Positions 1-36,295 of a stretch of 36,295 nucleotides of DNA are shown one piece after another. A program made the translations under genes and the position numbers. Below the pieces are notes generated by a model. The model made no database searches. It was given only the letters and a program-made list of their open reading frames with translations, and was not told the DNA's origin. Source of the DNA: Pseudoflavonifractor sp. 524-17 (GTDB lineage Bacteria > Bacillota > Clostridia > Oscillospirales > Oscillospiraceae); assembly GCF_009935845.1 (NCBI RefSeq), contig NZ_QWEK01000035.1:1-36295 (forward strand), read 5' to 3'. Position 1 is the first letter of the stretch; each line of letters starts with the position of its first letter.

Positions 1-195
1 TTGGCCGCAAACGCCAGGCAGAGTGTAGCGCGATTTGACTTGAGTCGCGTGTTGTCTACGGTCTTGACGGCTTACGGAACTGCAGCCGGCAGGGGCGGCT
101 GTATTGAGGGTATGAGAACGTGGCAGATAAACATAGTGGAAGGACATGGAGTGCATGCTGGAGTGGGAGCAGGTTCCGTGGTCCGGGACAAATAA
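1..195 (+). other. Open frame at window edge, possibly the 3' end of an upstream gene
   Basis: The frame is open from the first base to a TAA at 193-195, just before the ribosome site of rfbA. The 64 residues match no family I recognise. It could be the tail of a gene that begins outside the window or non-coding leader of the polysaccharide operon. No promoter stands out here. Confidence 0.15.
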
Positions 196-206
196 AGGAG
201 CGCGCG

Positions 207-1085
207 ATGAAGGGGATTATACTGGCAGGGGGAAGCGGGACGAGGCTTTATCCGCTGACCATGGTGACCAGCAAACAGCTGTTGCCCATTTATGACAAGC
301 CGATGATTTATTACCCATTGTCTACCCTAATGCTGGCAGGAATCCGGGAGATCCTGATTATTTCCACCCCCCAGGATCTGCCCAATTTTGAGCGGCTGTT
401 GGGGGATGGGAGCCAGTTTGGGCTTCAGTTATCCTATCAGATGCAGCCCTCCCCGGACGGCCTGGCCCAGGCGTTTATCCTGGGGGAGAAGTTTGTGGCG
501 GATGACCGGTGTGCCATGATTCTGGGGGACAATATTTTCTACGGCGCCGGTCTCACTGCCCACCTGTATAAGGCGGTGGAGCAGGAGGAGGGGGCCACGG
601 TGTTCGGCTACTATGTGGAGGACCCGGAGCGGTTCGGTGTAGTGGAGCTGGATGGAGAAGGGAGGGCCATCTCCCTGGAGGAGAAGCCTATCCAGCCCAA
701 GTCTAACTATGCGGTGACGGGGCTGTATTTTTATGACCGGAAGGTGTGCGAACGCGCCAAAAGCCTAAAACCCTCGCTGCGCGGGGAGTTGGAGATTACG
801 GATCTGAACCGCATCTATTTGGAGGAGGGCTCCCTGCGTGTGATTACCCTGGGCCGGGGCTATGCCTGGCTGGATACGGGGACGGTGGAATCCCTCAGCG
901 AGGCGTCGGAGTTTGTCCGTGTGATCGAGTCCCGGGAGGGGATCCGGATCTCCGCCCCAGAGGAAATCGCCTACCGGAACGGCTGGATTGACCGGGAGCA
1001 GCTGGAGCAGTCGGCGGCCGTCTACGGCAAATCCCCCTATGGCCAGCACCTGCGCAATGTGGCCGCAGGGAAGTACATTTATTGA
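207..1085 (+). CDS. rfbA: Glucose-1-phosphate thymidylyltransferase RfbA/RmlA
   Basis: This enzyme joins glucose-1-phosphate to dTTP to give dTDP-glucose, the first step of dTDP-rhamnose synthesis in the cytoplasm. The 292-residue protein has the nucleotide-binding signature [11 protein letters not shown] at about residues 8-18, the GDNIFYG metal/substrate motif near 110, and the EEKP and WLDTGT motifs of the sugar nucleotidylyltransferases. Length is normal for the short RmlA form. I chose the ATG at 207 because AAAGGAG lies at 194-200 and the protein then starts at the usual MKGIILAGG. It leads an rfbA-rfbC-rfbB run with short gaps, so it is probably co-transcribed with the glycosyltransferase genes that follow. 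Confidence 0.96.
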
Positions 1086-1095
1086 GGGTGAGGAA

Positions 1096-1650
1096 ATGAA
1101 GTTTACCGAGACGGAACTGCCTGGGGTCTACATTATAGAGCCCCAGGTATTTGGGGACCACCGGGGTTTTTTTATGGAGAGCTGGTCCCGGCGGGCCTTT
1201 GAGGCGGCAGGAGCCGACTATGACTTTGTCCAGGACAACCACTCCTCCTCTGCGGTAAAGGGAACCCTGCGGGGTATCCACTTCCAGCGGGGGGACAAGG
1301 CTCAGGCCAAACTGGTCCGGTGCGTGAAAGGGGTAGTGCTGGATGTGGCGGTAGACCTTCGGCCCAGTAGCGCTACCTATAAGAAATGGGTGGGCGTGGA
1401 ACTGAGTGGTGGAAATAAGCGGCAGTTGTTGATCCCCCGTGGCTTTGGTCACGGGTTTCTGACGCTGACGGACGATGTGGAGTTCCTCTATAAAGCCGAT
1501 AATCCCTATGCTCCAGAGGCGGACGGCGGCATCCGCTGGAATGATCCGGATATTGGGGTGGATTGGGGGGTGAAGACCCCTATCCTGTCAGAGAAGGATA
1601 GCAAGTCTCCCTACTTAAAGGATGCCATAACCGGCTTTGAGGAGTGGTAA
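1096..1650 (+). CDS. rfbC: dTDP-4-dehydrorhamnose 3,5-epimerase RfbC/RmlC
   Basis: The product epimerises C3 and C5 of dTDP-4-keto-6-deoxyglucose to give dTDP-4-dehydro-L-rhamnose. It is a small cupin of 184 residues. Visible family marks are DHRGFFMESW at about 21-30, the QDNHSSS stretch, the LRGIHFQ segment with the catalytic histidine, the IPRGFGHGF cupin strand, and the C-terminal IRWNDPDIGVDW typical of RmlC. The start at 1096 has GAGG ten bases upstream, ten bases after the rfbA stop. rfbB follows after a single base, so the two are probably translationally coupled. Confidence 0.95.
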   Translation: MKFTETELPGVYIIEPQVFGDHRGFFMESWSRRAFEAAGADYDFVQDNHSSSAVKGTLRGIHFQRGDKAQAKLVRCVKGVVLDVAVDLRPSSATYKKWVGVELSGGNKRQLLIPRGFGHGFLTLTDDVEFLYKADNPYAPEADGGIRWNDPDIGVDWGVKTPILSEKDSKSPYLKDAITGFEEW

Positions 1651-1651
1651 T

Positions 1652-2671
1652 ATGAAAATTCTGATCACCGGCGGAGCGGGCTTTATTGGTTCTAACTTCA
1701 TTTTCTATATGCGGGAAACCCACCCGGACTATGAACTGGTGTGTCTTGACAAGTTGACCTATGCCGGAAATCTGGAGACCTTGGCCGCTGTCATGGACAA
1801 GCCCAAGTTTACGTTTATCCGGGCGGATATCGCTGGCCGTGATGCTATATATGGCATTTTTGAAACAGAGAAGCCCGATGTGGTAGTAAACTTCGCTGCC
1901 GAGAGTCATGTGGATCGCTCCATTGAAAACCCCAGTATTTTCCTCCAGACAAACGTGCTGGGTACCCAGGTGCTGCTGGATGCCTGCCGGAGGTACGGCG
2001 TGCGGCGGTATCACCAGGTGTCCACCGACGAGGTGTACGGCGATTTGCCCCTGGACAGGCCGGACCTGTTCTTCACCGAGCAAACCCCATTGCATACCTC
2101 TAGCCCTTATTCCGCCTCCAAGGCGTCGGCAGATCTGCTGTGCAATGCCTATCAGAGGACTTATGGCGTACCAATTACCATCTCCCGGTGCTCCAATAAC
2201 TATGGACCCTATCAGTTCCCCGAAAAGTTGATTCCCCTGATGATCGCCAACGCCCTGGCGGACAAGCCACTGCCGGTGTACGGTGAGGGCTTGAACGTGC
2301 GGGATTGGCTGTATGTGGAGGATCACTGCGCGGCCATTGACCTGATTTTGGAGAAGGGCAAGGCGGGGCAGGTCTACAATATCGGCGGCCGCAACGAGAT
2401 GAAAAACATCGACATCGTAAAGCTGATCTGTAAGGCCTTGGACAAACCGGAGAGCCTCATCACTTATGTGACCGACCGAAAGGGCCACGATATGCGCTAC
2501 GCCATCGACCCAGCCTTCATCCATCGAGAGCTTGGCTGGCTGCCGGAGACCAAGTTTGCCGACGGTATCCAAAAGACCATCCGGTGGTACCTGGATAACA
2601 AGTCCTGGTGGGAGAAAATCGTCAGCGGGGAGTACCAGAATTATTATGAGCGGATGTATGGGAACCGGTAA
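1652..2671 (+). CDS. rfbB: dTDP-glucose 4,6-dehydratase RfbB/RmlB
   Basis: The product oxidises and dehydrates dTDP-glucose to dTDP-4-keto-6-deoxyglucose, using tightly bound NAD. The 339-residue short-chain dehydrogenase starts with the Rossmann motif GGAGFIGSNF, carries STDEVYG with the catalytic Asp/Glu pair, and has the YSASK (YxxxK) catalytic motif near residue 160. SRCSNNYGPYQFPEKLIP and NVRDWLYVEDHC are characteristic of RmlB. The ATG at 1652 gives the usual MKILITGGAG start. With RfbA and RfbC it completes three of the four rhamnose enzymes; the fourth, RfbD, is not seen downstream. Confidence 0.96.
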   Translation: MKILITGGAGFIGSNFIFYMRETHPDYELVCLDKLTYAGNLETLAAVMDKPKFTFIRADIAGRDAIYGIFETEKPDVVVNFAAESHVDRSIENPSIFLQTNVLGTQVLLDACRRYGVRRYHQVSTDEVYGDLPLDRPDLFFTEQTPLHTSSPYSASKASADLLCNAYQRTYGVPITISRCSNNYGPYQFPEKLIPLMIANALADKPLPVYGEGLNVRDWLYVEDHCAAIDLILEKGKAGQVYNIGGRNEMKNIDIVKLICKALDKPESLITYVTDRKGHDMRYAIDPAFIHRELGWLPETKFADGIQKTIRWYLDNKSWWEKIVSGEYQNYYERMYGNR

Positions 2672-3605
2672 AAAGGTACAGATCCTGCTCTCTACCTATA
2701 ATGGGGAATGTTACCTGCGGGAACAGCTAGACAGTTTTCTTGCCTTGGATAATTTTCGGGAGTGCAAGGTCCTGATTCGGGATGACGGGTCAACAGATAA
2801 GACCTGGCCCATTCTGAAAGAGTATGGGGACAGGTTTGGTTTTCAGGTGGAACGGGGAGAGCACAAGGGCACGAACGCCAGTTACCAATGGCTTCTGGAG
2901 AACAGCGATCAGATGTGCTGCTTTTTTGCCTTTAGCGATCAGGACGATGTGTGGCTGCCCCCAAAGCTGTCTCATGCGATAGAGGAGCTGGAACGGCTAC
3001 CACAAGAGAAATCATTGCTTTATGCCTCTCGTTCAAAAATTACAGATGGAAGGCTCCGTCCCACAGGGGATTCCTGCAATCCAACCAGGGGAGTTTCCTT
3101 TTATAACGCAATGGTACAGAATGTGCTGCCAGGCCATACCCAGGTGTTCAATGCCAAGTTGCGGGATGATTTATGCAGACATGGCATCCTGAAAGCCCAT
3201 GTGGTGGACTGGTGGGTATATTTAGTGGCTGCGGCCAGAGGGCAGATCCGTTTTTCTCAGACTTGCGATGTCCTTCACCGGCAACACGGTAATAATGCTG
3301 TAGGTTACAAATTAGGCACTCTTGCCGGCATCCAAAGGAAGCTGGAGTATATTTTGCAGGGGAAAGGGAATGCCATCTCTCAGCAGCTGCATTCCTTTTC
3401 ACAGATATATGATGGAGAGCTTCCTGAAGAATACCAGCAGGAACTGACAAACTATCTGAAGGGGCTTGGCAGCCTTTCTAAACGGCTTGGTTATCTGCGG
3501 AAAAGCCGGGTCTACCGACAGGAAAAGAGTGAGGATTGGAAATTCCGGCTGCTGTACGCGATGGGGAAATATGACCTTGAGCAGACGGGGGAGTGCGGAT
3601 CGTGA
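2658..3605 (+). CDS. GT2 glycosyltransferase, probably rhamnosyltransferase-like
   Basis: This is a cytoplasmic inverting glycosyltransferase of about 315 residues with a GT-A fold. The N-terminus ILLSTYNGECYLREQLDS, the RDDGSTDKT nucleotide-binding segment and FSDQDDVWLPPKL (DxD-type metal site) are clear GT2 marks. The later HRQHGNNAVG motif is common in GT2 enzymes annotated as rhamnosyltransferases, which suits the upstream rfbACB genes; the donor is inference. The gene overlaps the end of rfbB by 14 bases. The ATG at 2658 is preferred over the in-frame ATG at 2646. The C-terminal 80 residues are helical and basic. Confidence 0.87.
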   Translation: MGTGKKVQILLSTYNGECYLREQLDSFLALDNFRECKVLIRDDGSTDKTWPILKEYGDRFGFQVERGEHKGTNASYQWLLENSDQMCCFFAFSDQDDVWLPPKLSHAIEELERLPQEKSLLYASRSKITDGRLRPTGDSCNPTRGVSFYNAMVQNVLPGHTQVFNAKLRDDLCRHGILKAHVVDWWVYLVAAARGQIRFSQTCDVLHRQHGNNAVGYKLGTLAGIQRKLEYILQGKGNAISQQLHSFSQIYDGELPEEYQQELTNYLKGLGSLSKRLGYLRKSRVYRQEKSEDWKFRLLYAMGKYDLEQTGECGS

Positions 3606-4777
3606 CAAAAATTTTAGTGGAATGTCCGCAGAAGATCGCCTCTGTAAGAGTAGGAGTATTGGAACCGCTAAAGCTAGTGGAAGAGGCCGGCCTTTGCCAG
3701 GTGCGGTATCGGGATACAAAAGATATCACAAAAAAAGAAATCCTCTGGTGCGATGTGCTGGTTTGTGTGCGGGGATGTGAGTATCCCACGCTGCGTATTG
3801 TCCAGGCGGCAAAGGCTTCCGGGCGATTTTTGGCTTACTTTTTGGATGATGATCTTTTGAATATTCCTGACGGAAACGCCTCTTCCAACTATTATCGGGA
3901 TAACAAGATAAAAGTAAACCTCACGAAAATTTTGGAACTATGTGATGTGTTGTGGACGGTCAACCATCAGATTGTTTTCAAATATGGACAGTATGTTTCA
4001 CGCTCTGCGTTGCTGCGTGTTCCGGCGACGATTCGCCGCCAACCTCCGGAGAAGTTTGAGCAGATCCATATCCTCTATGCCGGTTCCGCGGATCACAGCG
4101 GGTTAGTCCGGGAACTCCTGGCCCCCGCTGTTCAAAAAATTTTGGAGGAATATGGACAGCGGGTGGACTTTACCTTCATTGGGGCAGATCCGAATCTGCG
4201 GCATACAGAGGGCGTTCAGTACTATCCCTATTTTGAATCCTACGATGAGTATCAGGAAACCGTCCTTGCTGGCAACTTCTCCATTGGGCTGGCCCCTGTA
4301 TATGACACTCCTTTTTATGCCTGTAAGTACTATAACAAATTTATAGAGTATTCCAGCTGCGGAATCGCCGGTATTTACTCCAATTATGAGCCTTATCAAG
4401 AAGTGGTAACACAGGGAGAAAACGGGATGATGTGTGAAAACACAGTGGAAAGCTGGTATCTGGCAATAAAGCAGATGGTAGATTCCCCTCAGGACGTTCA
4501 GAAAATGGCGTATGCCGGGGCAAAAATTCTGGAAACACAGTTTACCTATCGGGCCGTGGCCAAATTGCTGAAGGAGCAAATACCAGAGGTGCTCTCCTTC
4601 CAGGGACCTCTGATTTCTGAAAAGGACATCAGCTTACCTCCTATGAGGCTGCTTTTCTATCAAGAAAGAATCCGGTTACTTTGCAGGATGTATGGGCTGC
4701 TCGCTGTCTTTGTAATTCCACTGAAAGCAATTAAAAAGATTTTCAAAACCATCGGGAAGAAATTGAGGGGCAAGTGA
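3602..4777 (+). CDS. CgeB/GT4-like glycosyltransferase
   Basis: A protein of about 391 residues that resembles the glycosyl transferase-like proteins of the CgeB/YkvP group and GT-B enzymes. The C-terminal half has HILYAGSADHSGL (start of the second Rossmann domain), YNKFIEYSSCGIAGIYS and PYQEVVTQGENGMM, which together form the usual donor-binding region of retaining GT-B enzymes. FLDDDLLNIP around residue 80 matches MIDDNWMSIA in the large transferase encoded at 6319-8232, so the two share a related domain. The GTG at 3602 overlaps the previous stop as GTGA, with GGGGGAG eight bases upstream. Acceptor and donor cannot be told. Confidence 0.8.
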   Translation: MTKILVECPQKIASVRVGVLEPLKLVEEAGLCQVRYRDTKDITKKEILWCDVLVCVRGCEYPTLRIVQAAKASGRFLAYFLDDDLLNIPDGNASSNYYRDNKIKVNLTKILELCDVLWTVNHQIVFKYGQYVSRSALLRVPATIRRQPPEKFEQIHILYAGSADHSGLVRELLAPAVQKILEEYGQRVDFTFIGADPNLRHTEGVQYYPYFESYDEYQETVLAGNFSIGLAPVYDTPFYACKYYNKFIEYSSCGIAGIYSNYEPYQEVVTQGENGMMCENTVESWYLAIKQMVDSPQDVQKMAYAGAKILETQFTYRAVAKLLKEQIPEVLSFQGPLISEKDISLPPMRLLFYQERIRLLCRMYGLLAVFVIPLKAIKKIFKTIGKKLRGK

Positions 4778-4778
4778 C

Positions 4779-5564
4779 ATGCTAAAAGAATATTTTCAGG
4801 GGATTTGGAGAGACCGGTTTATCTTGGCTAGTCTTGTCAATACAGATCTGCAAAAAAAGTATCGCCGCTCCAAATTGGGGGTTGCTTGGGCAATTTTAAC
4901 GCCGCTAGGACTTTCGATTATTATGGGAAGCGTATATGGGATCCTTTTTGGGGTGGATGTTAAAGAGTTTATCCCTTTTCTTTTTGCTGGCCTCAACCCT
5001 TGGCAATTTATAAGCGGTTCAGCAGATGGAGGAACAGGGGCCTTTCTTGGCGCGGAAGGCTACTTAAAACAAACAACAGTCAATGCACAAATATTTCCGA
5101 TCCGAACGGTAATAGTTAATTTCATCAATTTATTATACAGCATATTGGCCTTTTTTACACTATATCTTTTTTTAGACCCGCTGGTCTTTTCGGCAGAAAT
5201 GCTGCTGTGCGTACCTGGGCTTATCGTGCTATTTCTATTTGCCTTGGGATTGGCGAACTTTTCGTCTGTTATTAATTTAGATATAAGGGATTTTCAACCA
5301 TTTCAGACATTGCTTTTGCAGGGAATCTTTTATGCAACTCCCATTGTCTATCAAGCAAGTATGCTGAAAGAAAAGGGGGTTGAACTGCTGTACCAGGCGA
5401 ATCCGTTTTATTACTTGCTCGAGATTGTCCGTACACCCATGCAAGGGAGCAGTGTTCCCCCATTGGAGGTCTGGTTGTCTGCGGCGGTAATATCGTTGAT
5501 TACATTTTTTGGAAGCATCTACTTTTTAATGAAACGAAGAAGTAAGATTGTTTTTAAGCTGTAA
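4779..5564 (+). CDS. ABC-2 type polysaccharide exporter permease (Wzm/TagG-like)
   Basis: A 261-residue membrane protein that would form the channel through which a lipid-linked glycan crosses the cytoplasmic membrane. It shows the ABC-2 pattern: a basic N-terminus with KKYRRSKLGVAWAILTPL, then about six hydrophobic segments at roughly 30-55, 60-85, 105-135, 145-170, 178-198 and 230-250, ending in KRRSKIVFKL. The NPWQFISGS and NPFYYLLEIVRTP segments are typical of TagG/Wzm. The ATG follows the previous stop directly with GAGGGG upstream, and the ATPase gene follows at once, so the pair is one transporter. Confidence 0.9.
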   Translation: MLKEYFQGIWRDRFILASLVNTDLQKKYRRSKLGVAWAILTPLGLSIIMGSVYGILFGVDVKEFIPFLFAGLNPWQFISGSADGGTGAFLGAEGYLKQTTVNAQIFPIRTVIVNFINLLYSILAFFTLYLFLDPLVFSAEMLLCVPGLIVLFLFALGLANFSSVINLDIRDFQPFQTLLLQGIFYATPIVYQASMLKEKGVELLYQANPFYYLLEIVRTPMQGSSVPPLEVWLSAAVISLITFFGSIYFLMKRRSKIVFKL

Positions 5565-5574
5565 AGGGGCATAA

Positions 5575-6306
5575 ATGAGCATTATTCAATTGGAAGATCT
5601 GAATCTGATATTCCAGATCCAGCGAGAAAAACGGATCAAAGATATCCTGATTCCAGGCAGCAGAAAATTTAATGATTTTCATCAGGATGGAACAGTCCAT
5701 GCTTTGAATTGCCTGAATTTGACAGTGCGAGATGGGGAGCGCCTGGCTGTAATTGGCCATAATGGAGCAGGAAAATCTACACTGCTAAAGTTGGTTGCTG
5801 GAATCTATGCGCCTACCAATGGAAAACGAATAGTGGATGGGAAAATTTCCAGTATGTTTGAGCTGGCAACTGGTTTTGAAATGGAAAGTAGCGGATGGGA
5901 TAATATCTACCTTCGCGGGCTTATGCTTGGGGACAGTCCGGAAGGTATTAAAAGTAAAATGCTGGAGATCGCAGCATTTTCAGAGCTGGGGGATTTTTTG
6001 AATATGCCAGTTAAATATTATTCATCCGGTATGTTTGTGCGCTTAGCCTTTTCGGTTTCCACTGCCGTCCGGCCCGATATCCTTCTTCTGGATGAGGTGG
6101 TGGCCGCGGGTGACGCCGCCTTTTTGCAGAAAGCCAATAAACGGATGCACGAGATGGTAGATATTTCAAAAATAATGGTTTTGGTGACGCACAGCATGGG
6201 GGCGGCGGTAGAGATGTGTAATCGCTGTATTTGGATGGAACGTGGAGAGATTTTAATGGATGGCCCTCCCCAAGAGGTGACAAAGGCGTATTTAAACAAT
6301 ATATAG
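5575..6306 (+). CDS. ABC polysaccharide exporter ATPase (Wzt/TagH-like)
   Basis: A 243-residue ATPase that powers the neighbouring permease. Walker A is GHNGAGKST at 61-68, the signature region is YYSSGMFVRLAFS at about 148-160 (the SSGM form common in Wzt and TagH), Walker B is ILLLDEV at 169-175, and the switch histidine is in VTHSM near 206. The N-terminal 45 residues before the core are typical of this subfamily. It ends soon after the ATPase fold and lacks the C-terminal carbohydrate-binding domain found in longer Wzt proteins, so chain-end recognition by this subunit is not expected. A GGGG ribosome site precedes the ATG. Confidence 0.92.
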   Translation: MSIIQLEDLNLIFQIQREKRIKDILIPGSRKFNDFHQDGTVHALNCLNLTVRDGERLAVIGHNGAGKSTLLKLVAGIYAPTNGKRIVDGKISSMFELATGFEMESSGWDNIYLRGLMLGDSPEGIKSKMLEIAAFSELGDFLNMPVKYYSSGMFVRLAFSVSTAVRPDILLLDEVVAAGDAAFLQKANKRMHEMVDISKIMVLVTHSMGAAVEMCNRCIWMERGEILMDGPPQEVTKAYLNNI

Positions 6307-6318
6307 GAGAAGATTGCA

Positions 6319-8232
6319 ATGGATGAGACAGAGAAGAGATTGACATTAGTTACATTGTTACTGGGCAGGTATGATCGTCAGGTCATCGAACTTGACAAAA
6401 GATTGCGGGAGTGTTCCAGGCTGCAAAAAACAGTAAATGTCATACTCGTGGCTGACAGCGACCAGTGGTTTGCCGCACCTCAGCTTCAAATGTTCCGCAT
6501 ATTGAATCCAGACGTGTTGGTTTTATGTTGTCCGCAAAATCGTACTTTACCGGCTCAGGCAATGTCTATGGCCTTGGAACAGGTACGGACAGAGTATGTC
6601 ATGTTTTCCTTGCTGGGCGATCCAGCATCGGAGCGGCTGGACTTTTTCCGTGAATGGTGGAGAGTTCTTCCCAAAAAGGAAAAATTCAAAAACGGCTCAG
6701 TAAAGGAAGAACGCCGATTCGCCTTTTATTTAGGCCCGTATAACCCGTCTGCGATGGAAGAATGTGATTGCACGCCGCTGAATGCCTATGGATGGGTTCA
6801 GACCTCTCGGATCGGATTGGGAGTTGGGGCTTTTGTTGTTCCCACAGATTTTCTGCGGGATATAGGAGGATTTGATGAGAATCCTTTGCTGCAAACAGAG
6901 ATCGAACGCTGGTATGCTTTGGCGGTTACGACACGGTGCAATTTGATCAACGTTGGACAGGATACCCTGCGGGTTCAGAGACTGGCGGAATATCCCCTAG
7001 GAGGCGGAGTCTCAATGCCAGAGGATCTGGCCATTCGCTATGCCACCTACTGTCAGGGGATTGCCGCCGCAAAACGAACGCCAGATCAGTGTGCCTGGGA
7101 TTTTTATATTGATTTGAACGATGAGGAGAGAGCAATCTATCAGGCAATCAGCGGCATTTCCTGCGGTGAACGGAAGAAGGAAGTGCGGGTGCCTTATAAA
7201 ATTCTGGTAGTGGGCGGCTACTGGGAATATCACCATAACCAGATATGCTTTTTTAATTATTTGGAGCGTTTGTATGGGACAGGCTTTGCCACTTACCGTA
7301 GTGTATTGGAGCACACTGTGGCACCTAATCTTGCGTTGGGATATGATCTTGTAATTTTTACCCGCTGTCGGAGTAAGCAAGCGCTGGAAATGATGCGCCT
7401 ATGCAGCAAAAAGGATATTCCCACAATATACATGATTGATGACAACTGGATGTCCATTGCCGCGGATCATCCCAAGGAAGGGGCAATTTTTGTTCCGGGA
7501 AATGAAAATTATGACAATTTTATTGATGCGTTAGGCCTGTGCAAGGCCACATGGTTGTTTAATGATATACTCCGGGAGGATGTACTGCCCTATACCCGCT
7601 GTGTTAAAAAATTTCAAATCAGCGTAGATCCCAGGAGTTTTGTGGCAGACAGGCCGCGTAAGCGTGGAGACGATAAGCTGTATATTGGATATTCCGGCAG
7701 CCTTCGGTACGATGACACAGCGTTTCGGGCCTTAGCTAGATATGCAAGACGGCACAAGAACATTCGGGTTATCCTGGTAGGGATATTGGATGAAAAGCAG
7801 GAACAGCTTTTCAAAGGGATTGATACGATTCGGATTGGTTTTACCAGCTATTCTGAATATGCCCATAATATTGCCCGTTTACAGCCGGATCTTTTGATTG
7901 CTCCGCTGTTGGACACAAGGTTTTATCATTCAAAGTGCTATAACAAATACATAGAGAGCGGTATAGTGGGCGCTGCCTGCATTTATTCCAAAGAACGTCC
8001 CTATACAGACGTGGTCGAGGACGGAGTTAACGGCTACCTTTTGGAGGATGAGACGGAGGAAGGGTGGTACCGTAAGCTGACAGAGGTTCTGAAGGATATA
8101 CCGTCTTTGCGGAGGGTTCAGAAAGCGGCACAAAAGGATGTATTGGATCATCACTCCGTTGACACGGTTCTAGGGCTGTTTATTCAAAAACTCTGTTCCG
8201 TGATAGAGGAGGCTGAGCCAGAAGATGATTAA
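6319..8232 (+). CDS. Large two-domain glycosyltransferase
   Basis: A protein of 637 residues with two parts. Residues 1-280 look like a GT2/GT-A type transferase region: TLVTLLLGRYDRQ at the start, LADSD-like patches, and a GGFDENPLLQTEIERW segment typical of the acceptor-side loop of GT2 enzymes. Residues 290-625 form a CgeB/GT4-like unit with KILVVGGYWEYHHNQ, MIDDNWMSIA, LYIGYSGSLRYDD, YNKYIESGIVGAACIYS and PYTDVVEDGVNGYLLED. The second part is related to the protein encoded at 3602-4777. It probably adds two sugars or one repeated motif to the glycan. The ATG at 6319 has AGGAGA upstream. Specificity is unknown. Confidence 0.8.
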   Translation: MDETEKRLTLVTLLLGRYDRQVIELDKRLRECSRLQKTVNVILVADSDQWFAAPQLQMFRILNPDVLVLCCPQNRTLPAQAMSMALEQVRTEYVMFSLLGDPASERLDFFREWWRVLPKKEKFKNGSVKEERRFAFYLGPYNPSAMEECDCTPLNAYGWVQTSRIGLGVGAFVVPTDFLRDIGGFDENPLLQTEIERWYALAVTTRCNLINVGQDTLRVQRLAEYPLGGGVSMPEDLAIRYATYCQGIAAAKRTPDQCAWDFYIDLNDEERAIYQAISGISCGERKKEVRVPYKILVVGGYWEYHHNQICFFNYLERLYGTGFATYRSVLEHTVAPNLALGYDLVIFTRCRSKQALEMMRLCSKKDIPTIYMIDDNWMSIAADHPKEGAIFVPGNENYDNFIDALGLCKATWLFNDILREDVLPYTRCVKKFQISVDPRSFVADRPRKRGDDKLYIGYSGSLRYDDTAFRALARYARRHKNIRVILVGILDEKQEQLFKGIDTIRIGFTSYSEYAHNIARLQPDLLIAPLLDTRFYHSKCYNKYIESGIVGAACIYSKERPYTDVVEDGVNGYLLEDETEEGWYRKLTEVLKDIPSLRRVQKAAQKDVLDHHSVDTVLGLFIQKLCSVIEEAEPEDD

Positions 8233-9883
8233 AGTGGCATTAATATCTCACTCCAGCGCGTTCACCGGCGCAGAAAAGATGCTTTATTGCTTGGGAAAGC
8301 TGCTCGCCGAAACGAAAGAGTACTATCCGATCATATTTTATCCCCAGGACTCCCCTTACGGCGTTCTGCCCAAAGTGTGTGAGGGCGAGCTGGAGATCGT
8401 GCCGTTTTCTGCCCATCCCTGGTATCTTTATGTAACGATAGATAATAAGGCGCATTTCGCGGACGAGACCCTGCGTGTGGCAGGGGAACTGTCTCAAAGG
8501 CTCCGGGAACAGGGGGTCGGACTTGTTGTCTGCAATACCATGACCTCTTTGGCCCCCATGCTGGCAGCGAGACAGGCAGGTATTCCGGCCATTCTTTGGG
8601 TACATGGGATCTTAGACAGTTTCTACATTTCCGCTGACTATGATCCGGCTCGCCGGCTGCTTTATGACCGGTTGCTTATGGCTATGAGCGATCAGGTTGT
8701 ATGTTGTTCAAAATGGACCGAAAATTATTATCGAGGACTGACAGATACACCGGTTCTTACCGTTACAAATTGGACAGAAGCGCCAAAGGATGATTCTATT
8801 TTGCAGGGAGTTGGCCCATTTGTGTGCTTGAACACGTTTGATGCCCATAAAGGGATTATGGTTTTATTGAAAGCGGCAAAACGCTTAAAAGAGAAAAAAA
8901 TAGTCTTTCACATCGATTTATATGGAACAGGGAGCGAAGAGAATACGCTTCGAAATTTTGTTGCAGAGCATGATTTGGAGGAAACAGTCGTTTTTCGAGG
9001 CAGGACAAGTGATGTGGATTCGGTGTATCGCGAAAGCTTCACTTTGGTACAACCTTGTGATTTAGAGCCTTTTGGTCTGACCATTACTGAAGCAATGTCT
9101 CATGGCCGCCCGGTTATTGCTATGAACAGCGGAGGTCCGTCAGAGATTGTGTTGGATGGGAAAACTGGTTTCCTGCTCGAACCTAGGGACGATGAGGCCC
9201 TGGCAGAACGAATGGAATTTCTTTTGAGCCATCCGGAAGAAGCAAAACGTATGGGCTTGGCCGGGCAGAAGCGTTACGAGAAACTCTATTCGCCTCAAAG
9301 GGCAAAAGAAGAATTTTGTTCGCTGTTCGGAAAGATCCTTGGAAGAGAGGGGCAGAGCTTCCTTCACGAACAGCTTGCGGAGGATACCCTTCGTGAATGG
9401 CTGCGGCAGGATGCTGCAGAACTTTTGCGCCCAAATGGGCATACGGGAGCTGCAGATTTGCCCTATTATCGGCCGGATCAATTGTGCTTTTCCGGGGCTC
9501 TTACAGGAAAGCGGACCTATCGTGTTCATTGTAAAGATGGGAAAGCAAAGGGGATCGGACTGTTGGTTGCAGGGCATGATTCTGTACCGGTTCAAGGGAT
9601 GCTTTACATTCGGCTGCTCCAACATGGGCAAACAGTTGCGGAGGGCAGCAGGGCACTGGAGCAACTGCCGCATAATTTGTGGAGCGTGATTCCTCTTACG
9701 GCACATGAAGAGTGTGTTGCTGGAACGATAGATGTTGAATTGAATTTTGACTATGCCGAGACAAGTGGATGTTTAGGGGTTTACGAATGGAGCAGCCGGA
9801 GAAGCTTTTGGTACAAGGTGTTTAACAAACTACATTGCCCCCTCAAAGGAATGGATACTGTGGTTGCACCAATTCTGCAGTAA
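8225..9883 (+). CDS. GT4 glycosyltransferase with extra C-terminal domain
   Basis: Residues 1-375 are a retaining GT-B enzyme of family GT4. SHSSAFTGAEKMLYCLG gives the first Rossmann domain, and LNTFDAHKGIMVLLKAAKRL, VVFRGRTSDV, CDLEPFGLTITEAMSHGRPVIA and GKTGFLLEP give the donor domain with the EX7E region. About 175 residues follow that are not part of GT4, rich in beta-strand-like stretches and ending in a short basic and aromatic tail. I do not recognise that part. The ATG at 8225 overlaps the previous gene by eight bases, with a GAGG-type site in that gene, so translation is probably coupled. Confidence 0.86.
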   Translation: MIKVALISHSSAFTGAEKMLYCLGKLLAETKEYYPIIFYPQDSPYGVLPKVCEGELEIVPFSAHPWYLYVTIDNKAHFADETLRVAGELSQRLREQGVGLVVCNTMTSLAPMLAARQAGIPAILWVHGILDSFYISADYDPARRLLYDRLLMAMSDQVVCCSKWTENYYRGLTDTPVLTVTNWTEAPKDDSILQGVGPFVCLNTFDAHKGIMVLLKAAKRLKEKKIVFHIDLYGTGSEENTLRNFVAEHDLEETVVFRGRTSDVDSVYRESFTLVQPCDLEPFGLTITEAMSHGRPVIAMNSGGPSEIVLDGKTGFLLEPRDDEALAERMEFLLSHPEEAKRMGLAGQKRYEKLYSPQRAKEEFCSLFGKILGREGQSFLHEQLAEDTLREWLRQDAAELLRPNGHTGAADLPYYRPDQLCFSGALTGKRTYRVHCKDGKAKGIGLLVAGHDSVPVQGMLYIRLLQHGQTVAEGSRALEQLPHNLWSVIPLTAHEECVAGTIDVELNFDYAETSGCLGVYEWSSRRSFWYKVFNKLHCPLKGMDTVVAPILQ

Positions 9884-9895
9884 ACGGAGGAAGCT

Positions 9896-10495
9896 ATGAA
9901 GCGCAAAAAAGCAAGAATGAAACTTGGACTGCAATTGATTCTTCTGGCCTGTTCTGCAGCGATAATCGAACTACTGTTTCTCAACCTTGGCGCCTGGAAA
10001 TTACTGATGGATCCCAACATGGTGAAGAACCGTGTATATACCCTTGCAGACTGTGAAAAGGTGAACTGGGAGGAAGGAGAAGTCCTGCGCTCTTCTACCG
10101 ACCCGATGCTGCTCCTTTCCAATGTGGGATGTTATGTGGAACGTCTTTCGATCCAGACAGAACTATCTGTTCCTGTTCCCTATATAGATCTTTTTTATAC
10201 GAATGAACGCTATTTACAATATGGAGATGTGCTGCGTCGTATAGAGGAGCCTGGATCGGAAGCGTTCCTTGCCATTGGCGATCAAATCTTTGATTTGCGC
10301 ATTGATTTGGGTGATGAGCCGGGAACTGAACTTTACAATTTCACAGCGGTGGTAAATCCTGTAGAAATTAAGTTTTCTTTCCCTGTTGTGGCAGCAGTCC
10401 TTCTGATCTATTTGACGGCAAAGTTCCTTTTCTCTCTACAGAAGATACCGGATTACGGATTAGAATTGGATGCTAAGGACATAAAGAAACAGTAG
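9896..10495 (+). CDS. Small membrane protein with two flanking transmembrane segments
   Basis: The 199-residue product is unrecognised. It has a strongly basic start (seven Lys/Arg in the first nine residues), a membrane segment at about 10-32, an external stretch of roughly 125 residues that looks beta-rich, and a second membrane segment near 160-182, ending in a charged cytoplasmic tail. This layout resembles membrane proteins of polysaccharide clusters with a periplasm-facing sandwich domain, but no catalytic motif is visible. AGGAGG-type ribosome site (GGAGGA) precedes the ATG, 12 bases after the GT4 gene, so it belongs to the same operon. Confidence 0.7.
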   Translation: MKRKKARMKLGLQLILLACSAAIIELLFLNLGAWKLLMDPNMVKNRVYTLADCEKVNWEEGEVLRSSTDPMLLLSNVGCYVERLSIQTELSVPVPYIDLFYTNERYLQYGDVLRRIEEPGSEAFLAIGDQIFDLRIDLGDEPGTELYNFTAVVNPVEIKFSFPVVAAVLLIYLTAKFLFSLQKIPDYGLELDAKDIKKQ

Positions 10496-10507
10496 GAGGG
10501 GTTTATA

Positions 10508-11011
10508 TTGGATCATTCCCTCTTTGGAAGAGGAGATCGAATTTCTCTTTACCCTATGAAAATGGAAGAACTGGAGAAAATGAGGATACTTCGCAATCGA
10601 AATCGCCACTCTTTTGTCACGTCAAAAGAAATAACAAGAGATGGACAGAGACGCTGGTATGAGAACTATTTAAATCGTGAAAACGATTATTTGTTCTCGG
10701 TGTATTACCAGGGAAACTGGGTAGGGGCAGTCTCGATTTACAACGTAGATCCCAAGCAGAGCATGGCCGAATTTGGACGGCTCATGATAGATAAGGAACT
10801 GGCAGGAACTGGGGGGTTGGGAATAGAAACTACAAAAGTGGTCTGCCAAATCGCCGTTCAACAATTGGGAATTCAAACCATAGAGTTGGAGGTATATGCG
10901 GACAATATTCCGGCCCAGATTACATATCTGAAGTCTGGTTTTATTCCGGAAGAACTGTTTTTTGATGGAGAGGGCCGGAGAATGCTGCGCATGAAGTATC
11001 AGCAGACCTGA
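10508..11011 (+). CDS. GNAT family N-acetyltransferase, likely for an amino sugar
   Basis: A 167-residue acetyl-CoA dependent acetyltransferase. The core runs from SLYPMKMEELEKMRILRN to RMLRMKY. It has the GNAT strand 4 segment (NWVGAVSIYNVD), the acetyl-CoA pyrophosphate loop region (ELAGTGGLGIETTK) and the IELEVYADNIPAQITYLKSGF end typical of PseH- and RimJ-like enzymes. Enzymes of this group acetylate nucleotide-linked amino sugars in glycan clusters, which fits the DegT aminotransferase at 12630; the exact substrate is inference. The start is TTG at 10508, chosen because AGGAGGGG lies seven bases upstream and no in-frame ATG is better placed. Confidence 0.82.
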   Translation: MDHSLFGRGDRISLYPMKMEELEKMRILRNRNRHSFVTSKEITRDGQRRWYENYLNRENDYLFSVYYQGNWVGAVSIYNVDPKQSMAEFGRLMIDKELAGTGGLGIETTKVVCQIAVQQLGIQTIELEVYADNIPAQITYLKSGFIPEELFFDGEGRRMLRMKYQQT

Positions 11012-11049
11012 ATGTACCAGATCTATTATTACAGGAGGTAAAACGTAGT

Positions 11050-12581
11050 ATGAAGGATATAACACAGTCACCTCCCATTGTGCAGCCACGTTTATATTTT
11101 TTGCAATTCTTAAGGGGAATATGCTGCGTATTCATTATTATTGCCCACTGTGTTGCTTATGGAGAAATGTCCTTTCAAGTGCCGATTGGCACGCATGACT
11201 ACCCATTTCGCTACAGTATGCTACAATGCGCCACTCTGTTTTTGGCGTTAAGTGGCTTTTTCCTTGCCAGTGAGGTTCAACGCGGGGGGGGGGGGGGGTA
11301 AAAACCTTCTTGAAGAAAAAATTTGCCCGTATTTTCCCTACGTACTGGCTAGCTATTGCCCTGGCAGTTCTTTTGCGAATGGTATTTCAGCAAACCTTTG
11401 CTCCTCATCCGCATTTTTGGCGTATTTTCTTTTTGATACCACTGGATGCCCCCTATCTTCTTAATGGTGAGTGGACGCTGTTGTGCGATATGTTGTATTA
11501 CCTGATTGGGGCTGTATTTATTGGCCAAAAGCGTGCCCGCTTTTTCTCAACTTTTCTTGCTATTTGGGGCTGCACTTTACTTATGGAAGTAAATATCTTT
11601 TATCCTAATCTTGGACTACATCCCTATCTTCCGGAAATGTTGATTGCCCCAGCTCATCTGTCATTTTTGTCAGGTTGTTGTGCTTGGTATGCTCATGAAA
11701 AATTAGGATCGTTACTTCAAAAAATTCCGCAATCCGGACTTATTTCCACTGAATTTATTACATTCTGTACGTTTTTCTATATAGATCAAGGGGTCCCAAC
11801 CCCTTCTGTACTGGTGGGGCGGTTTATATGCTATTTTCTGCTTCTTTTCGTTGGCGCCCAGATTCGGGTTTCTCCTTCCAACCCTATGGTTAGGATTGGT
11901 GACCGCTCTTATGGAATGTATCTGTCCCATTGGACTATCTGTTCCATTTTCTATCCATTCCTAGTAAATGTAGGGGCTCCTTGGAGAATTGCATATGTTA
12001 CCGTTCTCTGTTGCGTATTGGTATTCAGCTATTGGTATGGTGCAATCGACCTTACATTGGGAGCTACTGTCCGGCGAAAAATACTGGAGACATCAGTATC
12101 TGCTAAAAAATATCTTGCGCCCATTTTTTCCTGCTTATGTGCGGTAGGATTGGCTTTTGTAGTTGTATTTGCTCTTTCTTATATAAAATTGCATACACCC
12201 AAGGCTGCCTTTGATTCCAGCGCCATTGTGAAAGATGCCAGCATAAGCTGCGGTTATGTGGATTGGGTTGAAGTGACACAGGTAAGAGAGGGGATTGTCC
12301 AAATCCACGCCGATGGCTGGGGTTATGACCCCGTTGCCAACCAGTTGGTAAACAATTTGATCTTGGTATCAGATGGAGAAATCATCCCTGCTACTGTTTC
12401 ATGGTATGAACGCTCTGCCGTTGGTGAAATTTTAAATAATCCTGTTTTGACTACCTGTGGTTGGAGCTTAAATACAGAATCCATCCAATTGGAGGCCCCA
12501 GCAGATCGTGCTTTTTACATTCCCTTAAACGGTGGTGGTTATATGGAGCTTTCGCTTTCACCCTGGCGATATGAAAAATGA
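11050..12581 (+). CDS. Membrane acyltransferase (acyltransferase 3 family), out of frame at a poly-G run
   Basis: An integral membrane O-acyltransferase of the OafA/acyltransferase-3 family that would acetylate the surface glycan. The first frame starts at 11050 (AGGAGG upstream), shows FLRGICCVFIIIAHC with the conserved His and CATLFLALSGF, and stops at 11299-11301 right after 15 G. The rest continues in another frame from about 11298 (VKTFLKKKFARIFPTYWL) through about nine membrane segments to 12581. One extra G, or two fewer, would join both parts into roughly 510 residues. The last 135 residues form an extra-membrane domain after the final helix that I do not recognise. No other stop or shift is visible, so the gene looks switched off rather than decayed. 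Confidence 0.85.
11284..11298 (+). repeat. Homopolymer of 15 G inside the acyltransferase gene
   Basis: Fifteen G in a row lie within the coding sequence, about 235 bases after its start. The upstream reading frame and the downstream reading frame differ by one base, so 13 or 16 G restores the full protein while 14 or 15 does not. Runs of this length slip during replication. It is by far the longest single-base run in the window. Confidence 0.95.
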
Positions 12582-12629
12582 TGGTTTTATAAATTGCCGT
12601 TCATTGCGGTAAAATAAGGAGGAAATGTC

Positions 12630-13763
12630 ATGTCAATTCAAGTGCTAAAACCTAAGTTTGAGATCGATGAGTGCCTAGAGAAAGTCCGGGAGTGCCTGGA
12701 AAAGGGCTGGACGGGAATGGGCTTCAAGACAGTGGAGTTTGAGGAGGCCTGGAAAAAATACACCGGGCATCCCCACGCCTACTATATCAATTCTGACACG
12801 GTAGGCCTCCATTTGGCGGTGAAGATCCTGAAGCTGCAAAACGGTTGGCAGGATGGGGACGAGATCATCACGACCCCCATCACCTTCGTGTCCACCCCCC
12901 ATTCGATCCTCTATGAAAATCTCCACGCTGTTTTTGCCGATGTAGATGAATACCTCTGCCTGGATCCAGTAGATGTAGAAAAGAAGATCACCAATAAAAC
13001 CAAGGCCGTTATATTTGTGGGCTACGGTGGTCGAGTTGGCCGCCTGGAGGAGATCGTTGCCCTATGCAAAAAACATGGGCTGAAGTTGATTTTGGATGCG
13101 GCCCATATGTCCGGCACACGGGTCAATGGAGTAACACCAGGTGCATGGGATGGAGTGGATGTGACCGTTTATTCCTACCAGGCGGTAAAAAATCTGCCCA
13201 CCGGTGATTCCGGAATGATTTGCTTTGCGGACGCGGAAAATGATTCCATTTGCCGTAAAATGGCCTGGCTGGGGATCAATAAGGATACCTATGCGCGCAC
13301 CACCAGCCAAGGCAGCTATAAGTGGAAGTATGATGTGGACTATGTGGGCTATAAGTACAACGGAAACGCCATTATGGCTGCTATTGGACTTGTGCAGCTG
13401 AACTATCTGGATCGGGACAACGCCCGCCGCCGGGAGATTGTGGCTCGTTACAATAAGGGCTTTGAAAAGAACGCCAAAATACAGATTGTCGGGGCGAATT
13501 ACCCGGATGAGTGCTCCTATCATATTTATGAGCTTGTTGTTCCCGACCGTGAGGCGCTGCTGGCAGAGCTGGCAACGCATGAAATTTACGGTGGTGTCCA
13601 TTACCGGGACAATACGGAATATTCCATGTATCGGTATGCCCAGGGTACCTGTCCCCATGCCCATAAGGTGAGCCAGCACCTGATTACTATGCCCCTGCAT
13701 ATGTGGTTGTCGGATGAGGAAGTGGATGAGATCATCCGGGTCGTGAACAATTTTGTAAAATAG
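12630..13763 (+). CDS. DegT/DnrJ/EryC1/StrS sugar aminotransferase
   Basis: A PLP-dependent aminotransferase of 377 residues acting on keto groups of nucleotide-linked sugars. The fold type I core is complete: GWTGMGFKTVEFEE near the start, DEIITTPITFVSTPH, DAAHMSG (the Asp that holds the PLP ring nitrogen) and YSYQAVKNLPTGDSG with the Schiff-base Lys at about residue 188. The C-terminal part has HIYELVVPDRE and HYRDNTEYSMY. The ATG at 12630 follows AGGAGG. With the GNAT gene at 10508 it suggests an N-acetylated amino sugar in the glycan. Whether it draws on dTDP-4-keto-6-deoxyglucose from RfbB or on another keto sugar cannot be told. Confidence 0.9.
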   Translation: MSIQVLKPKFEIDECLEKVRECLEKGWTGMGFKTVEFEEAWKKYTGHPHAYYINSDTVGLHLAVKILKLQNGWQDGDEIITTPITFVSTPHSILYENLHAVFADVDEYLCLDPVDVEKKITNKTKAVIFVGYGGRVGRLEEIVALCKKHGLKLILDAAHMSGTRVNGVTPGAWDGVDVTVYSYQAVKNLPTGDSGMICFADAENDSICRKMAWLGINKDTYARTTSQGSYKWKYDVDYVGYKYNGNAIMAAIGLVQLNYLDRDNARRREIVARYNKGFEKNAKIQIVGANYPDECSYHIYELVVPDREALLAELATHEIYGGVHYRDNTEYSMYRYAQGTCPHAHKVSQHLITMPLHMWLSDEEVDEIIRVVNNFVK

Positions 13764-14205
13764 ATTGAAAAGAGTGTTGCCAGGCATGGAGGATAGATGG
13801 AAAAGAAATATAAAAGTTTTCCTGACACTTCTTAATTACAGGCGCCGTTGCCTACTGTCTGTTTCCCAGTATAGAAGCCTTTTTCCGACTGGCCGCCCCG
13901 CTTTTCCCCCAAGGACCGTTTCGGCGACAGTGCTTTCCGCCGAAGGGACTGGTGGTTCGGAACTATGGCTGTCAGCCTCTAAAGACGGTCGGATCTTGGA
14001 AGAAATACAGAAAATCCCCTCATAAACCGATAACCTGTACAAATCTAATTAACTCAATCCGCTATTAATGTCCTGAAAGCACAGATAGTTAGAAAATAAA
14101 GGAAATTTCAAGCTTGGATTTAAGCCGTTTCCCTCTCATATTCGTGCAGAATTACATTTTTCGTATTTCTGTGTACTATCACAGTTTGCGCTCATAGGAG
14201 GAAAA
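13764..14205 (+). other. Gene-poor stretch after the aminotransferase gene
   Basis: About 440 bases without a convincing gene. A frame from 13765 to 14025 is open but its composition is not protein-like and it has no good ribosome site for its first codon. The part from 14030 on is AT-rich. It may hold remnants of lost genes between the glycan cluster and the scar zone to the right. Confidence 0.4.
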
Positions 14206-14489
14206 ATGCAGGATAACAAGATGACGTGGTTCTATAAAAAATTGCAGAAAACTGGAGAACTCTTTTAGGACTATTCCTTTTATCTATTGTATTTACGGCA
14301 ACACTTTCCCCAATATTGAATGGGGCTGTTGAAGAGTGTATCCAAGCCAAAGAGGTAATTATTCGAACAGGGAAGGGGCCTGCATATTTATTAAATAATG
14401 GGTACTGTGAGTTATTTGAGTCTGACCAGAAAGAACGGCTTAAAAGGAGTGGTTGGGTTTTTTATACTATAGAAGATGGGCAGGATCTC
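14206..14489 (+). pseudogene. Frameshifted fragment of a membrane protein gene
   Basis: An ATG at 14206 with AGGAGG upstream starts MQDNKMTWFYKK, then runs out of frame at a run of six A (14236-14241) and stops at 14266. In the next frame a membrane segment follows (TLLGLFLLSIVFTATLSPIL) and continues as a hydrophilic stretch to about 14489, where it joins ugd sequence in the same frame. The parent protein is not recognised. The short basic start plus one helix resembles the N-terminus of the small membrane protein encoded at 9896, but I see no clear identity. Confidence 0.5.
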
Positions 14490-14867
14490 ACGGGGCACGT
14501 TTTTGCTCTTTGGGGGCTGGCATTCAAGCCAGAGAGCGATGATATGCGGGAAGCTCCTTCTATTGTAATCGTCCATGAACTGACAAAGCGTGGGGCGAAG
14601 TGTAGGGCATTTGATCCAAAGGCGACAGAGACTGCGAAACGTGTTTTTGAGGGAAATGATGGGATTTCTTTTGAAAGTAGCGAATATACCGCTCTGAGCA
14701 ATACAGATGCGTTGATCTTGGTCACTGAGTGGAAAGAGTTCCAAAGCCCAGATTTTGATGAGATGAAGTCCAGAATGAAGGAACCGGTCATCTTTGACGG
14801 GAGAAATCAGTATAATGCACAGATGCTTCAGACCGCTGGATTTACATATTACCAGATCGGCTGTTAA
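14490..14867 (+). pseudogene. C-terminal fragment of UDP-glucose 6-dehydrogenase
   Basis: The last 125 codons encode the UDP-binding C-terminal domain of UDP-glucose/GDP-mannose dehydrogenases: VFALWGLAFKPESDDMREAPS, a second Rossmann-type strand with FDPKA, ALILVTEWKEFQSPDF and FDGRNQYN. A complete enzyme has about 450 residues; the NAD-binding and catalytic-Cys parts are missing. The open frame extends upstream to a TTG at 14316 but that part is foreign. This is a recombination remnant, probably from a previous version of the glycan cluster. Confidence 0.8.
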
Positions 14868-15113
14868 GCCCTGTTCTTATTGACGTGTATGCAGGGAAAG
14901 TGGTGGCAGGGTAGCGTTTTCTCAAGACCATACTTCCAACATTCCTTGGCATTTGTCTCCCACAATGAGCTTTAATTCTATCACAGTCCCTTTGTCTTGT
15001 GTAGACACTATCTAGATGCCACCTCAATTTTACCCTGCTGCATTCTGGTTTCTCCTACGCTATACTATCGCTATCCAAGGACGAACCGTATCGGATAGAA
15101 CAGAGGAAGCTCT

Positions 15114-15381
15114 ATGCGTCACAAGGATCTGGAATTGATGAAGCGCATACAGACATTTGTGGAGGATTTCTACTTCGAGGAGGGGCGCTCTCCCAGCACA
15201 GCGGAGATCGGGAAGGCCGTAGGCATCGCCAAGGGGACCGCCCACCGCTATCTTGTCGAGATGAGCAAGAAAGGACAGAGCGACTATGATGGGAAAAGCA
15301 TCAAGACCGAAAAAATCCGCTGTCTGTCGCCAACCTCCTGCGCAGAGATATTTACCGGCGCTATCCCCTGTGGTCCTTTAG
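15114..15381 (+). pseudogene. 5' part of a LexA-type repressor gene
   Basis: The first 88 or so codons encode the winged helix DNA-binding domain of a LexA-like SOS repressor: MRHKDLELMKRIQTF, then EGRSPSTAEIGKAVGI and GTAHRYLVEMSKKG (recognition helix), and AEIFTGAIPCGP, where the linker to the peptidase domain begins. At about 15382 the sequence turns into the end of an IS3-type element, so the Ser/Lys peptidase domain is absent. The frame stays open by chance to 15680. A GAGGAAG ribosome site precedes the ATG. A truncated protein with only the DNA-binding domain would lack self-cleavage. Confidence 0.8.
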
Positions 15382-16281
15382 TGTACCGCCCAAGTTGTGC
15401 GGACAGCACAAAAAGGCCCCTGGATAGGGAGTATGAAGTTTTAAGTGGAGAGGCGTCGCGCAAGCGGCGTCTCTCCAGTTTTCAACTGGATGCGTTCATA
15501 GTTATAAAAGTGGATAAATTCATCAATGATTTTTCTGGCTTGCCGGAAAGAATTTATTTTTTGGTGGTAGATACACTCCGTCTTGAGAATGGAGAAGAAA
15601 TTTTCAGCCATTGCGTTGTCATAACAGTTTCCCCATCCTACAGGCTACGATACTGTTGTCATACAGGTCCCGGATCATAGACAAATAGAGGATACCCTGT
15701 CTGGTATGGATATAGGAATTGTCTGTAATCCATTTCCGGTTAGGACACTCTGCCTGAAACTCTCGATTGAGCAAATTCTCGTATTTGTAAGTCTGTTCTT
15801 TCAGCTGAATCCACTTTCTGATTCGACGAATTTCTGCCAACAAGTCGTACTTCTTTATCACCCGTAATACAGTCTTTGGGTTATGGTAGATTCCCGGCCT
15901 CTCTAACCACAGTCACATTCTTCGGTAGCCGTACGTCTGCCTGCACCGCTCCCACTGCCCCTGAAGAAGCTCCGCTAATTCTGCGTCTGGCTCCGGGCTG
16001 CCGATTCGCCCGCAGTAATCCGTTTTCCATCTTCAGCCGCTTGTTTTCCTGCTTATACTCAGCTAGTGTCTTTGCAGGTTTGCGGCCGCTTTGATATGCC
16101 TTGTAGTTCCTTCTTACGTTCCCGCTTCAGCAGTTCATGTACCGGCCTGTATCCACTCAGCCCCAGTATCTCCTCCACCTGTTTCTGCGTCATCCCTTTT
16201 GCCGGCATTTCTTTGATCTGAGGCAGCAGCTCCTTTGTGTGTTGGTATTTTCTTCCTATAATATACATCTCATAAGCGATC
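15382..16281 (-). mobile_element. Decayed IS3-family insertion sequence
   Basis: Read on the - strand, orfA starts near 16270 with IIGRKYQHTKELLPQIKE and GMTQKQVEEILGLSGYRPVH, the IS3 helix-turn-helix, then shifts frame after LQGISKR and resumes as PAKTLAEYKQENKRLKMEN. orfB pieces follow: ELLQGQWERCRQTYGYRRM, an in-frame stop, then NPKTVLRVIKKYDLLAEIRRIRKW, NRKWITDNSYIH and YLSMIRDLYDNSIVA. A gap of roughly 60 codons removes the second catalytic Asp region. The third segment, in another frame, is CYDNAMAENFFSILKTE to the end near 15477. The end near 15382 begins TGTACCGCCC; no matching inverted repeat is found at the other end, where integrase sequence abuts. The element cannot be active. Confidence 0.85.
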
Positions 16282-16668
16282 ATGAACGATGAAGTGTACG
16301 AGTGTTTCAAGACGATTATTCAGAATAGGCCCACGCCCAAGGAAGAACCGATGATTGGGGGTAAGGTAGGGTTTCTCTATCTTGATAAAAACGAGATGCT
16401 TATGGTCGCCCTGTATTGGGAGAAATACTTTGAGCATATCGTTGAAAAATATAACAAGATTTATCGTGCGCAGATGCCTAAAGTGACACCCCATGTGTGC
16501 AGACATACCTACTGCTCAAACTGTGCGCGAAGTGGCATGAATCCCAAAACCCTGCAATACCTGATGGGGTACTCGGAGATTGGGGTTACACTGAATGTCT
16601 ACACCCATACAGGATTTGACGATGTAAAGGCAGAGTTGGAGCGGATCAACATGGCAGGCACATCCTAG
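16282..16668 (+). pseudogene. C-terminal fragment of a tyrosine integrase
   Basis: The 128 codons match residues 275-397 of the intact integrase at 25410-26609, with many identical stretches such as MPKVTPHVCRHT and SGMNPKTLQYLMG. The HxxR pair and the nucleophile Tyr (NVYTHTGF) are present, but the second catalytic His is Tyr here (LMGYSEIG instead of LMGHSDIG). The N-terminal arm-binding and core-binding domains and the first catalytic Arg are missing. Sequence of the IS3 relic lies directly upstream. This is the remnant of a second, related integrated element. Confidence 0.85.
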
Positions 16669-16796
16669 AGGCCATACTTGCAAGCTGGGAACATAATGGC
16701 AGAAAAGGACTCTTGTCTGCTCTCCAAAACATTGGTATAATGGGATTTACCATGAAATATCTGCCACCCAATATCGGCATATACCATCGAAAGCGG

Positions 16797-16837
16797 ATGT
16801 TGGTAAAATGCGATTTGAGGGGCCAATTTACCAACAT
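16797..16837. repeat. 11-bp perfect inverted repeat with 19-base loop
   Basis: ATGTTGGTAAA at 16797-16807 is repeated in reverse complement at 16827-16837. No T run follows, so it is not a simple terminator. It lies 130 bases after the integrase fragment and may be a recombinase or regulator site of the lost element. Confidence 0.6.
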
Positions 16838-17112
16838 TGGGGGCTCCGATGTGCCATGATATGCCATTTGACAAGGGCGTGGAAGGAATTGGGGAAGCCG
16901 CGAAACCATTGATATATCAAGGAACCCCAGCATTTTTAAGGAGGCTGAGCCAATGGTCAGGATATTATTCATATGCCATGGGAGTACACATCCTGTCCTT
17001 GAAAATGGTTGATATATCTGGACTTTTAGCAGATACCCCTGCAAATGTACTGCCTGTTTACGACTTTTGAGGTCTGGATGATAACACCCGCCTCGGCACG
17101 ATATGGACGATA

Positions 17113-17150
17113 AAGGGCAAGGCACAGATAGACGTGCCTTGCCCTTTTTG
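17113..17150 (+). terminator. Rho-independent terminator
   Basis: A 13-bp perfect stem AAGGGCAAGGCAC / GTGCCTTGCCCTT (17113-17125 and 17134-17146) with an 8-base loop is followed by a T run. It reads on the + strand. The gene it served is gone; the A-rich left flank would also let it act on the - strand, downstream of the reverse transcriptase. Confidence 0.85.
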
Positions 17151-17274
17151 CCGTTGTTGGCATTTCCGTCGTCGGATAATCCGACAACGGGAAAACCGGC
17201 GTCGGAAAATCCAACACAATAAAATATAGATATAAGTAACTAAAGATAAAATCAAGTAAAGACTTATCAATTAC

Positions 17275-17351
17275 CCATTCCTTTCCTTTCCTATCCTTTC
17301 CGCTACCTTTCCCGTTGAGGAACGGGCGGCAAAGCCGTCGGAAAGGAATGG
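17275..17351. repeat. Nested inverted repeats
   Basis: The outer arms CCATTCCTTTCC (17275-17286) and GGAAAGGAATGG (17340-17351) enclose a 6-bp stem CCCGTT/AACGGG with a 4-base loop (17311-17326) and a small CGGC/GCCG stem (17327-17337). The arrangement would fold into a multi-branched RNA or act as a cruciform. Confidence 0.5.
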
Positions 17352-17649
17352 AACGGAAGCGAGACACAGGGAGATTAAATAGCAGCAGGGGGGTTATCAT
17401 GGGCGTTATCTGACCCGCTGGAAGCGTACAGACGCGAAGCGGGTGTACGGTTTCTGCGGGTGTCGGCTTCCTGTCCTGGCCCTTTTTGTCCTCGTTTCTA
17501 CGCAGTTAGAAGTCCATTTTCGAGGGCGCAGGTCAAATCGTATTACCCCCTGTGTGACCGCTGTGTTTGAAAGCCTTGGAAATAGGCCGCTGGATAGGCC
17601 CTAAATGCGTAGGCTGGTACTTTTATTTTGAGGGGCAGTGAAGGCATCA

Positions 17650-17665
17650 GATATAGCGCTATATC
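17650..17665. repeat. 16-bp perfect palindrome after the reverse transcriptase stop
   Basis: GATATAGCGCTATATC is its own reverse complement and lies 12 bases beyond the stop of the reverse transcriptase gene. There is no T run, so it is either a protein site or a 3' hairpin of the transcript. Confidence 0.6.
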
Positions 17666-17677
17666 GATGATACTATT

Positions 17678-19033
17678 TCAATTTGGCTTCTTATAATCTT
17701 TTTTAAGAAATTTCCTGATTTTTTGCATATTTCTTTTAGAAGCAATCCCTATTCGCTCATCTTCTCCAAATCTCTCTGGTGCTTGAGCGCTAGTTACATA
17801 AGTAAGAAAATTTCCGGGCTTTCTTGTAGAACCTCGCACCGAATACTTCATGTATAAGTTTTTCTTGCTGATATGATTTCCACGTTTTGTATATCCGCCG
17901 CTTTTAGCTATTGTCTTTGCCTTTTTTCGCATTCGTTGATAGTGCTTTGAAACTGTTTTTGCTCTTAAACTCACTTTTTGCCCATCAAAAGTAAATCCGA
18001 GAAAATTCAAGTGACGGTTTGAGCAGTCTGCATCTTCGTGAATGATAGCTCCACAATTTTCTATCTTGTTTTCTGCAAAATGATAATATTGGGTTTTGAT
18101 TGGCTGCAATTCAAGGCCGGGGTAATTGGGGCTATTGAATAAACCGCTGATTTCGGTTAAGGCGCTAATGGCAGCTGCTTCTTCAATATGGGGTAAAACG
18201 ATGATAAAATCATCACTATATCGCATATATAATCCGCCGTACGCTGTTACGAAATCATGGATTGATTTATCAATTTCCAACATATATAGATTTGCTAAGG
18301 CTCCACTCATTGGGGAACCCTGGGGAATGCCACAGTTTTTATTCTTTTGAATACGATATGCGTTGTTCTTCAAGCCTTGGGGCGATAAGACCCGTTTCTT
18401 TTGGTTTAACTCTCGTCTCCCTTTCGGAGTGTCGTCCAAGCCATGAATTTTCAATAAATCAGCCAATTCAAAGTAGCTATATCGAGTGATATTCTTGAAC
18501 ACAGTATAGTGATCTGGCGGCAATCTATCCGTATGGAGTAACCGACACCATTGCTTTTTAAGATATTCGTGATTAAGCTTATCGAAAAATTTTGGAAAAT
18601 CGCCAATCATAATATAGCAATCATGATTTTTGCGAATAAACTGGATAGCTCTTTTTGCAAAGTCAATATTATTTTGCTTATTCAGATTTGTTCGATAGGC
18701 GGCAGCAACATCTTGTATTCCGAGCCGAGCGCATTCTTCATTATAGCGCTCGTTAAGAATAAAATTATACAGTTGGAAGATACAGCGATCAATATGTGCG
18801 GCATAACAAATATCTCTATGCTTTTCTTTTATTCCACCTTTTTGGGCAGAATATTTGCTCATATCTTTAACATAGTGGATAAACGGGTAGAAACCATGTT
18901 TGCAGATATTCTGAGGGTTAGAAATGTACTCCCAACTCTTTGAAATATCTGTGCGATAATCAAAATGAGCATAGTACCGTTGACTTTTCTTGATGGTCTT
19001 TTCTGACGTACGCCAAATCTCTATATCTCGCAT
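17678..19033 (-). CDS. Stand-alone reverse transcriptase, unassigned group
   Basis: A 451-residue RNA-directed DNA polymerase. The motif order is complete: motif A IMIGDFPKFFD with Asp145 and Asp151, motif B GIPQGSPMSGALANLYM at about 235-251, motif C RYSDDFIIV with Asp274 and Asp275, and motif E LNFLGFTFD at 342-350. The C-terminal 100 residues are basic (KHYQRMRKKAKTIAK) and look like a thumb and nucleic-acid binding region. There is no maturase X or endonuclease domain as in group II introns, and no retron VTG motif. The start is the ATG at 19033-19031, with AAGGAGA upstream. A long structured leader precedes it. Stand-alone enzymes of this kind are found in antiphage DRT systems; membership is inference. 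It lies beside integrative-element remnants. Confidence 0.88.
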   Translation of the reverse strand: MRDIEIWRTSEKTIKKSQRYYAHFDYRTDISKSWEYISNPQNICKHGFYPFIHYVKDMSKYSAQKGGIKEKHRDICYAAHIDRCIFQLYNFILNERYNEECARLGIQDVAAAYRTNLNKQNNIDFAKRAIQFIRKNHDCYIMIGDFPKFFDKLNHEYLKKQWCRLLHTDRLPPDHYTVFKNITRYSYFELADLLKIHGLDDTPKGRRELNQKKRVLSPQGLKNNAYRIQKNKNCGIPQGSPMSGALANLYMLEIDKSIHDFVTAYGGLYMRYSDDFIIVLPHIEEAAAISALTEISGLFNSPNYPGLELQPIKTQYYHFAENKIENCGAIIHEDADCSNRHLNFLGFTFDGQKVSLRAKTVSKHYQRMRKKAKTIAKSGGYTKRGNHISKKNLYMKYSVRGSTRKPGNFLTYVTSAQAPERFGEDERIGIASKRNMQKIRKFLKKDYKKPN

Positions 19034-19350
19034 AATTCTCTCCTTAATGCCGATACCCGCTGGCATGGAGGATAACATTCCTAAGCCAGCGGGTACAAAC
19101 CGTAACGTGGTATTTAATTTTCACCTTGTAGGCGGCTTGTTTAGATTACCAGCTATCCTAATTGCAATGCTTAACTGTGGTACAATTAAGCTGGAGACAT
19201 ATGTCAACGTAAGCTTGTTAATGCTCACCCTGGCGGTGATGTACTGCCGAAGCAGACCATCGGCCAACCTGAACCTTGCAGAAATATCCGTAGAAATCTC
19301 ATTGGAGGTGTTGACAACAATCATCTTCCCTTATACCAAATCTATAAGGT
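19034..19350 (-). ncRNA. Structured leader, candidate non-coding RNA partner of the reverse transcriptase
   Basis: From the predicted start near 19350 the transcript opens with a 7-bp hairpin (19349-19343 with 19335-19329). It then has a UUCG tetraloop hairpin (4 bp at 19244-19255, extended by 4 more bp across a 2x2 internal loop to 19238-19261) and an adjoining 5-bp hairpin (19225-19239). Further on are a 10-bp palindrome (19196-19205), a two-part 6+6 bp stem (19149-19194) and an 11-bp stem (19085-19095 with 19054-19064) ending about ten bases before the ribosome site. No credible small gene fills it on the - strand. The density of compact hairpins argues for a functional RNA, either template and primer for the enzyme or a regulatory leader. 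Exact ends are inferred. Confidence 0.5.
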
Positions 19351-19356
19351 GAGTTT

Positions 19357-19385
19357 ATTGTAACAGTTAGACCAGCTTTTGTCAA
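19357..19385 (-). promoter_or_regulatory. Sigma-A promoter of the leader and reverse transcriptase
   Basis: On the - strand, TTGACA (19385-19380) and TACAAT (19362-19357) are separated by exactly 17 bases. Start of transcription is expected near 19350, at the base of the first hairpin. The next gene on this strand is the reverse transcriptase at 19033. Confidence 0.8.
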
Positions 19386-19476
19386 TTCCAGTATCGGCAG
19401 TGCAGTATGAATTTACAAAAAATTCACTTCTCACTTGTGGGGTCAATAATGAGGGTTTGGGATTATCCCAACAAGC

Positions 19477-19519
19477 AAAAACGGACACGGCCCGGCAGGG
19501 GCCGGTTTTGGCCGTTTTT
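19477..19519 (+). terminator. Rho-independent terminator with two-part stem
   Basis: AAAAACGG (19477-19484) pairs with CCGTTTTT (19512-19519), and inside it CGGCCC pairs with GGGCCG (19088+400 region, 19488-19493 and 19499-19504). A T run closes it. It lies upstream of the response regulator gene and probably ended a gene of the element that is no longer present. Its A-rich left side makes it possibly bidirectional. Confidence 0.7.
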
Positions 19520-19520
19520 C

Positions 19521-19540
19521 GGGAGTGTGGCCACACTCCC
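19521..19540. repeat. 20-bp perfect palindrome
   Basis: GGGAGTGTGG is followed directly by its reverse complement. It sits one base after the terminator. It could be a dimeric protein site or part of a transfer-related region of the parent element; I cannot decide. Confidence 0.6.
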
Positions 19541-19603
19541 TATGCTTGCTACGTTAGCGTTCCCACCACATCGAGAACCCCAAAACTCAAAAATTTACTG
19601 TCA

Positions 19604-19638
19604 TTTCATACCCATTCCACATTCCAGTGCTATACTAC
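19604..19638 (+). promoter_or_regulatory. Promoter with TTYCAYAY repeats, site 1
   Basis: TTTCATAC (19604) and TTCCACAT (19615) lie 11 bases apart, followed by TATACT (19631-19636) in the place of a -10 element. There is no good -35, so the repeat probably recruits an activator. A closely similar sequence lies at 21475. Site 1 precedes the response regulator gene and suggests autoregulation. Confidence 0.65.
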
Positions 19639-19658
19639 CTTGAAAAGGGGGGGCTACG

Positions 19659-20324
19659 ATGGCAACATTACTGATTGTTGAGGACGACCGCAAGACCAAC
19701 GATGCGATTTGTGAATATCTAAAGCCTGCGGGCCACACAGTCATCCCAGCTTATGACGGCGGGGAGGCATTACAGATTTTCCGTGAGAACAGCGTCGACC
19801 TTGTTGTGCTGGACATCATGCTGCCCCACGTCAGCGGCCTGTCTGTCCTACATGAGATACGGCAAACAAGCACAACGCCCATTCTGATGCTTACAGCCCT
19901 TGAGGATGAATATACCCAAGTCAGGAGTTTTGACGAGCAGGCCGACGATTATATGACAAAGCCCTTTTCTATGGTATTGCTGGGGAGGCGGATCACCGCT
20001 CTCTTGCGGCGAAGCGGACAGGCCCCGTTACCCCAAACGATAACCTTTGGCGATGTGACCGTCGATTTCTCCGGCTACACCGCCAGCGACAGCGCCGGGA
20101 AAATCGACATCATGCCAAAGGAAATTGATTTGCTCCGGCTGCTGGTGGAGCATAGGGGGCTGGTGCTGACCCGCTCACAGATTTTGGACGAGCTGTGGGG
20201 CGCTGACTATCCGATCATCGACCGAACCGTGGATACCTACATCAAAAATCTGCGGAAGAAACTGCGGCTTGACTGTATCGTGACGGTCAAGGGTATCGGC
20301 TACAAATACGAGGTACAGCCATGA
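19659..20324 (+). CDS. OmpR-family response regulator
   Basis: A 221-residue cytoplasmic transcription factor. Residues 1-115 are the receiver domain with the acidic pair Glu8-Asp9-Asp10, the phosphorylation site Asp52 in VVLDIMLP, Thr79 and Lys101 (KPF). Residues 125-218 are the OmpR-type winged helix, with the recognition region SQILDELWG and RTVDTYIKNLRKKL. The start follows an AAAAGGGGGGG ribosome region. The next gene, its kinase, overlaps by ATGA. With the ABC transporter it resembles peptide- or antibiotic-sensing systems of the VncRS-Vex kind; the ligand is unknown. Confidence 0.93.
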   Translation: MATLLIVEDDRKTNDAICEYLKPAGHTVIPAYDGGEALQIFRENSVDLVVLDIMLPHVSGLSVLHEIRQTSTTPILMLTALEDEYTQVRSFDEQADDYMTKPFSMVLLGRRITALLRRSGQAPLPQTITFGDVTVDFSGYTASDSAGKIDIMPKEIDLLRLLVEHRGLVLTRSQILDELWGADYPIIDRTVDTYIKNLRKKLRLDCIVTVKGIGYKYEVQP

Positions 20325-21418
20325 AACGATTAAAACTGTTTCCGAAAATATTTCTCTATACCATGAGCATCATGCTCTTTGTCGTTGTTGTCACGTATGG
20401 GCTGATCTACCTGCTTGCCCCACGGATGCAGCTTGCGGTGAGTACCCAGGAGGATGTTGTTGTCAGCATCAGACAGGAGCAGTTTGTGACCGAGGCAGTA
20501 GAAAAAGCCCTGCCCATCTCGTTAAGCTGTTCCCTGCTGATCTCTGTTGTCTGTTCCCTCCTGTTTTCCAAAGCGATTGCCGACCCTATCAAGAAAATTT
20601 CTGCGTCAACCGAGCAGATGATGAAATTAGACCACGGAGCAAGCTGCCCTATCCATACAAAGGATGAAATTGGTACACTGGCGCAGAACGTCAATGATCT
20701 GTATTCCAATCTGCTGTCTACCATTGAACATTTGGAGCGGGAAAAGGACGCTGTGCGGGATATGGAGCGGGCCAAGGTGGACTTCCTCCGGGCGGCGTCC
20801 CATGAACTAAAAACGCCCGTGACCGCATTGAACGCCACCCTGGAAAATATGATTTTGGGCGTTGGAAAGTATCAGGACTACACAACATACCTCCCGGAGT
20901 GCAAGGAAATGGTGGAGCAGCTTTCCGGGATGATACATGAAATATTGGAAACCTCCAAGCTGAATTTGACCGCCGAAGCGCCAAAACAGGTTGATGTGCC
21001 TGAACTGCTGGCGGAACTGTGCGAACCCTACCAACTGATTGCGGCGGCACATCAAATCACGTTCTCTCTCGACCTGCCGGAACAATTCCCCGCGACACTT
21101 CCGGCTGGTCGCTTCAGCAAGGCGGTATCAAATGTTCTCGCAAATGCTGTTGCCTATACGGAGGCCGGAAAAGCGGTTTCTGTCTACATGGACGAAAATC
21201 GCCTAATCATTGAAAATGAATGTGACCCTATCCCTGATCGTGAAATACGCCGTCTGTTTGAACCGTTCTATCGTCCAGACTTCTCCCGGAGCCGGGAGAA
21301 CGGGGGCAACGGCCTGGGCCTCTATATCGTGGACACGCTTTTGACCTCTATGGACGTTCCCTATTCTTTTAAGCCGATGAAGTCCCCGCTTGGGATGTGT
21401 TTTACCATTCAGCTATAA
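20321..21418 (+). CDS. Sensor histidine kinase
   Basis: A 365-residue membrane kinase, partner of the preceding regulator. Two membrane segments (about 10-32 and 65-83) enclose a short external loop of about 30 residues, followed by a HAMP region (84-137). The dimerisation domain has AASHELKTPV with His161 as phospho-acceptor. The ATPase domain has the N box near ANAVAYTE and the G2 box NGGNGLGLYIV. The small external loop suggests that it senses a signal in the membrane or through the neighbouring transporter. Overlap of four bases with the regulator gene implies coupled translation. Confidence 0.93.
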   Translation: MKRLKLFPKIFLYTMSIMLFVVVVTYGLIYLLAPRMQLAVSTQEDVVVSIRQEQFVTEAVEKALPISLSCSLLISVVCSLLFSKAIADPIKKISASTEQMMKLDHGASCPIHTKDEIGTLAQNVNDLYSNLLSTIEHLEREKDAVRDMERAKVDFLRAASHELKTPVTALNATLENMILGVGKYQDYTTYLPECKEMVEQLSGMIHEILETSKLNLTAEAPKQVDVPELLAELCEPYQLIAAAHQITFSLDLPEQFPATLPAGRFSKAVSNVLANAVAYTEAGKAVSVYMDENRLIIENECDPIPDREIRRLFEPFYRPDFSRSRENGGNGLGLYIVDTLLTSMDVPYSFKPMKSPLGMCFTIQL

Positions 21419-21424
21419 ATGCGG

Positions 21425-21449
21425 AAAACTCCCCGGCTGGGGAGTTTTT
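21425..21449 (+). terminator. Rho-independent terminator after the kinase gene
   Basis: A perfect 10-bp stem AAAACTCCCC / GGGGAGTTTT (21425-21434 and 21439-21448) with a GGCT loop and a T run. It separates the two-component operon from the ABC operon, which has its own regulated promoter at 21475. Confidence 0.92.
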
Positions 21450-21474
21450 CATTTCTGCCTAAATTCCATATACG

Positions 21475-21509
21475 TTTCATACCTATTCCACATTGGGGTG
21501 CTATTCTGC
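21475..21509 (+). promoter_or_regulatory. Promoter with TTYCAYAY repeats, site 2
   Basis: TTTCATAC (21475) and TTCCACAT (21486) lie 11 bases apart, followed by TATTCT at 21502-21507. Of 35 positions aligned with site 1 at 19604, about 29 are identical although nothing else around the two sites is alike. It lies between the terminator and the permease gene and probably binds the response regulator. Confidence 0.7.
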
Positions 21510-21553
21510 GAGTGCGTTCAGAAGAACAGCACAACAATATGGAGGTATCAACC

Positions 21554-22990
21554 ATGAGCATTTTCAAAAGGGCGTTTCTATACGTCACACGAAAGTGGGG
21601 GAAAACCATTCTCCTGTTCGCCATCCTGCTGATTATGGCAACCTTTGTTCTGACGGGCCTTTCCATCTGGAAAGCATCGGAGGCCGCGCAGCTTGACCTG
21701 CGGCAGAGCTTGGGCGGCAAATTTGACGTTTTCGTGGATTGGAGCAATAGCCCCTATGTAGTGAAAGAGCCTGTCAAAGACGAAGTAGACGAGGAAACAG
21801 GCAGGACATCAAGCAGCTTTCTCATGTATTCTACCGTACAGTTTACCCCGGATAACATTGCGGCAATCAAAGGTGTTTCCGGCGTGAAGTATTGCAGCGC
21901 AAGGCAGGACAATCTTCTCCCGTTTAAGGGCCTTTCCCTGTTTCCTGGAACGATCTCAACCGACGCGAAATATCAGGGTTACACAAAGACGCTGGGCGTC
22001 TGCAACACGGAGGACGATGAACTTTTCACCACCGGCACACTGACGCTGTCAGAGGGGCGGCATATCTTCACCGATGATACCCATGTAGCGATCATCAGCC
22101 AGGACTTGGCGGAGCGGAACGAGCTGAAAATCGGTAACTACCTTACCGCCCACAGTTACAGCGTGGAGAATCAGGGCTTTACCGGGCCGGAAATCAGGGT
22201 ACAAATTATTGGACTGTTTACCCCTCATGCGGTGGAGCAGTTTGGGGAAACTGTCACCACCTACGACAAAATCCAGAACCGTGTATTTGTGGATTTACAG
22301 ACCTCGAAAGAATTTGACGGCGGGGAGATTAACTACGGCTTTTCCGCACTCCACATTACCATAGACGACCCGCAGGACATGGCGCAAGTGGTGGCCGAAG
22401 TCAAGGCCCTGCCGGGAATTGACTGGAAAGCCTTTACCGTGGAGGTGGACAATGAAACCTACGAAAACGCCGCCGCTCCGCTGGCTACGCTGAATGAATT
22501 GGTCGTGACCCTGCTGGTGGTGATTATCGTTGTCAGCGCCATCATTCTGGCCCTGATATTGACCCTTTGGACAAAGACCCGCATCCATGAGATTGGTGTG
22601 TTCCTGTCCGTGGGTATCAGGAAATCGGCTATCATCGGACAGTATTTGATTGAAGTGCTGCTGATCGCCGTTCTCGCCTTTGGCCTGTCCTATTTCACCA
22701 GCAACGCCATAGCGGGGCAGATCGGCAACCATCTGTTGGAGCAGAGTATGCAGACCGAGCCGGAGGACGATAACGATGTTGTAGCTGCTGCCGCTGCGGT
22801 TGATGTGGGCGCGGACACTCTTATTCAAAAACCCCTGCCTACGGAGAATGGCATCCAAGTGTCCGTTGGGCTGGACAACCTCGCCCAACTCTATTTGATT
22901 GGCCTTACTATTATCATTGTGGCCGTCAGCGCATCGTCTATCACAGTTATGCGGCTGAAACCCCGTGAAATCCTGTCAAAAATGAGCTAA
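21554..22990 (+). CDS. ABC transporter permease, FtsX/MacB type
   Basis: A 478-residue membrane protein. One membrane segment lies at about 17-39 (TILLFAILLIMATFVLTGLS), followed by a large external domain of roughly 265 residues, then three segments near 310-335, 355-380 and 445-465. The region around the second and third segments (TRIHEIGVFLSVGIRKSAI) is the FtsX-family coupling motif, and the C-terminus ends RLKPREILSKMS. A run of acidic and Ala residues precedes the last helix. The ATG at 21554 is chosen because GGAGG lies at 21541-21545. With the ATPase encoded next it would act as a mechanotransmission or export pump, as in Vex and MacB systems. Confidence 0.9.
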   Translation: MSIFKRAFLYVTRKWGKTILLFAILLIMATFVLTGLSIWKASEAAQLDLRQSLGGKFDVFVDWSNSPYVVKEPVKDEVDEETGRTSSSFLMYSTVQFTPDNIAAIKGVSGVKYCSARQDNLLPFKGLSLFPGTISTDAKYQGYTKTLGVCNTEDDELFTTGTLTLSEGRHIFTDDTHVAIISQDLAERNELKIGNYLTAHSYSVENQGFTGPEIRVQIIGLFTPHAVEQFGETVTTYDKIQNRVFVDLQTSKEFDGGEINYGFSALHITIDDPQDMAQVVAEVKALPGIDWKAFTVEVDNETYENAAAPLATLNELVVTLLVVIIVVSAIILALILTLWTKTRIHEIGVFLSVGIRKSAIIGQYLIEVLLIAVLAFGLSYFTSNAIAGQIGNHLLEQSMQTEPEDDNDVVAAAAAVDVGADTLIQKPLPTENGIQVSVGLDNLAQLYLIGLTIIIVAVSASSITVMRLKPREILSKMS

Positions 22991-23003
22991 AGGAGGGACT
23001 ATC

Positions 23004-23639
23004 ATGCCTATACTGGAATTGAAAAATGTTTCTTACGCCTACGAAAAGGGCAAGGCGGTTTTACAGAACGTCAGCGCAGAACTGGAAACCGGGAAAATGT
23101 ACGCCATCCTCGGCCCGTCCGGGTCGGGGAAGACCACGCTGCTGTCCCTGCTGGGCGGGCTGGATGTGCCGACGCAGGGCGGCGTCCTGTTTGACGGCGA
23201 GGACATTACGGCAAAGGGGCTGGAACTCCACCGTAGGAACCATATCTCGCTGATTTTCCAAAGCTACAACCTGATCGACTACATGACGCCCGTTGAAAAT
23301 GTGCGGCTTACTGCCAAGCTGGACGCCGCCCCCATTCTGGAACGGCTGGGGCTGGAGCAGGACGAGATCACCCGGAACGTGTTGAAACTGTCCGGCGGAC
23401 AACAGCAGCGGGTGGCGATTGCGCGGGCGCTGGCTTCCGATGCCCCGGTCATTCTGGCGGACGAGCCAACAGGTAACTTGGACGCCGATACCGCCGAGGA
23501 GATCACGGCGATTTTGAAAGAGAGCGCCCATGCGTTCGGGAAGTGCGTGGTGGTCGTGACCCACTCTGGCGAGGTGGCAAAGCAGGCGGATGTGGTGCTG
23601 GAAATCAAGCGGGGACATTTGAAAGAGAGGGAAATGTGA
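23004..23639 (+). CDS. ABC transporter ATPase, LolD/MacB type
   Basis: A 211-residue ATPase with Walker A GPSGSGKT at 37-44, Q loop FQSYNLIDYMT, signature LSGGQQQRVAIARAL at 129-143, Walker B VILADEPTGNLD at 149-160 and the H loop VVTHSGEV. This set of motifs is the usual one for ATPases paired with FtsX-type permeases. AAGGAGG lies upstream. The lipoprotein gene overlaps its stop as GTGA, so permease, ATPase and lipoprotein are one operon. Confidence 0.95.
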   Translation: MPILELKNVSYAYEKGKAVLQNVSAELETGKMYAILGPSGSGKTTLLSLLGGLDVPTQGGVLFDGEDITAKGLELHRRNHISLIFQSYNLIDYMTPVENVRLTAKLDAAPILERLGLEQDEITRNVLKLSGGQQQRVAIARALASDAPVILADEPTGNLDADTAEEITAILKESAHAFGKCVVVVTHSGEVAKQADVVLEIKRGHLKEREM

Positions 23640-23902
23640 TTAAAAAATTTATGATGATTTTGGCCTGTGTTCTGGTCTGCTTCTCGCTGTTCGCTGGCTG
23701 TACCGATCAGAAAGGCAACGACGAGCAGGACACGAATTTGGGGAACTCCGTGGAAATTGATGATACAGACATTGCAATCGACACCGAACCGGGATTGGAC
23801 ACTGAGGACAACTCCGACGATGTAACCTTACCCGACGGCTTTACTTACAGCTTCCGCGACCCGGATAATGCGGACGGTATTGTAGTCACGCCGAGGGAGT
23901 AA
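23636..23902 (+). CDS. Small acidic lipoprotein
   Basis: An 88-residue protein starting at GTG 23636. The signal peptide has KK after the start, a hydrophobic stretch to about residue 20 and the lipobox LFAGC, so it should be anchored outside the membrane through that Cys. The mature part is strongly acidic and without Cys. It is not recognised beyond that. The GTGA overlap with the ATPase gene and the AGAGAGG ribosome site support this start. It may act with the transporter as a substrate- or signal-binding partner. Confidence 0.8.
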   Translation: MIKKFMMILACVLVCFSLFAGCTDQKGNDEQDTNLGNSVEIDDTDIAIDTEPGLDTEDNSDDVTLPDGFTYSFRDPDNADGIVVTPRE

Positions 23903-23916
23903 GAAAAAAATTCCCG

Positions 23917-23957
23917 TTTCACACAGGTTCCATATTGGCTTTATATACGTTCCACAT
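23917..23957 (+). promoter_or_regulatory. Four phased TTYCAYAY-like repeats, site 3
   Basis: TTTCACAC (23917), TTCCATAT (23928), a weaker CTTTATAT (23939) and TTCCACAT (23950) follow one another at exact 11-base steps. The first two align with sites 1 and 2. Site 3 lies after the lipoprotein gene, upstream of the degenerate sigma factor gene. Confidence 0.55.
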
Positions 23958-23958
23958 G

Positions 23959-23989
23959 GCGGCGGTACTTTGGTAAAAAGTGCCGCCGC
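23959..23989. repeat. 13-bp hairpin after the third regulator site
   Basis: Bases 23959-23971 pair with 23977-23989, with one G-T pair and a 5-base loop. The stem is very GC-rich. No T run follows, so it is a weak candidate for a terminator; it could cap the 3' end of the transporter mRNA or attenuate a transcript from site 3. Confidence 0.5.
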
Positions 23990-24146
23990 TGTGATTTTGG
24001 CGGCTTTGGGAGGCAGCCGCTATGTGGATATTTCGCCGTGAGAAATTGAGAGTGTCGTTATCAAAAAAGCACGTCCCCCACCTGTGGAAATTGCGGTTAT
24101 GAAGTTATACTATACGATGCAGGTATAGCAAACTATACAGTACAAG

Positions 24147-24182
24147 CCGCCCGGCGGGTCTATGCCCTGCCGGGCGGTTTTT
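24147..24182 (+). terminator. Rho-independent terminator
   Basis: CCGCCCGGC (24147-24155) pairs with GCCGGGCGG (24169-24177), followed by five T. Just before it a 6-bp hairpin GTATAG/CTATAC lies at 24123-24138. Both are on the + strand, between the transporter operon and the sigma factor remnant. Confidence 0.85.
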
Positions 24183-24316
24183 GTCGTTTCCTGCGGCCCA
24201 AAAATTTTTCTTCACTTTCTTCTCTGCGGAAAGCGGTTTTGCGCGCAAAACCTGTGCCGCTGGACACTCTGTTAGCGGAAAGGGAAAGTACCACCACCAT
24301 CCCCAAACGAAAGGGG

Positions 24317-24751
24317 GTGAGAAGATGGAAGCCAACCCCCCGCGATTATGGCAAACAGTGCAGGTTTGACACCTTTTGCAAGGCCGTGTTGAAGCATGAG
24401 GCAATCGACTACATCCGGGAAATGAAGCGGCGGGCCAGCCGGGAAACGTCCTTGGAGCGTCTGCCCCAAACGGCGATGGACAAGCTGTGATCGGCTGACG
24501 ACTATCCCAGCGACAGCTATGTGTTCTCTTACCGCGGCTGCGACCTGCCGATCAGCAGCGAACGGGTTGCCGACGCCTTTGCTGGTCTGCCGGAGCAGGA
24601 GCAAAGTATTTTGATTTTGCGCTTGGTTCTGGATTTGACGGACAGCGAGATTGGCGAGGCCTTGGGTCTGTCCCGGAGTGCCGTCCAGCGGCGCAGAACA
24701 AAATCGCTGAATGTCCTGCGGGCAAAACTGACAGCGAGGAAAGGAGGTTAG
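24317..24751 (+). pseudogene. Sigma-70-like factor of an integrative element, with internal stop
   Basis: The frame from GTG 24317 reads YGKQCRFDTFCKAVLKHEAI and DYIREMKRRASRETSLE, the region 2-like start of the small sigma factors carried by Tn1549-type elements. A TGA at 24488-24490 then interrupts it. The same frame continues as DDYPSDSYVFSYRG, VADAFAGLPEQEQSILILR and a region 4 helix-turn-helix (LTDSEIGEALGLSRSAVQRRR) to 24751. A single base change at the stop would restore about 144 residues. The gene probably once drove transfer or excision functions of the element. Confidence 0.75.
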
Positions 24752-24755
24752 CGCC

Positions 24756-24993
24756 ATGAAGCGCCGGAACTACAAGGGCCGTGAACTGCTTCCGATAGCG
24801 GTGAGCGACGCAGCCCAGACCGGGGATGCCGATGCTGTGGAGCAGGTCTTGCGGTACTACGAAGGCTACATAAACAAGCTCTGCACCCGGACGGTCTACG
24901 ACGAAAGCGGCTGTCCCCACGCCTGGTCTGGACGAGTACATGAAAAGTCGCCTTGAAAACAAACTGATCTGCGCCATTCTCGGCGTGAACTGA
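24756..24993 (+). pseudogene. Helix-turn-helix protein of the integrative element, frameshifted
   Basis: The first 55 codons (MKRRNYKGRELLPIAV, AVEQVLRYYEGYINKL) match the small helix-turn-helix protein that follows the sigma factor in Tn1549-like elements. Near 24920-24935 the frame slips: the remaining sequence (LDEYMKSRLENKLICAILG) continues in the next frame to a TGA at 24991-24993, while the original frame ends at 24956. AGGAGG precedes the ATG. The product would lack its last quarter. Confidence 0.7.
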
Positions 24994-25082
24994 TAACCGG
25001 CCCCGGTTGGGGGGGACAGCTTACCCTTTCCCTGTTCCTCCCGCCTGTGGACCTGGGCATTTCAAAGAAAGGCTGGTGAACT

Positions 25083-25289
25083 ATGGCCGAGGAAATCGGC
25101 ATTTCGGTAAAGGACAAATTCTGCCTCACCATTGAGGAAGCCTCCCACTATTTCGGAATTGGAGAAAAGAAACTGCGAAAGCTGGTAAACAGCAACCTAG
25201 ATGCCGGTTTTGTCATTCAGAATGGCGTAAAAATCCTAATCAAACGCCAGCGGTTTGAGCAGTTTTTGGATAAGCTGTCGTCGATTTAA
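25083..25289 (+). CDS. xis: Excisionase of Tn916 type
   Basis: A 68-residue DNA-bending recombination directionality factor. FCLTIEEASHYFGIGEKKLRKLV is the winged helix of Tn916-type Xis proteins and the basic end (VKILIKRQRFEQFLDKL) fits the family. It lies 120 bases upstream of int, as usual, and is intact. It would act with the integrase to excise the element. An AAAGGCTGG stretch serves as a weak ribosome site. Confidence 0.88.
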   Translation: MAEEIGISVKDKFCLTIEEASHYFGIGEKKLRKLVNSNLDAGFVIQNGVKILIKRQRFEQFLDKLSSI

Positions 25290-25342
25290 GCGCCGCACCT
25301 TGCGAAAAGTTTTAAGAAAGCGGTCGGATTGATATGGAAAAT

Positions 25343-25390
25343 GAGCCTCGGCTATGGTATAATATGATTATATCGTGCCGAGGCTCTTTT
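25343..25390 (+). terminator. Hairpin between xis and int that encloses a promoter element
   Basis: GAGCCTCGGC (25343-25352) and GCCGAGGCTC (25377-25386) form a perfect 10-bp stem followed by TTTT. The 24-base loop holds an extended -10 element, TGGTATAAT (TATAAT at 25358-25363). Transcripts from xis could end here, while a transcript starting at this -10 would contain only the right arm and escape termination. Confidence 0.7.
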
Positions 25391-25409
25391 CACAGAAAGG
25401 AGCATAGAC

Positions 25410-26609
25410 GTGAGCGAAAAGCGACGTGACAGCAAGAACCGCATTCTTCGCAGCGGAGAGAGCCAACGCAAAGACGGACGATATGCGTACAAATACATTG
25501 ATGCCACCGGCAAGCCACAATTTGTTTACAGTTGGAAGCTGGAAGCCACGGACAGCACACCCCAGGGCAAACGTGACGGGCTTTCCCTGCGGGAAAAGGA
25601 GAAGCAAATCCGGCGGGACATTGAAGATGCAATTATTCCCCGCGGCGGAGAAATGACCGTTCTGGATTTGGTAAAAAAGTACCTCTCACAGAAAACCGGC
25701 GTCCGGCACAACACCGAGGCCAACTATAACGTTGTCCTCAATATCATCAAGAAAGAGGACTTCGGCAGACAGCGCATTGACCGGGTGAAGCTGTCCGACG
25801 CCAAGTGCTGGCTTATCAAGTTACAGCAGGACGGCAGAGGGTACAGTTCCATCCACTCCATTCGGGGCGTTGTCCGGCCCGCGTTTCAGATGGCCGTGGA
25901 CGATGATTTGATACGCAAAAATCCGTTTGAGTTTCAGCTTGCCACCGTCGTTGTCAACGACAGCGTGACAAGGGAAGCGATTACAAGAAAACAGGAACGG
26001 GCATTTCTGGAATTTGTAAAGGGTGACAAGCACTTTTCCCGGTACTATGACGGCATCTATATCCTGTTCAAGACTGGACTTCGTATCTCGGAATTTGTTG
26101 GACTGACGCTGGCTGATCTGGATATGAAGAACCGCAAAATCAGTGTCAACCACCAGCTTCAGCGGAAGCGGAACATGGAGTATATCATCGAGGACACAAA
26201 AACCTCCAGCGGGACGCGGGAAATCCCTATGACAGACGATGTGTACCAATGCTTCCAGCGCATTATCGCCAACAGGCCAAAGCCCAAGACCGAGCCGATG
26301 ATCGGCGGCAGGTGCGGCTTTTTATACCTGGACAAGGACGGCAAGCCGATGGTGGCGCTTCACTGGGAGCATTACTTCAAGCACATCTGCCAGAAGTACA
26401 ACAGCATCTACAAGGTGCAGATGCCCAAAGTCACCCCACACGTTTGCAGGCACACATTCTGTTCCAACATGGCAAAGAGCGGCATGAACCCCAAGACGCT
26501 GCAATACCTCATGGGCCACTCGGATATTGGCGTCACGCTGAACACCTACACTCACCTGGGCTTTGAGGACGCGCAGGCGGAGCTGAAACGGGTCGCCAGC
26601 GGCGGGTAG
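25410..26609 (+). CDS. int: Tyrosine integrase of Tn916/Tn1549 type
   Basis: A 399-residue site-specific recombinase. Residues 1-75 form the arm-DNA-binding domain (DGRYAYKYIDATGKPQFVYSW), 85-170 the core-binding SAM-like domain, and 185-395 the catalytic domain with Arg225 (TGLRISE), His345 and Arg348 (HVCRHTF), His370 (LMGHSD) and the nucleophile Tyr380 (NTYTH). All catalytic residues are present. The start is GTG 25410 with GAAAGGAG upstream. It lies at the right end of the element, after xis, in the standard order. It is related to the fragment at 16282. Confidence 0.95.
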   Translation: MSEKRRDSKNRILRSGESQRKDGRYAYKYIDATGKPQFVYSWKLEATDSTPQGKRDGLSLREKEKQIRRDIEDAIIPRGGEMTVLDLVKKYLSQKTGVRHNTEANYNVVLNIIKKEDFGRQRIDRVKLSDAKCWLIKLQQDGRGYSSIHSIRGVVRPAFQMAVDDDLIRKNPFEFQLATVVVNDSVTREAITRKQERAFLEFVKGDKHFSRYYDGIYILFKTGLRISEFVGLTLADLDMKNRKISVNHQLQRKRNMEYIIEDTKTSSGTREIPMTDDVYQCFQRIIANRPKPKTEPMIGGRCGFLYLDKDGKPMVALHWEHYFKHICQKYNSIYKVQMPKVTPHVCRHTFCSNMAKSGMNPKTLQYLMGHSDIGVTLNTYTHLGFEDAQAELKRVASGG

Positions 26610-26770
26610 TAAAACGGGATAAGCCCCTTTGATTTACTACCGCTCTTACTACTTTTGGGGTCAAAGCTGTGCTATTTTATGCCGGGATATGCCAGGAAAA
26701 TGAATAGCAGAAAATACCGCAAAACACCTGCAATGCCCGGAATATCAATACATTCAAGAGGTTTCAGGAT

Positions 26771-27247
26771 ATGACAAAAATCTTATTCGTCTGCCATGGG
26801 AATATCTGCCGCAGTCCCATGGCGGAATTTGTGATGCGGGCGCTGGCGGAGGAGGCGGGTGCTGCCGGTGAATTTGAGATTGCCTCTGCTGCCACCAGCG
26901 CGGAAGAGATAGGAAATCCGGTGTATCCTCCGGCCCGCCGCAAGCTGGAGGAGCACGGCATTGACTGTACCGGCAAGCGGGCGCGGCGGCTGACGCAGGG
27001 GGATTTTGACCGGTACGACCTTCTGGTTGGAATGGACAGGGAAAATCTGCGCAACATGATTCGTATGTGCGGCGGAAAGCAGGAAAAGATATCACGATTG
27101 CTGGACTACACAGACACCCCAGGCGATGTGGCAGATCCGTGGTATACCGGTGATTTCGACCAAACGTGGACGGACGTGGAAAGAGGATGCCGGGGTCTGC
27201 TGGCGTGGCTGCGTCTGGAGAAGAAAATTCAACAAAAGGATTTTTAG
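26771..27247 (+). CDS. Low-molecular-weight protein-tyrosine phosphatase
   Basis: A 158-residue cytoplasmic phosphatase. The P loop is CHGNICRS with Cys8 and Arg14, directly after the first strand (KILFVC), and the general acid is in the DPW motif near residue 121. YDLLVGMDRENL is also typical. Enzymes of this family reverse tyrosine autokinases that control capsule synthesis (Wzb, CpsB-like) or act in stress; here the capsule-like cluster lies on the other side of the integrated element. It starts 160 bases after int, next to the expected attachment site. The start has a GAGG upstream at about ten bases. Confidence 0.92.
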   Translation: MTKILFVCHGNICRSPMAEFVMRALAEEAGAAGEFEIASAATSAEEIGNPVYPPARRKLEEHGIDCTGKRARRLTQGDFDRYDLLVGMDRENLRNMIRMCGGKQEKISRLLDYTDTPGDVADPWYTGDFDQTWTDVERGCRGLLAWLRLEKKIQQKDF

Positions 27248-27309
27248 CTGGAACCGGTGTCGGTTACAATCAAAAGAGACCTGCTGAACAGGCGGAGGAG
27301 GAATTTTGC

Positions 27310-28857
27310 ATGGAAAAGATTGAAGTACACAAATGGAAGGAAGACCTGCCGGAATTCCGGGCAAAGACGGCGGCATTCTACGCCGGTGAGCTGGACAAGG
27401 GGGTATACAAGGGGTTTTCTGGATACTATGGAAGCTATGCTCAGAGAGGCGGACAGGCCAGCATGCTGCGCCTGCGTTTTCCGGCGGGCCGGGTGCCCCA
27501 GCAAAAGTTGGACTTTGTGGCGGATGTGATCCAGCGCTATGGGGTGAAACGGGTCCACTTTACCACCTGTCAGACCATCCAGCTCCACGACCTGGGAATG
27601 GACGCAGTGTGCGGCATTATGGAGGAGGCGCTGAACGCAGGCATTGTCACTATGGGCGGCGGCGGAGACTACCCCCGCAATGTGATGTGCTCCCCGCTGT
27701 CCGGCATGGAGGCGGGGGAATATTTTGACGTGCTGCCCTGGGCGGAGGCTGCGGGCGACTACCTGATGCACTTCATCAAGGCGGAGAAGATGCCCCGGAA
27801 GCTGAAAGTGGGCTTTTCCAACTCCCCCCGCAACGTGACCCACGCCACCTACCGGGATCTGGGCTTCGCGGCCCGGCCGGATGGAAATTTTGACGTGTAC
27901 AGCGCCGGCGGCCTGGGTAACCGGCCTATGATGGGCGTCCTGGTGGGGGAGAAGGTGCCGCCGGAAGAGATACTGTACTATATCAAGTCCATGTGGCTGA
28001 CTTTCCGGGCGTATGGCAACTACGAAAACCGGGGGAAGGCCCGCACCCGCTATATGCAGGAGTCTCTGGGCGGGGCGGAGGCCTACCAAGCGGTTTTTCA
28101 CGAGAAATTGAAAGAGGTATACGCCGCCGGAGAGGATCTGACCTTGTACCTGGAGCCCAAGGCAGCGGAAAAGCAGGGGGATGGCGTCCAGGCGTCCGGT
28201 CCCCGGGTAATCCCGCAGAAGCAGCCGGGCCTGTATACTGTGGCGTGGCATCCCCTGGGGGGCCAGCCTGCGCCGGAGGAGCTGTGCGCCCTCAGCCGGG
28301 CCCTGGGGGAGATGCCGGGAACAGAGCTGCGCCTGTCCCCGGACGAGACCGCCTATCTGGTAAACCTCACCGGTACGGAGGCCCGGCGAGTGCTGGAATT
28401 GACCTCCAATGGTGCAAACACCCCCTTTGAGGCGTCGGTGAGCTGCATTGGCGGCAGCATCTGCCAGGTGGGGGTGCGTGACTCCCAAAAGCTGCTGGCA
28501 GCCTGTGTGGCGGCGGTGCGCCAGGCCGGCCTGCCGGAAAACGCCCTGCCCCAGATCCACATCTCTGGCTGTCCCTCCTCCTGCGGAACCCACCAGACTG
28601 GCGCGCTGGGATTCCGCGGGGGCGTGAAGCAGGTAGATGGGAAACCGCGGCCCGCTTTCAACCTCTTTCTCAACGGCTGTGAACGCCAGGGGGAGGAGCG
28701 CTTGGGCCGGGAGCTGGGCCCCATTCTGGAGGAGGAAATTCCTGGCTTTTTGCTGGAGCTGGGCCGGACCGTGGCAGAGAGCGGGTTGGACTTCGCCGCC
28801 TGGACCGCCGCCCACCCCGGCGGTGTAGAGGAGGCTGCGGCAAAGTATCTGGCATAG
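27310..28857 (+). CDS. Siroheme [4Fe-4S] sulfite/nitrite reductase family protein
   Basis: A 515-residue reductase with the two-fold repeat of the family. VHFTTCQTIQLHDLG and GDYPRNVMCSPLSG belong to the first half. The second half has the cofactor cysteines CIGGSIC (C-x5-C) and SGCPSSCG (C-x3-C), which bind the [4Fe-4S] cluster next to siroheme. The N-terminal ferredoxin-like half (GFSGYYGSYAQRGGQASMLRLRFP) matches enzymes annotated as sulfite or nitrite reductase in Firmicutes. Sulfite versus nitrite cannot be decided from sequence. The ATG at 27310 has GGAGGAGG ten bases upstream. It is followed by a terminator, so it forms a single unit, perhaps with the phosphatase gene before it. Confidence 0.9.
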   Translation: MEKIEVHKWKEDLPEFRAKTAAFYAGELDKGVYKGFSGYYGSYAQRGGQASMLRLRFPAGRVPQQKLDFVADVIQRYGVKRVHFTTCQTIQLHDLGMDAVCGIMEEALNAGIVTMGGGGDYPRNVMCSPLSGMEAGEYFDVLPWAEAAGDYLMHFIKAEKMPRKLKVGFSNSPRNVTHATYRDLGFAARPDGNFDVYSAGGLGNRPMMGVLVGEKVPPEEILYYIKSMWLTFRAYGNYENRGKARTRYMQESLGGAEAYQAVFHEKLKEVYAAGEDLTLYLEPKAAEKQGDGVQASGPRVIPQKQPGLYTVAWHPLGGQPAPEELCALSRALGEMPGTELRLSPDETAYLVNLTGTEARRVLELTSNGANTPFEASVSCIGGSICQVGVRDSQKLLAACVAAVRQAGLPENALPQIHISGCPSSCGTHQTGALGFRGGVKQVDGKPRPAFNLFLNGCERQGEERLGRELGPILEEEIPGFLLELGRTVAESGLDFAAWTAAHPGGVEEAAAKYLA

Positions 28858-28871
28858 ACGAGTGGAAAAGC

Positions 28872-28905
28872 GCGTGCCCCGGAATTTTTTCCGGGGCACG
28901 CCTTT
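28872..28905 (+). terminator. Rho-independent terminator after the reductase gene
   Basis: GCGTGCCCCGGAA (28872-28884) pairs perfectly with 28889-28901, with a TTTT loop and CTTT after the stem. It also lies downstream of the convergent cysteine-rich gene and could stop both. Confidence 0.9.
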
Positions 28906-28969
28906 CATTCATATGGGGGGTAAGTATGCCGCCCGGCTGGGCGGCATATTGAGATGGAACCCCGCGGGT

Positions 28970-29275
28970 TCAGCCGCAGCAGGAGCTGCATCCACAGCCG
29001 GAGCTGCATCCACAGCCAGAGCTGCATCCGCACCCGGAATTACAGCCGCACCCGCAGCCGTTGTCGGGATCGGGGAAGAGGAAGGCAGGCATAGCCACAA
29101 CAGAGCAGCCGCTCCAGGCAGGCATGGAGGCGGCCTCCGCCGCTACGGCGGCGGTCTCCGCGGTGCTGGCTGCTTCCGCCTGGGCGGCGCACCCGCAGGA
29201 ATTGCAGCCGCTGCTGCACCCGCACCCGCTCTGGCAGCCGCAGGAACACTGGGTATTATTTTGATAACAGCACAT
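28970..29275 (-). CDS. Cysteine-rich small protein with GCGCSS repeats
   Basis: A 101-residue protein with 22 cysteines. Residues 1-29 hold ten (CC, then CxCxC and CGC groups), residues 30-55 are Ala- and Glu-rich with no Cys, and residues 72-100 repeat GCGCSS several times and end SSCCG. The repeats show at DNA level as imperfect 18-base units on the other strand (about 28984-29037). The start ATG has AAGGGGG seven bases upstream on the - strand, which supports expression. No family is recognised; metal binding, a spore-coat protein, or a ribosomally made peptide are all possible. There is no signal peptide. Confidence 0.7.
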   Translation of the reverse strand: MCCYQNNTQCSCGCQSGCGCSSGCNSCGCAAQAEAASTAETAAVAAEAASMPAWSGCSVVAMPAFLFPDPDNGCGCGCNSGCGCSSGCGCSSGCGCSSCCG

Positions 29276-29324
29276 AAATGGACCCCCTTATGAATGGGCG
29301 GCGGGAACCGCCGCCTGACTCATT

Positions 29325-30767
29325 CTATGTATGGGGGCCGGGAGTGTGAACAGCGGTGGTCTTCTGCTCCAGACGGGCCAGCTTTTGCAGAAAGCCCACG
29401 CCCATAGGGATGGACATGCACAGGGTAAACAGGTCGGCGATGGGCTGGGCCAGCTGAATGCCCAAGAGCTTGATAAACAGGGGGAGAATCCAGATGACCG
29501 GGAGGAAAAAGAGCCCCTGACGGGCCATAGCCAGGATGGAGGCCTTGAAGGACTCCCCGCAGGTCTGAAGCATCATGTTGTTTAAGATCACCCAGGAGGT
29601 GCAGGGAAGGGTGAGGCACTGGAAGCGCAGGGCCCGGGCGCCGATAGACACCACCAGGGGGTCGCTCTTCTGAAAGAGGAGCACAATCTGGGGGGCGAAG
29701 AGGAAGCCCACCGCAGACAGGACGGCCAGCACAGCGAAGGAGACCTTAACGCAGAACCAGAAGGCCTGCCGGACCCGGCTGTAGAGGGTGGCGCCGAAGT
29801 TGAAGCCGCATACCGGCTGAAAGCCCTGGCCGAAGCCAATGAGCGCGGAACTGGCGAACGCGGTGATGCGGCTGACCACCGTCATGGCGGCAATGGCAGC
29901 GTCGCCGTAGGGCCTGGCGGCCAGATTCAGGCAGATAGAGGCCACGCTGGTCAAACTTTGGCGGCAGAAGGAGGGCAGGCCGTTCTTGAGAATATCCCGG
30001 TACAGCGCCAGGCTGGGGGAAAACCGGCTGGGCCGGATGGGCAGAGAGCCCCCCCGGCCGCACTGGAGCACCAAAATGCAGAAGCTGACCAGCTGGCTGA
30101 TCACCGTGGCCAGGGCGGCCCCGGCGGTGCCCAGGTTCAGCGCAAAGATAAGAATGGGGTCCAGGGCGATGTTGAGGATGGCGCCGGTGGAGATGCCCAG
30201 CATTCCGTAAAAGGCGCTGCCCTCAAACCGGAGCAGGTTGTTCAGCACCAGAGAGCCGGCCATAAAGGGCGCGCCCAGGAGGATAAAGCGGGTGTAGTCC
30301 CGGGCGTAGGGGAAGATGCTGTCTGTGGCCCCCAGAAAGCGGACCAGAGGGGTGAGGAAGAGCAGCCCCAGCACCGTCAGTACCGCCCCAGCCATAAGGG
30401 CGGTAAAAAATCCGGTGGCGGCTACCTGCTCGGCCTGCTCCGCCCGCCGCTGGCCCAGCAGGCGGGAGACGTAGTTGCCCGACCCCTGGCCAAAGGTGAA
30501 GCCCAGCGCCTGGATAATGGCCATCAAAGAGAAGACGATGCCCACTGCGCCCTGGGCGCTGGTGCCCAGATTGCCCACAAAGAAGGTGTCGGCCATGTTG
30601 TACAAAGCGGAGATCAGCATACTGACAATGGTGGGGACCGCCAGGGTGCCCACCAGCCCTGGGATGGAGGCGGTGGTAATCCAATGAAATTTCTCGTCCG
30701 CGGTTGCGGCGTGCCTCAAAAAAACCAAATCCTTTCCAAACAGACTCTTTACGATAAAGTATAACAT
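29325..30767 (-). CDS. MATE family efflux transporter
   Basis: A multidrug/toxin extrusion protein of up to 480 residues with about 12 membrane segments in two halves. The opening PGLVGTLAVPTIVSMLISALYNMADTFFVGNLG is the standard MATE entry, and GQGFQPVCGFNFGA in the second half is the matching motif. It would export cationic compounds using a sodium or proton gradient. The start is uncertain: the ATG at 30767 overlaps a TATACT sequence that could be a -10 element, and a TTG at 30719 with AAAGGA upstream is an alternative giving about 464 residues. Confidence 0.92.
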   Translation of the reverse strand: MLYFIVKSLFGKDLVFLRHAATADEKFHWITTASIPGLVGTLAVPTIVSMLISALYNMADTFFVGNLGTSAQGAVGIVFSLMAIIQALGFTFGQGSGNYVSRLLGQRRAEQAEQVAATGFFTALMAGAVLTVLGLLFLTPLVRFLGATDSIFPYARDYTRFILLGAPFMAGSLVLNNLLRFEGSAFYGMLGISTGAILNIALDPILIFALNLGTAGAALATVISQLVSFCILVLQCGRGGSLPIRPSRFSPSLALYRDILKNGLPSFCRQSLTSVASICLNLAARPYGDAAIAAMTVVSRITAFASSALIGFGQGFQPVCGFNFGATLYSRVRQAFWFCVKVSFAVLAVLSAVGFLFAPQIVLLFQKSDPLVVSIGARALRFQCLTLPCTSWVILNNMMLQTCGESFKASILAMARQGLFFLPVIWILPLFIKLLGIQLAQPIADLFTLCMSIPMGVGFLQKLARLEQKTTAVHTPGPHT

Positions 30768-30810
30768 AGTTTTGAGGAAAGGGTGCAGCGGTTTTTATGG
30801 TATCGGGGCA

Positions 30811-30850
30811 TAAAACAGCGGAGAGACGGGCTTCCAACGCGTCTCCCCGC
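30811..30850 (-). terminator. Terminator of purA
   Basis: On the - strand, bases 30850-30840 pair with 30828-30818 (10 of 11 positions), followed by TGTTTTA. It lies just after the purA stop at 30867. Confidence 0.65.
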
Positions 30851-30866
30851 TTGGCAGGCGGATTTT

Positions 30867-32156
30867 TTATTGGTGGCTGCCGGACCTCAGGGCGATCTCG
30901 CGGCGTTTGGGGCCGGTGGAGACAATGGTGATAGGGCAGCCGATCTGTTCCTCCAGGAAAGCCACATAGTCCTGGGCGGCCTTGGGGAACTTTTTATACT
31001 CTGTGACCCCCCGAATGTCGCATTTCCAGCCGGGGAGGGTAGTATACACCGGCTTGGCCCGTTCCAGCACAGCGGGAACAGGGAACGCGGTGGTGACAGC
31101 GCCATCAATCTCGTAGCCGGTACATACCTTGATCTCGTCCAGATAACCCAGGCAGTCGATGGCGGTGAGCACTACCTGGGTGGCGCCCTGGACCATGCAG
31201 CCGTATTTGGTAGCCACCGCGTCAAACCAACCCACCCGGCGGGGCCGGCCGGTGGTGGCGCCGTACTCGCCGGCGTCGCCGCCCCGGCGGCGCAGCTCCT
31301 CCGCCTCGGCGCCGAACAGCTCGCTGACAAAGGCCCCGGCGCCCACGGCAGAGGAGTAAGCCTTCGTGACCACGACCACGTCGGTGATGGCGGTGGGGGG
31401 CACGGCGCCGCCCACCGTGCCGAACCCGGCCAGCGTGTGGGAGGAGGTGGTCATGGGGCAGATGCCCAGGTTGGGGTCCTTCATGGAACCCAGCTGTCCC
31501 TCCAGCAGGATCTGCTTTCCCTGGGCCAGGGCCTGGTGGACCAGAGAGACGGCATCCCCTACGTAGGGGGCCAGGGCGTCCCGGTAGCCCATCAGCTCGT
31601 CAAAGAGCGCCTTGGGGTCCAGAAGGGGCTTGTGGTACAGGTGCTCCATAAGCACGTTTTTCAGTGTACAGATGTGCTCCAGCTGCTCCTTCAGCCGGTC
31701 GGGGCAGAAGAGATCCGCCGCCTGTATGCCGATTTTGGCGTATTTGTCCGAGTAGAAGGGGGCGATGCCGGATTTGGTGGATCCGAAGGCCTTTCCGGCC
31801 AGACGCTCCTCCTCGTAGGTGTCCAGCAGAATATGGTAGGACATCAGCAGATGGGTGCGCTGATCCACCACCACATGGGGGGCGGGGACGCCGCCGTCCT
31901 CCAGAGTCTTGAGCTCTGCGAGGAACGCGGGGACATTTAGGGCCACGCCGTTTCCAATGACGTTGACTGTGTGAGGATAGAAGACGCCGGAGGGAAGCTG
32001 ATGAAGGGCGAATTTTCCATAATCACAGATGATAGTGTGGCCGGCATTGGCGCCGCCCTGGAACCGGATAACCACATCGGATTCCTCGGCGAACAGATCA
32101 GTAATCTTGCCCTTTCCCTCGTCGCCCCAGTTGGCGCCAACGATTGCTTTGACCAT
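30867..32156 (-). CDS. purA: Adenylosuccinate synthetase
   Basis: The enzyme joins IMP and aspartate with GTP to give adenylosuccinate, the first step from IMP to AMP. The 429-residue protein has GANWGDEGKGK at the start (GTP loop and catalytic Asp), GGANAGHTI with the catalytic His, the GSTKSGIAP segment, and TTGRPRRVGWFDA, all hallmarks of PurA. The ATG at 32156 gives the usual MVKAIVGANWG; an earlier in-frame ATG at 32168 would add four residues. A strong promoter lies about 95 bases upstream. No purine riboswitch is visible in the leader. Confidence 0.96.
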   Translation of the reverse strand: MVKAIVGANWGDEGKGKITDLFAEESDVVIRFQGGANAGHTIICDYGKFALHQLPSGVFYPHTVNVIGNGVALNVPAFLAELKTLEDGGVPAPHVVVDQRTHLLMSYHILLDTYEEERLAGKAFGSTKSGIAPFYSDKYAKIGIQAADLFCPDRLKEQLEHICTLKNVLMEHLYHKPLLDPKALFDELMGYRDALAPYVGDAVSLVHQALAQGKQILLEGQLGSMKDPNLGICPMTTSSHTLAGFGTVGGAVPPTAITDVVVVTKAYSSAVGAGAFVSELFGAEAEELRRRGGDAGEYGATTGRPRRVGWFDAVATKYGCMVQGATQVVLTAIDCLGYLDEIKVCTGYEIDGAVTTAFPVPAVLERAKPVYTTLPGWKCDIRGVTEYKKFPKAAQDYVAFLEEQIGCPITIVSTGPKRREIALRSGSHQ

Positions 32157-32250
32157 AGTGAAAATCATTCCCTTTTTATAGTAGGCCCCGTTTGGCCGCG
32201 GCCTAGAGATTTATCCGCCCGCAAATTCCATTTTTTTGAGGGGACAACGT

Positions 32251-32279
32251 ATTATATTCCACTTTTGGTCAGGATGCAA
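32251..32279 (-). promoter_or_regulatory. Promoter of purA
   Basis: On the - strand TTGCAT (32279-32274) and TATAAT (32256-32251) are separated by 17 bases. A GC-rich inverted repeat (AGGCC...GGCCT, 32186-32207) lies in the leader between this promoter and purA. Confidence 0.75.
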
Positions 32280-32304
32280 GAAAATATTTTCCAGTTCTAG
32301 TCTT

Positions 32305-33000
32305 TTAATGGTTTATTATGGGTGCTTTCTCCGGGGCGGCGGGCTCCGTCGGGAGGGACAGCGGGAACGTGGGGATCCCCTCGGCGTAGGGGGCGATGGC
32401 GTACAGGGGGTAGAAGACAGCCAGCCCTTCTGGGGTGAGGTAGAACCGGTCCGGGTCAAATTGGGACTTGATGAGGGCGGGCCACTGGGGAAAGTAGAGC
32501 CCCTCGCCGGCGTCCACCTGGGCCTGGATCTGCTGGGCCACCTGGGCCAGCACAAAGGCGCGCCGCCGTTTGGGGGGCAAAAAGCAGCGCAGAGGCATAG
32601 GCGCCCCCCAGGGCAGCTCCCAGGTGTCCCCATGGCGGACGGTGTCCCCGTGGGCGCCGCCGGTGAACTCGTAGGCCTCCCAGTAGAGGCTGAGCCGCTC
32701 CGGGGTCTGGAGGGTGACGGTGTAGTCTGCCTGTACCTCCCAGGGGAAGAAGGGGCGGTTTTCCCCATGGGCCAGGCGGTGGGCCTCCTTGGCCCGGCAG
32801 AGGAGGGAGCCGGTCCACCGGGCCCGCCACCGGTCCGCCAGGCGGCTGTAGTAGCGGTTGATCCGCCGCACGCCCGGGCCGTCCCCCACCAGGCGGGGCA
32901 GGGAAATAGACAGCTTGAGCACAACGCAGCCCCCTTGTTTGAATTGCTGGACCCAGCGGCTGGGCTGGATTGGAATCAGACCGGAATCAGGCAGTTTCAC
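32305..33000 (-). CDS. DUF3298/RsiV-like domain protein
   Basis: A 231-residue protein with the DUF3298 fold seen in RsiV anti-sigma factors and PdaC deacetylases. SLYWEAYEFTGGAHGDTVRHGDTW and FYLTPEGLAVFYPLYAIAPYAEGI are the conserved core. No membrane segment or signal peptide is visible, unlike RsiV itself, so the protein appears cytoplasmic. The role is unknown. The start is GTG 33000, chosen for GGGGGAG seven bases upstream. Confidence 0.75.
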   Translation of the reverse strand: MKLPDSGLIPIQPSRWVQQFKQGGCVVLKLSISLPRLVGDGPGVRRINRYYSRLADRWRARWTGSLLCRAKEAHRLAHGENRPFFPWEVQADYTVTLQTPERLSLYWEAYEFTGGAHGDTVRHGDTWELPWGAPMPLRCFLPPKRRRAFVLAQVAQQIQAQVDAGEGLYFPQWPALIKSQFDPDRFYLTPEGLAVFYPLYAIAPYAEGIPTFPLSLPTEPAAPEKAPIINH

Positions 33001-33092
33001 GGCAAGGCTCCCCCTTTTAAAGCGTCATATGGTACCCCAGCCTATGCCCTGAGGCGGCGGAGGGTGCGCCGGGAAAATCTGGCGGAAAAATA

Positions 33093-33121
33093 TTTACTTT
33101 CATGCTTCACTTTGGTAAAAT
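33093..33121 (+). promoter_or_regulatory. Promoter of the yerC-like gene
   Basis: TTTACT (33093-33098) and TAAAAT (33116-33121) are 17 bases apart. The pair lies across the ATG at 33102, which argues that translation starts further downstream, at 33198. Confidence 0.6.
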
Positions 33122-33197
33122 TGAGATGGAGCTTCCAGCCAAGGGGGACCCGGCGGACCGGGCCGTCTGGAAGGAAAAAAAGCGGGAGGGAACCGTT

Positions 33198-33509
33198 TTG
33201 TCAAAAAACAAAAAGCAGCAGCAGGGAGGCCTGCTCTACGAAGCGATCTTGGCCCTGGAGACCCTGGATGAATGCAAGAAATTTTTCTCCGACCTATGTA
33301 CCGTGGCGGAGCTGCAGGCCATGGAGCAGCGGTTTGAAGTGGCGCTGCTCCTCAGCGACGGGATGATTTACAATGATATTCTGGACCGTACCGGCGCCAG
33401 CAGCGCCACCATCAGCCGGGTGAACCGTTCGCTGCAATACGGCGCGGGCGGCTACCAAGCGGTGCTGCCGCGGATTAAGGAGAAGCGGAAAGAGCATGGC
33501 CAGCTATGA
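33198..33509 (+). CDS. YerC/YecD-type TrpR-like DNA-binding protein
   Basis: A 103-residue regulator of the TrpR-related YerC family. LYEAILALETLDECKKFFSDLCT and ELQAMEQRFEVALLLSDGMIYNDIL lead into the helix-turn-helix TGASSATISRVNRSL. Length fits the family with the TTG at 33198, which has GGGAGGG seven bases upstream; an upstream ATG at 33102 falls within the promoter. It overlaps the methyltransferase gene by 14 bases. The ligand is unknown. Confidence 0.9.
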   Translation: MSKNKKQQQGGLLYEAILALETLDECKKFFSDLCTVAELQAMEQRFEVALLLSDGMIYNDILDRTGASSATISRVNRSLQYGAGGYQAVLPRIKEKRKEHGQL

Positions 33510-34242
33510 ATTTTTGGCCGGGTGCTATGATGCGCTGACCACCGACGTGGGCTATGAGAAGTGGGCGGACTATCTTGAGCGGCACTTTGCCAAGAGCGTC
33601 CTGCCCATCCGCGCCGTGCTGGATCTGGCCTGCGGCACCGGCAGCCTGACCAGGGCCCTGGCCCGGCGGGGATATGAGATGATCGGGGTGGACCGGTCTG
33701 AGGAGATGCTGGCCCAGGCCAGTGAGAAGTGCCGGGAACTTGAGGGCGAGCCCCCGATTTTTCTGCATCAGTCTATGGACAAGCTGGACCTGTACGGCAC
33801 CATCGACGCCTGTGTGTGCTGTCTGGACAGCGTGAACTACGTCACCAGGCCCAGGCAGCTGGAAAAGGCCTTTCAGCGGGTCCATCTCTTCCTGATGCCT
33901 GGGGGGCTCTTTCTCTTTGACATCAACACGCCGGAAAAGCTCCAGGGACTGGACGGCCAGGTGTTTTTGGACGAGACAGAGGACGTCTACTGCGTCTGGC
34001 GGGCGGAGTACGCCCCACGCCGGCGGGTGTGCAGCTATTTTATGGATCTGTTCCAGCGGCGGGCGGACGGCCTGTGGGAGCGGGGCGAGGAGCTCCACGA
34101 GGAGTACGCCTATGAGCCGGCGGAACTCACGGAAATCCTCCGCCGGGCGGGCTTTTCCGCGATTAAGCAGTACGGCGGACTTACAATGCGCCCCCCAAAG
34201 CTGGGGGAGGCGCGAATCTTTTTTGCGGCGAGAAAGGATTAG
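33496..34242 (+). CDS. Class I SAM-dependent methyltransferase
   Basis: A 248-residue methyltransferase. Motif I is LDLACGTGSLTRALA at about 44-58, followed by GVDRSEEMLAQA (acidic residue that binds the ribose of SAM), and post-I motifs CLDSVNYV and LMPGGLFLFDIN. The N-terminal YEFLAGCYDALTTDVGYEKWADYL matches small-molecule methyltransferases of Firmicutes. Substrate unknown. It overlaps the preceding regulator gene, and hslO follows three bases after the stop, so the three genes are probably one operon. Confidence 0.9.
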   Translation: MASYEFLAGCYDALTTDVGYEKWADYLERHFAKSVLPIRAVLDLACGTGSLTRALARRGYEMIGVDRSEEMLAQASEKCRELEGEPPIFLHQSMDKLDLYGTIDACVCCLDSVNYVTRPRQLEKAFQRVHLFLMPGGLFLFDINTPEKLQGLDGQVFLDETEDVYCVWRAEYAPRRRVCSYFMDLFQRRADGLWERGEELHEEYAYEPAELTEILRRAGFSAIKQYGGLTMRPPKLGEARIFFAARKD

Positions 34243-34245
34243 GAT

Positions 34246-35124
34246 ATGTCAGATCAAATTGTTCGCGTTCTGGCCAAGGACGCCCCTGTGAAGGCCAGCG
34301 CCATTTCGGGCCGGGACCTGGTGGAGCGGGCCCGGCAGATTCACAAGACGCTCCCCTTGGGGACGGCGGCCCTGGGCCGGGCGCTCATGGGCTGCTCTAT
34401 GATGGGCAATCAGCTCAAGGAGGAGAGGGGCTCCGTTACCCTCCAGATCCGGGGAAATGGGCCGCTGGGGACGGTGATGGCGGTGTCGGACAGCGGGGGC
34501 AACGTCCGGGGCTATGTCCAAAACGGCCAGGCGGAGGCGCCCTTAAAAGCTCCCGGCAAGCTGGATGTGGGAGCCGGCATCGGAGAACAGGGTACGCTCA
34601 CCGTCATCAAGGATCTGGGACTGAAGGAACCCTATGTGGGCAGCATTGACCTGCTGTCTGGGGAGATCGCCGACGATATCACTGCCTATTTCGCCGAGAG
34701 CGAGCAGATTCCCTCCGCCTGCGCCCTGGGGGTGCTGGTGGACACGGACCAGAGCACTCTGTGCGCCGGAGGCTACCTCATCCAGCTGCTGCCTGGGGCG
34801 GAGGAGGACACCATCTCCAGAATTGAGGCCGGCGTAGTCCGGGCGGGGGCGGTGACCGGCGCCCTTCGGGAAGGAATTACCCCCCTGGAGCTGCTGGGCC
34901 GGGTGCTGGAGGGCTTTGACCTGGAGGTACTGGCCCAGGATCCGGTGGAGTACCGGTGCTATTGCAGCCGGGAGCGGGTGAGCCGCGCCCTCATCAGTAT
35001 GGGCAGAAAGGGGCTGTCTGATATGCTGGAGGAGCAGGGCGGGGCGGAGCTGACCTGCCAGTTCTGTGACGCGATCTACAGCTACTCCAGAGCGGACCTG
35101 GAGCAGCTTTTAAAGGAGATGTAG
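34246..35124 (+). CDS. hslO: Redox-regulated chaperone Hsp33
   Basis: A 292-residue chaperone that binds unfolded proteins when oxidised. The C-terminal zinc site is complete: Cys238 and Cys240 (CYC) and Cys271 and Cys274 (CQFC). The N-terminal domain has ARQIHKTLPLGTAALGRAL and RGNGPLGTVMAVSD, typical of the family. GGAT precedes the ATG closely; the gene follows the methyltransferase gene without a gap. Confidence 0.96.
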   Translation: MSDQIVRVLAKDAPVKASAISGRDLVERARQIHKTLPLGTAALGRALMGCSMMGNQLKEERGSVTLQIRGNGPLGTVMAVSDSGGNVRGYVQNGQAEAPLKAPGKLDVGAGIGEQGTLTVIKDLGLKEPYVGSIDLLSGEIADDITAYFAESEQIPSACALGVLVDTDQSTLCAGGYLIQLLPGAEEDTISRIEAGVVRAGAVTGALREGITPLELLGRVLEGFDLEVLAQDPVEYRCYCSRERVSRALISMGRKGLSDMLEEQGGAELTCQFCDAIYSYSRADLEQLLKEM

Positions 35125-35171
35125 GCGGCTTCCGGGGCGGGCGGAATTTATGGCAAGGGGCCTGCAATTCC

Positions 35172-36168
35172 TCACAATACCGTTTTTAGCAGCTGCGCCG
35201 CGCTTTCCTCCGCCGGGTCGTTGGTCCCCAGCTCGCCCCGGAACGCCCGGGCTAAAATCGCCTTTTTCATGGTGTCGATCTGAGAGAGAACCGCTTCGGC
35301 GGCTTCTTTGGCCTGCTGCTCTTTACTAAAAATAGTACTTAAAAGGCGGACAATTTCCCTCTGCTCATCTTCTTCCGGGATGGGGACGGCCATATTAGCC
35401 ATTCCCTTCCTGCTAATCGTATTTTGTCCAGCACTTGATACCATGTGGTCCTTCACATCAGGAACGAGTAATTGACGCCCTACATTATCTTTAGAGCCAT
35501 TAACCCGAACCATAATCACATCATTTTCCGATAAAGAATAAGATTTTTGCTCTTTTTCGTCCAAAAATATTTCTCTTAAATCACTGCTATCGAACCCGTC
35601 CTCTGCGTTTGGCTAATCCATTCTGCATTTTTTGAATGCAGTCATTGAACAACACCGTTTTCCAACTATCCAGCCCAACCCTATTCTCTTTTCTCCACCG
35701 CTCCGTCAGTTCCCCCGTAAACGCCTTATGCAGAATTGCAGATTTCCGCAGTTCAAAACTGTCCACAACCGCCTGGGCCTTTTCCTTTGCCTCATCCAGC
35801 TTGGCAAACAGGCTTTCTATACGGGAGACAATGCGGCGTTGTTCAAAAAGCGGAGCAACAGGAATAGGAATTATATTCATACTTGCTTGCGTCAATTTCA
35901 ACCGAGTAGTCCCATTTACATAACCAGAGTAATCAAAACAATTCAAATAGTTAAGCAGATAAAAATTTCCAGTAGAGCCAAAGTAAGAACGCAAAATGTG
36001 AGCGTGATTATTTACCCATGCTTTTCCCTCGATCATATACGCCTTGTCTTTCATGCGGTCAAGAAATGGCGCACCGTCTTCACCAACCAATACCAACTGC
36101 TCATCAGTTAGGAAATCGTCAATCCACCCCACTTGTCCAGTATAGTGATAGTACTTGAAAAAGCACAA
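35172..36168 (-). pseudogene. hsdS: Broken type I restriction specificity gene (hsdS)
   Basis: The specificity subunit picks the DNA target for methylation and cleavage. On the - strand, the piece 36168-35587 covers the later half of the first recognition domain (GWIDDFLTDEQLVLVGEDGAPF, NNHAHILR), the first central helix (EQRRIVSRIESLFAKLDEAKEKA) and the start of the second domain (MQNGLAKRR). A one-base frameshift follows near 35600-35610. The piece 35564-35172 continues (ENDVIMVRVNGSKDNVG), has lost perhaps 40-60 codons before IPEEDEQREIVRLL, and ends with the second helix. The 5' end is cut by the insertion sequence that begins near 36150. No hsdM or hsdR is in view. Not functional as it stands. 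Confidence 0.85.
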
Positions 36169-36190
36169 AGCGAAGCAGTATAATGAAGAT

Positions 36191-36295
36191 ATGAGTTATC
36201 CAATAAAATACAGAGAACGAACAATAGAATATCGCAAGGAAGGGCATACGTTGGAAGAAACAAAAGCAACTTTTAAAGTATCAATCTCAACGATT
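36191..36295 (+). CDS. IS630-type transposase, 5' part at the window edge
   Basis: The first 35 codons read MSYPIKYRERTIEYRKEG and ETKATFKVSISTI, the N-terminal helix-turn-helix of IS630-family transposases. The gene continues beyond the window. It is divergent from hsdS and lies just upstream of the point where hsdS sequence is cut, so the element probably caused that break. The IS630 end should lie between 36150 and 36190. Confidence 0.8.
   Translation, partial: MSYPIKYRERTIEYRKEGHTLEETKATFKVSISTI

What the first reader, a model, noticed from the sequence alone, without database searches (positions are those of the whole stretch)
17678..19385. Reverse transcriptase with a promoter-driven, hairpin-rich leader: candidate ncRNA-coupled system
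The sequence shows a complete, stand-alone reverse transcriptase (YSDD motif, Asp145, GIPQGSP) without maturase or endonuclease domains. A TTGACA-17-TACAAT promoter lies about 316 nt before its start codon, and the space between holds at least six inverted repeats, including one right at the predicted 5' end, a UUCG tetraloop and an 11-bp stem before the ribosome site. In retrons and in DRT antiphage systems an RNA encoded beside the enzyme is its template. I infer that this leader is such an RNA. The family could not be placed among described groups.
Basis: partly seen in the sequence, partly recalled or inferred. Interest (0 to 1): 0.88.

Follow-up and report, generated by a model that had tools for sequence, protein, structure and literature searches.

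The report
Phage-defence enzyme with hidden repeat gene
This is a bacterial anti-phage reverse transcriptase of the known DRT2 type, from a distant branch; the RNA encoded beside it appears to hold a template that, copied head to tail, would build a hidden gene, using a different copying signal from the one studied so far.

Summary
In detail: an intact 451-residue reverse transcriptase (minus strand, 19033-17678) follows a promoter-driven, structured leader. The enzyme can be placed: it is DRT2/UG2. Leaders of its relatives share a covarying 5' hairpin, pseudoknot and 3' hairpin, and the leader's start is Rfam's RT-6 RNA.

The main result is a candidate template, minus 19321-19169 (153 nt). 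Its reverse complement, repeated head to tail, rebuilds TTGACA-17-TACAAT across the junction and has one stop-free frame. This is the 'neo' architecture of Klebsiella DRT2, but the flanking repeat is ATTG, not ACA. With the junction chosen blind to coding, 22 of 24 DRT2 leaders had one; 18 of 22 units were divisible by three and 17 of those were open. A later set of seven gave 3. Candidate flanking repeats differ between clades.

A 2024 preprint found Neo hard to annotate in divergent DRT2 clades; here it is proposed for one. Counterexamples exist, among them L144, a near relative with an interrupted frame. Nothing was tested at the bench. Verdict: new variant of a known kind.

The parts
19357..19385 (-). 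Promoter of the ncRNA and RT: TTGACA (19385-19380), 17 nt, TACAAT (19362-19357)
   Evidence: aligned in relatives
19054..19351 (-). Predicted ncRNA, about 298 nt (ends inferred: start from the promoter, 3' end set after the last conserved hairpin)
19278..19351 (-). Match to Rfam RT-6 (RF03027), 52.3 bits, cut-off 46.7
19329..19349 (-). 5' hairpin (CCTTATA/TATAAGG), counterpart of the 5' handle of Klebsiella DRT2
   Evidence: 98.7% of 77 cells paired, 5 of 7 pairs changed on both sides
19169..19321 (-). Predicted template, 153 nt
19318..19321 (-). First jump motif, ATTG (5' end of template)
19165..19168 (-). Second jump motif, ATTG (just 3' of template)
19311..19316 (+). TTGACA, -35 of the junction promoter in the cDNA sense
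19181..19186 (+). TACAAT, -10 of the junction promoter in the cDNA sense
19167..19319 (+). One Neo repeat as it stands in the genome, 51 codons; in copied DNA it would run on from repeat to repeat
19304..19308 (+). GGAGG, 11 nt before the in-frame ATG that a repeat junction would form (candidate ribosome site)
   Evidence: start site unsettled
19152..19158 (-). Pseudoknot strand 1, GGATAGC
19070..19076 (-). Pseudoknot strand 2, GTTATCC, in the loop of the 3' hairpin
19054..19095 (-). 3' hairpin, 11 bp
17678..19033 (-). DRT2 reverse transcriptase, 451 aa

Best explanation
A DRT2 anti-phage system of a divergent clade found here mainly in the window's class. One promoter drives an ncRNA of about 300 nt and the RT. 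The RT holds the ncRNA by its 5' hairpin and 3' pseudoknot and copies the 153-nt template. After copying the first ATTG, the cDNA end ...CAAT re-anneals to the second ATTG and copying starts again, giving head-to-tail cDNA. Each junction joins TTGACA and TACAAT at 17 bp into a promoter. Once the cDNA is double-stranded, this gives an mRNA without stop codons for a hydrophobic, probably helical repeat protein (Neo, 51 residues per repeat) that stops growth of the infected cell. Shown here by sequence: enzyme family, conserved RNA structure, matched motif pair, junction promoter, endless frame. Inferred from Klebsiella DRT2: copying, second-strand synthesis, phage trigger, growth arrest.
For: Enzyme: PADLOC Drt2 464 bits, next family UG39 78; DRT2 structures at E 1.6e-52. 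RNA: pseudoknot and 3' hairpin pair in 100% of 180 cells, 12 of 18 pairs changed on both sides, 0 of 500 shuffles reach the covariation score; 5' hairpin likewise. In a sample of 391 genomes of the class, RT-6 above 42 bits and DRT2 occur in the same 4 genomes. Template: 9 of 9 leaders divisible by three and open with boundaries set by eye from the alignment; by a rule blind to coding, 22 of 24 leaders have a junction, 18 of 22 units divisible by three, 17 of these open. Strict scan: 17 of 24 real leaders against 7 of 1440 shuffled. With L144 DNA similarity stops at 19168 and resumes at 19310, so the flanks are kept and the template is not.
Against: NCBIfam's Drt2 cut-off is not reached (357 of 390 bits). 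The ACA motifs of Klebsiella DRT2 are absent at the matching places. L144, 72% identical in the RT, has the same CAAT junction but an interrupted frame. Seven of 24 leaders do not give a divisible, open best junction: L144, L152, L153, L154, L155, L156, L157; of the later set 4 of 7 do not. The start codon of Neo is unsettled. No expression, cDNA or defence data.
Confidence: 0.85

Rival explanations
1. The RT is DRT2 and the leader is its template, but in this clade the copied DNA or its RNA, not an encoded Neo protein, is the effector, or the copied stretch has other ends (an alternative mechanism, as the preprint suggested for divergent clades).
For: The preprint reports difficulty annotating Neo in divergent clades. 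L144 has an interrupted frame. No clear ribosome site and start in several units.
Against: Divisibility by three and open frames in 17 of the 22 leaders with a blind junction; shuffled units of the same composition stay open in 2.5-74% of cases, 7.7% for the window. Neither is expected if only the nucleic acid matters.
Confidence: 0.09
2. The leader is a cis-acting regulator (attenuator or riboswitch-like element) of the RT gene and not a template.
For: It lies directly upstream, in the same orientation, and is strongly folded.
Against: Known role of the upstream ncRNA in DRT2; junction promoter and endless frame; the middle is variable between conserved flanks. Rfam lists RT-6 as an sRNA gene, not a cis-regulator.
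Confidence: 0.03
3. A decayed, non-functional DRT2 relic in a patch of mobile-element remnants.
For: Integrase pieces nearby and short matches to plasmid genes annotated as DUF6017 proteins; the RT of L006 is cut by a frame change and L144 looks decayed.
Against: In the window the RT frame, its motifs, the promoter, both jump motifs, the pseudoknot and the neo frame are all intact.
Confidence: 0.08

Closest known systems
Klebsiella pneumoniae DRT2 (preprint PMC11100668: abstract, passages, one section seen; PMC12039810: abstract, passages, part of one section seen)
   Same: Same RT family; upstream ncRNA with 5' hairpin, template and 3' pseudoknot under one promoter; junction promoter with 17-bp spacing; repeat divisible by three with one stop-free frame; hydrophobic repeat product
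   Different: Jump motif ATTG instead of ACA; unit 153 nt (126-159 in relatives) instead of 120 (111-129 in close homologues); ribosome site and start not at the place reported for Klebsiella; about 30% identity between the RTs could not be measured directly, only E 1.6e-52 by phmmer
Rfam RT-6 RNA (RF03027)
   Same: The first 74 nt of the predicted ncRNA match the whole model; all 10 relatives scanned match at E 0.01 or better, 7 above the cut-off
   Different: [quoted passage not shown] the family name gives no function
Rfam RT-12 RNA (RF03016)
   Same: Found just upstream of the RT in DRT2 loci L142 and L151, and just below its cut-off in L156
   Different: No match in the window's leader
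DRT9
   Same: Antiviral RT with an upstream structured ncRNA (passages of PMC12483538)
   Different: DRT9 makes poly-dA from a U-rich loop; its model scores the window's RT at 63 bits against 464 for Drt2

Membership tests
DRT2 (UG2) | RT of the Drt2 protein family | tested here: met
   PADLOC Drt2 464 and 286 bits, next family 78; DRT2 structures best in PDB. NCBIfam Drt2 is the best model there but 357 bits is below its cut-off of 390
DRT2 (UG2) | Catalytic YxDD and GIPQGSP motifs intact | tested here: met
DRT2 (UG2) | Structured ncRNA upstream with 5' hairpin and 3' pseudoknot | tested here: met
   covariation; expression not testable here
DRT2 (UG2) | Template flanked by matched short repeats (ACA in Klebsiella) | tested here: met
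   matched repeat present, ATTG and ATTG; the ACA sequence itself is not met, and is a trait of the Klebsiella-like homologues rather than of the enzyme family
DRT2 (UG2) | Junction of two units forms a sigma-70-type promoter with 17-bp spacing | tested here: met
   TTGACA-17-TACAAT, one mismatch in all
DRT2 (UG2) | Repeat unit divisible by three with a stop-free frame | tested here: met
   153 nt, one open frame
DRT2 (UG2) | Ribosome site and start codon shortly after the junction -10 | tested here: inconclusive
   GGAG present, no in-frame start at usual spacing; a GGAGG-11-ATG exists across the junction
DRT2 (UG2) | DNA primer made by the RT and joined to the ncRNA 3' end | not tested
   reported for Klebsiella; needs biochemistry
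DRT2 (UG2) | Concatemeric cDNA, Neo expression, phage defence | not testable with these tools
   needs experiment
Retron | RT of a retron family | tested here: not met
   best retron model (St85) 48 bits against a cut-off of 235
Group II intron | Intron RT/maturase and intron RNA | tested here: not met
   72 bits against 300; only RVT_1 in Pfam; no intron RNA

The most novel reading that the evidence does not exclude
DRT2 gene synthesis does not depend on the ACA sequence: a short matched pair flanking the template suffices, and each clade has its own (ATTG here; cDNA-sense candidates elsewhere ATAC, TCAT, GTGCAACA, TGT, CTTC, AACG). In the window's own lineage the jump that joins the promoter also forms an in-frame ATG behind a GGAGG, so promoter and translation start would both exist only after copying.
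Probability: 0.5. Interest if true: 0.65.

Novelty: new variant of a known kind. Interest (0 to 1): 0.55.

Why it matters
[quoted passage not shown] It was worked out in Klebsiella and its relatives, and the 2024 preprint left open whether distant clades make Neo in the same way. The window and its relatives give a concrete prediction for one such clade: template ends, junction promoter and a 51-residue repeat. The comparison also separates what seems fixed (matched flanks, 17-bp junction spacing, length divisible by three, pseudoknot) from what seems free (motif sequence, template sequence), which bears on how the jump is guided. It ties two Rfam families whose names give no function, RT-6 and RT-12, to DRT2 RNAs. 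Full-text searches of the held library for 'RT-6 RNA' with 'reverse transcriptase', for 'RF03027' and for 'RT-12 RNA' found no paper; the paper that I recall as describing these motifs is not held, so the link may be in print elsewhere.

Tried and rejected
Retron and group II intron: scores far below cut-off and no such RNA in the window. Weak RT-6 matches in three further genomes (27-30 bits, L015-L017): no relative of P0001 in those loci and no DRT2 at E 1e-50 in those genomes, so taken as chance. Protein scan of viral contigs with P0001 matched no pattern; with alignment A1 it gave one locus, L142. Coding on the ncRNA strand: at the loose setting (at most 3 promoter mismatches) 8 of 24 leaders gave a divisible, open junction on that strand, 22 of 24 on the cDNA strand, and 378 of 1440 shuffles, so only the strict setting is informative. 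L018: the blind search ranked a 105-nt unit first; the 141-nt unit is chosen by alignment with its relatives. Rows dropped before counts: L158 (leader cut off by the end of the record), L010 (partial RT), L158 and L010 in no leader count; L020 left out of alignments A2 and A3 because its 3' part aligned poorly, so its pseudoknot is untested; L006 left out of protein alignments and tree because of its frame change. RT starts of L161 and L164 were estimated from the protein match, as their records carry no annotation there.

Failed calls without effect on results: 16 and 30 (frames with stops), 52 (script error, rerun), 57 (paper not held), 63 (form of a search term; not repeated), 72 (string length, rerun), 93 (argument limit; not repeated).

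Full report
WHAT IS THERE. The window's minus strand carries a 451-residue reverse transcriptase, 19033 to 17678, with GIPQGSP, YSDD and D145 and only RVT_1 in Pfam. A promoter TTGACA-17-TACAAT lies at 19385-19357. The leader folds far better than shuffles (z -4.6, 0 of 100 as good).

WHICH ENZYME. PADLOC's two Drt2 models score 464 and 286 bits; the next family, UG39, scores 78. NCBIfam's Drt2 model is the best there with 357 bits, but under its cut-off of 390. The best solved structures are DRT2 enzymes (9c0i, 9lje, 9lv7; E 1.6e-52 to 1.7e-50; a profile gives the same three first). The own genome holds one copy. It is DRT2, from a distant branch.

THE RNA. Rfam's RT-6 (RF03027) matches 19351-19278 with 52.3 bits, cut-off 46.7. 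In a sample of 391 genomes of the class, RT-6 above 42 bits and DRT2 at E 1e-50 fall in the same 4 genomes, the own one included, the RNA lying just upstream of the RT; three weaker RT-6 matches come without DRT2. All 10 relatives scanned match RT-6 at E 0.01 or better, 7 above the cut-off. In ten aligned leaders the pseudoknot (19158-19152 with 19076-19070) and the 11-bp 3' hairpin (19095-19054) pair in 100% of 180 cells and 12 of 18 pairs change on both sides; no shuffle of 500 reaches the covariation score, and sliding the partners lowers the cells paired to 33-52%. The 5' hairpin behaves likewise in 11 leaders: 98.7% of 77 cells, 5 of 7 pairs changed on both sides. Relatedness of the sequences inflates such counts.

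THE TEMPLATE. In Klebsiella DRT2 (passages and sections) the RT copies a 120-nt template repeatedly, jumping between two ACA motifs; the cDNA unit has TATAAT near its start and TTGACA near its end, so each junction forms a promoter, and a stop-free frame (neo) runs through. I looked for the same anatomy. The conserved ATTGTTGTCAAC that starts at 19321 reads GTTGACAACAAT in the cDNA and holds the -35; the conserved hairpin at the other end holds TACAAT. Between them, bounded by ATTG on both sides, lies a 153-nt stretch, 19321-19169. Its reverse complement, repeated, gives TTGACA-ACAAT|GCTTAACTGTGG-TACAAT (5 + 12 = 17) and one frame without stops. With boundaries set by eye from the alignment, the unit is divisible by three (126 to 159 nt) and open in 9 of 9 leaders; L020 keeps the 17 bp as 8 + 9. 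The window, L004, L005 and L006 are close relatives, as are L008 and L009, so the nine stand for about five lineages.

CONTROLS. I then fixed a rule that ignores coding: the best -35/-10 pair at 17-bp spacing with at most 2 mismatches and a jump match of at least 3 nt. Of 24 DRT2 leaders (the nine above, L142 and L144-L157), 22 have such a junction; 18 of 22 units are divisible by three, where a third would be expected by chance, and 17 of those 18 are open. With the two groups of close relatives counted once each this is 14 of 18, 13 of them open (my recount). Shuffled units of the same composition stay open in 2.5 to 74% of cases, 7.7% for the window's. With at most 1 promoter mismatch and spacing 16-18, 17 of 24 real leaders have a divisible, open unit against 7 of 1440 shuffled ones. 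Seven leaders fetched afterwards, from plasmids of Alphaproteobacteria, Bacteroidota and Cyanobacteriota, and scored by the unchanged rule gave 3 (L161, L162, L163; the last two are relatives) and 4 not (L159, L160, L164, L165). Because the 17-bp spacing fixes the unit length, divisibility does not depend on where exactly the jump happens.

THE MOTIF DIFFERS BY CLADE. In cDNA sense: CAAT in the window's clade, nine RT rows joined with support 100/97, one of them L144 with its interrupted frame; L020, whose leader also matches RT-6 just below the cut-off, falls outside that group in an unresolved place. Elsewhere the candidates are ATAC (L148, L149), TCAT (L145), GTGCAACA (L146), ATCT (L151), ACATA (L150), TGT, i.e. 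the Klebsiella ACA, among the candidates of L142, CTTC (L161) and AACG (L162, L163). Matches of 3-4 nt in a single leader can be chance; the CAAT clade, the ATAC pair, the AACG pair and the 8-nt match of L146 are the better supported. L142 and L151, and L156 just below the cut-off, carry another Rfam family, RT-12 (RF03016), just upstream of the RT.

NEO. The window's unit is 51 residues, hydrophobic (GRAVY 0.70), without a Pfam family, and modelled as two helices, 4-29 and 34-50, with moderate confidence (pLDDT 72.5, pTM 0.40, 8 sequences). For Klebsiella Neo the preprint predicts helical repeats, while the other paper notes a hydrophobic bias and only low-confidence models. The start of translation is open. 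In the window the GGAG after the -10 has no in-frame start at usual spacing. The junction would form an in-frame ATG with GGAGG 11 nt before it in the window, L004 and L005, and AAGG 10 nt before it in L008 and L009; L020 has AGGAG 7 nt before an ATG after the -10; L018 has no start with a ribosome site within 16 nt.

MODULE. At E 1e-5 the DNA similarity with the 8421 bases held of L005 is a single block, 17692-19394: promoter, RNA and RT. With L144 the similarity stops at 19168 and resumes at 19310, so the flanks are kept and the template is not.

AGAINST. L144, 72% identical in the RT, has an interrupted neo frame and no usual start codon at the aligned RT start; it may be a decayed copy, or a case where Neo is not needed. 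L152, L154, L155 and L156 give best junctions not divisible by three, and L153 and L157 none. In L154 the protein match begins only at residue 68. No experiment was done, and the organism's promoter usage is assumed.

VERDICT. By sequence the system works like Klebsiella DRT2 and belongs to the DRT2 family by its enzyme; it differs in jump motif, unit length and, probably, translation start. The system is known; what is new, as far as the papers held here show (listings; section or passages), is the proposed solution of its hidden gene in a divergent clade.

Noticed in passing
L162:1165-1299 and L163:1171-1299, minus strand: In two rhizobial plasmids the antisense stretch upstream of the DRT2 gene is annotated as a hypothetical protein; its sequence overlaps the Neo frame predicted there, so gene callers may be listing pieces of neo.
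   Followed up: partly
L142, L151, L156, just upstream of the RT: Rfam RT-12 (RF03016) matches the 3' part of the DRT2 leader in these loci, so RT-6 and RT-12 may be different pieces of DRT2 RNAs of different clades.
   Followed up: partly
window 16282-16668 and 25410-26609, + strand; 17059-17400: A C-terminal integrase piece and a full integrase with a Tn916-type DNA-binding domain, and short similarity to plasmid genes annotated as DUF6017 proteins, suggest that the RT sits in the remains of an integrative element.
   Followed up: partly
window 19659-23639, + strand; L006: In L006 the stretches matching window 17460-19564 and 24059-25576 lie about 2 kb apart, so the two-component and ABC-transporter genes between them in the window are missing there; L004 matches up to 22251.
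   Followed up: no
window 19449-19500: A 51-nt stretch upstream of the module recurs in two other contigs of the same genome at 96% and 92% identity.
   Followed up: no
window 28970-29275, minus strand: A 101-codon frame rich in Cys-Gly repeats; nature unknown.
   Followed up: no
window 35172-35564 and 35587-36168, minus strand: Pieces with a type I restriction specificity domain (the first below the Pfam cut-off).
   Followed up: no
L147:779-1091, minus strand: Group II intron RNA pieces lie upstream of, and opposite to, the DRT2 leader in a gut phage scaffold.
   Followed up: no
L006:4001-5349 and L144: Close relatives with a frame change in the RT (L006) or an unusual RT start codon and an interrupted neo frame (L144): such copies may be decayed.
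   Followed up: partly
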